Below, in pieces: positions 1 through 64,000 of a DNA stretch of 64,000 nt. The DNA is from an uncultured Kordia sp. (GTDB taxonomy: Bacteria; Bacteroidota; Bacteroidia; Flavobacteriales; Flavobacteriaceae), in contig NZ_CANLEA010000025.1 in the NCBI RefSeq assembly GCF_947489565.1, positions 1-64,000 of the forward strand, in the 5' to 3' direction. A program made the position numbers and the translations under genes. The notes under the pieces are model-generated. The model was not told where the DNA came from. It saw nothing but the letters and a program-made list of their open reading frames with translations, and made no database searches. How positions within the stretch are numbered: position 1 is the first letter of the stretch; the number at the start of each line of letters is the position of its first letter.

Positions 1-148
1 TACAATTTTTTACAAAAATCACTCGAAAAGACGTTTTGAGTTTATAATTTTATTGAATAAATCCAAGAACAAAGCAAATCCAAAAGCAAAAGCGCTTCTA
101 AGAGCGCGAGCAAGTCTAACAATCCAAAAGCAAAGCGCGTCTAAAAAT
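1..148. other. Non-coding edge with short direct repeat
   Basis: No supported gene. The 14-base string AATCCAAAAGCAAA occurs twice, at 77-90 and 121-134, and a short GCGCT/AGCGC hairpin lies at 92-107. The stretch is downstream of the minus-strand methyltransferase gene, so the hairpin could be a weak terminator. The plus-strand reading frame across it has the composition of chance sequence. Confidence 0.4.
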
Positions 149-919
149 CTATTTCTCCAACGTACAAAAGAAATCCAAAGTAGCTTCCGAATGTTCCGAA
201 AGTGTATAATCTTCCAACGTAATACTATTGACCAAATCAGGATTTTTGTTCAACAACTTCTTACGATTCATACGATTGGCAACTTCATACGGAATTTGTA
301 ACATCCAAGATGGAACTCTGCGTTCTAACTTAAAAATATCATAGCGTAAAAAGCGTGCCACAGATTTTCTGTTTTTTTCATAATAGGCATCTGTTTTTTC
401 ATTGCCACGAACCGCTTGAATGGTGAAGTTTGAAAACGTTTTTCCAATCAAATTTGATAAATCTTCAAAAGTATATTCTTTATAATGCCAAGGATTTCGC
501 GCAATGGTTTTCAGTGCATTAGGCGTAGAAATATAAGCTTTTCCATTTGGTTTTAACACACGATGAATTTCATCTAAATACAATGCAGCTTCTTTAATAT
601 GCTCAATCACTTGAAAAGAAACAACCACATCAAAACTATTAGATTCTAATTGTGTTAATGGTGGAATCTTCTCTTGAATAATCGTTGTATTTGGATATTT
701 ATTATTGATCAATTCGGCTGTGTAAGGCGACTTGTCAATCAATGTTAACTGATCGGCATTTTTATACAATAATTCAACACCATAACCTTCGCCACAACCA
801 ATTTCCAATACATTCCCATGAATGTGTGGAGCGACCAAATGGTACGCTTTCAATGTGCGTTGAAATAGCGGATTGTCTGATATAATTTTTGAAGAAGTAA
901 CTTCGGTTGAAAATAACAT
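149..919 (-). CDS. Class I SAM-dependent methyltransferase
   Basis: A 256-residue protein with a Rossmann methyltransferase core. Motif I is LEIGCGEGYG near residue 40, and the acidic strand-2 end reads LIDKSP. Further on come VVSFQVIEHI (motif IV region) and LDEIHRVLKPNGKAYISTPN, typical of Methyltransf_11/23 families that act on small molecules, lipids or sugars; the substrate is not readable. The frame can also start at 958, but that would overlap the upstream DUF2723 gene by 28 bases; the internal ATG at 919 sits 11 bases after that gene's stop, so I prefer it. The two genes probably share a transcript, which hints at modification of a glycan or lipid product. Confidence 0.85.
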   Translation of the reverse strand: MLFSTEVTSSKIISDNPLFQRTLKAYHLVAPHIHGNVLEIGCGEGYGVELLYKNADQLTLIDKSPYTAELINNKYPNTTIIQEKIPPLTQLESNSFDVVVSFQVIEHIKEAALYLDEIHRVLKPNGKAYISTPNALKTIARNPWHYKEYTFEDLSNLIGKTFSNFTIQAVRGNEKTDAYYEKNRKSVARFLRYDIFKLERRVPSWMLQIPYEVANRMNRKKLLNKNPDLVNSITLEDYTLSEHSEATLDFFCTLEK

Positions 920-930
920 AGTTAGGGGAA

Positions 931-3900
931 TTAGTATGGCCAGTTTCGTTTTTGCCATGTTTGAAACGATTCGTCAAAACTACGAAAGGTTTGTTCACTT
1001 ACAGGCGCATTTTGTACACCACCTGGAAATTGTTGCATCATCTGAAAATACATGTTTTTTAATCGATAGGCATGACGTAAATTAATGATTGGATAGGGCG
1101 GATCAAAAGAAATCATCCATTGCAATTCTCCCCAAATATTTTGCATAGCCGTTTTACAAATTTCAGTTCCTTGTTGCACATTTCCTGCACGCACATATAA
1201 CTTTCCAATTGCATACGCGTACTGTTCGAAAGGAACCGTTTTATTTGGGAAAATCTTAATACATTTATCTAATACTTCAAGAGCTTTTTTAGTGTTTCCT
1301 TCTTCCAATAAAGCTTGTGCTAAGAAGTAATAATTCTGGCGTAAAATTTCACGTGCATAGGTGACATTTTCATCGCGAATAAAAACGGAATCGTCATGCA
1401 AACCATCAAATTTTACAGTATTCATCACATACGGATACATCATTTCAGTATCTACAATCTTCGGATTTAGTTTTGGATTCTTACGTTGAATAGGCGCCAA
1501 AATATTGACCATACCATGCTGAATTAGATATGGTTCTAAACCGATTGTATGTTGTTTTTTTCCATTGATTACAAAACAAATTGGACGTTCATTAATATTA
1601 TTCATCACCAAGTTCATCAACACAATTTCATTGAGTCCATAAAACTTTTTAGGATGTTGCCAAGTAATAGCAGATGTATAAGAAACATTCAGTTTATTGG
1701 TGTCAAACCACTTTTTGATACGTGTGGTATCAATAGGAAGTGAAAATGAAGTTGATGGAATATAATGTCGCATACGACCATTCCAGTTGGTACGTGTTTC
1801 CTTTTTCTTAAAAAACTCGAACAGAATAGGTAAAACGGCAGCTTCTTTTGTTTCCTCTTGAAGCGGAATCAGTTTTTCAATACCACTCACATAAAAATCT
1901 GGATGAAGATTAAATTTTATAGGTTTTGAATCGTATGAAGCTTTCTTTAAGTTATTTACATGTGTGTCAATATTCAATTGATCATAATTGATGACACGCA
2001 CATCAGTTCGATATCCTTCTACTTGTTGTAAATACCAAAGAGGAAATGTCATATTATCGCCGTTGGTAATTAAAATTGCTTGTTCCGGACAGGCATCTAA
2101 ATAGGCTTTTCCAAAATTATATGCAAAATTATCATGTCCCCGTTGGTGATTGTCCCAACCTTTCGCTAATAATTGTAATGGTGCAGCTAATAATACGATT
2201 CCTGCAATAACACTGGTCCTAATTTTAGGATTTTTAATCGCTGAAGCAGCTTGTGTCAAAAGCACGACAGAAAGTCCAATCCACAAGGCAAAAATGACGA
2301 AAGATCCTATAAAAATATAATCGCGCTCACGGATCAAAATACTTGTAGGAACGGGATTTACATAAATTGTAATTCCAATGCCAAAGGTTAAGAATAGGAG
2401 CAAGGTCATCCAGAAATATTGCTTGTGTTTTCGAAGTGCAATAATGCCTAGAATTCCTAAGATAAATGGTAGAAAATAATATCCATCATTTCCTTTATGA
2501 TTCTTGTAATAGTCAGGAATCACAGCAGTATCTCCAATTCGATTTTTATCCAAAGCATTGATGCCGCTCATCCAATTTCCATCTTTGATATAACCTAAAC
2601 CTTGATGATCGTTTTGTCTTCCAATAAAATTCCAAAATAGATAACGAGCATTCAGCCAAATCACTTGATAATTAATAAAAAAGCTAATATTTTCACCAAA
2701 AGTGGGTTTATTTATGGTGACCATTTCACCGCGCACAGGATAGTTGATAGGTTCTCCATAAATTGTAGTCCAAGCTTTGTACTTATCAGCATCGCCTTTG
2801 TCAAACATACGCGGAAAAAACATGGTAAACTCATCTGAATAATTTACTTCTTTAAGTTTCCCGTCATGTGTAATTTCATATTTCTCTGAGTTCTTATTGT
2901 AATTATAGACTGGTTTTCCATCAACAAAAGCTACATCTTTATCTAAAGGCGCATTGTATACAGGTCCCTTTAACAAAGGAATGGCACCAACGCCAAACTG
3001 CTCTGCACGTACATACTGCAACATTTTATTACTATTTTGCATGCTATCAGCGATCAATAAATTTACATTCGATCGTTGTAGTGGCATAAAAAATGAGCTC
3101 ATTCCGACCAAGAAAAAAATCACACCAAGTGTCGCATGATGAAGTTGAGTTTTGTGTCTTTTTTTAGAAAGAATCAATAGCATAGTTATTGCTACAGCAA
3201 TGAATAGTAATAGGACAATAACTCCTGTATTTAAAGGTGTTTCAAAGGAATTTACGAGCCATATATCTAGTGAATTGGCAAGTTTGATGAGTCCTTGTAC
3301 GATGAATCCGTAAATAATAAAAAAAGCTGCACAACCAAGTATAATAGCAATACAAAACGTTTTCAATGTAAGTCCAAATTTTTTGTGAGCAATAATTACA
3401 GAAAACGGAATTACAATTGCAATCGTGATCAAATGGACACTCGTAGAAATCCCTAACAGTAGCGCAATTAAAAATGCATATCTAATTTCCTTTCTACGAT
3501 TTGTAGTTTTTTCCCATAATAACATTAAATAAATCATTCCGGTCATCAATGCAAAAGACAAAGTGTAAACTTCAGCTTCTGTAGAGGCTGTCCAGAAACT
3601 ATCTGAAAATGCGAGAGTTAATGAAGCAACTATTCCTGAAATAATTGATATTGTAGGTGTGGTATTACTTTTTGTTAAAGAAAGTATCTGGTTGCTGATA
3701 TTTAAAGTGATTCTATATAACAATGTACACGTCAATGCTCCAAAAAATGCAGAAATCAAATTACTGATCAATGCCGCCATACTTGCAGGGAAAAATGATA
3801 GGATAACTTTACATAAAATAGTATAAAAAGGAGCACCTGGCGGATGCGATGCTTGCAAGGTATAATTACTAGCAATAAACTCAGGACTATCCCAGAAAGC

Positions 3901-3984
3901 AATGGTGTTTGGCGCCGAAATTGCATATATTAAAAATATACATTTAAACAGTATCCAGCTACTAAATTTTTCAGCTTTTGGCAT
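931..3984 (-). CDS. DUF2723 membrane protein (GT117-like glycosyltransferase)
   Basis: A 1017-residue polytopic protein with the DUF2723 signature near its N-terminus: an aromatic/acidic stretch (AFWDSPEFIASNY) followed by SHPPGAPFYTI. Roughly a dozen hydrophobic helices span the first 650 residues, then a periplasmic-type soluble region and a TPR-like helical tail (around residues 900-960, ALEVLDKCIKIFPNK). The family is widespread in Bacteroidota and resembles GT-C protein O-mannosyltransferases; the Asp/Glu pair in the first loop is the usual place for catalytic acid residues of GT-C enzymes. The likely role is transfer of a sugar from a polyprenyl carrier at the inner membrane; that is inference from the family. 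The methyltransferase follows immediately downstream. Confidence 0.85.
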   Translation of the reverse strand: MPKAEKFSSWILFKCIFLIYAISAPNTIAFWDSPEFIASNYTLQASHPPGAPFYTILCKVILSFFPASMAALISNLISAFFGALTCTLLYRITLNISNQILSLTKSNTTPTISIISGIVASLTLAFSDSFWTASTEAEVYTLSFALMTGMIYLMLLWEKTTNRRKEIRYAFLIALLLGISTSVHLITIAIVIPFSVIIAHKKFGLTLKTFCIAIILGCAAFFIIYGFIVQGLIKLANSLDIWLVNSFETPLNTGVIVLLLFIAVAITMLLILSKKRHKTQLHHATLGVIFFLVGMSSFFMPLQRSNVNLLIADSMQNSNKMLQYVRAEQFGVGAIPLLKGPVYNAPLDKDVAFVDGKPVYNYNKNSEKYEITHDGKLKEVNYSDEFTMFFPRMFDKGDADKYKAWTTIYGEPINYPVRGEMVTINKPTFGENISFFINYQVIWLNARYLFWNFIGRQNDHQGLGYIKDGNWMSGINALDKNRIGDTAVIPDYYKNHKGNDGYYFLPFILGILGIIALRKHKQYFWMTLLLFLTFGIGITIYVNPVPTSILIRERDYIFIGSFVIFALWIGLSVVLLTQAASAIKNPKIRTSVIAGIVLLAAPLQLLAKGWDNHQRGHDNFAYNFGKAYLDACPEQAILITNGDNMTFPLWYLQQVEGYRTDVRVINYDQLNIDTHVNNLKKASYDSKPIKFNLHPDFYVSGIEKLIPLQEETKEAAVLPILFEFFKKKETRTNWNGRMRHYIPSTSFSLPIDTTRIKKWFDTNKLNVSYTSAITWQHPKKFYGLNEIVLMNLVMNNINERPICFVINGKKQHTIGLEPYLIQHGMVNILAPIQRKNPKLNPKIVDTEMMYPYVMNTVKFDGLHDDSVFIRDENVTYAREILRQNYYFLAQALLEEGNTKKALEVLDKCIKIFPNKTVPFEQYAYAIGKLYVRAGNVQQGTEICKTAMQNIWGELQWMISFDPPYPIINLRHAYRLKNMYFQMMQQFPGGVQNAPVSEQTFRSFDESFQTWQKRNWPY

Positions 3985-4155
3985 GTAGAGTTAGGTTAAT
4001 TTTGATTGCAATATAATAGAATTATTCAATCTAAAAACTACCATCTATAAATAAAAAAGTACTGACGATACATATTTTTAGAAAACACGTATATCTACGG
4101 GGAAATCTTAATGATTAGTTAATTATTTTTGGCTATATGTTAAAATTAAATTCTT

Positions 4156-4163
4156 TATATTTG
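4156..4163 (+). promoter_or_regulatory. Putative Bacteroidota -7 box TATATTTG
   Basis: Matches the TAnnTTTG consensus 38 bases before the ATG of the large surface protein gene at 4202. The nearest upstream TTG (4129-4131) gives a 24-base spacer, longer than usual, so only the -7 box is convincing. Confidence 0.5.
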
Positions 4164-4201
4164 GCATAACCATATAAAATAAACTAAACATCAATTCTAT
4201 T

Positions 4202-7159
4202 ATGAGAAAACAATTACCCCTCGTAGTTGTGTTTCTCCTGTGTATATTAGGGCTCACAGGAATGCAAGCACAAACTTTGAATGAGACTATGGGTACTGGT
4301 TCCGGAGTAAGTATATCTTCGGGAGACTTCAACACATTTTATGGAGATAGTACAGGTAGTTTTATTACCTCAGGATCAAGAGTAACACTATTTGGATATA
4401 GTGCAGGACGAAGCGTTACTACAAGTGAGTTAGTAGCGATTGGATATCTTGCAGGATACTCAAATACTACTGGTTTTGACAATACGTTTATCGGATACGA
4501 AGCAGGTCGTTTGACCATCAACGGTGGAGATAACACCTTCATCGGAGCTGAATCTGGAGAAAACAATACTACTGGTTATGACAATACATTCGTCGGAGAA
4601 GAATCAGGAGCAAACAACACCACTGGTTACGAAAACACCTTCATCGGAGAAGATGCAGGTTTTAGCAACACTACAGGTTATAAACAAACATTCGTAGGAA
4701 ACGAAGTAGGTATTTCTTCTGATGTAGGTTACCGAAATACGGGTGTTGGTAGTGAATCTATGAGTGATGTAGATGATGGTCACCACAACTCTGCTTTTGG
4801 AGATTCAGCAGGTATTGATGTTGGAGACGGTATATACAATACATTTGTCGGAGCTGCTTCTGGTGTGGCTACAGAATGGGCAGATTATAACACATTCGTT
4901 GGAGCACAATCTGGTTGGGACAACAACCGTACAAATAATACATCTAATGCAAACCACAATACATATGTAGGATTCTCAGCTGGTTTTACAAACCGTGAAG
5001 GTCAGTACAATGTAGGTATGGGATCGTTGGCAGATTTTGATAATACTAATAGGTCAAATACGATGTTCTTCGGGTATAATATTACCGCAAGTAATAATAA
5101 CGTAATGGGATTTGGTAACGATTCGTTTATAGACGGACAGTACTCAATCTCTATGGGTATTGATCACGATATTCGTGGAGATTACTCTGTTATGATGGGA
5201 TATTTAGGAAATATGGGAACGCTAGCTGATTACTCAGTTGGTATTGGTGATCGTGTAAATGTGGCAGAAAATGATGCCGTTGGTATCGGACGTTCTGTAG
5301 ATGTTGATAATCAATATGCAATTGCAATTGGTTCAACTACAATAGCACAAAACGATGGAGCTATTGTTATGGGATATCAAGCTTCTTCTACAGATCCAAG
5401 TGCTTTAGATCCTACAAATAACATTGCTATTGGTAATGCTGCAAATGTACAAGGAACAAACGCAGTTGCTATTGGTAATGCAGCAACAGCAGTCAATGAC
5501 AATACAATGGTACTTGGTGGAGCAACAAATCCATTAAGTGTGGGTATTGGTACAGATACACCAAATGCAAACGCAGCTTTAGATTTAACAGGAACGGCTA
5601 AAGGTTTACACTTAAACCGTATGACAACCGCGCAACGTACAGCGTTTGGAAGCTCATTAGGAGCAACTGATGAAGGTATGGTGGTTTATGATACAGAAAC
5701 TGATAATTCATTCTATTGGGATGGAACACAGTGGAAAGGTATGATGGACACTGATACTGATACACAAGATTTATCATTGGTTACAAATACATTAAGCTTA
5801 ACAGATGGTGGATCAGTAGATTTAACTCCATATTTAGATAATACAGATGCACAGGCAATTTCTGTAGCTTCTGACATTTTAAGTATTACTGGAGATGCTG
5901 GAACAGTAGATTTATCACCGTATTTAGACAATACAGATGGACAGGCAATTTCTGTTTCTAGTGATATATTAAGTATTACAGGAGATGCTGGAACAGTAGA
6001 TTTATCACCATATTTAGACAATACAGACAGTCAAGAATTATCTGTAGCAGCAAATGTGTTAAGTATTTCTGGTGGTATGACAACTGTTGATCTTTCTGGC
6101 TATTTAGATAACACAGATAGTCAAGATTTATCTTTAATGGGAACTACCTTAAATATTAGCGGAGGAACTGGAGTTGATTTAGCTTCTTTACAAGATGGAA
6201 CAGGAACTGATAGCCAAGACCTATCTTTAATGGGAACTACCTTAAATATTAGTGGAGGAACTGGTGTTGATTTAGCTTCTTTACAAGATGGAACTGGTAC
6301 AGATGCACAAGCAATTTCTTTGGCTACTAATACCTTAAGCATTACTGGAAATGCTTCAACGGTAGATTTATCTGGATATTTAGATAATACTGATAGCCAA
6401 GACTTATCTTTAATGGGAACTACGTTAAATATTTCTGGAGGAACTGGAGTTGATTTAGCTTCTTTACAAGATGGAACTGGTACAGATGCACAGGCAATTT
6501 CTTTGGCTACAAACACATTAAGTATTACAGGAAATGCTTCTACAGTTGACTTATCAGGATATTTAGATAACACAGATAGTCAAAACTTATCATTAGCAGG
6601 ATCAACCTTAAATATCTCTGGAGGAACTGGAGTTGATTTATCTACTTTAGCAGATGGAACAGGAACAGATGATCAGGATTTAACTTCTGCTACATTATCT
6701 GGAAGTACATTAACAGTTGCTATTGAAGGTGGAGCTTCTGTAGACGTTGATTTATCTCCAATTTTAGGAGCGTTAGAAGCAGAAAATACTGCACAGCAAG
6801 CACAGATTGATGACTTACTTACAAGAGTAGCTGCCATTGAAGTATGTGCGTGTGACGGAACGTTATCTGTAGTAACTCCTGACAATGCATCAAGAAGTGG
6901 AGCGATTTTATATCAAAACATTCCAAATCCTTTCAATGATACTTCATCTATCCGTTATTTCATTCCACAAGAATTAACTGGAGATGCTGCTATTGTATTT
7001 GTAAATACTGCTGGACAAGTAATTTCTACAGTAGATTTACCACAAAAAGGAGATCAGGAATTAGATATCAATACAAGATCATTATCTTCAGGTATGTACT
7101 ATTACACATTATATGTTGATGGTAAAAAAGTTGATACTAAGAAAATGATTATTGAATAA
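4202..7159 (+). CDS. Large repeat-built T9SS surface protein (adhesin-like)
   Basis: A 985-residue secreted protein. A signal peptide (residues 1-24, ending MQAQ) is followed by head-like repeats of about 17 residues with the pattern GYxNTFxGExxG (roughly residues 85-190), and then more divergent VAIG/VGIG-type repeats that recall trimeric adhesin heads. A VGIGTDTP/KGLHLNRMTTAQRT segment, common in phage tail-fibre-like Bacteroidota proteins, comes next. Eleven tandem 30-31-residue units follow (about 515-845; patterns LSITGxAxTVDLSxYLDNT and LNISGGTGVDLASLQDGTGT), then a short coiled coil (QQAQIDDLLTRVAAIE). The C-terminus is a type A T9SS sorting domain (IPNPFNDTSSIRYFIP...SGMYYYTLYVDGK). 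Export to the cell surface by T9SS is expected; binding partner unknown. Confidence 0.85.
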   Translation: MRKQLPLVVVFLLCILGLTGMQAQTLNETMGTGSGVSISSGDFNTFYGDSTGSFITSGSRVTLFGYSAGRSVTTSELVAIGYLAGYSNTTGFDNTFIGYEAGRLTINGGDNTFIGAESGENNTTGYDNTFVGEESGANNTTGYENTFIGEDAGFSNTTGYKQTFVGNEVGISSDVGYRNTGVGSESMSDVDDGHHNSAFGDSAGIDVGDGIYNTFVGAASGVATEWADYNTFVGAQSGWDNNRTNNTSNANHNTYVGFSAGFTNREGQYNVGMGSLADFDNTNRSNTMFFGYNITASNNNVMGFGNDSFIDGQYSISMGIDHDIRGDYSVMMGYLGNMGTLADYSVGIGDRVNVAENDAVGIGRSVDVDNQYAIAIGSTTIAQNDGAIVMGYQASSTDPSALDPTNNIAIGNAANVQGTNAVAIGNAATAVNDNTMVLGGATNPLSVGIGTDTPNANAALDLTGTAKGLHLNRMTTAQRTAFGSSLGATDEGMVVYDTETDNSFYWDGTQWKGMMDTDTDTQDLSLVTNTLSLTDGGSVDLTPYLDNTDAQAISVASDILSITGDAGTVDLSPYLDNTDGQAISVSSDILSITGDAGTVDLSPYLDNTDSQELSVAANVLSISGGMTTVDLSGYLDNTDSQDLSLMGTTLNISGGTGVDLASLQDGTGTDSQDLSLMGTTLNISGGTGVDLASLQDGTGTDAQAISLATNTLSITGNASTVDLSGYLDNTDSQDLSLMGTTLNISGGTGVDLASLQDGTGTDAQAISLATNTLSITGNASTVDLSGYLDNTDSQNLSLAGSTLNISGGTGVDLSTLADGTGTDDQDLTSATLSGSTLTVAIEGGASVDVDLSPILGALEAENTAQQAQIDDLLTRVAAIEVCACDGTLSVVTPDNASRSGAILYQNIPNPFNDTSSIRYFIPQELTGDAAIVFVNTAGQVISTVDLPQKGDQELDINTRSLSSGMYYYTLYVDGKKVDTKKMIIE
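4465..4760 (+). repeat. 51-bp tandem coding repeats (head domain)
   Basis: Consecutive 17-codon units encode GYDNTFVGEESGANNTT, GYENTFIGEDAGFSNTT and diverged neighbours. They make up the head-like part of the surface protein. Confidence 0.7.
5752..6720 (+). repeat. 90/93-bp tandem coding repeat array, 11 units
   Basis: Two unit types alternate: a 30-residue type ending VDLSPYLDNT or VDLSGYLDNT and a 31-residue type ending VDLASLQDGTGT. Several copies are nearly identical at DNA level (for example the units around 6115-6300 and 6390-6480), indicating recent duplication or gene conversion. Confidence 0.85.
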
Positions 7160-7193
7160 TATATAGCAAGATTCAATTCTTAAATTCATAAGG

Positions 7194-7230
7194 AAAAGCT
7201 TCGTAGTCTACGAAGCTTTTTCTATTTTTA
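7194..7230. terminator. Rho-independent terminator
   Basis: A 13-base inverted repeat (AAAAGCTTCGTAG at 7194-7206 and its complement at 7208-7220) followed by a T-rich run. It lies just after the surface-protein stop codon. Confidence 0.85.
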
Positions 7231-7312
7231 GACAATACGAAACTAGCTGAGAGGAACCGAATTGCATTATTTAGAATTCCATCCAACACACTAGCCAATT
7301 AAAAACCAACAG

Positions 7313-8326
7313 ATGAAAACTGGAACTATAGACCTTTTAAATACAGGATTAATTGTACTCTCTTTTCTGCTTGCCTATTACTTGCCTTTTGAACTTTTTC
7401 TTTTTGCGTATGCAGTATTAGGACCTTTACACTATTTGACAGAAATTAATTGGATTCGTGACAAGAAGTATTTTATAGCGAGTAAACTTTGGATTTACTT
7501 AGTGATTGTTGCAGCTTTTCTAGTATCATTTCCGCCTTTAGTAGGCGTATTTGTCACAGAAGAATACGCAACATCAGAAACCCTACTGTTCATCAAAAAT
7601 ACGCTTCCAGCATATTTTAATAGTTGTTTATTTATTGCCATCATAGCAGCAGTAGCGTTTACCGTTTTCAAAAATAAATTATATCAATACATCGCATTGG
7701 CAATAGGTGTTATTTTAGCTTTCTTATTTCACACAATATCAGTATATCATCTTATCATCGGTATATTGCTTCCCACAGTAATTCACGTATACTTTTTCAC
7801 CATCATGTTTATGTGGTATGGAAATTTAAAGTCAAAAAGTAGAATAGGATATTCTAATATCATACTGATGTTTGTCATTCCTTTTGTAATTATTTTTCTC
7901 TCTGTTGACTCGTTGGATTATGTATTGGGATTTGAAACTAGAGCAATTTATGAGAACAATGCATTCTACGTTTTAAACGCGAAACTATCACAAGTTATAG
8001 GTGTGACAGATGGAACTCAGTTTTCATTTCAAAGTGTATTATTTATCAAAATTCAAATATTCATTGCTTTTGCGTATACCTATCATTATCTCAATTGGTT
8101 TTCCAAAACCTCAGTGATCGGTTGGCACAAAAAGCTTACACAAAAACGATCGTTAACTATTTTACTATTGTGGATCGGTTCTGTAGTATTATACATCTAT
8201 GATTATAAAATTGGATTTACTTTACTTTTATTCTTAAGTTTTGTGCATGTTTTTATGGAGTTTCCACTGAATGTCATTTCAATAAGAGCCGTTGGTCAAT
8301 CCTTAATTCCTTCTAAAAAATCCTAA
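7313..8326 (+). CDS. Polytopic membrane protein of unknown function
   Basis: A 337-residue protein with about nine hydrophobic helices and almost no soluble domain. Histidines recur in or near helices: LHYLTEINW, FHTISVYHLIIG, VIHVYFFTIMF, YTYHYLNWFSK, and FVHVFMEFPLN close to the C-terminus. Such conserved-looking His residues can mark integral-membrane metalloenzymes (for example Brp/Blh-type carotenoid oxygenases), but I cannot assign it to a family with confidence. The gene starts 80 bases after the terminator of the previous unit and is followed two bases later by the Ycf48-like lipoprotein gene, so the two are probably co-transcribed. Confidence 0.7.
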   Translation: MKTGTIDLLNTGLIVLSFLLAYYLPFELFLFAYAVLGPLHYLTEINWIRDKKYFIASKLWIYLVIVAAFLVSFPPLVGVFVTEEYATSETLLFIKNTLPAYFNSCLFIAIIAAVAFTVFKNKLYQYIALAIGVILAFLFHTISVYHLIIGILLPTVIHVYFFTIMFMWYGNLKSKSRIGYSNIILMFVIPFVIIFLSVDSLDYVLGFETRAIYENNAFYVLNAKLSQVIGVTDGTQFSFQSVLFIKIQIFIAFAYTYHYLNWFSKTSVIGWHKKLTQKRSLTILLLWIGSVVLYIYDYKIGFTLLLFLSFVHVFMEFPLNVISIRAVGQSLIPSKKS

Positions 8327-8328
8327 CT

Positions 8329-9387
8329 ATGCGTCATATTCTTTTCATTTTTGTAGCGATATTATTTTTTTCTTGTGAAGAAAAGAAAAAAGAACAAAAG
8401 CCAACTAAAAAGGCAATCTCTAAGGTAGAAATTACGCCTATCTTTAACGATTCTATCAGTATAAGAGCTATTGCCGTTACACCTACAAACGATCTGGTTT
8501 ATGGAGGAAACAAAACGACAATTGGACATTACAACGCAATAGCTGGTCAACATACAAATCTGCTCAAAGGAAAAGTGTCAGATTCGCTAAATGTCAGTTT
8601 TCGCGCGGTGGCACATATCAATGAAACTACTTTTGGAATCAGTATTGTGAATCCTGCCTTATTGTATAAAATTTCAAAAAACGGAGACGTAAACTTGGTG
8701 TACACAGAAACCCATGAAAAAGTATTTTATGATGCTATTGCTTTTTGGAATGCAAATGAAGGAATTGCCATGGGCGATCAAACAGACAATTGTATCAGTA
8801 TTATCATTACACGTGATGGCGGAAATACGTGGTACAAAATTTCGTGTGACGATTTGCCAAAAGCAAAAGAAGGAGAAGCCGCTTTTGCAGCAAGTAATAC
8901 CAATATTGCCATTGTTGGTGATGAAACGTGGATTGCCACAGGAGGAAAGGCAAGCAGAATTCTGTATTCTGCTGATAAAGGAAAAACTTGGAAAGTATAC
9001 GAAACACCTATTGTACAAGGAATAGAAACCACAGGAATGTATTCTATTGATTTTTATGATGCTCAAAACGGATTTGCCATTGGTGGCGATTATAGCAAAG
9101 CAGACATCAATGAAGCCAACAAAATTAGCACTTCTGATGGAGGAAAAACATGGAAACTCGTTGCCGAAAATACAAATCCTGGTTATCGAAGCTGTGTACA
9201 ATACGTTCCAAACAGTAACGCAAAAGAACTAGTAGCAGTAGGTTTCAAAGGAATTGACTATTCCAACGATGCAGGAAATACATGGAAACACCTTTCTGAT
9301 GAAGGTTTTTATACTATCAAATTCATCAATGATTCTACAGCATACGCTGCTGGAAAAAATAGGATTGCAAAGTTGTTGTTTAAATAG
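8329..9387 (+). CDS. Ycf48/BNR-repeat beta-propeller lipoprotein
   Basis: A 352-residue protein with a lipoprotein signal (ILFFSC, Cys at residue 16). The body carries repeated Asp-box-like motifs with the form (S/T)xDGGxTW: TRDGGNTWYKI, SADKGKTWKV, STSDGGKTWKL and SNDAGNTWKHL. This matches Ycf48/BNR-type beta-propellers, often annotated as oxidoreductases in Bacteroidota although no catalytic residues are evident. A cell-envelope location and a scaffold or binding role are inferred. It follows the polytopic membrane protein gene by two bases, suggesting a common complex. Confidence 0.8.
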   Translation: MRHILFIFVAILFFSCEEKKKEQKPTKKAISKVEITPIFNDSISIRAIAVTPTNDLVYGGNKTTIGHYNAIAGQHTNLLKGKVSDSLNVSFRAVAHINETTFGISIVNPALLYKISKNGDVNLVYTETHEKVFYDAIAFWNANEGIAMGDQTDNCISIIITRDGGNTWYKISCDDLPKAKEGEAAFAASNTNIAIVGDETWIATGGKASRILYSADKGKTWKVYETPIVQGIETTGMYSIDFYDAQNGFAIGGDYSKADINEANKISTSDGGKTWKLVAENTNPGYRSCVQYVPNSNAKELVAVGFKGIDYSNDAGNTWKHLSDEGFYTIKFINDSTAYAAGKNRIAKLLFK

Positions 9388-9389
9388 TA

Positions 9390-12300
9390 TTACAACCGTT
9401 CCAACACACTTTTTACGCTATCATGTTTTAACATATACTGCATAAAGTCAAAAGCAGGAGCAGCCATTACACGGCTCATTTCTGGTTCAATAATGGTATT
9501 GGTTTCTGCCAAACAACCTTCCATCAAACTTTTTATATATCGATTGTTCTCTTTTATGATAGCAGCGATGTTTTTGACACATTCTGTATTTTTTATTTTT
9601 TGCCCGTACATCATCTGTACATCCGCCAAATCAAACTTATGAGGCAAGTATATATTCTCAAATGTAAAATGCTCGTATTTAGCATCTAAAAGCTTTAGTT
9701 TATCCTTTATATAACCCGGAAACATTTCGGTAGCAGCGACTGAGTTTAAGATTGCAGAAATTTCACTGGATTTATTGATCACACCGCCGTCACATTCCAT
9801 CATAATGGAATCCATCACAAATTTGATATAAGCCGATTTATCATTGATGACATTAATAAACACCGTTTTCTTGTCTTTTGCGGTCGCATCGAGTTCATTG
9901 ATAGCTTCATACAATTTGTACGCAGAAAGCAATCCCGAATTTTCATAGATTCCACCATCATTATATTGTCCTTCGCCTTCAATGGTTGCAGCTGGACTAA
10001 TCAACGGAAAACGATTGGTCGTAGAAGCTGCATTATAAAAACTCAAGGTTTTGTTATTTCCTAACTCCAAAATATCATTGGCGCCTAAATACAATACTGA
10101 TTTTGCATGACTTTTTTCCATAGGAATAGAAACGGCCATTCCTTGTCGCCCTTTAATATTTGTGGTATTGCTGATAAGAATTGGAAAACGATTGTTTCGC
10201 TTTGTATACATATTGTACCATTGTTGTCTGTAGGAAGTTGTGTTGAATTCATTGAGTGAAATATCATCATTTACATATTGTGCATACGTCCACATAGCAG
10301 CTGTAGAACGATCTTTACCAATTAAATTTACAGGAGCCAATACATGCAGAAACCAATCGCGACCTAACAAATGCGCCAAATCTAAAGACAAAATATTCTC
10401 AGTACCAATTTTTCGTATGATGGAATCCCGAAACTGTAAATCATCATTTTCATGCTTAATGGCAGAATAATTAATCAATCCCATAGTTCCTCCAGAAGCG
10501 CCCGATAAACACACTGTTTTATCATAGAGAGTTCCGTCTTTATCCAAAGCATTCAATACAGTCATAGTCCAAGCATTTGCTTTCATTCCGCCGCCATAAC
10601 AGCCAATATAATAACGTGTATCAGGTAAATTTTGAATGTACTTTTCTAAGTCAATCGTTTCAGTAGTAACCGTTTTTTCTATTTGTCTTAACTCGAATAG
10701 ATTGTTATTTTTTGATAGAAAATTCAAAATAAACAACGCCAATACAGCCGCATAAACGATAAAGCTGAAATTTGGTTTATTCCTTTTGGCAAAATCTTCA
10801 TCTGACAAATTATAATACATAAAATGCTTTAAAATCACGACCACAATTCCATACAGTAAGAAAAAAGCAGAAAGAATAATAATCACAGCATTTACGTGCA
10901 TGGCGTAGGTTGGCCAAATATTGAGTGCTAAGAAGAATAGTAAATTGGCAGCGCCGAAATAAGAAATCACTTTTAAAAAGATGATATTATTACTGGCAGC
11001 ACCTAAGCTGAGGTTGCGAATTCTCAGTTTGGATAGTTTTTTGAAAAATTTGCTTTGTCCAAAATGATGATTCTTTTCAAACATTTTAATAATGGCTTCC
11101 TTTTTTTCTTCACGTGAACGTGTATCTTTTTCATCACTCATCAATGGAAAGCTATTGATAACCGCGTCATTATCTTTATTAAAAAACGCATATTTGAATA
11201 AGGTTCTAAACGTTCTGTAATACGTGTATGTAATGGCTTGAAGCGTAATGCATACTAAACTTAAAATTACGGTGGTATAATTATACGGATGTTCAAACCA
11301 AATCAATAAAAAGAGCAAGGCAAAATGTGCTAATAAGGTAATAATTAAGATGATTACGTAGGTATGAATAGGATTGTTGACCTTCTGTTCTTTTTCTTCT
11401 ATCATATATAAATCATTACCAGAATCTTTAGCTTCCTGTAATCCGTATTTATAATATAGACGCCATTTATCTTTTTGATTTTTTAATACATACAACCAAA
11501 TAATCAATCCAACAATGAGCAATCTAACAAATCCGCTCAATTCTACACCAAAACCAAAATTGGTATCTGCGGTATAAGCAAGCATATAAAATAAAGCCGC
11601 ATAAAAGAAAACACCAATAACACGGCGTAAAAAACTTAAATTACTCTCATACGCAATGCTTTCTAGGTCGCTTTGAGCATCTTTATTCTTATACCAAACA
11701 ATTCCAAAAATGCTGAACACTTTTTCAATACGCCAGTCTTTATCTTGAAATTTTCGATTGGATTTTGAGAGTAAAAAATAATTCGGATAGTGTGAAAGTA
11801 CAATACAATAGATAGGCGCAAAACCTAGCAATAAGACGAATACAAACCAATATGGATGGTAATACAAGTCTACAATAATCGAATTCATTTGTGGTGCTTT
11901 CGGCAAGGAAAGTCCAATGATGAACAAGAACAATAAACTCATCCAGGAGGAATAGATAAATTCCTTAAGCAACACCAATCTATTTTTTAAAGAAAAGCGC
12001 ATCCAGACGAGCAAAACGGTAAGAAATGCAGCGGCATAAAAACCAATTTTAATCATCACAATGGTTTTTGGGTATTCTTTATGCCATAAATAATAGAAAT
12101 TCTCAGTGCAATCAAATGCATAAGCAAGACTCGCTAATACAAGAAACAGCTTAAAAACAATCTTGATATTATGCTTTTTAGTTTTGCTGTGAACGTACTT
12201 TCCAACAATATAAAATAGGAGGAAAGCCCATATAAAATCAAAGATGAAAAACAGCGTGAATAACAATTGTTGGTAAAAACTCGTGTGATTCATAAACCAA

Positions 12301-12482
12301 GTTCCTGTGACTTCTTCGTGAGTAAATTGCGGATGCGTCACCCAATCGTAAATATGAAACATTTTTCCGCACACAACCATCAAAATACTTAATATGATAA
12401 ATAAAATCACATGAAATTTTGGGGCATTATGTCGTTCAAAATGTCTAAAAGAACTAAACTGTTGTGTATTTGCGAGATTCAT
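9390..12482 (-). CDS. Patatin-like phospholipase fused to large membrane region
   Basis: A 1030-residue protein. The first ~600 residues contain about a dozen hydrophobic helices in several groups separated by basic loops. The C-terminal part is a patatin domain: glycine-rich oxyanion loop GCYGGGMKANAW near residue 625, nucleophile elbow GASGG near 660, and the Asp of the dyad in YNDGGIYENSG near 842. The predicted activity is acyl-ester hydrolysis of lipids at the inner membrane. Most bacterial patatins are soluble or carry an outer-membrane barrel (PlpD type), so the long polytopic N-terminus is unusual. The gene converges on the Ycf48-like gene with only two bases between stops and stands alone on its strand. 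Confidence 0.85.
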   Translation of the reverse strand: MNLANTQQFSSFRHFERHNAPKFHVILFIILSILMVVCGKMFHIYDWVTHPQFTHEEVTGTWFMNHTSFYQQLLFTLFFIFDFIWAFLLFYIVGKYVHSKTKKHNIKIVFKLFLVLASLAYAFDCTENFYYLWHKEYPKTIVMIKIGFYAAAFLTVLLVWMRFSLKNRLVLLKEFIYSSWMSLLFLFIIGLSLPKAPQMNSIIVDLYYHPYWFVFVLLLGFAPIYCIVLSHYPNYFLLSKSNRKFQDKDWRIEKVFSIFGIVWYKNKDAQSDLESIAYESNLSFLRRVIGVFFYAALFYMLAYTADTNFGFGVELSGFVRLLIVGLIIWLYVLKNQKDKWRLYYKYGLQEAKDSGNDLYMIEEKEQKVNNPIHTYVIILIITLLAHFALLFLLIWFEHPYNYTTVILSLVCITLQAITYTYYRTFRTLFKYAFFNKDNDAVINSFPLMSDEKDTRSREEKKEAIIKMFEKNHHFGQSKFFKKLSKLRIRNLSLGAASNNIIFLKVISYFGAANLLFFLALNIWPTYAMHVNAVIIILSAFFLLYGIVVVILKHFMYYNLSDEDFAKRNKPNFSFIVYAAVLALFILNFLSKNNNLFELRQIEKTVTTETIDLEKYIQNLPDTRYYIGCYGGGMKANAWTMTVLNALDKDGTLYDKTVCLSGASGGTMGLINYSAIKHENDDLQFRDSIIRKIGTENILSLDLAHLLGRDWFLHVLAPVNLIGKDRSTAAMWTYAQYVNDDISLNEFNTTSYRQQWYNMYTKRNNRFPILISNTTNIKGRQGMAVSIPMEKSHAKSVLYLGANDILELGNNKTLSFYNAASTTNRFPLISPAATIEGEGQYNDGGIYENSGLLSAYKLYEAINELDATAKDKKTVFINVINDKSAYIKFVMDSIMMECDGGVINKSSEISAILNSVAATEMFPGYIKDKLKLLDAKYEHFTFENIYLPHKFDLADVQMMYGQKIKNTECVKNIAAIIKENNRYIKSLMEGCLAETNTIIEPEMSRVMAAPAFDFMQYMLKHDSVKSVLERL

Positions 12483-12569
12483 CTGTGTTAATTTTCCTAA
12501 AACTACAAATGAAATTTGAAAATAAAAATACTAATCAATATGTATTTTTTTAGTTGCAGAAAAAAAAGA

Positions 12570-12597
12570 AAAAGGAGCACTATAAAATGCTCCTTTT
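12570..12597. terminator. Terminator-like hairpin (distal)
   Basis: Inverted repeat AAAAGGAGCA (12570-12579) / TGCTCCTTTT (12588-12597) with A/T runs on both sides. It lies between the sigma operon end and the start of the patatin gene, so it may be a second stop for the minus-strand operon. Confidence 0.65.
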
Positions 12598-12689
12598 TAC
12601 CAATCACCAAAAATTATAAACAGTGATATGCATCACTTGTTATTATGCTATATCTTTTAGACTTTACTTTTTAAAAAAGGTTTAAAATA

Positions 12690-12723
12690 AAAAGAGCATT
12701 TCTTTTGAGGGAAGTGCTCTTTT
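12690..12723. terminator. Terminator of the sigma-factor operon
   Basis: Hairpin with arms AAAAGAGCA (12690-12698) and TGCTCTTTT (12715-12723), 56 bases downstream of the last gene of the minus-strand operon. The stem shares the GAGCA core with the hairpin at 12570. Confidence 0.7.
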
Positions 12724-12778
12724 CTAATCAATGTAGGATTTTGAATTTAAAAAAATTCTAGGTTTTTTAGGACATTGA

Positions 12779-13216
12779 TCAATTTTTTTTATGCTTATTA
12801 CGAAACTGCTTCATTAATTTTCTATTGAATTCATGTTCCGCTTTTTTCAAACGAATAATTTTTGTTGCCGGTAGAAATTTACGCAGCTTATTGGCTAAAT
12901 CTCTAGTGTTTTCATACACTTGCTTTTCAATAGATTGAATTCTATCCAAAATTGATGCCGCTTCTGTTTCTGACATGTTTGAATTGGATTTTACATCTCT
13001 TTTGATTTTATTCAAGCTTTGTCGCAATTCATGATTTTTATCATCATATACATTGTATACTGGCCAAAACTGTTGTGCTTCTTTCTCTGTGAAATTTAAA
13101 TTTTCAGTAAAATAAGCGATTTTAAGTTTCTTAATTTTCTCTTTTCCGCCGCCTCTTTGAGCTATTCCTGAGAAAAGCCCAAAACAAACAAGCAATATTG
13201 TAATGTATTTTTTCAT
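12779..13216 (-). CDS. Small secreted Spy/CpxP-like helical protein
   Basis: 145 residues. A signal peptide (MKKYITILLVCFGLFSGIAQ) is followed by a highly charged helical domain rich in Lys, Glu and Arg. The segment FTENLNFTEKEAQQFWPVY resembles the LTxEQ-type core of periplasmic Spy/CpxP-like proteins, which flavobacterial annotations place as a 'sensor of ECF-type sigma factor'. It is the last gene of the sigma operon, four bases after the preceding stop. A periplasmic chaperone-like or sensing role is plausible but inferred from context. Confidence 0.7.
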   Translation of the reverse strand: MKKYITILLVCFGLFSGIAQRGGGKEKIKKLKIAYFTENLNFTEKEAQQFWPVYNVYDDKNHELRQSLNKIKRDVKSNSNMSETEAASILDRIQSIEKQVYENTRDLANKLRKFLPATKIIRLKKAEHEFNRKLMKQFRNKHKKN

Positions 13217-13220
13217 GCTA

Positions 13221-13751
13221 TTATTGTTGTTCCGTTAACAAATCGTATGGATCTGTTGTGTTTTCTAAATAATCTATCGTGTCTATTTCGTCTAAATTTA
13301 CTTCAAAAGTGGTGGTAATATCTACATTTTCTTCTTCATACACCGCTATTAAATCATAATTATTCAATGCGATTAAATCATTTTCAATAAACTCATTAAT
13401 TTCACTATTTACAACCTTATCAATGGTAAGATTGGCATCAGAATCTGTATTTATAAGATTGATCGCTACAAAAAATAATATACAAGCTGCCGCAGCATAA
13501 CTTAGGTGTTTTAGATAATTTCTTTTTCGCTGTAGCGGAATTACCTTAGGTGTTTCTTCTGTGCTGAATAACTTTTTTGAAAGCGAATCTTCCAAACTGT
13601 CAAAATACGCGTCAGGTGTTGTAAAACCTGTTTCTTTCGGAATCACAGCTTCGGTTTTCATACGATCAAAAAGACGCTCTTCAAACGTGTTGAAGTAATC
13701 TTTCGGAGTGTTGAATCCTGTTTCTTTGTTATGTAATTCGTTATTGTTCAC
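13221..13751 (-). CDS. Putative anti-sigma factor-like membrane protein
   Basis: 176 residues with one hydrophobic helix around residues 88-104 (HLSYAAAACILFFVAINLI). The N-terminal cytoplasmic part contains two copies of a TGFxTPxxYFxxxEexL motif (residues about 12-30 and 40-58). The C-terminal periplasmic tail is very acidic. It sits directly between an ECF sigma gene and a Spy-like gene, the usual position of an anti-sigma factor, but no zinc-binding ZAS motif is visible. The start is a GTG at 13751; no ATG is available in frame upstream. Confidence 0.7.
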   Translation of the reverse strand: MNNNELHNKETGFNTPKDYFNTFEERLFDRMKTEAVIPKETGFTTPDAYFDSLEDSLSKKLFSTEETPKVIPLQRKRNYLKHLSYAAAACILFFVAINLINTDSDANLTIDKVVNSEINEFIENDLIALNNYDLIAVYEEENVDITTTFEVNLDEIDTIDYLENTTDPYDLLTEQQ

Positions 13752-13781
13752 AATAGTTAGACGCTAATTTATACAAAAGGT

Positions 13782-14324
13782 TTAATCGGTTAAAAAAGTT
13801 TCTATTTTTTTTACTGCATGATGATACGAAGCTTTCAGTGCTCCTACAGAAGTATCTAAAATTTCACTCATTTCAGCATACTTCAAATCATCAAAATATT
13901 TCATATTAAAAACAATTTGCTGTTTTTGTGGCAACGTGGCAACAGCTTTTTGCAATTTTAGTTGAATTTCCTCACCTTCAAAATACACATCAGCAGTTAA
14001 ATTGTTGACCAATTGTTCTTGCAATTCTTCCGAAGAAACTCCAGCTTTCTTTGCACGCTGATTGATAAATGTGATGGATTCGTTCGTTGCAATACGATAC
14101 ATCCAAGAATACAACTTGCTATCGCCTTTAAAATTGTGAATGCTTCTAAAAACTTTGATAAATGTATTTTGAAGCACATCATCAGCATCATCATGACTCG
14201 TTACCATTCTTCGGATATGCCAATACAAACGTTCCTTGTAGGTAGACACAAGTTGTCGAAACGCTTTTTCTTGCGTTTGCGGATTCTTTAAGTCATCAAT
14301 GAGGCTTGTTTCTATGACGTTCAA
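13782..14324 (-). CDS. ECF-family RNA polymerase sigma factor
   Basis: 180 residues. Region 2 is visible (HIRRMVTSHDDADDVLQNTFIKVFRSI, then SWMYRIATNESITFIN), as is region 4 with its helix-turn-helix (LPQKQQIVFNMKYFDDLKYAEMSEIL...GALKASYHHAVKKI). Sigma-70 group 4 directs RNA polymerase to stress or envelope promoters. The start appears to be TTG at 14324, because no in-frame ATG precedes region 2. The gap to the next gene is 30 bases, and the three genes form an operon of sigma factor, probable membrane regulator and secreted helical protein. Confidence 0.9.
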   Translation of the reverse strand: MNVIETSLIDDLKNPQTQEKAFRQLVSTYKERLYWHIRRMVTSHDDADDVLQNTFIKVFRSIHNFKGDSKLYSWMYRIATNESITFINQRAKKAGVSSEELQEQLVNNLTADVYFEGEEIQLKLQKAVATLPQKQQIVFNMKYFDDLKYAEMSEILDTSVGALKASYHHAVKKIETFLTD

Positions 14325-14491
14325 TTGCGTTTGTTTTATTCTAAGACTTTTGAAAAGAATAAAGGTTTAATCTAAAGATAAAAAAATAACAAGTATTCCG
14401 CAATTAATTGATTTGTAATTGATTAAATTTTAACTCAAGCTAAATCCCTAATATCATAGATACCTCAAGAAGCAACTTTCAAAAGTCAAAT

Positions 14492-14584
14492 TCTCAACTT
14501 CAACTTTTCAAGTTCATCTTCAATTTCAATTTCAATTTCGAGTTCACCTTCAACTTCAACTTCGAGTTCAATTTCAACTTCAAA
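14492..14584. repeat. Hexanucleotide microsatellite (TTCAAY)n
   Basis: About fifteen imperfect copies of a TTCAAC/TTCAAT/TTCGAG hexamer, ending three bases before the stop codon of the ABC exporter (minus strand). Read on the minus strand in the +2 frame relative to the exporter it stays open and would encode alternating Glu and Val/Ile/Leu. Confidence 0.85.
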
Positions 14585-14586
14585 GA

Positions 14587-16431
14587 CTAAATCGTCTGCA
14601 TCTGAACCAACTTAGAATAGATACTATTATTGCTAATCAATTCTTCGTGTGTTCCTTGCTCTACAATTTCACCTTTTTGCATCACCACAATAACATCTGC
14701 ATTTTGAATGGTAGACAATCGGTGTGCAATAACGATAGAAGTTCTGTTTTTCATCATATTTTCTAAAGCAACTTGCACCAAACGTTCGCTTTCAGTGTCT
14801 AGAGCAGAAGTAGCCTCATCCAAAATCATAATCGGTGGATTCTTCAATACAGCTCTTGCAATGCTTAAACGTTGTTTTTGTCCGCCTGAAAGTTTTCCTC
14901 CAGAATCTCCAACATTATGATCTAAAAGTTCAGGCAAATCCTTTACAAATTCCCACGCATTGGCAATTTTCAACGCTTCAATCACTTCTTCATCAGTCGC
15001 GTCTTGTTTTCCAAGTTTTACGTTATTTCGAATCGTATCATTAAAAAGAATAGAATCTTGTGTAACCAATCCCATCAAGTCACGTAACGAAGCTTTTGTG
15101 AGCGATTTAATGTTTTCGCCATCTACTTCAATGCTTCCTTCATTCACATCATAAAAACGCGTCACAAGGTTGGCAATGGTACTTTTTCCACTTCCTGATT
15201 GACCTACTAAAGCCACCGTTTTTCCTTTCGGAACTTTTAGTGTGAAGTTTTTCAAGACATTTGCTTCTTCATATCGGAATGTGATATTATTTAAAGTAAC
15301 TTCTTTATGGAAACCTTCTTTCGTTTTTGCATCAGGCGCATCTGCAATTGGACTTTTGGTTTCTAAAATTTCTAACACGCGCTCTGCAGCAGCGTTTCCT
15401 TTCCGTACTCCATAAGTTGCTTTGCTAATGGCTTTTGCAGGTGTAAGGATATTATACGCCAATCCCATAAACGCTAGGAATTTTTTTCCATCCAATGCAG
15501 GAGTCACACCATCTGCTAACTTATCCACCAATACCATGTGTCCACCATACCAAAGCAAGACACCAATTACTAAAATTCCTAAAAATTCACTTGTTGGTTT
15601 TGCTAAGTTTAATCGATTTAAAAGTTTGTTGGAATACTTTAAGAAGCGTCCAGTAGATTCTTGAAATTTCTGATTAAAGTGTGGTTCGGCCACAAACCCT
15701 TTGATCACTTTTAATCCGCCTAGAGTTTCCTCTAAAAGCGACAGAAAAACACCTTGCTCTTGTTGTACACGGTCAGACTGTTTTTTTAAGGATTTTCCAA
15801 TTAATGAAATTATATAGCCAGAAATTGGAATAAAAATAAAGACAAAAATTGTCAATTTCACACTAATGGTAAGCATGAATAGAATTGTGAATATGATAGT
15901 AAGTGGTTCTCTTACTACTAATTCTAGAATAGATAAGAATGAATGTTGAATTTCCAATACATCAGTTCCTATTCGTGCCATCATATCTCCTTTACGCTTT
16001 TCAGAATAGAAAGAAAGTGGCAAATCTACTGTTTTCTTATACAAATCATTTCGAAGATCTGTCAATACACCATTTCGCAAAAATGTAATAAAATACATAG
16101 CGAGGTAATTGAAAATATTTTTTAGAAAAAATACAGTTAAAATTAGTGCAATTACGAATGTTAAGACTAAAGGCACATTCGTTCCAGCCATTTCAGAAAT
16201 GTTATAATTAATATACTTTTCAAAATAATCTGCGAATTGTGTAAATCCTTCGTAAGTTGGCTCTATAGTTACTTTTTCAGTGTCTTTATCAAAAAGAATA
16301 TTCAACAAAGGCATTAATACCATGAATGCCAATGCTGAGAACAAAGCATATAAAATGTTAAAGAAGATATTTAAAGCTGCATATCTTTTATAGGGGCGAA
16401 TATAATGCGCAATTTTTTTAAAATAATCCAT
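14587..16431 (-). CDS. MsbA-like ABC exporter (fused permease and ATPase)
   Basis: 614 residues. The N-terminal ABC_membrane domain has six hydrophobic helices (about residues 1-330). The C-terminal nucleotide-binding domain has Walker A GQSGSGKST (near 410), signature LSGGQKQR (near 520), Walker B IMILDEATSALD, and the switch His in IVIAHRLS. Architecture and length match lipid A/phospholipid flippases and multidrug half-transporters that work as homodimers; the substrate cannot be read. The start codon shares one base with the stop of the upstream phosphohexomutase (TAATG), so translation is probably coupled. Confidence 0.9.
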   Translation of the reverse strand: MDYFKKIAHYIRPYKRYAALNIFFNILYALFSALAFMVLMPLLNILFDKDTEKVTIEPTYEGFTQFADYFEKYINYNISEMAGTNVPLVLTFVIALILTVFFLKNIFNYLAMYFITFLRNGVLTDLRNDLYKKTVDLPLSFYSEKRKGDMMARIGTDVLEIQHSFLSILELVVREPLTIIFTILFMLTISVKLTIFVFIFIPISGYIISLIGKSLKKQSDRVQQEQGVFLSLLEETLGGLKVIKGFVAEPHFNQKFQESTGRFLKYSNKLLNRLNLAKPTSEFLGILVIGVLLWYGGHMVLVDKLADGVTPALDGKKFLAFMGLAYNILTPAKAISKATYGVRKGNAAAERVLEILETKSPIADAPDAKTKEGFHKEVTLNNITFRYEEANVLKNFTLKVPKGKTVALVGQSGSGKSTIANLVTRFYDVNEGSIEVDGENIKSLTKASLRDLMGLVTQDSILFNDTIRNNVKLGKQDATDEEVIEALKIANAWEFVKDLPELLDHNVGDSGGKLSGGQKQRLSIARAVLKNPPIMILDEATSALDTESERLVQVALENMMKNRTSIVIAHRLSTIQNADVIVVMQKGEIVEQGTHEELISNNSIYSKLVQMQTI

Positions 16432-18155
16432 TAGTCTAATTTCATTTCTTGAACGATGCGATCTATTTTAGCATCGAGTTGATTTTCTACAGCAGCAAAA
16501 TCTGCTTTGTTTGCTAATGGCAGATTTACACTAAAGTAGAATTTAATTTTTGGTTCTGTACCACTTGGACGCGCTGCAATTTTAGTGCCATCGGCAGTGT
16601 AGTATATCAAAACATTTGACTTCGGAATGGAGATTTCAGACATTGTACCAGTCTCCATATCAGTCATAATAGACGCTTGATAGTCTTCAATTCGTACTAC
16701 TTTAGAACCATCGATTGTCGTGAGTGGATTTTCACGTAAATCAATCATGGTTTGCTTGATTTCAGCGGCGCCATCGATTCCTTTCTTTACCAAAGAAATC
16801 AGTTTTTCTTTGTAAAAACCGTGTGCTACATACATATCAATTAGAGAAGCGTAAAAAGAGCTTCCATTGGCTTTTGTTTGGGCAGCAATCTCACATGCCA
16901 ATAATGCAGCTGTTACTGCATCTTTGTCACGTACAAAGTCTCCTGTCATGAATCCGAAGCTTTCTTCGCCACCACCAATAAATTCCAATGCAGGAAAATC
17001 TTTGATCATTTTGGCAATCCATTTAAAACCAGTCAAACCAATTTTACATTCCACTCCGTAAGCATTTCCAAGTTCTGTCATCATTGGAGTAGATACAATT
17101 GTTGAACCTATGAATTGCTTTCCGTTAATTTTATCGTTGTTTTTCCATTGTTGCAACAAGAAATCGGTCATTACAACCATGGTTTGATTTCCGTTCAACA
17201 GGATCATATTTCCTTCCAAATCGCGGACTGCAATTCCCAAACGATCACTATCAGGATCGGTTCCGATCACAATATCCGCATTGGTTTTTTCGGCCAATTG
17301 CAAAGCCATTTCCAAGGCTTCCGGTTCTTCTGGATTTGGAGAAACTACTGTAGGAAAGTCTCCATCTGGTGTTGCTTGTTCTTCAACAATATGTACATTA
17401 TTATAACCAGCACGTTTTAAAACTTCTGGAATCATCGTAATAGATGTTCCATGTAAAGACGTAAAAACGATGGTTAAATCATCTTTATTTTCTGCTTTAA
17501 AATCTGCATTGGCAACACTTGCATTGATAAAGGCTTCATCTACATCCGTGTCTACAAGGTGAATTAAATCATCATTGGCATCAAACTGAACTTGAGCAAA
17601 ATCGAGCTGATTAATCTCGTTGATAATCTCACCATCTTGTGGAGGAACAATCTGTCCGCCATCAGTCCAATACACTTTATAACCGTTGTATTCTGGTGGA
17701 TTGTGGGAAGCTGTTAAGACAATTCCACAATGACAATCCAAATATTTTACGGCAAATGACAATTCTGGTGTTGGACGCAAATCTGAAAACAAATACACTT
17801 CAATACCATTGGCAGAAAACACATTTGCAACCACTTGTGCCAATGACTTACTGTTATGTCGGCAATCATAAGCAATGGCAACTTTCAAAGACGCATTCGG
17901 GTAGGTCTGTTTGAGGTAATTACTAAGTCCTTGTGTGTTTTTCCCTAAGGTATACTTATTGATTCTGTTAGTGCCAGGTCCCATAACACCTCGCATTCCT
18001 CCAGTTCCAAAAGCCAAATTAGTATAAAAGCTTTCGGTTAATTCTTTCGGGTTTGTATCTATAAGTTTTTGAACTTTCGCTTGTGTATCAGTGTCGAAAA
18101 TCGGAGTGAGCCATGCAGATGCTTTCTCCAAGATTTTAGCGTCAATCTTTGTCAT
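16431..18155 (-). CDS. Phosphoglucomutase/phosphomannomutase family enzyme
   Basis: 574 residues, the full length of the bacterial alpha-D-phosphohexomutase family. It has the active-site serine loop TASHNPPEYNGYKVY (near residue 147), metal-binding loop GTDPDSDRLG (near 298), sugar-binding loop GGGEESFG (near 393) and phosphate-binding loop RPSGTEPKIKFY (near 530). It interconverts hexose 1- and 6-phosphates for glycogen and cell-surface polysaccharide synthesis; which sugar is preferred is not readable. It forms a translationally coupled pair with the downstream ABC exporter, compatible with a role in envelope glycan or lipid supply. Confidence 0.92.
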   Translation of the reverse strand: MTKIDAKILEKASAWLTPIFDTDTQAKVQKLIDTNPKELTESFYTNLAFGTGGMRGVMGPGTNRINKYTLGKNTQGLSNYLKQTYPNASLKVAIAYDCRHNSKSLAQVVANVFSANGIEVYLFSDLRPTPELSFAVKYLDCHCGIVLTASHNPPEYNGYKVYWTDGGQIVPPQDGEIINEINQLDFAQVQFDANDDLIHLVDTDVDEAFINASVANADFKAENKDDLTIVFTSLHGTSITMIPEVLKRAGYNNVHIVEEQATPDGDFPTVVSPNPEEPEALEMALQLAEKTNADIVIGTDPDSDRLGIAVRDLEGNMILLNGNQTMVVMTDFLLQQWKNNDKINGKQFIGSTIVSTPMMTELGNAYGVECKIGLTGFKWIAKMIKDFPALEFIGGGEESFGFMTGDFVRDKDAVTAALLACEIAAQTKANGSSFYASLIDMYVAHGFYKEKLISLVKKGIDGAAEIKQTMIDLRENPLTTIDGSKVVRIEDYQASIMTDMETGTMSEISIPKSNVLIYYTADGTKIAARPSGTEPKIKFYFSVNLPLANKADFAAVENQLDAKIDRIVQEMKLD

Positions 18156-18253
18156 TTATAGGTCTTTTAAGCAACAAAAATAATGAATTCATTTGGGTTT
18201 CTATTTTGATAGGCAAAATATTTTGAATAACTTTAATGACCGATTATACCGCT

Positions 18254-20902
18254 ATGAAAAAAAATCCTCTAAAATTTTTTTGCATACTTCTATTTTTCAT
18301 TGTCTCGGTACAGGCGCAACGGGAAACCGCTAATTGGTTTTTTGGTGTAAATGCTGGTTTAAACTTTAATTCAGGAATACCAACAAGTTTAGATACGGGA
18401 CAAGTAGATACCTTAGAAGGATGCTCATCAATTTCTGATGCCAATGGTTCACTGCTGTTTTATACAGATGGTGTTACTGTATGGAATCGGATGCATCAAA
18501 TTATGCCAAATGGAACCGACTTGGCTGGAAGTTTGTCCAGTACACAGTCGTGTATTATTATTCCAAATCCGGGAAACGCTAACCTTTTTTACATTTTCAC
18601 CACGGATGTTGTAGACGCTTATAACGATACGAATACAGGACCAAGTAATGGATTTAATTATTCTATTGTAGACATGTCGCTCGGCGGCGGAATGGGAAAT
18701 GTAACCACGAAAAATGTAAACTTATTGGTAAATGGTTCTGAGAAAGTATCAGCAACGATTAGTTCCGATGGAGATTATTGGGTAGTAACACATCGTAGTT
18801 CTCAGTTTTTTAGTTTTAAGGTGACTACGGCTGGCGTAAATGCCATTCCGATTGTATCAAATACATCCAATAGTGTTTCTGATTTTAGAAATATAAGAGG
18901 AAACATGAAAATTTCACCTAACGGTCAAAAACTAGCTATTGCACATACGTTATTTGAGCCAGAACAAGCAGGTTCGTTATACTTATACGATTTTAATCCA
19001 ACAACAGGCTCTGTGAGTAATGGAGAATTCTTAGCTGATGATATTACATTTTATGGAGTTGAATTTTCTTCAAATTCTTCACGATTGTATACGTCTGGAA
19101 AATTCTTTTTAACGACTACATTATCCAATATTCAGATACAGCAATTTGATGTTACTTCCGCAGATGTTCCAAATACAAAATATATAGTTCATAATTATCC
19201 AGCAGCGCAGGTAACGCCATCATTAGCCGGAAGTTTACAACTTGGATTAGACAAGCGAATTTACCATTCATTGCCGTCTGCTAAACTATCTACAATCAAT
19301 ACTCCAAATTTGTTAGAAGCTGCTTGCGGATTTGACTATCAAAGTGTTGATTTAGGCAATAACTTTGCACGTTTTGGTCTGCCAGCTACGGTGCAATCTT
19401 ATTATGAAAGTGTTGCTACGATTGAAAATTTTTGTTTGGGCGATCAAACTACCTTTACAGTAGCTTCTGAAAATACAATCACAGGCATAAATTGGAATTT
19501 TGGCGATTTGGCTTCAGGAACTTCCAATACATCCAATGCAATTTCTACCTCGCATGTGTTTTCAAGCGCAGGAACTTTTACCGTTACAGCAGATGTGTCT
19601 TTTTCAAACGCTCCCAATCAAGTATTTACAGAAATTGTAGTCATTCAAGAAATACCAAATATCGCACCTTTATTTACGATTGAACAATGTGATGTTGATG
19701 ATAATGACACGGATGGTTTGTCAGTATTCAATCTGCAAGAAGCCATTACTGTCATTGAAGAAGACAATGGAAATGATGATATTGATGTCATGTTTTTTGA
19801 AAACCTGAATGATGCGCAAATGAATGAGAACATCATCACAAATGATTTTTATGCCAATACTGTAAACAATCAAATATTGTATGCGCGTGTATTTGCTTAT
19901 GTAGACTGTTTTACCATTACGCAAGTGCGATTGAGTGTAAATCCAGGAAGCAATTTAGGTGTGTATGATACCATTGATGTTTGCGAAGTTGATGATACAA
20001 ATATTTCCATCTCACAGATAGAAGCTTCTTTAGGAGAAGACTTCCCAAGCGCTACGATTAGTGTATATCCTACTAGAAATGATGCATTATTGTTAGAAAA
20101 CCAATTGAACGATTTTTCATTTGTAGATGTCAATACAACAAGTGAATTATTTTTTAGAGTTTCGTATGGAAGCAATTGTGGATTTATAGGAAGTGTAACC
20201 TTAAATATTGTGGCTCAACCTACGGTGGAAGATCAACAAGCATTATTATGTGGAGATATTGGCTCTGCTGTAGAATTGGCTTTTGAAGAATCTTTTTCAA
20301 GCTATCAATGGTCAACCAATGAAACTACGCCTTCCATTATGGTTACAGAAACAGGAACGTATACTGTTGTGGTAACGAATAGTGCAGGTTGTGAAAAAGA
20401 AGTGAATTATATAGTAATTTCAGAACCGCCATTAACTATTGAAAATATTGATATACAAGACTTTCAAGATGTAAATACTGTTCGAATCCTCTTGACTCCA
20501 GATACAGAACCAGAAAATATTAGTTATTCGGTGAATGGAGGAAATACATTTTCAACATCCAATGAATTTGTCAACTTGTATCCTGGAGTGTATGATGTGG
20601 TTGTTCGACGTGGCGAATGCGATGCTGCCAACGAGACAATTTTAGTTGGAGGATTTCCGAAATTCTTCACGCCAAATGGCGATAATATTAATGATACATG
20701 GCAATTATTGCAAAAAGAATACTATCCGAATGCGACCATTGAATTGTACGATCGTTACGGGAAAAATCTCAATTACATCAAAGCCGACAGCGAATGGGAT
20801 GGAACCTACAAAGGAGTTCCATTACCATCTGGAGATTATTGGTATAAACTAACTTTAGAAAGCGGAAGAACCGTTACAGGAAATGTAACTCTAAAACGTT
20901 AA
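18254..20902 (+). CDS. Secreted PKD/CHU_C protein (gliding-associated C-terminus)
   Basis: 882 residues from the preferred ATG at 18254; an earlier ATG at 18236 would only add MTDYTA before the signal peptide (KNPLKFFCILLFFIVSVQAQ). The N-terminal ~390 residues look like a beta-propeller of WD/Kelch type (ETANWFFGVNAGLNFN, repeated). A PKD-like domain follows (GINWNFGDLASGT...VFSSAGTFTVTADV), then Ig-like domains. The C-terminus is the gliding-motility-associated CHU_C domain (FFTPNGDNINDTW...YDRYGK...WDGTYKG...GDYWYKL), a type B T9SS sorting signal. Cell-surface or secreted location is expected. It is divergently transcribed from the phosphohexomutase gene. Confidence 0.88.
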   Translation: MKKNPLKFFCILLFFIVSVQAQRETANWFFGVNAGLNFNSGIPTSLDTGQVDTLEGCSSISDANGSLLFYTDGVTVWNRMHQIMPNGTDLAGSLSSTQSCIIIPNPGNANLFYIFTTDVVDAYNDTNTGPSNGFNYSIVDMSLGGGMGNVTTKNVNLLVNGSEKVSATISSDGDYWVVTHRSSQFFSFKVTTAGVNAIPIVSNTSNSVSDFRNIRGNMKISPNGQKLAIAHTLFEPEQAGSLYLYDFNPTTGSVSNGEFLADDITFYGVEFSSNSSRLYTSGKFFLTTTLSNIQIQQFDVTSADVPNTKYIVHNYPAAQVTPSLAGSLQLGLDKRIYHSLPSAKLSTINTPNLLEAACGFDYQSVDLGNNFARFGLPATVQSYYESVATIENFCLGDQTTFTVASENTITGINWNFGDLASGTSNTSNAISTSHVFSSAGTFTVTADVSFSNAPNQVFTEIVVIQEIPNIAPLFTIEQCDVDDNDTDGLSVFNLQEAITVIEEDNGNDDIDVMFFENLNDAQMNENIITNDFYANTVNNQILYARVFAYVDCFTITQVRLSVNPGSNLGVYDTIDVCEVDDTNISISQIEASLGEDFPSATISVYPTRNDALLLENQLNDFSFVDVNTTSELFFRVSYGSNCGFIGSVTLNIVAQPTVEDQQALLCGDIGSAVELAFEESFSSYQWSTNETTPSIMVTETGTYTVVVTNSAGCEKEVNYIVISEPPLTIENIDIQDFQDVNTVRILLTPDTEPENISYSVNGGNTFSTSNEFVNLYPGVYDVVVRRGECDAANETILVGGFPKFFTPNGDNINDTWQLLQKEYYPNATIELYDRYGKNLNYIKADSEWDGTYKGVPLPSGDYWYKLTLESGRTVTGNVTLKR

Positions 20903-20974
20903 ATAACAAAACTCAAGCTAAGTTTTAGTAATGACTAGCGGCAGTTTTCATATAGTTTGTTGTAGGTAGTGTTT

Positions 20975-21289
20975 CTAGTTTTTTTCAAGTAAAGTAATTG
21001 CTGAAATTTCACTTATTAAAATTCGAGTTGTTGATTTATATTTATAACCTTTTCTTTCTGGACAAGTTATTTCAATATAATTTCTGCTAACTTTTGAAAC
21101 ATAATCTATTCTATTATATCCATCTTTAGTACAAGATGTATCTAGAAATTTTTCATTATTTTTAAGTTTAACGTTTACTTGTTCATTCAAGTATTGCTTC
21201 AAGTCTTGAGAAGAAAAACTCTTCGATGTTTGACTAAACGCAAAATTGGTAATGCAAAATATAGCGATTACTACGATTACTTTTTTCAT
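20975..21289 (-). CDS. Small secreted protein of unknown function
   Basis: 104 residues from the ATG at 21289 (a TTG two codons upstream is less likely). A signal peptide (MKKVIVVIAIFCITNFAFSQ) is followed by a mature part of about 85 residues with two cysteines (DTSCTKDG, EITCPERKG) that could form a disulfide. I recognise no family. It is the last of three same-strand genes here, but an 85-base gap separates it from the glycosyltransferase gene. Confidence 0.65.
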   Translation of the reverse strand: MKKVIVVIAIFCITNFAFSQTSKSFSSQDLKQYLNEQVNVKLKNNEKFLDTSCTKDGYNRIDYVSKVSRNYIEITCPERKGYKYKSTTRILISEISAITLLEKN

Positions 21290-21374
21290 GATCAATTTAT
21301 TTGATTTTATAGATTGGACTCTTTTTGAACAAATATGTTACGTTTGGGAAGTAATTAAAAGCTTTGTGTTTTCT

Positions 21375-22331
21375 CTAAATGTTTTCTGTTTCACTGATTT
21401 TGTAACGTTCCTTGTCGCGTTTGCTTCGCAATATAATTTCGCCCAAAAAGCCAGCTAAGAAAAACTGCGTTCCAATAATCATGGTGGCTAACGAAATGTA
21501 AAACCAAGGATTATCTGTGACAAGAATAGCTTTTAAACCGTACGCTAATTTGTACAGTTTCATAATTCCGATATAACCCGCAGCAGCAAATCCAATAAAA
21601 AACATAAACACACCCAAAGCGCCAAATAAATGCATCGGGCGTTTTCCGAACTTAGACAAAAACCAAATAGTGATCAAATCTAAAAAACCATTGATAAAAC
21701 GATCGTAGCCAAATTTTGTCTTTCCGTACTTACGAGCCTGATGTTGTACTACTTTTTCGCCAATATTTTGGAAACCTGCATTTTTAGCCAATACAGGAAT
21801 GTATCTGTGCATTTCTCCATACACATCAACATTCTTTACCACAATGTTCTTATATGCCTTTAAACCGCAGTTAAAGTCGTGTAATTTTAATCCTGAAGTG
21901 CGTCTTGCAGCCCAATTGAATAGTTTGGAAGGAATATTTTTAGCAATTACGGAATCGTAACGTTTCTTTTTCCAGCCAGAAACCAAATCAAATTTTTTCT
22001 CGGTAATCAATTTGTATAATTCAGGAATCTCATCTGGACTGTCTTGTAAATCAGCATCCATGGTAATCACGACATCACCAGCAGCTTCTTTAAAACCTGC
22101 ATGTAAGGCTTGCGACTTTCCGTAGTTTTGTAAAAAGCGAATTCCTTTGATTTCAGAATGTTTTTGAGAAAGTTCGTGAATGATGTTCCAAGAATTGTCT
22201 GTACTTCCATCATCAATAAAAAGAATCTCATACGTAAATTGATGTGCTTCCATGACACGGGCAATCCATGCATGTAGCTCTTGTAACGATTCTTCTTCGT
22301 TAAGTAGTGGTATAACTACAGATATATTCAT
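21375..22331 (-). CDS. Family 2 glycosyltransferase, polyprenyl-phosphate type
   Basis: 318 residues. The GT-A domain begins with SVVIPLLNEEESL, carries the nucleotide-binding motif LFIDDGSTDNSW, and the DxD-type metal site is MDADLQD. Two C-terminal transmembrane helices (around residues 235-260 and 270-295) match the DPM1/ArnC/GtrB subgroup that transfers a sugar from a nucleotide donor to undecaprenyl phosphate. Its start overlaps the stop of the upstream DUF4199 gene by four bases (ATGA), so the two are translationally coupled. The product could feed the DUF2723/GT-C type enzymes found elsewhere in the window. Confidence 0.9.
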   Translation of the reverse strand: MNISVVIPLLNEEESLQELHAWIARVMEAHQFTYEILFIDDGSTDNSWNIIHELSQKHSEIKGIRFLQNYGKSQALHAGFKEAAGDVVITMDADLQDSPDEIPELYKLITEKKFDLVSGWKKKRYDSVIAKNIPSKLFNWAARRTSGLKLHDFNCGLKAYKNIVVKNVDVYGEMHRYIPVLAKNAGFQNIGEKVVQHQARKYGKTKFGYDRFINGFLDLITIWFLSKFGKRPMHLFGALGVFMFFIGFAAAGYIGIMKLYKLAYGLKAILVTDNPWFYISLATMIIGTQFFLAGFLGEIILRSKRDKERYKISETENI

Positions 22332-22840
22332 ACAGGATTCTTAGGGTTTGTAAATATCTTTGACTTAATAGCTAAAGAGGCTAGTAAAGAAAAGAAAAAT
22401 CCGCTTAATAAACTTTTAAATACATTTTCTATAAAAATACTGAATTTAAAATTCGATTTAAGAAACTTGATACTTTCTTGAATCTTCTCATCTGTAAAAT
22501 CACTGTTCTTTCGTAAATCATCTTCCGCAACAACGGCTAATTTATCTACAAAATCAGGTTCTATATACGTAGCATGAGTGATAATGTATACCCAAAGCAT
22601 CAAACTTCCCAACAGAATAACACCAATTCCAGTTTTTAAACCTTCTCTGATAGAAAATGGCTCTCCATTGCGACTCACTTTGATAATGGCAAAAATCATA
22701 AACAGCGCCATTACTGGAAACATTGCTAAAGAATATACATTTTGTGGGTTCGTATGAACATTTAGTTTATATTGCAGTACGAAAGAGGTGATGAGGATAA
22801 TTCCCAACGCAATTCCGAAATGTGATGTTTTTGAAAACAT
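22328..22840 (-). CDS. DUF4199 membrane protein
   Basis: 170 residues from the ATG at 22840; a GTG eight codons earlier (22864) is also possible. It has four hydrophobic helices, at residues about 6-20, 30-50, 70-95 and 140-165, with a charged extracytoplasmic segment (VVAEDDLRKNSDFTDEKIQES) between the third and fourth. This is the DUF4199 pattern common in Bacteroidota; molecular role unknown. Coupling to a polyprenyl-phosphate glycosyltransferase is often seen for this family and suggests an accessory part in lipid-linked sugar handling, but that is inference. Confidence 0.75.
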   Translation of the reverse strand: MFSKTSHFGIALGIILITSFVLQYKLNVHTNPQNVYSLAMFPVMALFMIFAIIKVSRNGEPFSIREGLKTGIGVILLGSLMLWVYIITHATYIEPDFVDKLAVVAEDDLRKNSDFTDEKIQESIKFLKSNFKFSIFIENVFKSLLSGFFFSLLASLAIKSKIFTNPKNPV

Positions 22841-22915
22841 GAAAACGAATTTTATGTAGGACACAAATATAGAAATTCAAGCTTAGAAAATATCAAAAAT
22901 ATTTTTATTTTAATG

Positions 22916-22945
22916 TTGCACATTCGGAAATAATAATTAAATTTG
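22916..22945 (+). promoter_or_regulatory. Bacteroidota promoter for rpmE
   Basis: TTG at 22916-22918, a 19-base spacer, and TAAATTTG at 22938-22945. This is an exact match to the TTG-N19-TAnnTTTG form. Transcription would start about 30 bases before the ribosomal gene at 22985. Confidence 0.8.
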
Positions 22946-22984
22946 CACCTCGAAAATTGAGAAAGTTATAAAAGAATACAAAAG

Positions 22985-23236
22985 ATGAAACAAGGTATAC
23001 ATCCAGAAAATTATAGAGTAGTAGCTTTTAAAGATATGTCTAACAACGATGTATTTCTTACGAAGTCTACAGTAGATACTAAAGAAACTATCGAAGTTGA
23101 TGGTACTGAGTATCCATTATACAAATTAGAAATTTCTAGAACTTCACATCCATACTACACTGGTAAGTCTAAGTTAGTAGATACAGCAGGTCGTATTGAT
23201 AAGTTCAAAAACAAATACGCAAAATTCAAGAAATAA
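22985..23236 (+). CDS. rpmE2: 50S ribosomal protein L31 type B
   Basis: 83 residues. The sequence begins [19 protein letters not shown] and contains [26 protein letters not shown], diagnostic for L31. The zinc-binding CxxC pair of type A L31 is absent, so this is the zinc-independent type B (C-) form. It has its own strong promoter and terminator, as expected for a single-gene ribosomal unit. Confidence 0.95.
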
Positions 23237-23256
23237 GAATTTTGATTACACTACAC

Positions 23257-23292
23257 AAAATGTCTTTCAGGAAACTGAGAGACATTTTTTTT
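23257..23292 (+). terminator. Terminator after rpmE2
   Basis: Hairpin with arms AAAATGTCTTTCAG (23257-23270) and CTGAGAGACATTTT (23275-23288), one mismatch, followed by a run of T. Confidence 0.8.
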
Positions 23293-23358
23293 TGAAAAAT
23301 AATCACATTCACAGATTCAAACGCAAAGTTTTTTTACATTTACAAAAATTCAGCAATC

Positions 23359-24534
23359 ATGAACTATATTCTCTTTGATGGAACGGTACGCAACGCATTA
23401 TTACCATTTACCTATACAAAACCAGTTGCCGATTTACGAGTTGGAATACTAACGATTAGAGAAAAGTGGGAAGCACATTTAGGCGGAACTACTACGACAA
23501 TTACAGAAGAATATTTGTCTGACAAGTATCCAATGGTAGAGTTGGAAGAAAATGTAATGATCAATGCTTCTTTTTTGCCAAATGCAGAATTGGTAGCACT
23601 GATTCAAGGATTAACAGAAAAACAGGCTATTTTTTCAGGAGATGAAATTATAGCATTTCATGCCACAGATGAACAAGATGAGGTTGATTTTGATACTTAT
23701 GATGTGATTTCGTACGAGGAAGATTGTTTGCGAATTGAGCATACTTGGGATATTTTCTCAAAGAATGCAGAAGCTATTCAGGCAGATTTTGATCTCATTA
23801 CCAAAGATAGAACCTCACAACCCATTCCGGCAACAGTGAACGTAATTGCGCCAGAAAATATATTTATTGAAGAAGGAGCAACGCTTAACTTTTGTACGCT
23901 AAATGCAAGTTCTGGACCTATTTATGTCGGCGAAAATGCTGAAATTATGGAAGGTTGTGTGGTGCGTGGAGCATTAGCAATGTGTGAAAACTCCGTGTTA
24001 AAACTTTCTGCTAAGATTTATGGAGCAACTACATTAGGTCCATATTGTAAAGTTGGTGGAGAAGTGAATAATTCAGTATTAATGGGCTATTCGAACAAAG
24101 GACACGATGGATTCCTAGGAAATTCTGTCTTAGGAGAATGGTGTAATATTGGAGCTGATAGTAACAATTCGAACCTAAAAAATAATTATGCACCTGTGCG
24201 TTTGTGGAGTTATGAAACAGAAAACTTTGCCAAAACAGGATTGCAGTTTTGTGGACTCATGATGGGCGATCACAGTAAATGTGGCATCAATACCATGTTC
24301 AATACAGGAACAGTTGTAGGTGTAAATGCAAACATATTTGGCTCTGGTTTTCCAAGAAACTTTGTGCCAAGCTATAGTTGGGGAGGCGCAAGCGGATTTA
24401 CTACGTATTTAACCAAAAAAGCTTTTGAAGTTGCCAAAGTCGTAATGGCAAGACGTAAGGTAGAATTTACTTCGCAAGACGAAGCTATTTTAACACATGT
24501 TTTTGAAAGCACCAAAAAATGGCGTAAAGACTAA
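23359..24534 (+). CDS. Alternative GlmU-type sugar nucleotidyl/acetyltransferase
   Basis: 391 residues. The N-terminus (MNYILFDGTVRNALLPFTYTKPVADLRVGILTIREKW) resembles a reduced nucleotidyltransferase domain. The C-terminal half has hexapeptide-type left-handed beta-helix sequence (INAxxxxGPIYVGENAEIMEGCVVRGALAMCENSVLK, then VLMGYSNKGHDGFLGNSVLGEWCNIGAD). This arrangement matches the Bacteroidota 'alternative GlmU' family thought to make UDP-N-acetylglucosamine for peptidoglycan and surface glycans. The family assignment is by recognised motifs; the exact substrate is inferred. Confidence 0.85.
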   Translation: MNYILFDGTVRNALLPFTYTKPVADLRVGILTIREKWEAHLGGTTTTITEEYLSDKYPMVELEENVMINASFLPNAELVALIQGLTEKQAIFSGDEIIAFHATDEQDEVDFDTYDVISYEEDCLRIEHTWDIFSKNAEAIQADFDLITKDRTSQPIPATVNVIAPENIFIEEGATLNFCTLNASSGPIYVGENAEIMEGCVVRGALAMCENSVLKLSAKIYGATTLGPYCKVGGEVNNSVLMGYSNKGHDGFLGNSVLGEWCNIGADSNNSNLKNNYAPVRLWSYETENFAKTGLQFCGLMMGDHSKCGINTMFNTGTVVGVNANIFGSGFPRNFVPSYSWGGASGFTTYLTKKAFEVAKVVMARRKVEFTSQDEAILTHVFESTKKWRKD

Positions 24535-24560
24535 AAAAATAATTACTCTTATTAAATATC

Positions 24561-24592
24561 AAAGCCGCTACTAAAAAGTAGCGGCTTTTGTA
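24561..24592. terminator. Bidirectional terminator
   Basis: Perfect 12-base inverted repeat AAAGCCGCTACT (24561-24572) / AGTAGCGGCTTT (24577-24588), located between two convergent genes. Confidence 0.88.
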
Positions 24593-24611
24593 TGTGTATA
24601 TTTAGTATAAA

Positions 24612-25085
24612 CTATAATAAAATTCTAAAGCTACCATTGGTAATTTGTATATTAGAACCTGGATTTGAAGCTTCTCTAAGTTCGCCTGAAAAAGTACCTT
24701 CAATCTTTTCTGAATTGTTTATGGTGACATTAATGGCAATTGTTCCATCGGAATCACTATAATCTACTCCGTTGTAGAAGACTCTGATTGGCAAATCAAA
24801 AAGAGCTGCATTAGCGCCAGTTTCATCGTCAATAATGTTTAAAAGAATCGTGTTGTTGGTAGTATCAGTATTAATAGTTCCTGTAATGGAATAGAGTATT
24901 GATGAACCGCCATTTGTAGTAGAAGTGCTATACCCAATAATGTCAGCATTTTGTTCTGCATCATCTATAGTCGCACGTATAAAAGATTCTTCAGGAGTAG
25001 GTTCTTCAATCGAATCATCTGAAGACGAACAAGAAGTGAAAAAAGCTGTTGCACATAGAAATAGTAATAAAATTGTTTTATTCAT
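24612..25085 (-). CDS. Lipoprotein of unknown function
   Basis: 157 residues. The signal peptide ends in a lipobox (AFFTSCSSSDDS, Cys at residue 19) followed by a Ser/Asp/Glu-rich linker. The mature part has beta-strand-like alternation with many Thr, Asn and Ile (SITGTINTDTTNNTILLNI, IEGTFSGEL), similar to many small envelope lipoproteins of flavobacteria with a DUF6252-like look. I do not assign a function. Confidence 0.7.
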   Translation of the reverse strand: MNKTILLLFLCATAFFTSCSSSDDSIEEPTPEESFIRATIDDAEQNADIIGYSTSTTNGGSSILYSITGTINTDTTNNTILLNIIDDETGANAALFDLPIRVFYNGVDYSDSDGTIAINVTINNSEKIEGTFSGELREASNPGSNIQITNGSFRILL

Positions 25086-25149
25086 GATATAATTATTTGT
25101 TTTATATCAGATAGGGTATTATCGTAAAATATATTACCCAAATAATTGC

Positions 25150-25183
25150 AAAAAAAACCGTCTCAAAACTTGTTGAAACGGAC
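25150..25183 (-). terminator. Terminator of small-membrane-protein pair
   Basis: Read on the minus strand: arms CCGTTTCAA and TTGAGACGG (25181-25158, one mismatch) followed by seven T residues (25157-25151). It ends the transcript of the two small genes upstream on that strand. Confidence 0.7.
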
Positions 25184-25235
25184 TTAAAATATGATGCTAT
25201 TCTTTAGATTAAAAATTGATCTAAAGAGTTTTAGT

Positions 25236-25505
25236 TTACACCTGGTATACAAACAAAAAGTAGTACATGGAAACTGCAAGAATACAGCCTACAATCGAAA
25301 ATATAATAATTGTTTTTCGACGCGATTGACGATTTTGTTGTTGCATACGAGTTTTAATTGTATTCAATAAACGTTGAGAAACTTTCTTATCTGATGGTCT
25401 AGAAATCTTTGTACCAATATAAGCTCTAATACGATCAAATTTATTGATGCGTTTACGTTTATTGTTGCGTAAAGTACTGATAGCGAAAAATGAAAAACCA
25501 GACAT
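25236..25505 (-). CDS. Small basic single-pass membrane protein A
   Basis: 89 residues. An extremely basic N-terminal region (NNKRKRINKFDRIRAY, then KISRPSDKKVSQRLLNTIKTRMQQQNRQSRRK) is followed by a single C-terminal transmembrane helix (TIIIFSIVGCILAVSMYYFLF). The order of elements is shared with the gene just upstream (25550-25837), suggesting an old duplication. The basic domain would face the cytoplasm. No family recognised; nucleic-acid or membrane-phosphate binding are both possible but unsupported. Confidence 0.65.
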   Translation of the reverse strand: MSGFSFFAISTLRNNKRKRINKFDRIRAYIGTKISRPSDKKVSQRLLNTIKTRMQQQNRQSRRKTIIIFSIVGCILAVSMYYFLFVYQV

Positions 25506-25549
25506 AATAAAGTGTTTTAAAGGTTGATACTAATTTTAATAATGACGAT

Positions 25550-25837
25550 TTAGAAATTTAAAAAAGTTCCCAATCTTAATATTCCAGAAATTATCCCAAT
25601 AGTCAAGGGAATTGCAATGATAAAAGCGATAATAAGTTTGTCTCGCTCTTTGCGCTGTTGCTTTTTAATTTTTTCTCGAATAGCGCTTAATTGTATTTCT
25701 GTAATTTTTGGAGAATTACTTTTCTTCCTGTAGTCTTTGTAATAACGACGGTTCTTATTGAAAGGATTCCGTTTGTTACGCCGTACTCTTGTTCGGTATA
25801 AATCTCCATGAACGTAAAATGCTGCTCCTGATCCCAT
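25550..25837 (-). CDS. Small basic single-pass membrane protein B
   Basis: 95 residues. The N-terminal half is rich in Arg, Lys and Tyr (TRVRRNKRNPFNKNRRYYKDYRKK), then comes a helical basic stretch (IREKIKKQQRKERDK) and one C-terminal hydrophobic helix (LIIAFIIAIPLTIGIISGILRL). Organisation mirrors the neighbour 44 bases downstream. I recognise no family. The two genes look like an operon ending at the hairpin near 25170. Confidence 0.65.
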   Translation of the reverse strand: MGSGAAFYVHGDLYRTRVRRNKRNPFNKNRRYYKDYRKKSNSPKITEIQLSAIREKIKKQQRKERDKLIIAFIIAIPLTIGIISGILRLGTFLNF

Positions 25838-25911
25838 AATCTTCTTCTTTTAAATTCAACATATATACCATATTAGTATATAAAAGAAGAAAAATGTTAC
25901 ATATGTAACAA

Positions 25912-27543
25912 TTAGTTTGTTTTTGAAACACGCTTTAGTTCTAGTAAATTCTGAGCATTGATGCCCAAACCTTGTACGTTTTTTTGGGTAAATCGTACGA
26001 CTTGATCGTAGTATAAAGGAATTAATGGCGCTTCTGAAATTAGTAGTGAATCCATTTTAGTATATAGCTTTGCGCGAAGATTTGCATCCGTTTCTCGAAG
26101 TGCAGTTTCATACCATTCGTCAAACTGTGGGTTTTTAAAATGTGTATAATTTGGACCATTAGGCGCGAAGTTTTTACTATAGAAAAGTGATAAATAATTC
26201 TCGGCATCTGGATAATCGGCAATCCAACTAGCTCTAAAAATTGGCAATTCTCCTTTCGATCGTAATTCACGAATCGTAGAAGCAGGAATCACATTGACAC
26301 TGGCTTTGATGCCTACTTTTTCAAGCTCTCGCTGAATGTACTCACAGAAGTTTAAATATTGACCATTGGTGGTAATAGCAACCTCTGGAGTTGTATTTCC
26401 AGTTTCTTCAATATATTGATTGACTAAATTTTTAGCGAGTTCTGGTTCATACTCAAACCCTTTGATATTGTCAAAACCAGGCAATCCTTTCGGAATAAAA
26501 CCATGAATAGCTGGTGTTCCAATTCCGCTTCGCAAATACGTAATCATCTTTTTACGATCAAAACTGTAATTCATTGCCTTTCGTAATAAATGATGACTAG
26601 AAACATTGGTACTATCACCAATAAAAATTCCTAAATATTCTGTGTTTAAATACGGGCCAGAAATCATATTCACATCTTCAGCATATGTTGCACGTAAGTG
26701 TCCGGTAGCATTTAAAATCTCATCTTGGTATGAAGGATCAAGTGAATTTAAAAAGTCAATATTTCCTTGCACAAACTGCAAAAACTCACTTTGTTTATCA
26801 GGCAAAAAAGTAATGGCAACAGCTTCTAAATATGGAAGATTATTTCCAGCTTCATCTTTTTCAAAATAAGTAGGATTCTTTCGTAAAACCAGTTTTGTAT
26901 TCTCTTCCCAAATCTTAAACTGAAAAGGACCTGTTCCAATTGGATGCGCTCTAAAATCATTGCCGTAATGTTCCACAATTTCTTTAGGAACTACCGAACA
27001 ATATTTCATAGTAAGTAAACTCAAAAAAGCTGGAAATGGTTGTTTTAGCTGAATTTGAAATGTTTTTGCATCAATCGCTTTAAAACTTTTTACGCTTTTA
27101 AAAATCCAACGTCCGCTAGAAGCTAACCTGTCATCTAAAATTCGCCCAAAACTATATTCAAAATCCTGTGCAGTAACGATTCGTGTACTATCTTTCCCGA
27201 ACAATTCATGTTTATGAAACTGTACATCGTCACGCAATGTAAAAACATAGGTCAAGGCATCATCGGATACTTTCCAAGAAGTAGCAATTGCTGGAATGAC
27301 ATTCAAATCGGAATCCATCTCAACCAAACCATTAAACAGTTGATGTACAGCCCAAATATTACGCTGATCTTTCGCAAAAGCAGGATCTAACGAAGTAATA
27401 TTGGCATGCTCATTATAACGAAAAACTAAATGATCTCTACTTTCAGAAGTGTCTTGTTGGCACGAAAAAGAAATCAACAACAAACAAAGAATTGATATAT
27501 AAGTGATTACCAATTTAAAATGTTGCATTGTTAATTTTATCAT
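25912..27543 (-). CDS. Peptide ABC transporter substrate-binding lipoprotein
   Basis: 543 residues of the SBP_bac_5 (OppA/DppA) family. A lipoprotein signal ends LLISFSCQQD. Family motifs include ITSLDPAFAKDQRN, GLVEMDSDLNVIPAIATSWKVSDDALTYVFTLRDDVQFH and GTGPFQF, and the C-terminus has APLIPLYYDQVVRF. It binds oligopeptides or related ligands at the envelope. No permease or ATPase genes are next to it, so it either works with a distant transporter or is an orphan. Two starts are possible, ATG at 27543 and ATG at 27528; the second gives a more typical signal peptide. Confidence 0.9.
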   Translation of the reverse strand: MIKLTMQHFKLVITYISILCLLLISFSCQQDTSESRDHLVFRYNEHANITSLDPAFAKDQRNIWAVHQLFNGLVEMDSDLNVIPAIATSWKVSDDALTYVFTLRDDVQFHKHELFGKDSTRIVTAQDFEYSFGRILDDRLASSGRWIFKSVKSFKAIDAKTFQIQLKQPFPAFLSLLTMKYCSVVPKEIVEHYGNDFRAHPIGTGPFQFKIWEENTKLVLRKNPTYFEKDEAGNNLPYLEAVAITFLPDKQSEFLQFVQGNIDFLNSLDPSYQDEILNATGHLRATYAEDVNMISGPYLNTEYLGIFIGDSTNVSSHHLLRKAMNYSFDRKKMITYLRSGIGTPAIHGFIPKGLPGFDNIKGFEYEPELAKNLVNQYIEETGNTTPEVAITTNGQYLNFCEYIQRELEKVGIKASVNVIPASTIRELRSKGELPIFRASWIADYPDAENYLSLFYSKNFAPNGPNYTHFKNPQFDEWYETALRETDANLRAKLYTKMDSLLISEAPLIPLYYDQVVRFTQKNVQGLGINAQNLLELKRVSKTN

Positions 27544-27586
27544 ATTCTGAATTAATTGTAAATTTGCTGGCTTTTATAATAATTTT

Positions 27587-27610
27587 GTCAGTTCGAGCGC
27601 AGTCGAGAAC
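27587..27610. repeat. Dispersed intergenic repeat, type A
   Basis: A copy of the short imperfect palindrome built on TCGA-N6-TCGA (here GTTCGAGCGCAGTCGAGA), also seen at 35004, 35033, 42484 and 54355. Confidence 0.65.
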
Positions 27611-27654
27611 AATTTGATAATTTCTGTTATTATAGAATCTCAACTGTGATCGAT

Positions 27655-27670
27655 TTCACATCGTCGCACT
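27655..27670. promoter_or_regulatory. CRP/FNR-type palindrome TGTGA-N6-TCACA
   Basis: A perfect TGTGA-TCGATT-TCACA site in the divergent region, 106 bases before mtaB and 112 bases before the OppA-like gene. The form equals the classical CRP consensus half-sites. No CRP-family gene is in this window. Confidence 0.45.
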
Positions 27671-27775
27671 TAAATAAAAGATACAATATCTTAATTGCTT
27701 TTTTGCTAAATTAAAGGTTTAAAAGTACATAATAAAAAACACAAATCGCTACCGTTTTGGTAGAAAAGTACAGGA

Positions 27776-29113
27776 ATGAACGATAGAAAAAAAGTCGCTT
27801 TTTATACGCTAGGTTGCAAACTGAATTTTTCAGAAACTTCTACAATTGCACGAAACTTTCAAGAAGAAGGTTTTGAAAAGGTAGATTTTTCAGAACATGC
27901 CGATATGTATGTTATCAATACATGCAGTGTTACGGAAAATGCTGATAAACGCTTTAAAACGATTGTCAAACAAGCGCAAAAAGTTAATCCTGATGCGTTT
28001 GTGGCGGCCGTTGGTTGTTATGCACAATTAAAACCGGAAGAATTAGCGGCTGTTGATGGTGTGGATTTGGTACTTGGCGCGACAGAAAAATTCAAAATCA
28101 CAGATTATATCAATGATCTTACAAAAAACGATTTTGGAGAAGTACATTCTTGCGAAATTGAAGAAGCCGATTTTTATGTGGGAAGCTATTCAATTGGCGA
28201 TCGTACACGTGCGTTCTTAAAAGTACAAGATGGTTGCGATTATAAATGTACCTATTGTACCATTCCATTAGCAAGAGGAATTTCTCGAAGTGATACTTTA
28301 GAAAATGTATTAAAAAACGCCAAAGAAATCTCTGAAAAAGACATCAAAGAAATTGTGCTAACAGGCGTAAATATTGGTGATTACGGAAAAGGAGAGTTTG
28401 GAAACAAAAAACACGAACATACCTTTTTAGAATTGGTGCAAGCGTTGGACAAAGTTGAAGGTATTGAGCGTTTGCGAATTTCTTCAATTGAACCAAATTT
28501 GCTAAAAAATGAAACGATTGATTTTGTTTCAAAGAGTAACACATTCGTACCGCATTTTCATATTCCATTGCAGAGTGGAAGCAATACTTTATTGCGTTTA
28601 ATGCGCCGTCGTTACATGCGTGAACTGTATGTAGATCGTGTCACGCAAATCAAAAAAGTAATGCCAGATGCCTGTATTGGAGTCGATGTAATTGTCGGAT
28701 TTCCTGGGGAAACGGACGAGTTGTTTTTAGAAACCTATAACTTCTTGATGGAATTAGATATTTCATACTTACACGTATTTACTTATTCAGAGCGTGAAAA
28801 TACCGTAGCTGCCGAAATGGAAGGCGTTGTACCTCAGAATGTGCGTAAAAAACGTAGTAAAATGTTACGTGGTTTGTCTGTCAAAAAACGTAGAGCGTTC
28901 TATGAAAGTCAAATCGGGAAAACGAAAACGGTTTTATTTGAAGGCGAAAACAAAGAAGGATACATTCACGGATTTACAGAAAACTATGTAAAAGTAAAAG
29001 CACCTTGGAATCCTGAGTTGGTCAATACACTTCATCAAGTAACATTGACTAAAATTGACGACGACGGAATGGTTCGTTTTGACTTTGTAGACGAAAAAGT
29101 TGCGTTTAGTTAA
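27776..29113 (+). CDS. mtaB: tRNA t6A37 methylthiotransferase MtaB
   Basis: 445 residues with the three-domain methylthiotransferase layout. The N-terminal UPF0004 domain has cysteines in YTLGCKLN, NTCSVTEN and AVGCYAQ. The radical-SAM domain has the motif CDYKCTYC (around residue 152), and a C-terminal TRAM region ends the protein. The enzyme adds a methylthio group to N6-threonylcarbamoyladenosine 37 of tRNA using two iron-sulfur clusters. The KLNFSET N-terminal sequence distinguishes MtaB from MiaB and RimO. The 54-codon gene that follows begins at the base after its stop, so they are probably co-transcribed. Confidence 0.93.
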   Translation: MNDRKKVAFYTLGCKLNFSETSTIARNFQEEGFEKVDFSEHADMYVINTCSVTENADKRFKTIVKQAQKVNPDAFVAAVGCYAQLKPEELAAVDGVDLVLGATEKFKITDYINDLTKNDFGEVHSCEIEEADFYVGSYSIGDRTRAFLKVQDGCDYKCTYCTIPLARGISRSDTLENVLKNAKEISEKDIKEIVLTGVNIGDYGKGEFGNKKHEHTFLELVQALDKVEGIERLRISSIEPNLLKNETIDFVSKSNTFVPHFHIPLQSGSNTLLRLMRRRYMRELYVDRVTQIKKVMPDACIGVDVIVGFPGETDELFLETYNFLMELDISYLHVFTYSERENTVAAEMEGVVPQNVRKKRSKMLRGLSVKKRRAFYESQIGKTKTVLFEGENKEGYIHGFTENYVKVKAPWNPELVNTLHQVTLTKIDDDGMVRFDFVDEKVAFS

Positions 29114-29278
29114 ATGTCGAGAAGCATTCATATCACAAAGAAAAATTTTGAAGGTTTAACGAAAGCTGAACTTGACGAACAGGCAAATGACCCAAATTCT
29201 GAGCTGAATCAATGGGCAAAAAAAAGCGCATTAAAAAAAGAGGTAAAGAAGAGTCGAAGCAAAACAATCAACACATGA
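29114..29278 (+). CDS. Small charged protein downstream of mtaB
   Basis: A 54-codon frame that starts at the base immediately after the mtaB stop (ATG at 29114) and ends in a TGA overlapping the ATG of the following lipoprotein gene (ATGA at 29275-29278). The product begins MSRSIHITKKNFEGLTKAEL and ends in a Lys/Arg/Ser-rich tail; it contains a central NSELNQWAKKSALKKE helix. Butt-joined ends on both sides are strong evidence of real translation. Family unknown to me; nucleic-acid or ribosome association would be speculation. Confidence 0.65.
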   Translation: MSRSIHITKKNFEGLTKAELDEQANDPNSELNQWAKKSALKKEVKKSRSKTINT

Positions 29279-29898
29279 AATACTTAGTACGATTAGTATT
29301 CTCTTTGCTATTAATGTCTTGTTCAAGCGAGCAAAAAAGTAATATTGAAGGACTTATTATTGACCCAAATATCAAAAATGAAGTTGAAAAATATATTACG
29401 GAAGCTCCAGAGTTGGCTTCATTGAATCAAGACATGCAAGCGTATCACAATAGTTTTCACATAGAAAGTTATAAAAATGATAGCTTGGATGTTTCATCTA
29501 CCGATTTTTCTAAAAAAGCACCTTTTAAATCGTTTTACTATTGGCATGATGGTTCACTTAGAATTGATGGCGCTTATGGTATTTTTGGTGGATTCGGATT
29601 TAATATTCAAATAAGTGATCAGAAAGCAACGTTATATCATATGCTGAGTTCAGACGACTTTGCAACGTATGCATATCAGGAAAATGATGACTTTATTTTG
29701 AGACTAGATGTACCTTGCACAGCTACAAAAATAGTGCTCTCTGAAATACCCGATTCATCAAAACAGCAATTGATCTATGGATATGTAGAATTTAAAAGTA
29801 ATGACTTTTATTCCATGTCAGACTCTTCTACCGGAGAACGAAATAAGATAAGAAACAATATGAAAATCTATTTCAAAAGCGGTTTTGTCAATTTATAG
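29275..29898 (+). CDS. Lipoprotein of unknown function
   Basis: 207 residues from the ATG at 29275. An earlier in-frame ATG at 29212 would place a Lys-rich stretch before the signal peptide and overlap the small upstream gene, so I reject it. The signal peptide MKYLVRLVFSLLLMSC has a lipobox with Cys at residue 16. The mature domain is about 190 residues, mixed alpha/beta, with aromatic motifs (FKSFYYWHDGSLRIDGAYGIFGGFGFNIQ). I recognise no family. Confidence 0.75.
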   Translation: MKYLVRLVFSLLLMSCSSEQKSNIEGLIIDPNIKNEVEKYITEAPELASLNQDMQAYHNSFHIESYKNDSLDVSSTDFSKKAPFKSFYYWHDGSLRIDGAYGIFGGFGFNIQISDQKATLYHMLSSDDFATYAYQENDDFILRLDVPCTATKIVLSEIPDSSKQQLIYGYVEFKSNDFYSMSDSSTGERNKIRNNMKIYFKSGFVNL

Positions 29899-30104
29899 TA
29901 AGCACATTTTCTTTTACAGCTTGATTAAAATTGATACGCAACAATACAGTTAACTGTTCCAAAAGTACTGTTGTCTTTCTGTAATTATGATTTCACGCAG
30001 TTTGAAGCGTCTTCTTTTGATGTTCATTCAGATTTTTCTAGTTTTAACAACATAAAAACTATGTTTTCCATAAACAAGTACAACGTTAAAACCACTAAAT
30101 TATA

Positions 30105-30971
30105 ATGAAAAAACTACTATTATGTACATTCGTAACGCTTCTTAGTTGTCAGATGTACTCACAAAAAATGCTACTTTCTTGGAGTCAGGCTACGATTGAG
30201 AATTACACCATAGAAATGTATGATGCAGCACAAAAACTTACTCAGAAAGAACTTCTAGAAAAGTGCTTGCAAGATGCCAGTTGGAGTGAAGTTTTCCTAA
30301 CGATGAATGCTTCTGTAAACAATTATAAAGATAATGTGGAATATAAAAAAGCATTAGCTGCGCAAATAACAAATACAAAAGAAACCAAGTTAAAAGGCAC
30401 TAGTAGATTGATTATTTGGGATAGAATTATCAATGGAGATATTACTTTTGAAGGAAAAGGCTTGGTCTTTAAAAATGATTTGTTTTTAGTGAGTGGAAGA
30501 GTCAATCAGTTACTTGAGATATTAACAAGTAAAAGGTTTGGTATTGTAACGAGCCGTTCGACAAGTGATGAATTACAAGCACTACAGAAAAATTGGCAAG
30601 ATTATTTATCGGGAGAAACGGTAGAAGAATTTACACCAAAAACATATAAAAATGCGGAAATTCCAGAAATAACTAGTAAAAAAGCATTTCAGGCGTTTGT
30701 CATTTCATTACAAGACAATCCAGAAAAGGAAAGAATTACCAAAAAGTGTTTGAAATTGGTGTATAAACTAGATGAAATGCCAGAAGATGAAGAATCTATA
30801 GCGCACAATTGCAATCCTGATACGTATACGTTTACCTATTTAACGCTCTTAACGAAAGATGAAACGGTAGATAAAAAGAAAGATGCCAAATGGTGGTTAG
30901 ATTTTTGGAATAAAAACAAAGATCGGCTAGTGTGGAATGATGAACTTGGTCATTTCGAAGTTTCAAAATAA
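30105..30971 (+). CDS. Secreted protein of unknown function
   Basis: 288 residues. The N-terminal signal sequence MKKLLLCTFVTLLSCQMYSQ could be cleaved either by signal peptidase I or, at Cys15, as a lipoprotein. The mature part is alpha-helical and Lys/Glu-rich, with a TPR-like rhythm (ALQKNWQDYLSG, FQAFVISLQDNPEKERITKK) and an aromatic C-terminus (KWWLDFWNKNKDRLVWNDELGHF). No family recognised. It stands alone, with 206 bases upstream and 170 downstream free of genes. Confidence 0.7.
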   Translation: MKKLLLCTFVTLLSCQMYSQKMLLSWSQATIENYTIEMYDAAQKLTQKELLEKCLQDASWSEVFLTMNASVNNYKDNVEYKKALAAQITNTKETKLKGTSRLIIWDRIINGDITFEGKGLVFKNDLFLVSGRVNQLLEILTSKRFGIVTSRSTSDELQALQKNWQDYLSGETVEEFTPKTYKNAEIPEITSKKAFQAFVISLQDNPEKERITKKCLKLVYKLDEMPEDEESIAHNCNPDTYTFTYLTLLTKDETVDKKKDAKWWLDFWNKNKDRLVWNDELGHFEVSK

Positions 30972-31141
30972 TGATATTTTATTGATAGATAGCTTGTGTG
31001 TTTACTGTTTTTAAAGATTAGAATACAATACACTTCACCGTTTTTATAAGCGTTTGGTACGATTCATGTAATTATGAGGGTATAACTATTTATAATTACA
31101 AATAGATACTTATATTTAACTATTAAAAATGCCCAGATACT

Positions 31142-32041
31142 ATGAAAACAACACTACTCTCTATATTAGTTTTGACTTTGATAAGTTGTGATGCTTCTAC
31201 CAAAGAACTTATTGGAAGTTCATGGAAGGTTACGGAACTTAAAACAAACGGAACTATTGCTAAAACCACAAATGATGTGATTTTAACCATTAAAAGTGAA
31301 ACTGATTTTTCACTACAATTGGACAAAAATAATTGTTTTGGAACGTATGCAATCACAGGAAAAAACAACATTAAACTCGAAAGTATAGGCTGTACAGAAA
31401 TGTGTTGCGATTCAGATTTTTCGATGGCTGTTGTGAATGCATTGTATAAAGTTTCCAACATTAATCTTAACAAAGATCGCGTAAGCTTATCTTCAGATGA
31501 GGTTGAAATTAAATTTTTAAAAGTGAAAACTTCATCAGAAAATCAATCTAAAACAATGAATACCAACGAAAAACTTTCAGGAAAAGAAAAAATTCCAACA
31601 GAAGAAACGACGAATGTTGGCATGTTTGAAAATCCAGATAAAACTCAGAATGCAAGTGATGACGTTCCAAAAGGTGATTATATCGAATTGTACAAATCGC
31701 CATGCAAAGGAAATTGTGAAGAGTTTACCATGAAGTTTTACGAAGATGGAACGGTATATTACACAGGGAAATTCAATGCGCAGGTACAAGGAAAACATTC
31801 TGTAAAGTTAACGACAAGCAAATCAAAATCGTTGTTCCAAGACTTTGAACAGTCAAATTTCAGTAGTTATCAAGATAAATATGATGATGAAAAGATTATG
31901 GATATCCAAAATACATACTTAACCTATAAAGGGAAAAAGATTCATATTCGTTACAAATACAATGCGCCAAAAGAATTACAAGCATTACTTGAAAAAGTAG
32001 AAGCACAGGCAAAAGAAGCATTGGAGAAACTGAAGAAGTAA
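31142..32041 (+). CDS. META-like plus DUF6438 lipoprotein
   Basis: 299 residues. Lipobox VLTLISCDAS (Cys 16). Residues about 20-125 resemble a META/HslJ-type domain (IGSSWKVTELKTNG, CFGTYAITGKNNIKL). A polar linker follows, and residues about 175-270 match DUF6438 (IELYKSPCKGNCEEFTMKFYEDGTVYYTGK). A Lys/Glu-rich helix closes the protein. META domains occur in envelope and motility-related proteins, while DUF6438 has no known activity. The gene ends at a strong bidirectional terminator. Confidence 0.78.
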   Translation: MKTTLLSILVLTLISCDASTKELIGSSWKVTELKTNGTIAKTTNDVILTIKSETDFSLQLDKNNCFGTYAITGKNNIKLESIGCTEMCCDSDFSMAVVNALYKVSNINLNKDRVSLSSDEVEIKFLKVKTSSENQSKTMNTNEKLSGKEKIPTEETTNVGMFENPDKTQNASDDVPKGDYIELYKSPCKGNCEEFTMKFYEDGTVYYTGKFNAQVQGKHSVKLTTSKSKSLFQDFEQSNFSSYQDKYDDEKIMDIQNTYLTYKGKKIHIRYKYNAPKELQALLEKVEAQAKEALEKLKK

Positions 32042-32068
32042 TAAAGAAACACACATTTAGACATAAAA

Positions 32069-32097
32069 AAAAGGGAACTGATTAAGTTCCCTTTTTA
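32069..32097. terminator. Bidirectional terminator
   Basis: Inverted repeat AAAAGGGAACT (32069-32079) / AGTTCCCTTTT (32085-32095) flanked by A and T runs, between convergent genes. Confidence 0.88.
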
Positions 32098-32100
32098 CTT

Positions 32101-32397
32101 TTAGATTCGGACGCCTACAGGCAATAAATCTTTATACTGTTTGTTCTTGCGTAAAAAACTAGCAATCTTAGGACTAGTTGGTACGACTCTCAAATTTCGC
32201 TCTTGAATGCTATCAAGAACTGTTTTGATAAATGCGTTTTTAAAATCTACATCGTCGAGCTCCTCAGGAACGATTAATTTCGTTAAAAATATTTTACGTT
32301 CTTGTAATGAATACTCAATCTTAGCGATCCCGTGATCTGTCTTGTGTTCAAATTGACGTAAAAATTCGTTATCATTGATAACAATTGCATTGTCCAT
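32101..32397 (-). CDS. Small GNAT-like N-acetyltransferase (YjdJ/NATD1 type)
   Basis: 98 residues, typical for the short GNAT_acetyltr_2 family. Landmarks are the N-terminal NEFLRQFEHKTDHGIAKIEYSL, the central LTKLIVPEELDDVDFKNAFIKTVLDSIQERNLRVVPTSPKIASFLRKN and the C-terminal acetyl-CoA-side helix. The Q/RxxGxG loop of larger GNATs is lost, as in this whole subfamily. Many members have a Cys in the PTC segment; here it reads PTSP. Catalytic activity is therefore uncertain. Confidence 0.75.
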   Translation of the reverse strand: MDNAIVINDNEFLRQFEHKTDHGIAKIEYSLQERKIFLTKLIVPEELDDVDFKNAFIKTVLDSIQERNLRVVPTSPKIASFLRKNKQYKDLLPVGVRI

Positions 32398-32455
32398 AGC
32401 AGTTTAATTTTAAATTAATCTTAAAAAAGTGGTGTGTTTAGAAGAAATGTTGATT

Positions 32456-32463
32456 TAACTTTG
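32456..32463 (+). promoter_or_regulatory. Putative -7 box TAACTTTG
   Basis: Matches TAnnTTTG about 53 bases before the alpha/beta hydrolase gene at 32516; no clear TTG at the usual -33 spacing. Confidence 0.4.
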
Positions 32464-32515
32464 CAAAGATAAGAAATTTAGAGTAGATTTCCGAGTTTTT
32501 AATGTTACTATCTGT

Positions 32516-33178
32516 ATGAATGTAAGTAAAATACAAGTTTATTTTATGCCCGGAATGGCCGCCAATCCTGCAATATTCAAGCACATCGTACTACCTGAAG
32601 ACGAATTTGAAGTACACTATTTAGAGTGGTTTTTACCTGAAAAAAAGGAGACTTTGGCGCATTATGCAGCAAGAATGGTAGAAAAAGTGAAGCATGACAA
32701 CGTGATTTTAGTAGGTGTTTCCTTTGGTGGAATCTTGGTACAAGAAATGGCACGCCTCATCAATGTAAAAAAGATTTTTGTGATCTCAAGCGTCAAAACA
32801 AAACGCGAATTACCTCGTAGAATGAAGTTTGCACGTGCTACAAAACTCTATAAACTCCTTCCTACAGGCTTAGTCAATAATATAGAAGTCTTGCGTAAAG
32901 TTGCTTTTGGAAACTTGGCAACGAAACGTTTGGATTTGTATGAAGAATATCTTTCAGTTAGAGACAAACACTACATCGATTGGTCTATTGAGCAAATTGT
33001 CAATTGGAATCAAGAAAAACCATTGCCAAACACAATTCATATCAACGGAGACAAAGATTTGGTATTTCCTATACAACATATTTCGGACTGCATTCCCATC
33101 AAAGGAGGCACGCATATTATGGTACTCAATAAATTTAAGTGGTTTAATGAAAATTTACCGAGATTGATCAAAGAATAA
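32516..33178 (+). CDS. Alpha/beta hydrolase
   Basis: 220 residues with an alpha/beta hydrolase fold. An early glycine-rich loop (YFMPGMAANPAIF) provides the oxyanion region. The nucleophile elbow is GVSFGG with Ser69. Later come a probable acid residue in HINGDKDLVFPI and the catalytic His in KGGTHIMVLNK. Length and the compact cap are typical of small esterase-like members with unknown substrates. It is monocistronic. Confidence 0.85.
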   Translation: MNVSKIQVYFMPGMAANPAIFKHIVLPEDEFEVHYLEWFLPEKKETLAHYAARMVEKVKHDNVILVGVSFGGILVQEMARLINVKKIFVISSVKTKRELPRRMKFARATKLYKLLPTGLVNNIEVLRKVAFGNLATKRLDLYEEYLSVRDKHYIDWSIEQIVNWNQEKPLPNTIHINGDKDLVFPIQHISDCIPIKGGTHIMVLNKFKWFNENLPRLIKE

Positions 33179-33240
33179 AAAACTTTCCTTATCTTAACAA
33201 TAAAATACACAGATAGCAGGATGATTCAAAATCAGTTTGT

Positions 33241-33248
33241 TATTTTTG
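33241..33248 (+). promoter_or_regulatory. Putative -7 box TATTTTTG
   Basis: TAnnTTTG match 80 bases before the lytic transglycosylase gene; weak -33 element. Confidence 0.35.
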
Positions 33249-33327
33249 TAATCCCTATCCGACCATTTTTACAATCACAACCAATAGTTAACGAAAATCG
33301 ATTACGAAAATTTAAAAACAAGATACC

Positions 33328-34290
33328 ATGCGTAAAATTAAAAATGGATTTGCTTTTTTAGGATTAATTTTCCTCGGAGTTTTATTGATGAATGCGGTAC
33401 AACAAGACAAAGTCTTAACAGCTGAAAATGATGCTGCAACTCCAAGTCAGGCGACAAAAGCGACAATGAATGATACAAATGATTACAATGTATACGCTTT
33501 GGAAGTTCCGGAAACCTTAGAATTTGCAGGAGAAAAAGTTCCGTTGCATTTACCAGACATTAAGGAACGTATGGACAGAGAATTGTTGGTAAATACTTAT
33601 TGGCAATCCAATGGTTTATTATTGTTTAAACGCGCGAATAAATATTTCCCGATTATTGAACCAATTCTAAAACAATACGGAGTTCCAGATGATTTTAAAT
33701 ACTTAGCTGTGATTGAAAGCGGATTGCAAAACGTAACATCTCCAGCAGGAGCGAGAGGTTTTTGGCAAATTATGAAAACGACTGGACGTGAAAATGGATT
33801 GGAAATCAATTCAAATGTAGACGAACGTTACCATTTAGAAAAAGCAACACATGTTGCCTGTAAATATTTATTGGCTGCTAAAAAGAGATTTGGAAATTGG
33901 ACATCGGCTGCCGCAGCATATAATGCAGGAAATGGAGGCATTGGAAGACGTATGGAAGACCAACAAGTAGATTCGTATTACGATTTATTATTAGGACAAG
34001 AAACAGGACGTTACATTTTTAGAGTAATTGCTTTAAAAGAAATCTTTAGCAATGCTAAAAAATATGGTTTCAACTTTAATGAAAAGCATTTATACAAGCA
34101 TATCCCAACCTACAAAGTAGAAGTAGATACAGCAGTCACGAACTTTGCAAGTTTCGCGAAAAAATTCAATATCAACTATAAAATCTTAAAAATTCACAAT
34201 CCGTGGTTGCGCGAAAACAAGTTGAACAATAAGTCAAGAAAATTATATAAAATCGCGATTCCTGAAAAAGGATACTATCCAACGAAGTAA
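33328..34290 (+). CDS. Lytic transglycosylase (SLT domain)
   Basis: 320 residues. An N-terminal signal/anchor helix (residues 7-24) is followed by a ~60-residue linker and the SLT domain. The catalytic Glu is in VIESGLQN (Glu130); the downstream family motifs SPAGARGFWQIM and AAAAYNAGNGGIGRRM are intact. The protein cleaves the peptidoglycan MurNAc-GlcNAc bond, releasing 1,6-anhydro products, as in MltD. The C-terminal ~80 residues (NYKILKIHNPWLRENKLNNK) look like a divergent LysM-type wall-binding segment. Confidence 0.9.
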   Translation: MRKIKNGFAFLGLIFLGVLLMNAVQQDKVLTAENDAATPSQATKATMNDTNDYNVYALEVPETLEFAGEKVPLHLPDIKERMDRELLVNTYWQSNGLLLFKRANKYFPIIEPILKQYGVPDDFKYLAVIESGLQNVTSPAGARGFWQIMKTTGRENGLEINSNVDERYHLEKATHVACKYLLAAKKRFGNWTSAAAAYNAGNGGIGRRMEDQQVDSYYDLLLGQETGRYIFRVIALKEIFSNAKKYGFNFNEKHLYKHIPTYKVEVDTAVTNFASFAKKFNINYKILKIHNPWLRENKLNNKSRKLYKIAIPEKGYYPTK

Positions 34291-34317
34291 TTCTGAATTG
34301 AATAAATATATAATAAC

Positions 34318-34359
34318 AAATCTCCCAAAAAGTCGAGTTAGACATTTTGGGAGATTTTT
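34318..34359. terminator. Bidirectional terminator
   Basis: Perfect 13-base inverted repeat AAATCTCCCAAAA (34318-34330) / TTTTGGGAGATTT (34345-34357) between convergent genes. Confidence 0.9.
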
Positions 34360-34370
34360 TAATGTATCAA

Positions 34371-34877
34371 TCATTCCAATCCAGAGAATGCTCTATCTGC
34401 ACCGCCAAAAATGACAAATGTATCTTTATGCATTACAATGCCAGCGCCATGTTCTGGATCCCAAGGACATTCACATTCAAAGCCAATGGTACCGTAAATA
34501 TCATCGCCTTTTTCATGGATGTGTAATGTGTGAATTGCCAAATGTTTTTTGACATCATTAATATCGTTCAATTCAGGAAAAAAAGTGTCGTCAAATGCTG
34601 TTTCTCCATACAATTCCATCAGTTTAGGATATTCCTCAAGAAAACCTTTACACAAGGCGTCTAACACTTCTTTTTGATGTGTAAAAAAGTATTCTAAAGC
34701 GTTTTTATATTGTGCCGCGTATTCGGTTTCATAACAGGAAATATGAATATTCAACCAGCCATCCGAACGCTCATAGGAATCATCATGAACGGCTTCTGTA
34801 TCCCGAAATTTTTTGATTTCCTCAAAACATGCTTCTAAATATCCTTCTTCGTCTTCTTCAAAATTTAAATCAAACAT
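34371..34877 (-). CDS. DUF6985-like cytosolic protein
   Basis: 168 residues, very acidic, no signal peptide. The C-terminal half has ECECPWDPEHGAGIVMH, a pattern I associate with DUF6985-type proteins that occur scattered in Bacteroidota and in polymorphic-toxin immunity neighbourhoods. No toxin gene is adjacent here, so an immunity role is not supported locally. The tryptophan/acidic N-terminal part (YERSDGWLNIHISCYETEYAAQYKNALEYFF) is helical. Confidence 0.6.
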   Translation of the reverse strand: MFDLNFEEDEEGYLEACFEEIKKFRDTEAVHDDSYERSDGWLNIHISCYETEYAAQYKNALEYFFTHQKEVLDALCKGFLEEYPKLMELYGETAFDDTFFPELNDINDVKKHLAIHTLHIHEKGDDIYGTIGFECECPWDPEHGAGIVMHKDTFVIFGGADRAFSGLE

Positions 34878-35003
34878 ATATCATTTTTAATTATCGTAAA
34901 TAGCTGTCCAAACTAGAACTTTTTGAGTCAATTACAAAATTGACATAACGTAAATCAGTAAAAAATAAAGAGTATAATAACGCAATCCAAAAGTCAAGTT
35001 GTT

Positions 35004-35055
35004 GCATTGAGCACAGTAGAAATGTAGAACTATCACATTGAACGAAGTCGAAATG
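35004..35055. repeat. Dispersed intergenic repeat, type A, two copies
   Basis: Two diverged copies in tandem, CATTGAGCACAGTAGAAATG (35005-35024) and CATTGAACGAAGTCGAAATG (35036-35055), upstream of the bpX operon. They belong to the family seen at 27587, 42484 and 54355. Confidence 0.65.
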
Positions 35056-35145
35056 CAACCCTAAAAATTGCTTCTTCCATATAATTTTCGTTCTTTTGAG
35101 TAGTTACCAACCAATACATACGCTGCATATTGCGCATTCAATCTC

Positions 35146-35787
35146 TTGAGCTTACAAAATAACATACTACAAACCATTCATCACTTACGTACTTCTGGAC
35201 AATTTGTTTTATACACAAACAAGCCCAAAGTAAGTACAAGTGAACTGAATGATTTAGCCGATTTTTTAGAGCAAGAATATGAAAATGAATCACTTAACTA
35301 TCCGTTTGCTGCGCCAGAATTTCATAAAGAAGCGGCAGTTTGGGCAGCAAAAACGATTTACTATGCAGCACAGTTTTTAGCACATCGTATGGAAGAACCG
35401 AAAAATCTTGGGAAGTTTTTTGAAGACTTTAAAGGTGAAATATCGCCATCAGTCATACTTTCTACAGATATCTCACTACGATTTTTGCCATTCATTATCA
35501 AAGAATTAGAACATATTGACTTTGAAGATTGGTTGGTAAAAATCCTTAAAAAACAATTACAAACCTTTTCATATTCTGCAATTGGACACGATATGAACGA
35601 GGAAATTCAAGAAGAAAAACTTGCGAAACTCTTTCAAAATGACTGCTTTCGAACACTATTTACAGACAGAGTCATCGCAAAAAAAGATATCAGTCTTACG
35701 GCACATAAAATCATTCAAGAAAACGTTGCCATTCAATTGGGAGAACATTCCAATCAATTTTGGAGAGCGTTTGTACCTGAAGCATAA
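35146..35787 (+). CDS. First subunit of MoxR-vWA-bpX operon (bpX-type, unknown)
   Basis: 213 residues, all-helical, cytosolic. The start is TTG at 35146: the frame is closed by a TAG at 35101 and has no usable ATG or GTG before the first conserved-looking helix. It contains LNDLADFLEQEYENESLNYPFAAPEFHKEAAVWAAKTIYYAAQFL, a segment with the look of the small helical bpX partner proteins of MoxR-vWA-beta-propeller systems. It ends five bases before the MoxR gene. By position I infer a regulatory or adaptor subunit; the exact bpX family cannot be settled by eye. Confidence 0.7.
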   Translation: MSLQNNILQTIHHLRTSGQFVLYTNKPKVSTSELNDLADFLEQEYENESLNYPFAAPEFHKEAAVWAAKTIYYAAQFLAHRMEEPKNLGKFFEDFKGEISPSVILSTDISLRFLPFIIKELEHIDFEDWLVKILKKQLQTFSYSAIGHDMNEEIQEEKLAKLFQNDCFRTLFTDRVIAKKDISLTAHKIIQENVAIQLGEHSNQFWRAFVPEA

Positions 35788-35792
35788 ATACT

Positions 35793-36926
35793 ATGAACGA
35801 AACACAAAAAATACGAACCATACTCGATGAAATCAAAAATGTCTTTGTTGGAAAAGATGAGGTGATTGATTTGTTGGGAATTGGACTATTAGCAAGAGAA
35901 AATGTATTCCTTTTAGGACCTCCAGGAACGGCAAAAAGTGCCATTGTAAAACAATTGTCGAGTCATGTGATTGGCGGAATTAACTTTGATTATCTCTTAA
36001 CGCGATTCACGGAACCAAACGAAATCTTTGGTCCGCTAGACATTCGATTGTTAAAAGAAGGAGAATTGGTCACCAATACAGACGGAATGCTTCCAGAAGC
36101 TTCTCTAGTATTTTTGGATGAAATTTTCAATGCGAATTCTGCCATATTAAACAGTTTGCTGATGGCGTTGAACGAAAAGATATTTCGTAGAGGAAAAGAA
36201 ACCAAAAAACTACCTGCGTTGATGTTTATCAGTGCAAGTAACCAATTGCCAGAAGATGAAACCTTGGCAGCTTTGTTAGATCGTTTCCTAATCCGATTAA
36301 AAGTAGACAATGTAAAACCCGATCGTTTGGAAGAAGTATTGCAAGCAGGATGGAAGTTAGAACGAAAAGAGAAAACATCACAAACGCAAATCTCTCCAGA
36401 AGAAATCAAAGATTTGCAAAAACAAGTAAAAGAGGTAGACTTAGCGCCGATTCGCAGTTCGTATATTGAGTTAATTCACAGTCTGCGAAATACAGGAATA
36501 GAAGTATCTGACAGACGTGCTGTAAAAATGCAAAACCTAGTCGCAGCAAGTGCCATGTTATGTGATCGTGATGTGGCGATTTTATCAGATTTATGGGTGT
36601 TAAAATATATTTGGAGTACAGAAGAACAAATAGAAACACTGCAAGCAACGGTAAATGCATTGATAGAGAAGGAGCAAACTGAAGCAGCAGTGCATCCGCA
36701 AGCATTTTTCAACAAAGCGCCAAATCCAGAAGAATTGATGAATGAAGTTTCAAACTTGCAACTAAAATTTTCAAATGAAGAAATCTCGTTGCAAGAACTC
36801 AATGTAATCAAAGACAAATTGCGCTATCTGCAAAACAGAACAGATTGGGTAAAAGATCAACAGAAAAAACAATACATAAATACGGAAATTGATCAATTGT
36901 GGAAAGAGATCTTACACAAGGTGTAA
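35793..36926 (+). CDS. MoxR-family AAA+ ATPase
   Basis: 377 residues. Walker A GPPGTAKS (residues 42-49), Walker B VFLDE (106-110), the MoxR insert after helix 2 (FTEPNEIFGPLDI), sensor 1 Asn150 (ISASNQLPED), arginine-finger region LLDRFLIR (near 164), and a C-terminal lid (IEVSDRRAVKMQ) are all intact, so ATP hydrolysis is expected. MoxR ATPases form hexameric rings and act on vWA-domain partners to remodel or mature clients. Here the vWA partner is two genes downstream. The 3' end overlaps the next gene by 28 bases. Confidence 0.93.
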   Translation: MNETQKIRTILDEIKNVFVGKDEVIDLLGIGLLARENVFLLGPPGTAKSAIVKQLSSHVIGGINFDYLLTRFTEPNEIFGPLDIRLLKEGELVTNTDGMLPEASLVFLDEIFNANSAILNSLLMALNEKIFRRGKETKKLPALMFISASNQLPEDETLAALLDRFLIRLKVDNVKPDRLEEVLQAGWKLERKEKTSQTQISPEEIKDLQKQVKEVDLAPIRSSYIELIHSLRNTGIEVSDRRAVKMQNLVAASAMLCDRDVAILSDLWVLKYIWSTEEQIETLQATVNALIEKEQTEAAVHPQAFFNKAPNPEELMNEVSNLQLKFSNEEISLQELNVIKDKLRYLQNRTDWVKDQQKKQYINTEIDQLWKEILHKV

Positions 36927-37624
36927 CCGAATATTGGTTGCGATTGCCTTCAAAATATAAAGAAAAATTAGCGCAAATTCGTGTGTGGAAATCATTGCGA
37001 ATGTCGACTGATATGGACGATATTTGGGTACGCGGAATTGCACCAAGTCAATTAAATAGTCCAGAAATACGTAGCATTCCATTCAAAAAAATATACTTTC
37101 AACATGAAAATGCTTTATTTCTCTTAGGAGGAAATTTACCCGAAGAACGTTTAAAAACATCTTTGCTTTGGTCGCCAATTCACAAAGCATTGCCAGTAGA
37201 AACGCCTGAATATAATTTCAATTTTTTTGAGTTGGATGCAAAAATAGGATTCAATATGGTGCCATCAAGCCAAGAGCGATTGGCAGTTGCACAATTAATT
37301 CCTTTAGATGTACTAGATGAAATAATTCCCAAAATGCCCGCAATTCGCTTACAATGCCTGAATTGGGTTATTATTGAAGACAAGGCTTTGCTCATTGGTT
37401 CACCATTACTTTCCATACCCGGAAAAACCTATTGGCAAAATCAAAACTTTTTGTTGCCAGCAGGATACGATTTTGAACATCCAGAATTGAGTACTTATTT
37501 TAACAAAAAAGTCAATCAAAACGGGAATGACATGATCGTTATGCAAACGGATCATAGCTATTTTAAGATCACAAAAGAAAACATACAAAAACTCACAATC
37601 AGCGGATACCGATTGTCACGATAA
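36899..37624 (+). CDS. bpX-type subunit of MoxR-vWA system
   Basis: 241 residues, cytosolic, mostly beta with a few helices. The start is GTG at 36899, inside the last 28 bases of the MoxR gene; the next in-frame ATG would remove 34 residues including TEYWLRLPSKYKEKL. The C-terminal FLLPAGYDFEHPELSTYF followed by a final ...YRLSR resembles the conserved end of bpX proteins that sit beside MoxR and vWA genes. It has no catalytic motif that I can see. It is separated from the vWA-propeller gene by three bases. Confidence 0.72.
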   Translation: MERDLTQGVTEYWLRLPSKYKEKLAQIRVWKSLRMSTDMDDIWVRGIAPSQLNSPEIRSIPFKKIYFQHENALFLLGGNLPEERLKTSLLWSPIHKALPVETPEYNFNFFELDAKIGFNMVPSSQERLAVAQLIPLDVLDEIIPKMPAIRLQCLNWVIIEDKALLIGSPLLSIPGKTYWQNQNFLLPAGYDFEHPELSTYFNKKVNQNGNDMIVMQTDHSYFKITKENIQKLTISGYRLSR

Positions 37625-37627
37625 CTC

Positions 37628-40021
37628 ATGAACGAAACGCAGTCAAAAGCCATCTATTATTTTCAATCATACCAAAACTATTTTTGGGAATGGGAAGTTG
37701 ACCATATGTTTCACGGAAGTGTAATAGAGAGTGCACAAGATTATCATGGCGGTTACAATTGTATTAGCATTCCCGATGGAATGACCATTGCGTATAAAGA
37801 ACAAATTACGGAAATCTTAAAGTTACTTTCAGACACAGGATTTCCACCATTTGGCGCATTGATCCTCACATTTTTGGCAACAAACTCTGGAGAAGTAAGC
37901 GCTGCCATAAAAGAAATATTTGAGGATATTTTAGAACGACATATAAATTTCCCAGCGGTTGATCATATTGACTTTGCAGCAGCAGAAACATTTTTAAAAA
38001 CCTTAATTGCATTACCATCAGTATATACAAAAGGGAAAAATAGAATTGATTTATTTGTGTTTTTGTTTGAAACGGCAAATCACAGTTTATCTCCAAAATT
38101 CTCAGGAGAAATTTTAGATTTTATAGAAAATCATAGTTTTCAACTCAATCAATGTAGCGTAAAAAAGGAGATGACTGTGACGGCTCTGAGTAAGGATATC
38201 AATGCTTTGGCGTTATTACATCACAGATATCCTACCGTAGATGATTTGTTGACAGCATGGTTTAAAATGACGGAAGTTCCTGTAGATCCTGAAGATACAG
38301 AACTAGAACACTTTAGCGATGATCCAGATTTTATTCAAGAATTGATAGAAGACCCAAAAACGTTCTTTATGGGAAGTTTAATCAAGCGTTTATGGTCTGG
38401 AATTCAATTGCCAATGCATTATGTACATCCTGGAGAAATGCCTTTGGGCGGAATTTCGGATATTACCAACAAAGGAAAGTTTGACAATATTCTGATCTCT
38501 GAATTTGCCAATGACGATTTGATATTTTTACACAGAATAGCCAACAAAGAAGCCTTATTCATTCGCCGAGAAACCACGCCAGAAGAAGATTTACGCACAC
38601 GTATATTTTTAATAGATACGACGATTAAAAACTGGGGAACACCAAAAATATTGTCATTTGCAACAGCTTTTTCATTCATTCATCATCCAAAAAATGAAAT
38701 GAACTTTCAGCCGTATGCTTTAGGGGAAACCTATACGCCGTTGTACTTTGATGCCAAAGAAAAAATTATAAGCGGATTGCAACGTACATCGCCTTTGTTA
38801 GATGCTGCAGCAGCGATTGAACAGTTTATTGAAGAATGTAAAGAAGATACTATAGAAATTACCTTGTTTACAGCAGCTAAAACGCTGGAACATCAAAATA
38901 TAAGACGTTTATTCAACGTACATCATAGCAAATTTGGAGGTGTCATTACATCGGACAGTCAAGGAAATATTGACGTGTATAAAATAAAGCAAGGTTCAAA
39001 ACGCTTGACAAAGCATATTCAATTGCCGTTGGCTGAGTTATGGGCAAATCCACCGAGAAAGAAAAAGTTAAGACCGAAAAAAGATCCAAAAATTGATCCT
39101 AAAGTAATTAACTATCCTTTATTATATGGTTTTCCAACGCGAGGAACCATCAACTTTGCTGACGATACATACGCGTATGTATTACAGAAAAATGGAGATT
39201 TATTCCGTGCCGAAAGTCATAAAAAAGGGTTCAGAATGATCAAGCGTGACATTCGATTTGTGACAGGAATTAAGCAAAACAAATTAGCAGCCATGTACGA
39301 AGATGAGTTGATGATAGTGTATTGGACGACAGATCATCACATGATTTTTAAAACGACTTCGATGACCTGTAGTTATAAGTCAGATCTGTCAAAATATGAA
39401 AAAGCTGTTTTCAAACATCTCATCATTTATGACGAAAGTCTGTTTCTAGTGACCAAGAAATATTACAGTGACGAACCTTTATTTACCTATTTTGATTTTG
39501 ATGATTATAGTTACTTTGATGTAGACAATCCAAATTCTGAACTCAAAAGAACATATCAAGCATATCTAAAAAATCAAGCCACTTATTTTGAAGGTTCGGT
39601 GTTTACTAAAATCAACGCAATAACCATTACCAAAGATTTAGAAATTGTATTCAATCATAAACACCGTTTAGACCTTATTGGAGAAACGGGTTATTTTGAA
39701 ATGATTGATAGAGAAGCCGCTGGTTTGGATGAAGAATTTACCAAGCATCTTCACAAGCGAAATCAACGATTAGAATACATAGAAGGAAGTGTCATTACGA
39801 TCGATAAAAATGGTATTATTACTTTTAAAAGTGGCAATCCAAACATTCCAACATTTTACCTGTCATCCTACATTGGGATTGGAATAGGGATTGCAACTGA
39901 CGAAGAATTTGCTGGAAACGATTATTTTAAACCTGAAGACGCATCGCTGAAAAAAATAAAAGTATTTGAATTTGATGCAAAATACATGGAACCTTTCTTA
40001 GAACACATACTAAACACATGA
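37628..40021 (+). CDS. Fused bpX - vWA - beta-propeller protein
   Basis: 797 residues. Residues 1-260 form a helical domain rich in Trp and acidic residues (YFWEWEVDHMFHGSVIE). Residues about 268-440 match the vWA of MoxR-vWA-beta-propeller systems: GGISDITNKGKFDNILISEFANDDLIFLHRIANKEALFIRRE, then the MIDAS strand RIFLIDTTIKNWGTPK. The canonical MIDAS DxSxS is changed to DTTIK (residues 330-334), so metal binding is doubtful. Residues 435-797 are repeated beta-strand blocks (GGVITSDSQGNIDVYK, TYAYVLQKNGDLFRAES, MYEDELMIVYW) consistent with a propeller. Its stop overlaps the next start (ATGA). Confidence 0.78.
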   Translation: MNETQSKAIYYFQSYQNYFWEWEVDHMFHGSVIESAQDYHGGYNCISIPDGMTIAYKEQITEILKLLSDTGFPPFGALILTFLATNSGEVSAAIKEIFEDILERHINFPAVDHIDFAAAETFLKTLIALPSVYTKGKNRIDLFVFLFETANHSLSPKFSGEILDFIENHSFQLNQCSVKKEMTVTALSKDINALALLHHRYPTVDDLLTAWFKMTEVPVDPEDTELEHFSDDPDFIQELIEDPKTFFMGSLIKRLWSGIQLPMHYVHPGEMPLGGISDITNKGKFDNILISEFANDDLIFLHRIANKEALFIRRETTPEEDLRTRIFLIDTTIKNWGTPKILSFATAFSFIHHPKNEMNFQPYALGETYTPLYFDAKEKIISGLQRTSPLLDAAAAIEQFIEECKEDTIEITLFTAAKTLEHQNIRRLFNVHHSKFGGVITSDSQGNIDVYKIKQGSKRLTKHIQLPLAELWANPPRKKKLRPKKDPKIDPKVINYPLLYGFPTRGTINFADDTYAYVLQKNGDLFRAESHKKGFRMIKRDIRFVTGIKQNKLAAMYEDELMIVYWTTDHHMIFKTTSMTCSYKSDLSKYEKAVFKHLIIYDESLFLVTKKYYSDEPLFTYFDFDDYSYFDVDNPNSELKRTYQAYLKNQATYFEGSVFTKINAITITKDLEIVFNHKHRLDLIGETGYFEMIDREAAGLDEEFTKHLHKRNQRLEYIEGSVITIDKNGIITFKSGNPNIPTFYLSSYIGIGIGIATDEEFAGNDYFKPEDASLKKIKVFEFDAKYMEPFLEHILNT

Positions 40022-41457
40022 AGTTAGCATTACAACATACCGATAACAGTCCGTACGCACGTTGCGGAATCTTTATCAAGCATGCTTCGCCAAAAGTATG
40101 GTTGGAAGAAATTACGCGGATGCAACTAAAGCTTTCAGAATGCAGATTATATCCATGTCCGGGAACGGAAGCAAATAGCATTTCGGGTGTTTTAATCATT
40201 TTTAAAACGGAACAGAAAAAAATAGATACGCATGCGAATGTATGTGTGCAAAAAGTTCAAACGGGCTTTTATATTCCTGAAAACACAAAGCTGAATATGG
40301 CGCTGACACAGGAAGAATTCACAAAATTATTGCAAGGAAAACCACATTTCTTTCATCATCAATATGGTTTGATAGAGCTGATCTCGGAAGTGCAATGGGA
40401 AACGATTATTCAAGTGCCTAAAGAACAATTTCCAGCAATAGAAACACCTGCAAAAGGCGTCAACATTCCAATGGAAGTCACAGCGTTTAGTGTAGAAATT
40501 GAAGAAAAAGAAACCGAAACAACGCTCGAAAACCCGTTTAGTGGTCAAGAAGTAAATCCGGAAGATTTGCCTTTTGATATGAAAAAAGTACTACAAGGGA
40601 ACAACAAAGAAGTTGATAAATACTTAAGATACTTAGAAAAAAATCCAGAAGCCGCTTTAAAAATGGCAGTGCCGTTGGATATGATGGGAACTTCTCGCGG
40701 GAAAGCCTTTGCGAAGTATAAATTTAAAAGTAATTTCTTTGATAAAATTGGATTTGGAGATGTTTCTGAAGGAACAAAAACAAAGTTCAAAACAATCGTT
40801 GGAATCTTGGCAATCATTGCTATTTTTTGGGTTGGATACTATGTTGTTGATCAACACAAAAAACAACAAATAGAAGTAGTAAGAGGAAAAACACAAGTGC
40901 GTTCTCAAAACGGTACAGAGTTAACGAATGAGGATATTGTTGACGTAAACAATGAACTAGATTCAGAAACCTTGCTTACAGAAACAGAAATCAACGATTT
41001 TAACAATACTAGAAGAACAAGCAACAAAAATAGAGTAGCAGAAGAAACCGCCGACAACTATCTCACTAATGGTTTCATCATTTTTATAGCGCTTGTATTT
41101 GGATTTATTTTGTTTGGATATTTAATCACATCAAGAAAAAAAGTACGTTCAAAATCACAACCGCAAAATGATAATAAACCAAGTTCTTGGATGGATTTAC
41201 CAGAAGAAAGCGAAGTATTCTCTTTTACAGATGAAGAAGCATCACGTGGCTCTAATTTTTATTTTGGAGGAAACGAATTATCGGCACAAAGCAAAGTACT
41301 CATTGTATTCATACTCATTGCTTTGTTGGCGTATCTTTTCTATCCAATGTTAACGACGCCAGGCATAGGAACCGTATTTTTTATCATGACTATTTTTATT
41401 GTGATTCGACTTTTATATTTATTAATCAGTAAAAATAAAACCATTCTAGATGACTAA
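40018..41457 (+). CDS. bpX-type subunit with C-terminal membrane anchor
   Basis: 479 residues. The first ~165 residues form a compact cytosolic domain (LALQHTDNSPYARCGIFIKHASPKVWL...CRLYPCPGTEANSISGVLIIF). A helical region follows with KYLRYLEKNPEAALKMAVPLDMMG. Four hydrophobic helices come next, near residues 261-280, 345-367, 423-440 and 447-467, separated by polar loops. It therefore tethers the complex to the inner membrane. The domain arrangement fits a membrane-linked partner of the MoxR-vWA pair. It overlaps the preceding gene by four bases and the next by eight. Confidence 0.75.
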   Translation: MKLALQHTDNSPYARCGIFIKHASPKVWLEEITRMQLKLSECRLYPCPGTEANSISGVLIIFKTEQKKIDTHANVCVQKVQTGFYIPENTKLNMALTQEEFTKLLQGKPHFFHHQYGLIELISEVQWETIIQVPKEQFPAIETPAKGVNIPMEVTAFSVEIEEKETETTLENPFSGQEVNPEDLPFDMKKVLQGNNKEVDKYLRYLEKNPEAALKMAVPLDMMGTSRGKAFAKYKFKSNFFDKIGFGDVSEGTKTKFKTIVGILAIIAIFWVGYYVVDQHKKQQIEVVRGKTQVRSQNGTELTNEDIVDVNNELDSETLLTETEINDFNNTRRTSNKNRVAEETADNYLTNGFIIFIALVFGFILFGYLITSRKKVRSKSQPQNDNKPSSWMDLPEESEVFSFTDEEASRGSNFYFGGNELSAQSKVLIVFILIALLAYLFYPMLTTPGIGTVFFIMTIFIVIRLLYLLISKNKTILDD

Positions 41458-42451
41458 CACACAAGGAAGTAAGTTTCACGCAAAGCTGATGTACTTCATG
41501 ATCTTTGTGTTATTCTTAAAATTTATATATCTCATTATAACCTCTATAGTTGCAGGTGATTTTCCAAGCTTTTTATTTGGAATCATCATACTTGGAATCG
41601 TGTTTTTTGTGCTTTCCTATATGATAAATTCATTGTTTGGAGAAACATTATCTAACAGAGATGGAGCAGGAGGAAGAACTTCTACCATTGGCGATAATCA
41701 GTTCAATAGTCTGATGCAGCGTTATGAAAAACTCACAGACGAATTCATAGAAAAAAAGCAATACAAAAAGGCAGCCTACATTCAACTAAAATTATTGCGA
41801 AACCCATACAGAGCGGCTAATATTTTAAAAGAAGGACATTTGTATAATGAGGCAGCACACATCTATCTAAAAAAATGCCATCGAAAAGAAGATGCTGCGG
41901 AATGCTATGAACTTGCACGTTCGTACACAAAATCTATCAAACTCTACAAAGAGTTGGAAATGAACGAAAAAGTAGGTGATATTTACTCAAAAATAAAAGA
42001 TACAGAGAAAGCGCATCATCATTACCAAATTGTAGTGGACGATTATGTAAAAAACTATCAATACGTAAAAGCGTCATTGATGTTTCGTAAAAAAATGGAC
42101 AACATACCAGCAGCCAATGAATTATTGCTACAAGGTTGGACAGATAATAAAGATGCGGTGAATTGTGCTAATAACTACTTTGCCAATTTCAAAGACAAAG
42201 AAAGATTGCAACAAGAACTCAATGAATTCAAAGAAAACCGTGTAAGTAAAGCAAACGAACGGAATTTCCTAAAAGCATTAACCTACGAATACAATAAAGA
42301 CATTGCACCAAAAGAAGACGTGCAAAAAATGGCGTATGAATTAATCTCAAAAAATAGTCAAAACGATGAAATGATGTCGTTGCTAAAACATTTTGTAAAT
42401 GACGATATGCAATTAACCAAAGACGTCTTGCGACACAAAACCAAGCGATAG
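41450..42451 (+). CDS. Membrane-anchored alpha-solenoid subunit
   Basis: 333 residues. Two N-terminal transmembrane helices (residues about 12-33 and 38-62) are followed by a long cytosolic helical array with a TPR/coatomer-like rhythm (YKKAAYIQLKLLRNPYRAANILKEGHLYNEAAHIYLKKCHRKEDAAECYELAR). The repeat pattern continues to about residue 240. It is the last gene of the bpX operon. An alpha-solenoid scaffold that docks the MoxR-vWA machine at the membrane is a reasonable inference; no catalytic motif is seen. Confidence 0.75.
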   Translation: MTNTQGSKFHAKLMYFMIFVLFLKFIYLIITSIVAGDFPSFLFGIIILGIVFFVLSYMINSLFGETLSNRDGAGGRTSTIGDNQFNSLMQRYEKLTDEFIEKKQYKKAAYIQLKLLRNPYRAANILKEGHLYNEAAHIYLKKCHRKEDAAECYELARSYTKSIKLYKELEMNEKVGDIYSKIKDTEKAHHHYQIVVDDYVKNYQYVKASLMFRKKMDNIPAANELLLQGWTDNKDAVNCANNYFANFKDKERLQQELNEFKENRVSKANERNFLKALTYEYNKDIAPKEDVQKMAYELISKNSQNDEMMSLLKHFVNDDMQLTKDVLRHKTKR

Positions 42452-42483
42452 ACTAGATTTGCAGATAATATCAAACTTTGTAT

Positions 42484-42507
42484 GTCATATCGAGCACAGT
42501 CGAGATA
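42484..42507. repeat. Dispersed intergenic repeat, type A
   Basis: GTCATATCGAGCACAGTCGAGAT; same family as the copies at 27587 and 54355. It lies 33 bases after the bpX operon stop. Confidence 0.65.
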
Positions 42508-42559
42508 TACTGTAAAATAGAAAATATCAAAAGATACTTTTCATTCAAGCAAGCACAAA

Positions 42560-42590
42560 AAAAAGCGACTCTCAAAAGTCGCTTTTTCAA
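42560..42590. terminator. Bidirectional terminator
   Basis: Inverted repeat AAAAAGCGACT (42560-42570) / AGTCGCTTTTT (42577-42587). It closes the bpX operon from one side and the TPR membrane-protein gene from the other. Confidence 0.9.
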
Positions 42591-42595
42591 TTTTG

Positions 42596-43162
42596 TTATC
42601 TTCTTCGCATATTCTGACGATTGCCATAATGTTGTTTTGGAGCACTAGAAGCACGTTTCATTTGCTGCTCCATCATTTTAATCTGTTCAGAGAGCATTCC
42701 ACGTTTATCCAAAGCCTTAGCTTCCTTCATTAAGTTCTTAGCTTCATTCTTACGGTTCTTCTGCGCTGCAATGCCTGCTAGGGTCATTTTTACCATTGCC
42801 ATGTCGTGAGACATGCTTAAACCGAGTTTCTCCGCTTTGCGTAAATGTTTCTCTGCTTGTGTCAAATTACTTTGCGAAGCCATAATTCCGTGTAGGTAAT
42901 AATAATATCCTTGTTGCTTTCTTGTCAAAGCAGTTGCCGGATTCTTAATTCTTCCTAAAATACGTTTGGCACCATCAAAATCTTGTTTACGTAACTTTAA
43001 GAATGACAATAAGATAAATTCGTTCTTAAAGTAAAATAAAACAAAAATGGCTGCCAATAAAATTAAAAAGATTCCATTACCTATTTCTCCATCGTAAAAT
43101 TGGTAAATTGCGTAGGCAAAAATTCCTCCCGCTATAATGAGTTTGATATTTTTGTTGAACAT
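42596..43162 (-). CDS. TPR-containing membrane protein of unknown function
   Basis: 188 residues. Two transmembrane helices (residues about 7-22 and 29-47) are followed by a short TPR-like region (KQQGYYYYLHGIMASQSNLTQAEKHLRKAEKLGL...AGIAAQKNRKNEAKNLMKEAKALDKRG). The C-terminal tail is basic and ends NRQNMRRR. No catalytic motif is visible. It is transcribed divergently from rpmH and convergently with the bpX operon. Confidence 0.72.
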   Translation of the reverse strand: MFNKNIKLIIAGGIFAYAIYQFYDGEIGNGIFLILLAAIFVLFYFKNEFILLSFLKLRKQDFDGAKRILGRIKNPATALTRKQQGYYYYLHGIMASQSNLTQAEKHLRKAEKLGLSMSHDMAMVKMTLAGIAAQKNRKNEAKNLMKEAKALDKRGMLSEQIKMMEQQMKRASSAPKQHYGNRQNMRRR

Positions 43163-43231
43163 AAAAACTGTATATATTTATAGAGGTTGCAAATGTATAA
43201 AAAACAATCGAAAATATTTTTTAAAATCTGT

Positions 43232-43261
43232 TTGTTAAAGTAAAAACTCTTTGTATATTTG
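43232..43261 (+). promoter_or_regulatory. Bacteroidota promoter for rpmH
   Basis: TTG at 43232-43234, a 19-base spacer, and TATATTTG at 43254-43261. An exact consensus match 73 bases upstream of the rpmH start, with the same spacing as the rpmE2 promoter. Confidence 0.8.
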
Positions 43262-43334
43262 CGCCGCACTTTTAGAAAGGAATCTCGCGTGCACTTACAA
43301 TTATTTTCAAGAGAAATTAAAGATATAAAAAGTA

Positions 43335-43493
43335 ATGAAAAGAACATTTCAACCATCGAAAAGAAAAAGAAGAAACAAGCACGGTTTCAGAGAAAGAATG
43401 GCTTCTGTAAACGGTAGAAAAGTGCTAGCTCGTAGAAGAGCAAAAGGAAGAAAGAAAATTTCTGTGTCATCTGAATTAAGACATAAGAAGTAA
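43335..43493 (+). CDS. rpmH: 50S ribosomal protein L34
   Basis: A 52-residue protein too short for most gene finders. It begins [20 protein letters not shown] and continues [21 protein letters not shown], the hallmark of bacterial L34 of the large ribosomal subunit. It has a strong promoter at 43232 and a hairpin terminator at 43513. The gene lies directly upstream of carB. Confidence 0.97.
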
Positions 43494-43512
43494 TGATATA
43501 GATAATATATAG

Positions 43513-43549
43513 AAAAGGTGTTGTTTTTTTAAAGCAACACCTTTTTTGT
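43513..43549 (+). terminator. Terminator after rpmH
   Basis: Inverted repeat AAAAGGTGTTG (43513-43523) / CAACACCTTTT (43535-43545) followed by T residues. Confidence 0.9.
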
Positions 43550-43597
43550 ACCCAAACGTTTTTTTATTTTTACGCAACACAACACACACACAAACTA

Positions 43598-46453
43598 ATG
43601 CCAAAAAGAGAAGACTTAAAATCAATTTTAATTATTGGATCAGGACCAATCGTAATTGGTCAAGCTTGTGAGTTCGATTACTCAGGATCGCAAGCATTAC
43701 GCTCATTAAGAGAAGATGGAATTGAAACCATTTTAATCAATTCAAACCCCGCAACTATCATGACCGACCCAACTATGGCGGATCATGTGTATCTAAAACC
43801 CCTTACAACGCGTTCTATTATTGAAGTGTTAAAAAAACACCCAAATATCGATGCTGTTTTACCAACAATGGGAGGACAAACTGCTTTGAACTTATGTATA
43901 GAAGCCGACGAAAAAGGAATTTGGGAAGACTTTTCAGTAAAACTGATTGGAGTAGATATTGAAGCAATCAACATCACAGAAGATCGTGAACAGTTTAGAG
44001 AATTGATGGGGAAAATTGGTGTTGGAATGGCACCACAAGCAACGGCAACTTCGTTCTTAAAAGGAAAAGAAATTGCACAAGAGTTTGGTTTCCCGTTAGT
44101 AATTAGAGCATCGTATACACTTGGTGGAGCAGGAGCTTCTATTGTATATGATCCAGCTGATTTTGACGAATTATTACGTCGCGGATTAGAAGCATCACCA
44201 ATTCATGAAGTCATGATCGATAAAGCGATGATGGGTTGGAAAGAATATGAATTAGAATTATTACGTGACAAAAATGACAACGTAGTAATTATCTGTTCTA
44301 TTGAAAATATGGACCCAATGGGAATCCATACGGGAGATTCTATTACCGTTGCACCAGCCATGACACTATCTGATCGTACGTATCAGAAAATGCGTGATAT
44401 GGCGATTAAAATGATGCGTAGTATTGGTGATTTTGAAGGTGGATGTAATGTACAGTTCGCTGTAAGTCCAGACGATCAAGAAGAAATTATTGCCATTGAA
44501 ATCAATCCACGTGTATCGCGTTCTTCTGCATTAGCAAGTAAAGCGACAGGATATCCAATTGCAAAAATTGCGGCAAAACTAGCTATCGGATATTCGTTAG
44601 ATGAATTAGACAACCAAATTACAAAATCAACGTCGGCATTATTTGAGCCAACATTAGATTATGTAATTGTAAAAATACCACGTTGGAACTTTGATAAATT
44701 TGAAGGTTCAGACCGTGAATTAGGGCTTCAAATGAAAGCCGTAGGTGAAGTAATGGGAATTGGCCGTTCGTTCCAAGAAGCCTTACACAAAGCTACACAA
44801 TCGCTTGAAATTAAACGTAATGGTTTAGGAGCTGATGGAAAAGGATATAAAAACTACGATCAAATCATTAGCAAACTTAGACATGCATCTTGGGATCGTG
44901 TTTTTGTGATTTATGATGCGATTCAGATGGGAATTCCATTAAGCAGAATCTACGAAATCACAAAGATTGACATGTGGTTCTTAAAGCAATACGAGGAATT
45001 ATATCATCTTGAAAAAGAAATCTCTTCACACAACAAAATAGATAGTATTTCAAAGGATTTACTTTTAGAAGCAAAACAAAAAGGATTTGCAGACCGACAA
45101 ATAGCACATATGTTAGGTTGTTGGGAAAGTGAAGTCTACAAAAAACGTGAAGATTTAGGAATTAAGCGTGTATACAAGTTAGTAGATACCTGTGCTGCTG
45201 AGTTTACAGCAAAAACACCATACTATTATTCTACATTCGAAGCTGAAATTGAAACTGCCGATGGAAACCGATATGTACATAACGAAAGCATCGTCACTGA
45301 TAAAAAGAAAATTGTCGTATTAGGTTCCGGACCGAACCGAATTGGACAAGGAATTGAGTTTGATTACTGTTGCGTACACGGAGTTTTAGCTGCGGCTGAA
45401 TGTGGATACGAAACAATCATGATCAACTGTAATCCTGAAACCGTTTCAACCGATTTTGATACAGCAGATAAATTATACTTTGAACCAGTTTTCTGGGAAC
45501 ATATCTACGATATCATTCGCCATGAAAAGCCAGAAGGTGTCATAGTACAGCTAGGTGGACAAACGGCGTTGAAATTGGCTGAAAAGCTAGACCGTCACGG
45601 AATCAAAATCATAGGAACTACCTATCAATCGTTAGATTTAGCGGAAGACAGAGGAAGTTTCTCAACCTTATTAAAAGAAAACAACATTCCGTATCCAGAA
45701 TTCGGAGTTGCAGAAAATGCTGATGAAGCTTTGGCTTTAGCTGATGAATTAGATTTCCCAATCTTAGTACGTCCATCGTATGTATTAGGAGGACAAGGAA
45801 TGAAAATTGTGATCAACAAGCAAGAATTGGAAGAAACGGTAGTTGATTTACTACGTAAAATTCCAAACAACAAACTCTTACTAGATCACTATTTGGATGG
45901 AGCTATAGAAGCAGAAGCAGATGCTATTTGTGATGGAGAAAATGTATACATCATCGGAATCATGGAGCATATTGAACCTTGCGGAATTCACTCTGGAGAT
46001 TCAAACGCAACCTTGCCACCGTTTAACTTAGGTGAGTTTGTGATGCAACAAATCAAAGATCACACAAAAAAGATCGCCTTAGCGTTAAATACAGTGGGAT
46101 TGATTAACATTCAGTTTGCTATTAAAGATGATATGGTATACATCATTGAAGCCAATCCAAGAGCTTCTCGTACGGTTCCTTTCATTGCAAAAGCATACAA
46201 AGAGCCATATGTAAACTATGCGACTAAAGTAATGTTAGGTGAGAAGAAAGTAACGGACTTTGATTTCAATCCGCAATTAGAAGGATACGCCATCAAACAA
46301 CCTGTTTTCTCTTTCAACAAATTCCCAAATGTAAACAAGCGTTTAGGACCAGAAATGAAAAGTACAGGAGAAAGCATCTTATTTATTGATAGCTTAAAAG
46401 ATGACGAGTTCTATAACTTATATTCACGAAGAAAAATGTATTTGAGTAAATAA
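43598..46453 (+). CDS. carB: Carbamoyl-phosphate synthase large subunit (short form)
   Basis: 951 residues. Two ATP-grasp halves are present: the first with SNPATIMTDPTMAD and PTMGGQTALNL, the second with NCNPETVSTDFDTADKLYFEP and VQLGGQTALKLAEKL; both have the ENPR-type motif (IEINPRVSRSSALASKATGYPI and IEANPRASRTVPFIAKAYKEPY). The subunit makes carbamoyl phosphate from bicarbonate, ammonia and two ATP for pyrimidine and arginine synthesis. Compared with the ~1070-residue E. coli enzyme it ends right after the second ATP-grasp unit and lacks the C-terminal MGS-like allosteric domain. carA is not in the window. Confidence 0.96.
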   Translation: MPKREDLKSILIIGSGPIVIGQACEFDYSGSQALRSLREDGIETILINSNPATIMTDPTMADHVYLKPLTTRSIIEVLKKHPNIDAVLPTMGGQTALNLCIEADEKGIWEDFSVKLIGVDIEAINITEDREQFRELMGKIGVGMAPQATATSFLKGKEIAQEFGFPLVIRASYTLGGAGASIVYDPADFDELLRRGLEASPIHEVMIDKAMMGWKEYELELLRDKNDNVVIICSIENMDPMGIHTGDSITVAPAMTLSDRTYQKMRDMAIKMMRSIGDFEGGCNVQFAVSPDDQEEIIAIEINPRVSRSSALASKATGYPIAKIAAKLAIGYSLDELDNQITKSTSALFEPTLDYVIVKIPRWNFDKFEGSDRELGLQMKAVGEVMGIGRSFQEALHKATQSLEIKRNGLGADGKGYKNYDQIISKLRHASWDRVFVIYDAIQMGIPLSRIYEITKIDMWFLKQYEELYHLEKEISSHNKIDSISKDLLLEAKQKGFADRQIAHMLGCWESEVYKKREDLGIKRVYKLVDTCAAEFTAKTPYYYSTFEAEIETADGNRYVHNESIVTDKKKIVVLGSGPNRIGQGIEFDYCCVHGVLAAAECGYETIMINCNPETVSTDFDTADKLYFEPVFWEHIYDIIRHEKPEGVIVQLGGQTALKLAEKLDRHGIKIIGTTYQSLDLAEDRGSFSTLLKENNIPYPEFGVAENADEALALADELDFPILVRPSYVLGGQGMKIVINKQELEETVVDLLRKIPNNKLLLDHYLDGAIEAEADAICDGENVYIIGIMEHIEPCGIHSGDSNATLPPFNLGEFVMQQIKDHTKKIALALNTVGLINIQFAIKDDMVYIIEANPRASRTVPFIAKAYKEPYVNYATKVMLGEKKVTDFDFNPQLEGYAIKQPVFSFNKFPNVNKRLGPEMKSTGESILFIDSLKDDEFYNLYSRRKMYLSK

Positions 46454-46550
46454 CATTTCGATAGCTTCGCTAGGTATTTTCAATCAAAATATATTTTGAT
46501 TTTAATAATGCCCAATATAGCGAGTTACTCAAATCATTCTCACATATCAA

Positions 46551-46590
46551 AACTTCCCAAAACCTAATGGCTTTTGGGAAGTTTTTTTTG
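46551..46590 (+). terminator. Terminator after carB
   Basis: Perfect inverted repeat AACTTCCCAAAA (46551-46562) / TTTTGGGAAGTT (46572-46583) followed by a T run. About 97 bases after the carB stop. Confidence 0.9.
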
Positions 46591-46628
46591 GTTTATATTT
46601 ATAAAAAAATCTTAGAAACTATTCAACA

Positions 46629-47084
46629 TTGAGCGAATTAAAAAAAATAATAGACGACATTACTGCATTTGGAGTGCATCCAAAAGTAACAATGACAACC
46701 AAACATGAGCATTTGAAAAAACTATTGGTACGAATGTATTCAGAGTTTTTAAATTTGAATCAACCGGAAGCTGATGATACAGATTATGGAGAAACACCTG
46801 ATTTTGATTACGAAGAAATTCGGAAAAATGTAGTATCAAACTTTCCTGAATTGGGTTGGTATGGAACTGTTATTGAAATGGAAAATATTGACGAAAAACC
46901 TACATTGATTGGAGATGCTGTTGACGATTTGGCAGATATTATTAAAGATTTATTAGCCGTAAAATGGAGGTTTGAAAATACCAGCGAAGCAGATGCAATT
47001 TGGTATTTTAATTTTTTAATGTATGCACATACAGAGCAACATCTGGTAGACTTATTAAAGTATCTAAAGTATAAGTTTGGGTAA
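46629..47084 (+). CDS. Cytosolic acidic protein of unknown function
   Basis: 151 residues starting at a TTG (46629); the next in-frame ATG is 24 codons inside (MTTKHEHLKK). No signal peptide. The central region is acidic with many Asp/Glu (NQPEADDTDYGETPDFDYEEIRKNV), and the C-terminal half is helical with conserved-looking aromatic residues (VKWRFENTSEADAIWYFNFLMYAHTEQHLVDLLKYL). This resembles DUF5063-type helical proteins of Bacteroidota, but I am not certain of the assignment. Confidence 0.7.
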   Translation: MSELKKIIDDITAFGVHPKVTMTTKHEHLKKLLVRMYSEFLNLNQPEADDTDYGETPDFDYEEIRKNVVSNFPELGWYGTVIEMENIDEKPTLIGDAVDDLADIIKDLLAVKWRFENTSEADAIWYFNFLMYAHTEQHLVDLLKYLKYKFG

Positions 47085-47179
47085 AATATTTTTATGCTTT
47101 AGTTAAGATTTAATTATCGACTCCTTAACAGCGATTCGTATGAAATAAAGATAGTTTAGTTGCCTAAAACAAACTATCT

Positions 47180-47902
47180 ATGACTAAAAAACTACTTTTA
47201 ACACCTTTACTTTTAGTACTTTTTCAAGCGGCAAGTTTCGCACAAACAGAACCCAGTACTGACACGAATGATAAACTAGAATTTTCAACAGGGTATACTT
47301 TTGGAAGTTTAAAAAATTTAGAATTCTCACCTGTTTCTCGATACGATTACAATGCTTTTACATACAAATTAGGATACGAACGCACCAGTAAAAATCATAA
47401 TTTGTTTAACATACGATTAGCATATTTAACAACTACATTAAAATCGGATCGTATTCCAGCATTAAATTCTGATTATAGTAAAATTGGACTTAGTTTTTCA
47501 TATCTAAAGCGGATATACAACAAAAACAAACTGTCAATTCATCTAGGATTACAATCGAACACCAATATTTCGTTTAGTGATGAAGGTGTAAATTCGTTTC
47601 CTATTTTCAATCAATCATTTGGCATTGCGAGTCAATTCACCTATCAAATCAATGAGAAGCATGCGTTGTACTCAAAATTGACCATTCCGATGCTATTATT
47701 TAGGCTTACAGATTCGAGTTCAGATACATTTACCTTAAAACGCAATCAGAGTATATTTTGGGAATTTGGATATAACTATTCACTCTCCAATGACTTTGAT
47801 TTAAAAGCGAGTTATCAATTCAATTACGACCGATTGCAAATTCCAAATGCATTTCGCGAAGTTCAATATCAATTCAATTTAGGCGTTCAATACAAATTCT
47901 AA
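47180..47902 (+). CDS. Outer-membrane beta-barrel-like protein
   Basis: 240 residues with a signal peptide (MTKKLLLTPLLLVLFQAASFAQ). The mature part alternates polar and hydrophobic residues in strands ending in aromatic residues (YNAFTYKLGYERTSKNHNLFNIRLAYLTTT, FWEFGYNYSLSNDFDLKASYQFNYD) and finishes with Phe (LGVQYKF), the usual end of an outer-membrane barrel recognised by BamA. Ligand unknown. An M23 peptidase lipoprotein gene follows seven bases later. Confidence 0.78.
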   Translation: MTKKLLLTPLLLVLFQAASFAQTEPSTDTNDKLEFSTGYTFGSLKNLEFSPVSRYDYNAFTYKLGYERTSKNHNLFNIRLAYLTTTLKSDRIPALNSDYSKIGLSFSYLKRIYNKNKLSIHLGLQSNTNISFSDEGVNSFPIFNQSFGIASQFTYQINEKHALYSKLTIPMLLFRLTDSSSDTFTLKRNQSIFWEFGYNYSLSNDFDLKASYQFNYDRLQIPNAFREVQYQFNLGVQYKF

Positions 47903-47909
47903 TCACATC

Positions 47910-48620
47910 ATGAAACATATTTACACACTTACAATCATTAGTATCATCCTATTTTCTTCTTGTACAGATGCTTTACTAGGCGATCAAGGAAAACAAGATG
48001 AAGACATTTACTTGAATTATCAAACCAAAACAGACTTAGAATTACCTTTTGAAGGCGAATGGTATGTTTCCGTTGGAGGACGAACACATGCGCAAGGTCA
48101 ACATCACTTTATAACGCGCGGCACAGGACAACGTTATGCCTATGATATGGGTAAAATAGTAGACGACAGCTATTACTCAGGAAATGGTGGAGAAAACGAA
48201 GACACATATACATTTGGAGCACGTTTAAATGCTCCTGGAGCAGGAAAAATAATTGCGCTAGAAAACAATATTGATGACAACACTAGACCTGGCGTTTTAA
48301 ATGATAATATTGACAATAGCAATCTTGGTGGGAATTATATTATGATAGATCATTTAAATGGAGAATACTCTTTCTTAGCACACTTAAAAAAGGGAAGTAT
48401 CATTGTTGTTGTAGGAGACATGGTTGCAAAAGGACAGGAAATAGGACAAGCTGGAAATAGCGGAAACTCCTCGGGTCCGCACTTGCATTATCATTTACAA
48501 AACTCACCAAACTATTTAGATGCCATTGGACTTCCTGCGCAATTTACAAACTATTTAAAAAATGATGATCCTATAGACAGAGGAGAACCTGTACAAGGGC
48601 AATTGGTACGGAAGAATTAG
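47910..48620 (+). CDS. M23-family metallopeptidase lipoprotein
   Basis: 236 residues. Lipoprotein signal with Cys18 (IILFSSCTDALLG). The LytM/M23 fold is visible: first metal-ligand region HFITRGTGQRYAYDMGK, core GNYIMIDHLNGEYSFLAHLKKGSI, and the HxH zinc motif GPHLHYHLQ near residue 193. The predicted activity is cleavage of peptidoglycan cross-bridges, or degenerate wall binding. The Asp of the HxxxD ligand set is within YAYDMGK. It forms a two-gene unit with the barrel protein, pointing to an envelope role. Confidence 0.85.
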   Translation: MKHIYTLTIISIILFSSCTDALLGDQGKQDEDIYLNYQTKTDLELPFEGEWYVSVGGRTHAQGQHHFITRGTGQRYAYDMGKIVDDSYYSGNGGENEDTYTFGARLNAPGAGKIIALENNIDDNTRPGVLNDNIDNSNLGGNYIMIDHLNGEYSFLAHLKKGSIIVVVGDMVAKGQEIGQAGNSGNSSGPHLHYHLQNSPNYLDAIGLPAQFTNYLKNDDPIDRGEPVQGQLVRKN

Positions 48621-48701
48621 GTTTTCTTGAAAAGAGTATTGGTATTTGTTTTGATTTCAGATTGTTAGCTTAAGCGTAGTCAAGATAAGATACAGTAAAC
48701 T

Positions 48702-48750
48702 AAAAAACGCTCCCAAAAACCGTAATGGCTTTGTGAGAGCGTTTTTTGTT
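48702..48750 (+). terminator. Terminator after M23 gene
   Basis: Inverted repeat AAAAAACGCTC (48702-48712) / GAGCGTTTTTT (48737-48747) with T residues beyond. Confidence 0.85.
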
Positions 48751-48857
48751 TTTAAGGTTTTCATCAACGTCTTCTTTTCTTCAATTTCAAAAAAGAATCC
48801 ACCAACAAAAAAACTTCCACATAGTTTTTATACATTGTAGTCATAAGAAATATACTT

Positions 48858-50108
48858 ATGAATCATACGCTACGCATTATTCTGTTACTATTATTTTTTG
48901 CTGTAATGTCTATGGTTGTCCATGCGCAAGAAAAACCTTTTGAAGTTGCTAAGCCCGAATCGGTAAAGATGTCAAGTGACAGCTTACAAAAGATGAATGC
49001 ACATTTTCATAATTTAGTAGATCAAAGGCAATTGGCAGGCATTCAAACTGCGATTGTTCGGAATGGTAAACTTATTCATTTTGATTCCTATGGATATGCG
49101 AATCTTGAAGAGAAAAAAATATTAAACAAACAAAGTATTTTTCGAATTTTCTCCATGACCAAACCGATTGTCTCTGTAGCATTAATGCAATTGTATGAGC
49201 AAGGAAAATTCAAACTAGAAGATCCATTACACAAATACCTACCTGCGTTCAAAGAAATGCAGGTCTATACAGATTCAACACTAATTCTTGCCAAAAACCC
49301 CATTCGAATTATTGATCTTTTGCGACACACTTCTGGCTTTAGCTATGGAAGAACTCAACATGCCAAGTTGAACCAAATCTATGCCGAAGCGAATTTATAC
49401 AGTTCTCAAAACAACAAGGAATTCGTAGCCAAACTAAGCAAACTTCCTTTATCCTTTGAACCTGGAACAGATTGGCAATACGGACTTTCAACAAATATTT
49501 GCGGGCATTTAGTAGAAGTCCTTTCAGGAAAATCGTTAAAAACCTATTTAAAGGATCATATTTTTACGCCGTTAGGTATGAATAATACCTATTTTCAATT
49601 ACCCAAAGAAAAAATAGAACACTTTACTGTTGGCTATCGCTGGCAAGCAGAAACAGGATTATTCGTGTCAGAAAGTCAACGAAACAATAGTTATACGCAA
49701 GAAGTTAGCTTATACAATGGCGGCGGCGGATTGGTGTCAACGACTATAGATTATTTAAAATTTTGCCAGATGCTCTTGCAAGAAGGTACATTTAACGCAC
49801 ATGTTATTTTGCAAAAAGAAACGGTAAAGCTCATACTAAAGGATCATTTACAGGAAGTGAGACAGCACCAAGAACGATTTAGGCTTCCGTTAGGTGAATA
49901 TGGATTTGGATTTGGATTTGCTATCAGAGGCACCAGCGAGACTGAACTTGACAATATATTTGGTTGGGGCGGCGCTGTTGGAACTTATTTTAAAATAGAT
50001 ACCGATCATAACATAGCGTATGTCATGATGATACAGTTATCTCCTTACAGACACTTAGGTTTGCGACACTTATTTCAACAATATGTGAAGTCAGCTACTC
50101 TAAAGTGA
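48858..50108 (+). CDS. Class C beta-lactamase-fold serine hydrolase
   Basis: 416 residues. A signal peptide runs to about residue 24 (SMVVHAQ). The SxxK nucleophile motif is SMTK (Ser99-Lys102), the YxN-like motif is YGLS (near 210), and GWGGAVGTYF near residue 375 replaces the usual KTG-type third motif. Members with these motifs are D-aminopeptidases, esterases or penicillin-binding-like enzymes, not necessarily antibiotic-degrading; a role in peptidoglycan or ester metabolism in the periplasm is most likely. Standalone gene. Confidence 0.88.
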   Translation: MNHTLRIILLLLFFAVMSMVVHAQEKPFEVAKPESVKMSSDSLQKMNAHFHNLVDQRQLAGIQTAIVRNGKLIHFDSYGYANLEEKKILNKQSIFRIFSMTKPIVSVALMQLYEQGKFKLEDPLHKYLPAFKEMQVYTDSTLILAKNPIRIIDLLRHTSGFSYGRTQHAKLNQIYAEANLYSSQNNKEFVAKLSKLPLSFEPGTDWQYGLSTNICGHLVEVLSGKSLKTYLKDHIFTPLGMNNTYFQLPKEKIEHFTVGYRWQAETGLFVSESQRNNSYTQEVSLYNGGGGLVSTTIDYLKFCQMLLQEGTFNAHVILQKETVKLILKDHLQEVRQHQERFRLPLGEYGFGFGFAIRGTSETELDNIFGWGGAVGTYFKIDTDHNIAYVMMIQLSPYRHLGLRHLFQQYVKSATLK

Positions 50109-50165
50109 TGGAACGCAGGATTTTTAAAAATATATTGCAAAACAAACAACAAACTCTCATTCCCG

Positions 50166-50216
50166 AATCTTTTCGGTATTTTTATAGGAAAAGAAAAAGC
50201 TAGTAAAAACTCTACC
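50166..50216. repeat. Dispersed intergenic repeat, type B
   Basis: The stretch AATCTTTTCGGTATTTTTAT and the following AGGAAAAGAAAAAGCTAGTA recurs, with changes, at 53063-53110 and in degraded form at 51091-51140. In one frame it reads NLFGIFIGKEKASKN. Confidence 0.6.
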
Positions 50217-50300
50217 AAAAGATTGAATTTAGGGAAAGAAAAAGCCAAAATAGAACTCAAATCGAAATGTAAATAATAGGATAAAACCTAAATTTGAAGA

Positions 50301-51047
50301 ATGAAAAAAACACTACTACTTTTTATCCCATTACTTTTATATGTAAGCTTAGGAAAAGCTCAAGAAAAAAGAACGTTACTTGAGTTTTCAGGAGACGTTC
50401 AAGCAGATATTACCAGATTACTTTCTAATGCTAGTTATGAGGTTGATATTATGGATGGAATTAAAAGCCAATCAAGACAGACTGAATTGACTTTCAAACT
50501 TCAGCAAGAGATTATGAAAAATTATGAATGGTTTACTGAATATATGAAAACAGTACCAAAAGGACAACCAATGCCTTACCATCCAAAATTAGGATTAACC
50601 AAAGAAGAGTATGAAGAGTTTTTAAAGCTAGTTAAAAATGTTGAAGTTATGTCTACAGATACAGAAACACTCATCATTACCAAACTTGATTCATTAGTCA
50701 CATTTAAAGGAAAAGGAAAATTAAAGCCATTAGATGATGTAAAACTTGACTTGAAAAATAATAAAATAATGTATAAAGATTATGTACTTCCTTTTGCGAA
50801 AGAACTCATTATTAAAGACGCTAATAATGGTTTTAAAAGTAAGTGGAGAGGTTATAATTGGACGTATGAATATCCTAGCGATCCAGAAAATTTAGATATA
50901 TCTAATCTTCAAAATATAAACATAACTATTGTTGAATTCACAGTAGGGCAACTTGAAAACGGAGGGAGAATTTATATAAAATTGGAAGAAAGAGTCGTGA
51001 AAAATGGAGTGAAAATAAAAGACACTAAAATTCCTATTTTATTTTAA
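50301..51047 (+). CDS. Secreted protein of unknown function
   Basis: 248 residues. Signal peptide MKKTLLLFIPLLLYVSLGKAQ. The mature part starts with a helical region (DVQADITRLLSNASYEVDIM) and then becomes beta-rich (LKPLDDVKLDLKNNKIMYKDYVLPFAKELIIK, INITIVEFTVGQLENGGRIYIKLEERVVKNG). No conserved motif or family is recognised. It stands alone between two regions with type B repeats. Confidence 0.7.
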   Translation: MKKTLLLFIPLLLYVSLGKAQEKRTLLEFSGDVQADITRLLSNASYEVDIMDGIKSQSRQTELTFKLQQEIMKNYEWFTEYMKTVPKGQPMPYHPKLGLTKEEYEEFLKLVKNVEVMSTDTETLIITKLDSLVTFKGKGKLKPLDDVKLDLKNNKIMYKDYVLPFAKELIIKDANNGFKSKWRGYNWTYEYPSDPENLDISNLQNINITIVEFTVGQLENGGRIYIKLEERVVKNGVKIKDTKIPILF

Positions 51048-51090
51048 ACTTACCATAAGAACTTATCTCGATATAAAACTCTTATTCACC

Positions 51091-51140
51091 ATTTTTTTTG
51101 CCTATTTTTAGTATGAAAATAAAAACCTAGTAAAAACTCG
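51091..51140. repeat. Dispersed intergenic repeat, type B (degraded)
   Basis: CTATTTTTAGTATGAAAATA and the following AAAACCTAGTAAAAACTCG resemble the copies at 50166 and 53063, with several changes. Confidence 0.5.
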
Positions 51141-51216
51141 GTTCGTCTTTAATTGAATGATAAGTTGTTGTTTTTCATGCTTTTGTTCTAATAAAAAATG
51201 ATCCATAATTTGAAAA

Positions 51217-51903
51217 ATGTTGAGAATAAAAACCATACTTCTGTTTCTATTATTCATAAGTTGTAAAGAAAACAAACAGCATGTAAAAAACACAACGACT
51301 GAAAACCAATCAGCTGAAGTATTGGTGAAATTACCTGAATTTGAAAATTGGAAAGAATTATACTCTGATGAATTAGTGAAAAACAAGTTTGATGAATACT
51401 TAGAGAATGGAACTACAATTTTAGCAGTGTACCTTAACAACAAAATAGCAAAACAAAAAGATAGTCTATTGAACATGGATTTTGATGACTATGCTTTGTT
51501 TTTTGTCATTGATAAAGAGCAAAAACGAAAAATTGAAAATAGTGACCTAGAAAAAATATTCTATGAACAAACAGAAAAGTCTGCAGCAGAAGTTTTAGAT
51601 TTTGCAGATGTTATAAACAAGGCACTTATAGATTCTACTTTGATTAAAGCAGAAAAACCATATTTATTGTTCGCTAATCAAAATTATGAAAACGTATATA
51701 CTGCCATAACAATAACGAAACCTTATAAAAATGATCATAACTATATTGTATTAAACACGTTTAATTTAATGAATATAAACAATCATCTTGTGTATGGTGG
51801 ATATTACCTGAATTATAATGGACTTGAATCTTTCAATTTGGTTAAAAAGAATAACGATATTATAATCTCTAAATTTATAAAGCAGAATGAAAAGAAGCCA
51901 TGA
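51217..51903 (+). CDS. Lipoprotein of unknown function
   Basis: 228 residues. Lipobox LLFLLFISCKEN (Cys 14). The mature part is mixed alpha/beta with many Lys and Glu residues and aromatic strand endings (YLLFANQNYENVYTAITITKPYKNDHNYIVLNTFNLM). I recognise no family or catalytic motif. It is not obviously linked to the neighbouring genes, being 169 bases after the previous one and 85 before the next. Confidence 0.7.
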   Translation: MLRIKTILLFLLFISCKENKQHVKNTTTENQSAEVLVKLPEFENWKELYSDELVKNKFDEYLENGTTILAVYLNNKIAKQKDSLLNMDFDDYALFFVIDKEQKRKIENSDLEKIFYEQTEKSAAEVLDFADVINKALIDSTLIKAEKPYLLFANQNYENVYTAITITKPYKNDHNYIVLNTFNLMNINNHLVYGGYYLNYNGLESFNLVKKNNDIIISKFIKQNEKKP

Positions 51904-51988
51904 TAAAATTGTGACATCTATAAAATATTGTTAGCGTAACTTTAAATGCTAGTAAAGAAAAAAAACGAGGACTCAAACTATAATCCAA

Positions 51989-52429
51989 ATGATACATCGA
52001 CTAAAATTTTCTATTGATATACAAGCTGAGAAATCTACTATTTGGAAAACGCTTTGGGATGATAATTCTTATCGCGATTGGGCAAGTGTTTTCTTTGAAG
52101 GATCGTATGCGGTATCTGATGATTGGAAAGAAGGAAGCACCGTACATTTTCTTGCTCCTGATCAAAGTGGAATTTACAGTATCATAGAAAAACACACTCC
52201 AAACCATATAATACACTTCAAACATATCGGAAATGTAGTAGAAGGAAAAGAGCAACCGATTGATGAAGAAACAAAAAAATGGTCTGGAGCTACAGAAATA
52301 TACACACTCATTGACGGAAAAGATGCAAACACACTCACGGTAGAAATAGATGTCATGGATGAGCATCTAGAATTTATGACCGATAAACTTCCATTGGCAT
52401 TAGAAAAAATAAAGAACAATTGCAGTTAA
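51989..52429 (+). CDS. SRPBCC/START-like (AHSA1-type) protein
   Basis: 146 residues. The N-terminus (KFSIDIQAEKSTIWKTLWDDNSYRDWASVFFEGSYAVSDDWKEGS) is the typical first strand-helix of SRPBCC domains, and GIYSIIEKHTPNHIIHFKHIG and YTLIDGKDANTLTVEIDVMD supply the central sheet. A C-terminal helix (LEFMTDKLPLALEKIKNN) closes the pocket. Such proteins bind small hydrophobic ligands or act as co-chaperones; ligand unknown. Confidence 0.8.
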   Translation: MIHRLKFSIDIQAEKSTIWKTLWDDNSYRDWASVFFEGSYAVSDDWKEGSTVHFLAPDQSGIYSIIEKHTPNHIIHFKHIGNVVEGKEQPIDEETKKWSGATEIYTLIDGKDANTLTVEIDVMDEHLEFMTDKLPLALEKIKNNCS

Positions 52430-52450
52430 CAACTTGGAGAACGATTAAAA

Positions 52451-52494
52451 CTTCCTATTTTCAACTAGAAAGCCCGAAAAGAGAAAACATTCAC
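52451..52494. repeat. Dispersed intergenic repeat, type B (distal half)
   Basis: CTTCCTATTTTCAACTAGAA and the following AGCCCGAAAAGAGAAA match the distal half of the copy at 53063-53145 (CTTCTTATTTCAACTAGAAA...). Confidence 0.55.
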
Positions 52495-52531
52495 TAAATT
52501 TTACTACTTTTATATAAGTTTAAAGTTACGC

Positions 52532-52768
52532 ATGGATACAACAGCACAAATAAAAAACAATCTGATTCGAAGAATTCAAGACTCTAAAGATTTGAATTTT
52601 TTGAAAGCATTGCAGACTATTTTTGATTCTTCAGAACAAGCTTTGTATCAATTATCTTCAGAAGAAACAACATCTATTGAGGCTGGACGAGAAGATATTA
52701 AAAATGGAAATTTTGTCACGAACGACGCTGTAATTTCTGAAATGAAAGAATGGCTGACAAAAAAGTAA
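52532..52768 (+). CDS. Antitoxin of a ParE/RelE-type module
   Basis: 78 residues, acidic, helical. The N-terminal part (IKNNLIRRIQDSKDLNFLKALQTIFDSSEQ) is followed by the pattern LSSEETTSIEAGREDIKNGNFVTND, found in Bacteroidota addiction-module antitoxins, and EMKEWLTKK at the end. It overlaps the toxin gene by 19 bases, the usual toxin-antitoxin order. The C-terminal part is expected to wrap around the toxin and the N-terminal part to dimerise or bind the operator. Confidence 0.8.
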   Translation: MDTTAQIKNNLIRRIQDSKDLNFLKALQTIFDSSEQALYQLSSEETTSIEAGREDIKNGNFVTNDAVISEMKEWLTKK

Positions 52769-53043
52769 TTTGGTCTTCTCGCGCAAAAAATGAATTAAAA
52801 GAAGTACTCGAATTCTTTTTTCAAAGAAATGGTAATCCTGATTATAGTTTAAAAATCGTATCAGAAGTTAATGATATCACCAACACACTCTCTCAAAGTG
52901 AATTCATCGGTAGATTGACGTCAAATAAAGTAACCAGAGTCATTCCAATGAAAGTGTATTTGATTTTTTATGAAGTAAACAACGATACCATAGAAATAGT
53001 TTCATTTTGGGATAATAGACAAAATCCAGAAAAATCTCCTTAA
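52750..53043 (+). CDS. RelE/ParE-family toxin
   Basis: 97 residues. The core is typical of the family: VIWSSRAKNELKEVLEFFFQRNGN (helix 1), SLKIVSEVNDITNTLSQSEFIGRLTSN, then the strands VTRVIPMKVYLIFYEVNNDTIEIVSFWDNRQNPEK. The DNRQNP C-terminus is a strong family mark. RelE members cut mRNA on the ribosome and ParE members block gyrase; the sequence alone does not decide between these. Paired with the overlapping antitoxin upstream. Confidence 0.88.
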   Translation: MADKKVIWSSRAKNELKEVLEFFFQRNGNPDYSLKIVSEVNDITNTLSQSEFIGRLTSNKVTRVIPMKVYLIFYEVNNDTIEIVSFWDNRQNPEKSP

Positions 53044-53062
53044 ACCCAAATACGCTTTCTCC

Positions 53063-53145
53063 AATCTTTTCCGTATTTTTATAGGAAAAAGAAAACCTAG
53101 TGAAAACTTCTTATTTCAACTAGAAAACCCGAAAAAGAAAGGAAC
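53063..53145. repeat. Dispersed intergenic repeat, type B (full copy)
   Basis: The longest copy of the family, between the toxin and the vWA gene. One frame reads SNLFRIFIGKRKPSEN, parallel to NLFGIFIGKEKASKN at 50166. It may be a remnant of a gene end or a small mobile repeat. Confidence 0.6.
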
Positions 53146-53150
53146 CATAA

Positions 53151-54302
53151 ATGAATAGCATGAACTTTAACTATGGAAAAGGCTTTACGTTTAGTAAGCA
53201 TATTCCAGAAGAAGTATCGCATTTTGAACGTGTATTTGATATTTTTAAAGATATTCTCACACATACATCAGGCGATATTGAAGAAGCTTTTGATTGGCTC
53301 GAAACCTTAGACACCGAATACAATATTTTCACGGACGAATACACTTTACAAGATTTTGAAGACGATCTGAAAAAACGCGGATATATTAAAGAAGAAATCG
53401 ATCCAGAAGAAGGAAATGATGGAAGCGAACCCGGAACAGGAAAGAAGATGCTCACTGCTAAGTTGGAAGCTGCTTTGCGTTCGTATGCGTTGGATCAAAT
53501 TTTTGGAAAACTAAAGAAAAGCGGATTGGGAAATCATCGAACTACCAGGCAAGGCGTAGGAGATGAACGTGTGGGAGATCATCGTTCGTTTCAATTTGGA
53601 GACGATTTGGCAATGATCAACATGACGGAAAGTATCAAAAATGCACAGGTCAATAACGGAATTGGCGATTTGCGCATTACAGAAAATGATCTCATCGTTG
53701 AAGAAACCAAACACAAATCGCAAATGAGTACGGTTTTAATGATTGATATCAGTCATTCCATGATTCTCTATGGAGAAGATCGTATTACGCCTGCTAAGAA
53801 AGTTGCGATGGCGTTGGTGGAATTAATTCATCGTAAGTATCCAAAAGATTCCATTGATGTGATTGTCTTTGGAAACGAAGCGTGGCCGATAAAAATCAAA
53901 GATTTACCGTATTTAAAAGTCGGACCGTATCATACAAATACGGTAGCAGGTTTGGAATTAGCTATGGATATTCTCCGTCGAAAACGAAATACCAACAAAC
54001 AAATCTTTATGATTACCGATGGAAAACCGAGTTGTTTAACCTTGCCGAATGGCGAATTTTACAAAAACAGTTTTGGGTTGGACGAACGCATCGTATCCAA
54101 ATGCTTAACCAAAGCCGCACAAGCACGAAAACTCAAAATTCCAATCACAACGTTTATGATTGCCAAAGATCCTCACTTACGTAGGTTTGTAGAAATATTT
54201 ACCGAACAAAACAGAGGAAAAGCATTTCTAACAGGTTTGTCAGGTTTGGGACAAATGATTTTTGAAGATTACGAAAAAAACAGAAAACGAAGAATACGAT
54301 AA
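53151..54302 (+). CDS. vWA-domain protein of ChlD/MoxR-associated type
   Basis: 383 residues; an ATG three codons later (53160) is also possible. The N-terminal ~185 residues are a helical/acidic region, and the vWA domain follows. The MIDAS is intact: DISHS (residues 199-203), the Thr in HTNTVAGLELA, and the Asp in MITDGKPS. The Mg2+-binding site should therefore be functional, unlike the vWA of the bpX operon. It pairs with the AAA+ gene 200 bases downstream; the pair is like the ChlI/ChlD-type ATPase-vWA modules that remodel partner proteins. Confidence 0.88.
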   Translation: MNSMNFNYGKGFTFSKHIPEEVSHFERVFDIFKDILTHTSGDIEEAFDWLETLDTEYNIFTDEYTLQDFEDDLKKRGYIKEEIDPEEGNDGSEPGTGKKMLTAKLEAALRSYALDQIFGKLKKSGLGNHRTTRQGVGDERVGDHRSFQFGDDLAMINMTESIKNAQVNNGIGDLRITENDLIVEETKHKSQMSTVLMIDISHSMILYGEDRITPAKKVAMALVELIHRKYPKDSIDVIVFGNEAWPIKIKDLPYLKVGPYHTNTVAGLELAMDILRRKRNTNKQIFMITDGKPSCLTLPNGEFYKNSFGLDERIVSKCLTKAAQARKLKIPITTFMIAKDPHLRRFVEIFTEQNRGKAFLTGLSGLGQMIFEDYEKNRKRRIR

Positions 54303-54354
54303 TATGAGTTTAGTTTTTTAGTTGAATTTTCAAAGAAAGAATAACAAGATAGTT

Positions 54355-54377
54355 GTCAAATCGAGCGCAGTCGAAAT
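54355..54377. repeat. Dispersed intergenic repeat, type A
   Basis: GTCAAATCGAGCGCAGTCGA, with the TCGA-N6-TCGA core, between the vWA gene and the AAA+ gene. Confidence 0.65.
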
Positions 54378-54502
54378 TATTAGAAACCGTATTTTTCTCT
54401 AGCTTCTAAACGATATACGAAGCGACAAAATATGAACATAAAAAATATAAGAGTCATTTAATAATGAATCAAATTATTAAATGAAAAAGAACAAAATATA
54501 AT

Positions 54503-55954
54503 ATGCAAAAAGACATCACATTCAAAGAGTTAAAAGATTCTGGATATACAGACAAAACCATTAACGAAGAAATTCAAGCAAATTTAATTGCAAAAATAAA
54601 AGCGAATGAACCTATTTTTCAAGGACTATTAGGTTATGAAGACACTGTAATTCCGCAGCTAAAGAAAGCATTATTGGCAGGTCATCATATCAACTTATTA
54701 GGTTTGCGCGGACAAGCGAAAACTAGAATTGCACGTAGCATGATAGATTTGTTGGATGAATATATGCCGATCGTAAAAGGTTCTGAAATCAATGACAGTC
54801 CGTTTCAACCTATTTCAAAATATGCCAGAGATTTGATTGCTGAACATGGTGATGAAACGCCAATTTCTTGGGTACACAGATCGGAACGTTTCTACGAAAA
54901 ACTTGCTACGCCCGATGTAAATGTATCTGATTTAATTGGTGATATTGATCCGATAAAAGCAGCAACGTTAAAACTACCATATTCGGATGAACGCGTGCTG
55001 CATTACGGAATGATTCCGCGTGCAAACCGTTCTATATTTGTAATCAATGAATTGCCAGATTTACAAGCACGCATTCAAGTATCTTTATTCAATATTCTGC
55101 AAGAAGGTGATGTACAAATTCGTGGTTTTCAGCTCAGAATGCCATTGGATATTCAATTTGTATTTACGGCAAATCCAGAAGATTATACGAATAGAGGAAG
55201 CATTGTAACGCCGTTAAAAGATAGAATTGGTTCTCAGATTTTTACACACTATCCAAAATCAATTGCGCTATCACGTGAAATTACGGAGCAAGAAGCAAAT
55301 GTTTCTACGGAAGACAAATCAGCGATCAAAATTCCGAATTTGGCTAAAGATTTACTAGAAGAAGTCGCTTTTGCAGCAAGAAACAGTGAATATGTAGATG
55401 CAAAAAGTGGTGTCAGTGCACGTTTAACCATCAGTGCGATGGAAAACCTAATGGCTGCCGCAAAATTACGTTTAATCGAAACAGGAGCGGAGCAAACTAC
55501 CATTCGTTTGGTAGACTTTATGTCTATTATTCCATCGATTACAGGAAAAATAGAATTGGTCTATGAAGGCGAGCAAGAAGGTGCAGACGAAGTTGCTAAA
55601 ATTTTGATTGACAATGCAGTCATGACACAATTTGAAGATATCTTTCCACGTGTGCCTAAACTAGAAAAAGAAGGTGTAAAAACGACGTATACAGATGTTG
55701 TGACTTGGTTTGAAGACAACTTTATTGAATTGAATTATACAGATTCAGATGAAGAGTTTTACGCAAGTATCAATTCGGTAAAGCCTTTACAAATTATTAT
55801 TGATGAATACGCTTCGGATTATAGCAAAGAAGATCAAGTTTTTTGCAAAGAACTGATATTGTGGGCACTGACAATTAATAACAAACTAGACAAATCTGAA
55901 AACAGTACCGCTTTTACCTTTGATTCTGTTGGATTTGGGAAGCATTTTTTATAG
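54503..55954 (+). CDS. ChlI-like AAA+ ATPase (vWA partner)
   Basis: 483 residues. Walker A is GLRGQAKT (67-74). The Walker B strand reads IFVINELPDL with Asn where Asp is canonical; I recall this VINE/AINE form as normal for this AAA+ subfamily. The ChlI-type insert IQVSLFNILQEGDVQIRGF and FTANPEDYTNRGSIVTPLKDRIGSQI (sensor 1 and arginine finger) are clear. With the vWA gene just upstream it forms an ATPase-vWA unit of unknown client. It should not be called a real magnesium chelatase, because no chlorophyll genes are present. Confidence 0.88.
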   Translation: MQKDITFKELKDSGYTDKTINEEIQANLIAKIKANEPIFQGLLGYEDTVIPQLKKALLAGHHINLLGLRGQAKTRIARSMIDLLDEYMPIVKGSEINDSPFQPISKYARDLIAEHGDETPISWVHRSERFYEKLATPDVNVSDLIGDIDPIKAATLKLPYSDERVLHYGMIPRANRSIFVINELPDLQARIQVSLFNILQEGDVQIRGFQLRMPLDIQFVFTANPEDYTNRGSIVTPLKDRIGSQIFTHYPKSIALSREITEQEANVSTEDKSAIKIPNLAKDLLEEVAFAARNSEYVDAKSGVSARLTISAMENLMAAAKLRLIETGAEQTTIRLVDFMSIIPSITGKIELVYEGEQEGADEVAKILIDNAVMTQFEDIFPRVPKLEKEGVKTTYTDVVTWFEDNFIELNYTDSDEEFYASINSVKPLQIIIDEYASDYSKEDQVFCKELILWALTINNKLDKSENSTAFTFDSVGFGKHFL

Positions 55955-55976
55955 CTGATTTAGAATGACACCATTT

Positions 55977-56831
55977 TTATTGATAATTCTCTAAAAGATT
56001 TTTCTGCAACTCAGAAGGACTCAATCCTGTTTGAGATTTTACAAACAAACTAAAATTAGAAGGAGAATCGAAATTGTAATTATAGGCAATTTCTTTATGA
56101 CTCAACTCTTTAAATGTAAGATCGCGTTTAATTTCGATGAGCAATTGTTTGTGAATATATTTTAATGGTGTCAGTCCTAATTGCTTTTTGGTGATTTGAG
56201 CCAGTTTTTTGGTAGAAACATGTAACAAATCTGCATATTCTTTTACGGACAATCTTGTCATATTCGTTTCTATAAGATTGGCAAAATTGGAAATTAAATC
56301 ACTGGTAACACGAGTTTTTCTCTCTGTGTTCTTTTGTAAAGACTCTTCAATATTATACAAAACAGAGCAAAGTTCGTGTGCTATTTTTTGCTTATAAAAC
56401 ATAGATTTTTCATCAGATAACTGCTTGATATCTTCTAAAGCAATGATAAAAAAATCGGTCAATACTTTATTGTGTTCAAAAATAACGGGTTCATTGTGAA
56501 GTCTATCCAAAACAGATAATGATTTCTTTAATACATCCGAAAAAATCATCGGCTCCGTAAACTGAATTAACAAACCATCTGCTTCTTCTTCTCGTCGTAT
56601 TAAGTGTACTTGTCTAGGTTTTACAACATAACAACTATTGTGCTGAATTGGATGCTTTTTAAAATCTATAATTTGATAACCGCCACCATTTTTAAAGAAT
56701 AAAATTTCATAATAATTATGTCTGTGAATGGCTTTGTAATCATAACTATTGGTGTGCGAAATAAACTCAATATTAATACTATCTATGGTAGATAAATTAT
56801 GTATTGGGATATCATTTACGGCATTAAACAT
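55977..56831 (-). CDS. AraC-family transcriptional regulator
   Basis: 284 residues. The N-terminal cupin-like sensor has HRHNYYEILFFKNGGGYQIIDFKKHPIQHNSCYVVKPRQVHLI. The C-terminal DNA-binding domain has two helix-turn-helix units (SVKEYADLLHVSTKKLAQITKKQLGLTPLKYIH, then SHKEIAYNYNFDSPSNFSLFVKSQTGLSPSEL). The ligand is unknown. It is divergent from the ankyrin/DOMON gene pair, 147 bases away, which makes that pair a natural target. Confidence 0.9.
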   Translation of the reverse strand: MFNAVNDIPIHNLSTIDSINIEFISHTNSYDYKAIHRHNYYEILFFKNGGGYQIIDFKKHPIQHNSCYVVKPRQVHLIRREEEADGLLIQFTEPMIFSDVLKKSLSVLDRLHNEPVIFEHNKVLTDFFIIALEDIKQLSDEKSMFYKQKIAHELCSVLYNIEESLQKNTERKTRVTSDLISNFANLIETNMTRLSVKEYADLLHVSTKKLAQITKKQLGLTPLKYIHKQLLIEIKRDLTFKELSHKEIAYNYNFDSPSNFSLFVKSQTGLSPSELQKNLLENYQ

Positions 56832-56898
56832 GGTATTGAGGGAATAAATTAATATGTAAAACTCTTTTTTTCATATCACGATACTACATGTGAACAAA

Positions 56899-56906
56899 TA
56901 GCTTTG
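56899..56906 (+). promoter_or_regulatory. Putative -7 box TAGCTTTG for ankyrin/DOMON pair
   Basis: TAnnTTTG match in the divergent region, 73 bases before the ankyrin gene; no TTG at the usual -33 position, as might be expected for an activator-dependent promoter. Confidence 0.4.
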
Positions 56907-56978
56907 TGTTATTAGTTACTTATACCCAAGCAGCTAAGAGATTATTTCTAATAGAACAGTTAAAAATCAATTTACCCT

Positions 56979-57503
56979 ATGCATAAAATCATAACCATTC
57001 TTTTTCTAGCAAATGTAGTAGTTATTCAAGCACAGCAAGATGTGTTTAATGTAGCTAGAAACGGAAGTAAAGCAGAAATGGCAGAAATCTATAAGAAATC
57101 ACCAGCTTTAATTAACTCAAAAAATGAAGCTGGATATACGCCATTTTTACTAGCATGTTACAATGGAAATGTGGAAGTTGTTGAGTTTTTAGTAACGAAA
57201 GTCGAAAACATCAACGGAGTTAGTACTTATGGAACTCCACTAATGGCTGCGGTGTATAAAAAGGATGAAAAAATTATAGACATATTATTAAAAAATAATG
57301 TTGATGTAAACAAAGCGGATGCTAATGGCACAACAGCATTACACTACGCAACATTATTTAACAATACGAGTATTGCTGAAAAATTGATTAATGCAGGAGC
57401 AAAAGCTAACAAAAAGGATGGAAGCGGAAAGACAGCTTTAGCGTATGCAATCAATTTCAACAATCAAAAAATTATTACACTTATCAAAAACAAAGCACTA
57501 TGA
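56979..57503 (+). CDS. Secreted ankyrin-repeat protein
   Basis: 174 residues. Signal peptide MHKIITILFLANVVVIQAQ. The mature part has four to five ankyrin repeats: AGYTPFLLACYNGNVEVVEFLV, YGTPLMAAVYKKDEKIIDILLK, NGTTALHYATLFNNTSIAEKLI and SGKTALAYAINFNNQKIITLI. It should be a protein-binding module in the periplasm or envelope. Its stop overlaps the start of the DOMON gene (ATGA), so the two products are made together. Confidence 0.88.
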   Translation: MHKIITILFLANVVVIQAQQDVFNVARNGSKAEMAEIYKKSPALINSKNEAGYTPFLLACYNGNVEVVEFLVTKVENINGVSTYGTPLMAAVYKKDEKIIDILLKNNVDVNKADANGTTALHYATLFNNTSIAEKLINAGAKANKKDGSGKTALAYAINFNNQKIITLIKNKAL

Positions 57504-58261
57504 AAAAAATTACACTTTTTATTTTCTTATTATCCATCAGTTTCTGTTTTGGACAAGCATGGACTACAGGAACCGTATCCTTAGATTCGGATTTTACGGT
57601 AAAATTTGACGTTGATGCTTCCACATCATTAGTGACAATGACTTTAATTGGTCCTTCAAATGTATGGTTAGGAGTTGCTCCTGGAGTTTCAGCTGGCAAT
57701 ATGATGGGAAATGCAGGAGATGATGTGGTAGTATACAATTCAATTGGATTGCAAGATAGAAATATGCTAGCAGGAAACGGTCAACCTAACTTGGATGCTA
57801 GTCAAGATTGGACGATAACGAGTAATACTACATTAATTGGTGTACGAACTATTGTAGCTACAAGAGCCATAAACACAGGAGATGCTAATGATTATATTTT
57901 TCCAACGGCAACGGGACCCATTCCATTATTATGGGCAAAAGGTGGTGGATTAACATTTGGATATCATACTGGCGGAAGAGGTGGCACAGTAGCCAATTTG
58001 ACACTTGGAGTGGATCGTTTTGCGCTGACAAATTTTTCAGTAAGTCCTAATCCATCAGCTTCAAACTTTACAATTACATTGCCTACTAAAAACAATAGCG
58101 CAAAAGTAGAAGTCTATAGTATGTTAGGAAAACAAATTTTAACAAAACAACTTAAAGAACAGCGTACAAATATTGAAGTATCTCAATGGAATAGTGGAAT
58201 CTATCTTATTAAAGTTACTGTGAATGATTTTACACAAACAAAACGTTTTGTGAAAAGTTAA
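57500..58261 (+). CDS. DOMON-domain T9SS protein
   Basis: 253 residues. Signal peptide MKKITLFIFLLSISFCFGQ. Residues about 20-165 look like a DOMON domain (VWLGVAPGVSAGNMMGNAGDDVVVYNS, QDWTITSNTTLIGVRTIVATRAINTGDANDY, LLWAKGGGLTFGYHTGGRGG), a beta-sandwich that binds heme or sugars; the methionine pair and the His in GYHTG are candidate heme ligands. The C-terminus is a T9SS type A sorting domain (SPNPSASNFTITLPT...SGIYLIKVTVNDFTQTKRFVKS). Thus a surface-exposed or secreted redox or binding protein, coupled to a periplasmic ankyrin protein. Confidence 0.85.
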   Translation: MKKITLFIFLLSISFCFGQAWTTGTVSLDSDFTVKFDVDASTSLVTMTLIGPSNVWLGVAPGVSAGNMMGNAGDDVVVYNSIGLQDRNMLAGNGQPNLDASQDWTITSNTTLIGVRTIVATRAINTGDANDYIFPTATGPIPLLWAKGGGLTFGYHTGGRGGTVANLTLGVDRFALTNFSVSPNPSASNFTITLPTKNNSAKVEVYSMLGKQILTKQLKEQRTNIEVSQWNSGIYLIKVTVNDFTQTKRFVKS

Positions 58262-58291
58262 ATAGTTGAATATCATAATAATTGTTACGTG

Positions 58292-58322
58292 AAAAACACT
58301 CCCAAATAGGGAGTGTTTTTAT
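58292..58322. terminator. Bidirectional terminator
   Basis: Perfect inverted repeat AAAAACACTCCC (58292-58303) / GGGAGTGTTTTT (58309-58320) between convergent genes. Confidence 0.92.
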
Positions 58323-58368
58323 GAACAATAAATAAAAATGGTTGGTTAGCCACTATCCTAAAATTAGT

Positions 58369-59652
58369 CTAGTGATTATCTTCAGCGAGCTGCATAGCAG
58401 CGGCGTCAATTTTTTGTAAATCAATCTTAGCAATTGATTTCACCGCTTGTTCATACGGTTCTAACACAACTTCGTTAGCAGGCTTATTTTTCTTTAAAAT
58501 TTCTTTGTACGCATCCATAAAAGTTTCAACATCTAAGAGCGTGTAGTATGCGTTAACATGTTGCGTTCCTGCTTGTGCAGCAAAACGAACTAGATTTCGT
58601 AAATACGCAGCATATTTTCCTAAAGCTAATGGCAATACCAATCGGATATATTTTAATGTTTTCGATATTTTATCGTCAATAGTAGTATCAAAAGTACCGT
58701 TTAAGGTGGTAGATGGCGAAATTTGCTTGTAACGATTCACAGGAATTCCTGCAATGTTTTTAGCAGATAATGCATTCAATGCTGCAACGGTAGCCAAAGT
58801 TCCTGTTAAGGTTTCTGCAGGATTGGCATCACTTGGTTGCTTGATATATTCGTCATAAATAGTCGGAATCTTTTCCAAATCGCCTTTTTCCCATGCATGT
58901 GGCACAACATCTAATGCATTGTGCTGACTCAAATAATAAATTTTATTTGCTGCAATTTGCTTTTCATAATACGAAGCAAATCCTTCATCACCTGGTGTTG
59001 GGCCAGCCGTTGGAAATGCACCAACAGAAGCTTTATTATTTGGATCCCATTCCTCTTTCTTATCTACTAAATAAAGAGCGAGCGTAGGAGATAATGCGCC
59101 TCCTAAACTATGACCAGCGACGGCTACTTGTATATTATCTAAATTTGAATGATCGTTGATGAAATTCTTCAGTGCAGTTATTAAAGAAGTATTCTCTTTA
59201 TTGATCATGCCTAATAAAATATTAAGACCAGTATTTGTTCCATTAGAAATATTTCCAGAATTAGGTACGCCGGTTACAAGTTCCCAAGAAATAGTTTTAT
59301 GAACAGAAAAATCTTCAACAAACCATCCATAAGGTGAATTTACGTTTGTTCCTGCAATACCAATTACGATGGTATTTTCACTTTCATTATAATACATTCC
59401 CATAGTATTATCGGCGTGTACAGATGTTGAGGTTGGATCGTTTGCATACACAATTGGTCCCCAAATCGCTTTCCATTCACCAATAATTGCGGTTGTTTCT
59501 TTGAGTACATCATGCGCAACTGTAGTTACATAATTTTGCATTTCTATCATTCCGCTTTTGCAATCGGCTTGTTTCCAAGAAAGGCCTGAGGCAGAATTTA
59601 CAGAGAATGATAAACTATATATTTGTTTAAGTAGTTGATTAGATGGATTCAT
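58369..59652 (-). CDS. Class 3 (Fungal_lipase3-type) lipase
   Basis: 427 residues, no signal peptide. The lipase_3 core is clear: IVIGIAGTNVNSPYGWFVEDF (oxyanion region), the GxSxG elbow AVAGHSLGGALSPTLALYL with Ser182, and YLSQHNALDVVPHAW carrying the catalytic Asp and, probably, His. The C-terminal third is helical. Hydrolysis of acylglycerols is expected. Absence of a signal peptide suggests a cytosolic protein, or export by a route not visible in sequence. Confidence 0.85.
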   Translation of the reverse strand: MNPSNQLLKQIYSLSFSVNSASGLSWKQADCKSGMIEMQNYVTTVAHDVLKETTAIIGEWKAIWGPIVYANDPTSTSVHADNTMGMYYNESENTIVIGIAGTNVNSPYGWFVEDFSVHKTISWELVTGVPNSGNISNGTNTGLNILLGMINKENTSLITALKNFINDHSNLDNIQVAVAGHSLGGALSPTLALYLVDKKEEWDPNNKASVGAFPTAGPTPGDEGFASYYEKQIAANKIYYLSQHNALDVVPHAWEKGDLEKIPTIYDEYIKQPSDANPAETLTGTLATVAALNALSAKNIAGIPVNRYKQISPSTTLNGTFDTTIDDKISKTLKYIRLVLPLALGKYAAYLRNLVRFAAQAGTQHVNAYYTLLDVETFMDAYKEILKKNKPANEVVLEPYEQAVKSIAKIDLQKIDAAAMQLAEDNH

Positions 59653-59821
59653 TGCTTTTTTTTCATTGTGAGTGTTAATACTAATACATACAAATTAACA
59701 GCTAAAAAAAAAGGAGTAACAGAAGATTTCCACTTGAATATAGAACCACGTAGTTTTACTGATAAAAATTAAAAAATTGTATATTGAATGTTAAAAAAAT
59801 GTCATTTATCTAAATAATTAT

Positions 59822-59829
59822 TACATTTG
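59822..59829 (+). promoter_or_regulatory. Putative -7 box TACATTTG
   Basis: TAnnTTTG match 26 bases before the GTG start of the miniature T9SS protein. No TTG at optimal spacing. Confidence 0.45.
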
Positions 59830-59854
59830 TGTAAATACACCAAATTTATAACGA

Positions 59855-60184
59855 GTGAAGCAAAAAATACTTTTACTTATTTTACTACTTTCTTTTAGCA
59901 CGGCAACTTTTGCCCAAAGTTCTGCTACTGCACAATTTGCTTCAAATCCAGAAACAGTTTTTAATATTTCTCCTAATCCTGGAGTAAATGAATTAAACAT
60001 TCGATTGACTCAAAAAACAAATGCAGCATTAGAAGTTTATAACTTGCTTGGTAGAAAAATCTACTCAGGAAAATTAACAACAATGCACAACGCGATTGAT
60101 ATTTCTTCGTGGAAATCTGGAATTTATCTTGTAAAAGTAATTACAGATAAAAAATCAATTACAAAACGCTTCGTGAAGAAGTAA
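59855..60184 (+). CDS. Miniature T9SS protein: signal peptide plus sorting domain
   Basis: 109 residues, GTG start. A signal peptide (KQKILLLILLLSFSTATFAQ) is followed by only about 15 residues (SSATAQFASNPETVF) and then a complete T9SS type A sorting domain: NISPNPGVNELNIRLTQ, ALEVYNLLGRKIYSGKL, SSWKSGIYLVKVITDKKSITKRFVKK. There is essentially no cargo domain. It could be a surface anchor, a decoy or regulator for the secretion machine, or the remnant of a larger gene. Confidence 0.8.
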   Translation: MKQKILLLILLLSFSTATFAQSSATAQFASNPETVFNISPNPGVNELNIRLTQKTNAALEVYNLLGRKIYSGKLTTMHNAIDISSWKSGIYLVKVITDKKSITKRFVKK

Positions 60185-60609
60185 TTTTCTTTTATTTCCT
60201 ATTTTAAAATACGATTCTGAATCATCTCTTTTCAGAGTAAATTTTCATTGTCAATATTTAGTATTGAGAAGTTTCAAAAATACTTTCCTATTCTTGTTTT
60301 TTTCTTCTGCTACCAAAACATAATTATGCATATTGATGAATTAATAAAAAAGATAAAATCCTTTCCTTAACGCTGCCTTTTTGCACACACTTTTTTTAGT
60401 ATGAAAATACAATCTGCGATATTTTAGTATAAAACGGAACGGTTCAATTTTGAAAATTTTAATTTTTACGATTTTAATTCGTCACTTTTTAAGGCAAATT
60501 CGTCACAACAACCTATATTTATTGACTCTCTTTCGGTAGTATCAGTTATTTTTGAACTCAAAATAATCTTACACAAACACAAAGTAACATTTCTCAATTC
60601 CCAAATTAA
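60185..60609. other. 425-base intergenic region with paired direct repeat
   Basis: I see no gene here. It is AT-rich. The 10-base string AATTCGTCAC occurs twice, at 60476-60485 and 60497-60506, 21 bases apart (two helical turns), about 105-135 bases before the next gene. A TAGTATGAAAATA string near 60400 recalls the degraded type B repeat at 51110. No strong terminator hairpin follows the gene ending at 60184. Confidence 0.6.
60476..60506 (+). promoter_or_regulatory. Tandem AATTCGTCAC direct repeats, LytTR-like geometry
   Basis: Two identical 10-base direct repeats on the same helix face. This is the geometry used by LytTR-family response regulators, which bind ~9-base direct repeats spaced about 21 bases centre to centre. 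Factor identity is inference. Confidence 0.45.
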
Positions 60610-62100
60610 ATGAATAAAAAAATACACTTCCTGTTGTTTATATTTCCTACACTTTTATGTGCACAATGGATACAAGTTGGCCAAGATATAGATGGAGAAA
60701 ATAATGTAGACTTTTCAGGGTTTTCAATAAGTCTATCTGCCGATGGAAATATTGTTGCTATTGGAGCGCCTTTAAATGACGATGTAGATGAGAATGCGGG
60801 ACATGTTCGAGTGTACCAAAACAATGCAGGAAACTGGCAACAGATTGGACAAGATATCAATGGAGAAGATTGGATTGATCAATCCGGATATTCTGTAAGC
60901 TTATCATCGGATGGTAGCGTAGTAGCTATTGGAGCACGTTTTCACGATGATATTTTTGGTGATAATGGATATGTGCGAATTTTTCAAAATAATGGAGGAA
61001 ATTGGCAGCAAGTTGGTCAAGACATTATAGGGGAAGCCAATGATGACGAATCTGGAAGGTCAGTAAGTCTATCTGCCAATGGAAATATTGTAGCCATTGG
61101 AGCGCCATTTAACAACGGAAATGGAGCTAATAGCGGACACGTGCGCGTATATGAAAATAATGGTGGAACATGGCAGCAAATTGGACAAGATATTGATGGA
61201 GATAATGCTGGTGATGAAGGAGGATTTTCGGTAAGTATTTCTGCTGACGGAAGTATTGTAGCTATGGGATCACGATATAGCAATACAAATAATAGAGGTG
61301 ATGTAAAGATATTTCAAAATGTAAGTGGAAATTGGCAACAAATAGGACAAGACATTGTTGGAACCAATAATGATGCAGAATTTGGTGTTTCAGTCAGTCT
61401 CTCAAACGATGGAAATACCATTGCTATTGGAAGTTCTTTTGATGTCTACACAAGTCCAAATTCGGGAAGTGTGAAAATTTATGAAAACAATAGTGGTACT
61501 TGGCAGCAAGTCGGATCAAACATAACGAGTACCATTACACAAGTACAGTACACACAACTTCCTGTGAGTTTATCGGGAGATGGAAGTACCGTAGTTATTG
61601 GATTTCCACTCGAAGATTCCTTCTATAATTATGAACAAGGAAACAGTTACGCTCAAGTATATAGAAATGTTGGAGGAACTTGGCAACAGGTAGATCAAAA
61701 TATAACAGAAGAAAACGCGCAAGATGCATTTGGCTTTTCTGTAAGTATCTCAGACGATGGAACGACGGTTGCTATTGGTGCGCCTTACAACTCCACAAGT
61801 AAAGGACATGCAAGAATATTTTCTAATAGCAATACGCTTAGTACGGAAGATATCATCCTTAATAATTCGTATACAATTTCGCCAAATCCAAGTACTGGAA
61901 AAGCACTTATTCGTTTCAACGAGCAGCTTCAAGAAGTGAAAATAGAAGTGTATACTATGCTTGGAAAGCAGATTTTAAGCATGGATTATAAGCATACTTC
62001 TCAAATTCAATTAGATCTATCTACACAACCGCAAGGAATGTATTTGATACATGTAATTTCTAAAAATACCATTGCGAGCAGCAAATTTGTGAAGAAGTAA
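60610..62100 (+). CDS. T9SS protein with FG-GAP/propeller repeats
   Basis: 496 residues. Signal peptide MNKKIHFLLFIFPTLLCAQ. At least six repeats of about 65 residues follow, each with the frame WQQ(I/V)GQDI...GxSVSLSxDGxxVAIGAP...VRVYQNN. The VAIGAP string is the FG-GAP signature of integrin-like beta-propellers. The C-terminus is a T9SS type A sorting domain (SPNPSTGKALIRFNE...QGMYLIHVISKNTIASSKFVKK). A secreted or surface-bound seven-bladed propeller is expected; ligand unknown. Confidence 0.88.
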   Translation: MNKKIHFLLFIFPTLLCAQWIQVGQDIDGENNVDFSGFSISLSADGNIVAIGAPLNDDVDENAGHVRVYQNNAGNWQQIGQDINGEDWIDQSGYSVSLSSDGSVVAIGARFHDDIFGDNGYVRIFQNNGGNWQQVGQDIIGEANDDESGRSVSLSANGNIVAIGAPFNNGNGANSGHVRVYENNGGTWQQIGQDIDGDNAGDEGGFSVSISADGSIVAMGSRYSNTNNRGDVKIFQNVSGNWQQIGQDIVGTNNDAEFGVSVSLSNDGNTIAIGSSFDVYTSPNSGSVKIYENNSGTWQQVGSNITSTITQVQYTQLPVSLSGDGSTVVIGFPLEDSFYNYEQGNSYAQVYRNVGGTWQQVDQNITEENAQDAFGFSVSISDDGTTVAIGAPYNSTSKGHARIFSNSNTLSTEDIILNNSYTISPNPSTGKALIRFNEQLQEVKIEVYTMLGKQILSMDYKHTSQIQLDLSTQPQGMYLIHVISKNTIASSKFVKK

Positions 62101-62156
62101 TTTGATTAGAACGATTTATAAAAAATAGTAGCAAAACGATACTAGAAAACAAACCG

Positions 62157-64000
62157 ATGAAAAAACAATTCTTACAACTTCTTATTGCATTATTACCTGT
62201 ATGTTCTATAGCACAAATATTTGTCCCTGATGACAATTTTGAGCAAGCAATTATCGATTTAGGGTACGATTCTGGTCCGCTAGATAACTTTGTGCCTTTT
62301 GCTAATATCGCAAATATTACAAGCTTGGATGTGAGTTCTAAAGGAATTTCAGATTTGACAGGAATTAATGGTTTTCCTAGTTTGCAAACATTGTATTGTA
62401 ATGACAATCAATTGTCTACTATAAATTTAAGTAACAACGCACAATTAAGAGATTTACGTCTCAATGATAACAACTTACTCTTTGTAAACTTAAGTAATTT
62501 AACACAGCTAGAAATTTTTAGTGCCAACAACAATCAGTTAAGTAGTATTAATGTGGCGTCAAATCCTGCATTGATAGCGCTTTCGGTTTCTCAAAATAAT
62601 CTTACAACTTTAGACACGAGTAGCAATCCATTTTTGATACAAATTATTTGTGATCAAAATCAATTAACTTCTCTGACAGTTGACACATTCTCAGATTTAA
62701 GAGAACTATATTGTTATGATAATCAGTTGACTTCTTTGGATGTAACAACGAATTCCGATTTAGAAATTTTATGGTGCAGAAGCAATCAAATAACAAGTAT
62801 AAATACGACTGGCATTACCAGCCTAAAAACCTTTGTAGCATATAACAATCAACTAACAGCTGTTGATGTAAGTACAAATACAGCACTTGAAGTATTATCA
62901 TTGGGCAATAACAATCTGTCAGCAATCAATGTCAGTAATAATCCGCTTTTAACGGAGTTGTATGTAGGTACAAATCAACTCACAACTATTGATGTGTCTT
63001 CCAGTCCTTTACTTGAAGAATTTTGGTATCAAAGAAACCAAGTAAATACCGTAAATACTACAGGTTTATCTGCGCTAAAAACCTATGTGGCGTATGAAAA
63101 TCAATTAACATCTATTGATGTAAGTACAAATACTGGACTCAACTTGTTATCGTTAGGGACAAACAATCTGTCAGCAATTAACGTAAGTAACAATACGCTT
63201 TTAACTGAATTATATCTTAGTACAAACCAGCTTACTGCTGTAGATGTAAGTTCCAATGCTTTGCTAGAAACATTTTGGTGTAATGAAAACCAAATCAGTA
63301 CGATAAATACTTTTAATTTAACCAATTTAAGAACGTTTGTAGCTTTTAACAATCAACTGAACGCTGTAGATGTAAGCAGTAATGGCGCACTCGATCTGTT
63401 ATCTATCGGTTTTAATAATATCACTACTGTAGATGTGAGCAATAACACGCTTTTGACAGAGTTTTACACACAGGCCAATCAAATAAGCACACTAGATGTC
63501 AGCGTAAACTCAGCTTTGGAAACATTTTGGTGTTTTGACAATCAACTCACAACACTTGATGTTTCAAACAATCCAAATTTAAAGAGTTTAGATATCGGAA
63601 GAAACAATTATACAGCACTTGATTTGAGTGCAAATCCACAACTAACACAAGTAGCCGTAACGCTTTGTCCTAATTTGACAGAATTTAACATGAAGAACGG
63701 TAATAACACTATTATTACAGACTTTATTGTGAGAGACAATCCAAACCTGACCTGTATAGAAGTAGACAATCCAGCGTACAGCATTGCCAATTGGAGCGCG
63801 ACTGTAGATTCTCAATCTGACTTCAGTCAAAACTGTTTTTACGGATTTACATACGTGCCCGATGATGCTTTTGAGCAAGCTTTGATCAATTTAGGATACG
63901 ATACAGCGCCGTTAGATGACTATGTGCCAACAAACAATATAAACACTGTTACAAATCTTGATATAAGCAATCTCGGCATTGTAGATATGACAGGAATAGA
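62157..64000 (+). CDS. Leucine-rich-repeat surface protein (3' end outside window)
   Basis: 614 codons are open to the window edge. A signal peptide (MKKQFLQLLIALLPVCSIAQ) is followed by FVPDDNFEQAIIDLGYDSGPLD, an N-terminal cap, and then 21-residue leucine-rich repeats with the consensus LxxLxxxxNxLxxIDVSxNxx. The cap motif recurs near residue 565 (YVPDDAFEQALINLGYDTAPLDD), so a second LRR block begins and continues beyond 64000. Within the first block there are three 84-residue super-repeats of four LRRs each. The type is internalin-like; a T9SS sorting domain at the missing end is likely but not visible. Confidence 0.85.
   Translation, partial: MKKQFLQLLIALLPVCSIAQIFVPDDNFEQAIIDLGYDSGPLDNFVPFANIANITSLDVSSKGISDLTGINGFPSLQTLYCNDNQLSTINLSNNAQLRDLRLNDNNLLFVNLSNLTQLEIFSANNNQLSSINVASNPALIALSVSQNNLTTLDTSSNPFLIQIICDQNQLTSLTVDTFSDLRELYCYDNQLTSLDVTTNSDLEILWCRSNQITSINTTGITSLKTFVAYNNQLTAVDVSTNTALEVLSLGNNNLSAINVSNNPLLTELYVGTNQLTTIDVSSSPLLEEFWYQRNQVNTVNTTGLSALKTYVAYENQLTSIDVSTNTGLNLLSLGTNNLSAINVSNNTLLTELYLSTNQLTAVDVSSNALLETFWCNENQISTINTFNLTNLRTFVAFNNQLNAVDVSSNGALDLLSIGFNNITTVDVSNNTLLTEFYTQANQISTLDVSVNSALETFWCFDNQLTTLDVSNNPNLKSLDIGRNNYTALDLSANPQLTQVAVTLCPNLTEFNMKNGNNTIITDFIVRDNPNLTCIEVDNPAYSIANWSATVDSQSDFSQNCFYGFTYVPDDAFEQALINLGYDTAPLDDYVPTNNINTVTNLDISNLGIVDMTGI
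62823..63578 (+). repeat. 252-bp LRR super-repeat, three copies
   Basis: Copies begin at 62823, 63075 and 63327, exactly 252 bases apart, each encoding four 21-residue LRRs that start L(K/R)TFVA(Y/F)xNQL. The phase is constant, so duplication was of whole 84-codon blocks. Confidence 0.85.

Follow-up and report, generated by a model that had tools for sequence, protein, structure and literature searches.

A MoxR-vWA-beta-propeller ternary system in Kordia with a split, predicted membrane-anchored third component

What does a MoxR-class motor work on when its operon also encodes a vWA-propeller protein and predicted membrane subunits? The question is raised by six plus-strand genes of an uncultured marine Kordia sp., at 35146-42451 of a 64,000-nucleotide stretch (contig NZ_CANLEA010000025.1, positions 1 to 64,000) that we call the window. 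An earlier note had proposed them as the best candidate there for an undescribed system. Since all bp families of Kaur 2020 and Pfam are present, the operon is, judged by sequence, a MoxR-vWA-beta-propeller ternary system of a known kind, already described in section 22 of Kaur 2020 as vWA-MoxR subsystem 4 with a predicted role in conflict. Our literature search found no experiment on a MoxR-vWA-propeller system and, so far as such searches show, bp systems are known from sequence only.

Gene content and order

The ORF list bore out the compact layout given in the earlier note (gaps of 3-5 bases, overlaps of 4-28): the six ORFs are separated by 5 and 3 bases or overlap by 28, 4 and 8. Pfam profiles matched bpX4 in gene 1 (35146..35787, 213 aa with a TTG start as called, 1.3e-72), bpMoxR in gene 2 (35793..36926, 377 aa, 3.9e-102, 340 bits) and bpX2 in gene 3 (36899..37624, 241 aa, 4.3e-78), which starts 28 bases inside gene 2, an overlap found in 48 of the 76 named loci that have both genes. 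Gene 4 (37628..40021, 797 aa) is the vWA component, with a bpX0 helical domain, vWA, propeller and bpX1. Gene 5 (40018..41457, 479 aa) encodes a bpX3 head, a stalk and four predicted membrane segments, and gene 6 (41450..42451, 333 aa) two predicted membrane segments and a SNAP/TPR-like alpha-solenoid. A terminator-like hairpin readable on both strands (42560..42588) separates gene 6 from the convergent gene at 42596-43162; the scan by itself is not significant, with 7 such sites in the region against a mean of 5.5 in shuffles. An Rfam search of the window gave no match.

The neighbours proved to be conserved next to MoxR. The order bpX4-MoxR-bpX2-gene 4-bpX3-solenoid, all co-directional, is shared by 70 of 80 named loci, in which it is made up of five or six genes, and chance association is ruled out because this order is kept. 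The remaining ten loci lack at least one component; eight of them are on contigs that end nearby, and two (L158 and L172) are not.

The MoxR ATPase is intact, as the first reading had it: its GPPGTAKS P-loop and LDEIF Walker B are invariant in 14/14 aligned MoxR sequences. Matches to PDB sequences at 1e-10 were RavA chains only, and by sequence RavA is the closest solved relative. The Pfam cut-off for bpMoxR (27 bits) lets in ordinary MoxR proteins, as in 12/14 control genomes, and a score gap was used as the test instead. Profile searches of the PDB returned nothing for bpX2 at E values of 5 or below; the only matches for bpX4 had E values of 0.4 and 2.6.

The vWA component and the split third component

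The first reading of gene 4 as a bpX-vWA-propeller fusion held in Pfam for the bpX parts, bpX0 (residues 51-209, 8.8e-37) and bpX1 (residues 714-794, 1.7e-17) lying in one protein. Neither the vWA domain nor the propeller matched Pfam, and NCBIfam gave no vWA match; both are seen in an AlphaFold model (mean pLDDT 83.2), for which Foldseek returned integrin alpha chain and propeller structures at low TM-scores (0.13 for the top match). Integrin alpha chains combine a vWA domain with a propeller. Together with an invariant D-x-S/T motif, the model and these matches support a vWA domain. It would span residues 319-446 (38582..38965, plus strand), preceded by a candidate docking segment, residues 251-318 (38378..38581, plus strand), which is very conserved with invariant columns and was modelled at low confidence (pLDDT <50 at residues 261-299 and 301-319). 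The modelled propeller strands and bpX1 follow in a variable region at residues 447-797 (38966..40018, plus strand).

Alignment and model place an altered MIDAS, D330-x-T332-x-K334, in the vWA-like domain. Among 58 sequences, D330 and S/T332 are kept in 58/58, and the next MIDAS serine is replaced by Lys (51) or Arg (4), that is, in 55/58. The later MIDAS Thr and Asp, located from the alignment and the model strands, are not conserved as such. A doubtful further reading is that this MoxR-vWA machine needs no MIDAS metal to grip a client of its own. The conserved Lys/Arg would take the place of the metal ion and pair with an acidic residue of a partner, which could lie in the conserved gene 5 stalk. 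In many lineages the client would be soluble; in others it would be a membrane protein, with membrane helices at the stalk-solenoid linker and, in three lineages, its halves as separate genes.

Is the system a membrane-tethered one, as had been proposed? Behind the bpX3 head (residues 2-172, 1.8e-37), hydropathy predicts the four membrane segments claimed for gene 5 (255-279, 347-373, 419-450 and 451-473) and the two claimed for gene 6 (9-39 and 40-65). Jointly, the two genes correspond to one protein, encoded as a single chain at 49 of the 70 full-set loci. Solenoid proteins in named loci (n=71) comprise 50 single chains and 21 split genes, and in 28/50 single chains the junction is without a membrane helix. 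The anchor is therefore lineage-specific, and tethering holds for Kordia, where the segments are predicted, but not as a general property.

The alpha-solenoid claimed for gene 6 was recovered by aligning it with the solenoid part of single-chain homologues (hhalign probability 100). Gene 6 has no significant Pfam family (best E 0.6), and its best Foldseek match, alpha-SNAP, is weak. A profile search matched the solenoid to WDR19/IFT144 (2.2e-5) and, at about 0.9, to alpha-SNAP, and one homologue matched Pfam SNAP at 0.025. The gene ends with the solenoid; a C-terminal propeller is absent. Single-chain proteins are 560-631 aa and split genes 332-348 aa, lengths that leave no room for a propeller beyond the solenoid; L160, at 785 aa, stands apart with a PAP2 extension. 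In a copy on a Hymenobacter plasmid the chain continues for about 326 residues past the solenoid, and these may form a propeller. The system first called complete is thus complete in its bp families but lacks the typical C-terminal propeller of the third component.

Two stretches of gene 5 behave very differently. The stalk, a candidate handle of 52 residues (185-236; 40570..40725, plus strand), is strongly conserved, whereas a loop predicted to be periplasmic from hydropathy and, by eye, from the charge pattern (residues 280-346; 40855..41055, plus strand) is hypervariable. With gaps not scored as mismatches, identity within Kordia is 85% for the stalk and 17-22% for the loop; it is 91% for MoxR and, leaving out the shortened gene 4 of L058, 94% for gene 4 residues 251-350 and 44-45% for its propeller (residues 501-713). 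Moderate variability alone is not special, because a gene in the flank (31142-32041), not part of the operon, varies as much within Kordia (58%, 5 sequences). NG86 dN/dS does not exceed 0.26 for any gene or 0.47 for any region that gave a usable estimate; the values are rough, since dS approaches or passes 1 in many of the comparisons, and region 714-797 gave none for the window/L058 pair (2 codons). In these sequence comparisons the gene averages show purifying selection, and positive selection was found neither at gene nor at region level.

Candidate client and alternative roles

What is the client of this motor? The reading that we prefer, and on which we are evenly divided, is a MoxR-vWA remodelling machine with a dedicated client of its own, the bpX3-stalk-solenoid module. 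The gene 2 MoxR would assemble into a ring and couple to gene 4, docked by the vWA region and the invariant segment preceding it; the variable propeller face of gene 4 would recognise something, and bpX2 and bpX4 would be fixed accessory subunits. In Kordia the presumed client, split as genes 5 and 6, would be anchored in the inner membrane through six membrane helices, on its cytosolic face. By hydrolysing ATP, the motor would pull or reshape it via the conserved stalk and may thereby switch it between resting and active forms, possibly in envelope stress or conflict.

The proposal builds on the gene order, domain content, fission point, conservation pattern and predicted membrane segments that emerge from sequences and models. 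The ATPase motifs are kept, RavA is the closest solved relative and the set travels together in most loci; motor, segment 251-350 and stalk are constant against a variable propeller and loop, and gene averages show purifying selection. NorQD and CbbQO, by analogy, work as a ring plus a vWA adaptor on a target, as described in PMC9976466 and PMC4660213. The stalk is retained whether the chain is single or split, and its own genome contains no further convincing copy (next match E 0.93), which makes a client encoded in the operon more likely than one encoded elsewhere. Against the proposal, co-conservation does not tell a client subunit from an adaptor subunit, the stalk may serve as a contact between subunits instead of a pulled handle, and the vWA domain depends on a model with low TM-scores in which the conserved segment has low confidence.

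Alternatively, the operon could be an anti-phage or other conflict system in which the variable parts sense infection, MoxR-vWA provides the threshold and the effector is formed by the membrane proteins, which might for instance open the membrane. We regard this as possible but somewhat unlikely. Consistent with the prediction in Kaur 2020, the distribution is very patchy: bpMoxR exceeds 330 bits in 4/299 family genomes (next score 62), and bpX2 occurs in 10/395 genomes of a phylum draw. Transfer is suggested by a Glaciecola (Gammaproteobacteria) copy placed among Bacteroidota copies in the operon tree and by the Hymenobacter plasmid copy, yet the latter is the one close copy in 72,556 plasmid records, and searches of phage records and viral contigs brought up no more than distant matches of MoxR/RavA type (up to 42% and 38% identity). 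A MAG labelled Williamsia (Actinomycetota; L134) also falls among Bacteroidota; it is likely a misbinned contig and was used for no conclusion.

The Kordia operon occupies one variable site, as a conflict system might, but it is kept in 10/11 Kordia genomes, and it sits at the same site in 9/10 operon-bearing ones, those with both flanks on the operon contig. The remaining genome, a single contig, has a 1.1-kb empty site. In the carB tree, operon-less G301 pairs with operon-bearing G299 (100/99), which is nested inside Kordia in the operon tree; this conflict implies at least one loss or exchange and rules out vertical inheritance alone.

The variable loop and propeller would suit a sensor of infection, but regional dN/dS speaks against diversifying selection at that level, and an effector domain is not recognisable. 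No PADLOC 2.0.0 model fits the six proteins: five are without a match at E 1, and MoxR matches one CARF-AAA model weakly (5.3e-5), across its AAA part only. Among nine cargo proteins of the Kordia site, one matched, an ankyrin-repeat protein (candidate-defence model PDC-M72A at 1.4e-17, and an Ankyrin model). In L105, which is not Kordia, one protein matched twelve PDC-S15 models (best 2e-11). Endonuclease V-like, PD-(D/E)XK, FRG or reverse transcriptase genes adjoin or sit inside some copies, a further point for conflict; the Endonuclease V-like family occurs at 7 loci (4 in Flavobacterium), at most 4 bases from the operon in four, with three members confirmed by Pfam. Several of these results argue against a mobile defence module, and a conflict or defence role is an unproven published prediction.

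As a side observation, RNA ligase-, exonuclease-, phosphoesterase- and Endonuclease V-like genes adjoining the operon raise the idea of an RNA-repair module, kept as a lead. An RNase_T-family exonuclease recurs (17 loci) and lies upstream in Flavobacterium; a functional link was rejected, the exonuclease being present also in 6/10 bpX2-less Flavobacterium genomes and, in operon-bearing G629, on a different contig.

A housekeeping chaperone for the assembly or repair of an inner-membrane complex, like RavA-ViaA or NorQD, with genes 5 and 6 as docking platform and the true client elsewhere, is unlikely: RavA as nearest solved relative, purifying selection, near-constant presence in Kordia, the Kordia membrane segments and metabolic neighbours that recur inside single genera (an AMP-binding enzyme at 11 Flavobacterium-type loci and a phosphorylase at 7 Chryseobacterium loci, one member of each tested, and NrtR/NUDIX and nicotinamide phosphoribosyltransferase-type genes at at least 3 loci each) agree with it, but the operon's absence from nearly all sampled family genomes and from one Kordia genome means that it is not essential, many single-chain homologues are without a membrane helix, and the listed neighbour families that recur in at least 3 genus-level labels include none recognised as a respiratory or membrane-complex gene.

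For the preferred reading of a dedicated client, the split, membrane-anchored form is a natural dissection, setting the constant motor and stalk apart from the variable recognition parts, and it points to one gene pair, genes 5 and 6, as the likely client. With Kordia algicida OT-1, which carries the operon, and the Kordia genome with an empty site, the target of the machine becomes a directly testable question.

Comparison with known systems

The pairing of an AAA+ motor with an alpha-SNAP-like solenoid, a weak fold match, resembles NSF with alpha-SNAP; it is a resemblance only, as NSF belongs to a different AAA+ clade, and we do not claim membership. The vWA systems near CRISPR in PMC10910872 are VMAP systems and were left out of the comparison. 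As in RavA-ViaA, NorQ-NorD and CbbQ-CbbO, a MoxR-class ATPase gene adjoins that of a vWA partner; unlike them, the operon adds a propeller, bpX0-4 and membrane subunits. NorD has the MIDAS motif DxSxS-T-D, as given in PMC9976466, whereas the motif here is DxS/TxK and conservation is lost at the later Thr and Asp, so that the MIDAS is not intact.

The closest likeness is to subsystem 4 of Kaur 2020, with a bpMoxR bearing a GXXXTAKS P-loop, bpX2, bpX4, a vWA component that has bpX0 on its N-terminal side and propeller/bpX1 on its C-terminal side, and a third component of the bpX3-membrane-TPR type, here spread across genes 5 and 6. Section 22 of Kaur 2020 gives this component 'typically' a C-terminal propeller, which the Kordia form is without; here it consists of two genes with 4+2 predicted membrane helices. 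This membrane-anchored split, the altered MIDAS, the conserved stalk and the variable Kordia site are what the locus newly adds to that description.

The bp operon: layout, family matches and distribution

The window carries, at 35146–42451, six co-directional genes, separated by 5 and 3 bases at two junctions and overlapping by 28, 4 and 8 bases at the other three. Pfam assigned genes 1 to 5 to bpX4, bpMoxR, bpX2, bpX0 plus bpX1 (in one protein) and bpX3, families of the beta-propeller MoxR-vWA ternary (bp) system, and found no significant family for gene 6. The sole NCBIfam match in the operon was a sub-threshold one of gene 2 to RavA (195 bits, cut-off 681), and PADLOC returned nothing for five of the six proteins and a weak AAA match for MoxR. 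The stretch between gene 6 and its convergent neighbour contains a terminator-like hairpin, readable as such on either strand, although shuffled sequences give such hairpins about equally often; scanning the window for Rfam families and tRNAs gave no match. The bp system and its conflict role were predicted by Kaur et al. 2020 (PMC7159879), and our literature search on the bp family names and MoxR combinations found no experimental study of it.

How widespread is the operon? A scan of named genomes with the window MoxR found Kordia species at 89–97% identity, from which we take the host to be a Kordia (Flavobacteriaceae). Its own genome (6.4 Mb) holds five AAA_3-like matches, and bpMoxR scores there are 342 bits for the window MoxR and 56 for the next among the matches listed. 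In 299 family genomes, four exceeded 330 bits (its own, one further Kordia and two other genera), and the next-best was 62 bits, comparable to ordinary MoxR. The curated Pfam cut-off for bpMoxR (PF20030, 27 bits) also takes in ordinary MoxR, in 12 of 14 control and 297 of 299 family genomes; thus, annotation based on this cut-off overcounts bp systems. bpX2 was present in 10 of 11 Kordia genomes and in 10 of 395 genomes drawn across the phylum (171 genera, counting its own genome), and in none of 14 controls. A close operon occurred on one of 72,556 plasmid records (Hymenobacter, MoxR 52% identical). Matches to MoxR numbered 8 on viral contigs (at most 38% identity) and 21, distant and MoxR/RavA-type, in phage records (at most 42%).

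Across 80 named loci, 49 had the order bpX4-MoxR-bpX2-gene 4 followed by bpX3 and solenoid as one ORF, 21 had six separate genes (gene 4 being interrupted in one of them) and 10 were partial, counts that are not natural frequencies because the 80 were taken from 508 relatives found via MoxR patterns. Of 76 loci, 48 shared the 28-base MoxR-bpX2 overlap. Gene 4 is broken into pieces of 582 and 193 aa in a Kordia MAG that is the nearest relative (locus L098, 7687–10077; L058 in the unnamed copy); in locus L141 an AAA-ATPase_like/PDDEXK_9 gene (3784–5490) sits inside the operon, between bpX2 and gene 4.

Genomic site and neighbouring genes

The operon is flanked by an SLT-domain (MltD-like) gene and a small gene with sub-threshold TPR matches in nine of the ten operon-bearing Kordia genomes, including G305, whose contig carries the SLT gene only as a piece; in the tenth, G302, the operon lies on a 7.8-kb contig. 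With the operon, the flanks stand 7.6 to 27 kb apart; in G301, a single-contig Kordia genome from which the operon is absent, they are separated by 1.14 kb. On a carB tree G301 pairs with the operon-bearing G299 (support 100/99), and thus operon loss or exchange within Kordia is needed.

In several genomes the site also holds hybrid histidine kinases with divergent secreted-protein pairs, an AraC/TPR protein, an acyltransferase, a beta-lactamase-family protein and an ankyrin protein. The long kinase units beside divergent secreted-looking proteins occur in site regions L089–L092 and L095 (one kinase was checked by Pfam); G299 has two such units, and G303 two kinases alongside three protein pairs. 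At the empty G301 site (L094), two small minus-strand ORFs (5556–5750 and 6054–6257) begin MKKKSLKSLALNKKSIS and MKKKHLKGLALNKKSVS, the second with a cysteine-rich end; both look like RiPP (peptide natural-product) precursors, at the position occupied in other Kordia by the bp operon.

An Endonuclease V-like gene lies 1 to 4 bases from the operon in four loci, behind it in L131 (15084–15581) and before it in L149 (6546–7055), L155 (7831–8331) and L154. NrtR/NUDIX regulator and nicotinamide phosphoribosyltransferase-type genes recur nearby in a few loci (L136, 7324–8013; L160, 12009–13481; L167), the NrtR gene of L136 ending 2 bases ahead of bpX4; NAD metabolism adjoining a predicted conflict system may be of interest. 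A reverse transcriptase gene (L145, 152–1660) lies 186 bases upstream of the operon, and an FRG-domain gene (L105, 6572–8014), whose protein also matches PADLOC PDC-S15 models, 350 bases upstream.

Split and single-chain forms of the third component

Gene 6 residues 72–333 align along the full length of the single-chain solenoid (hhalign probability 100), and gene 5 has in common with the single-chain protein the bpX3 head and the stalk motif NPExAxKxAxPLD...SRG. By hydropathy, the Kordia proteins carry four membrane helices in gene 5 and two in gene 6. Because gene 5 matches head and stalk and gene 6 the solenoid, these helices map to the flexible single-chain linker (282–318, pLDDT below 50 across nearly all of it). 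Junction hydropathy was below 1.9 in 28 of 50 single-chain proteins (1.86 in L165, at most 1.34 in the other 27) and 2.3 to 3.75 in 21, from Flavobacteriaceae and Emticicia; the 2.04 reached by L167 lies at residue 193 and not in the linker.

Split versus single chain required three changes and membrane versus none two, on a quick tree with long branches, built from the four other proteins (of 83 sets, the 73 in which none of the four was missing; SH-aLRT only). Being unrooted, this tree does not tell gain from loss for either character. Sections 21 and 22 of Kaur et al. 2020 (PMC7159879) do not state the split or the soluble/membrane series. In the Hymenobacter plasmid form the membrane segment (216–252) precedes the stalk match (313–345), whereas the Kordia helices come after the stalk; about 326 residues follow its solenoid, a tail that we infer from Kaur et al. 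2020 (PMC7159879) to be a propeller. The single-chain protein of L160 (8630–10984) extends, after a signal-like segment, into a PAP2 phosphatase domain; since the source is a MAG, this extension may be an artefact of assembly or sequencing.

A candidate motor, adaptor and client

What might the operon act on? Two features of the gene 5 stalk (residues 185–236) emerged: (i) it is constant within an otherwise variable protein and kept in soluble and membrane forms; and (ii) a search of its own genome gave no second convincing copy, and of six other genomes searched, strong matches came solely from the two that carry the operon (best elsewhere, E 0.05). Together, these features point to genes 5/6 as the putative client. 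Gene-wide dN/dS over five pairs was 0.03–0.05 for MoxR and 0.14–0.26 for gene 5, with the highest regional value (0.47) in the gene 5 loop (residues 280–346). Averages are constrained throughout, the loop and the membrane part of gene 5 being loosest; for comparison, a flank gene outside the operon is likewise only 58% identical within Kordia.

The gene 4 AlphaFold model (58 sequences, mean pLDDT 83.2, pTM 0.45) comprises a helical domain, a low-confidence stretch (261–319), a Rossmann-like domain (324–446) and many strands up to 763. Foldseek placed integrin alphaX on top (E 8e-5, TM 0.13), followed mainly by propeller proteins and further integrins. Within Kordia, residues 251–350 are 94% identical and the propeller 44–45%.

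In the NorQD passages of PMC9976466, the vWA protein acts as a plug in the MoxR ring and presumably binds its target via its MIDAS; in the CbbQO passages of PMC4660213, the residue bound by the MIDAS is an acidic one on the surface of rubisco. By analogy with both, MoxR would be the motor and gene 4 the adaptor. The MIDAS start of gene 4 is conserved at D330 and at S or T332 (58/58 each), and position 334 is K in 51 and R in 4 of the 58 sequences. The NorD MIDAS is given as DxSxS-T-D in the same NorQD passages (PMC9976466), whereas gene 4 has K/R where that second serine stands, a replacement which suggests that binding would be metal-free.
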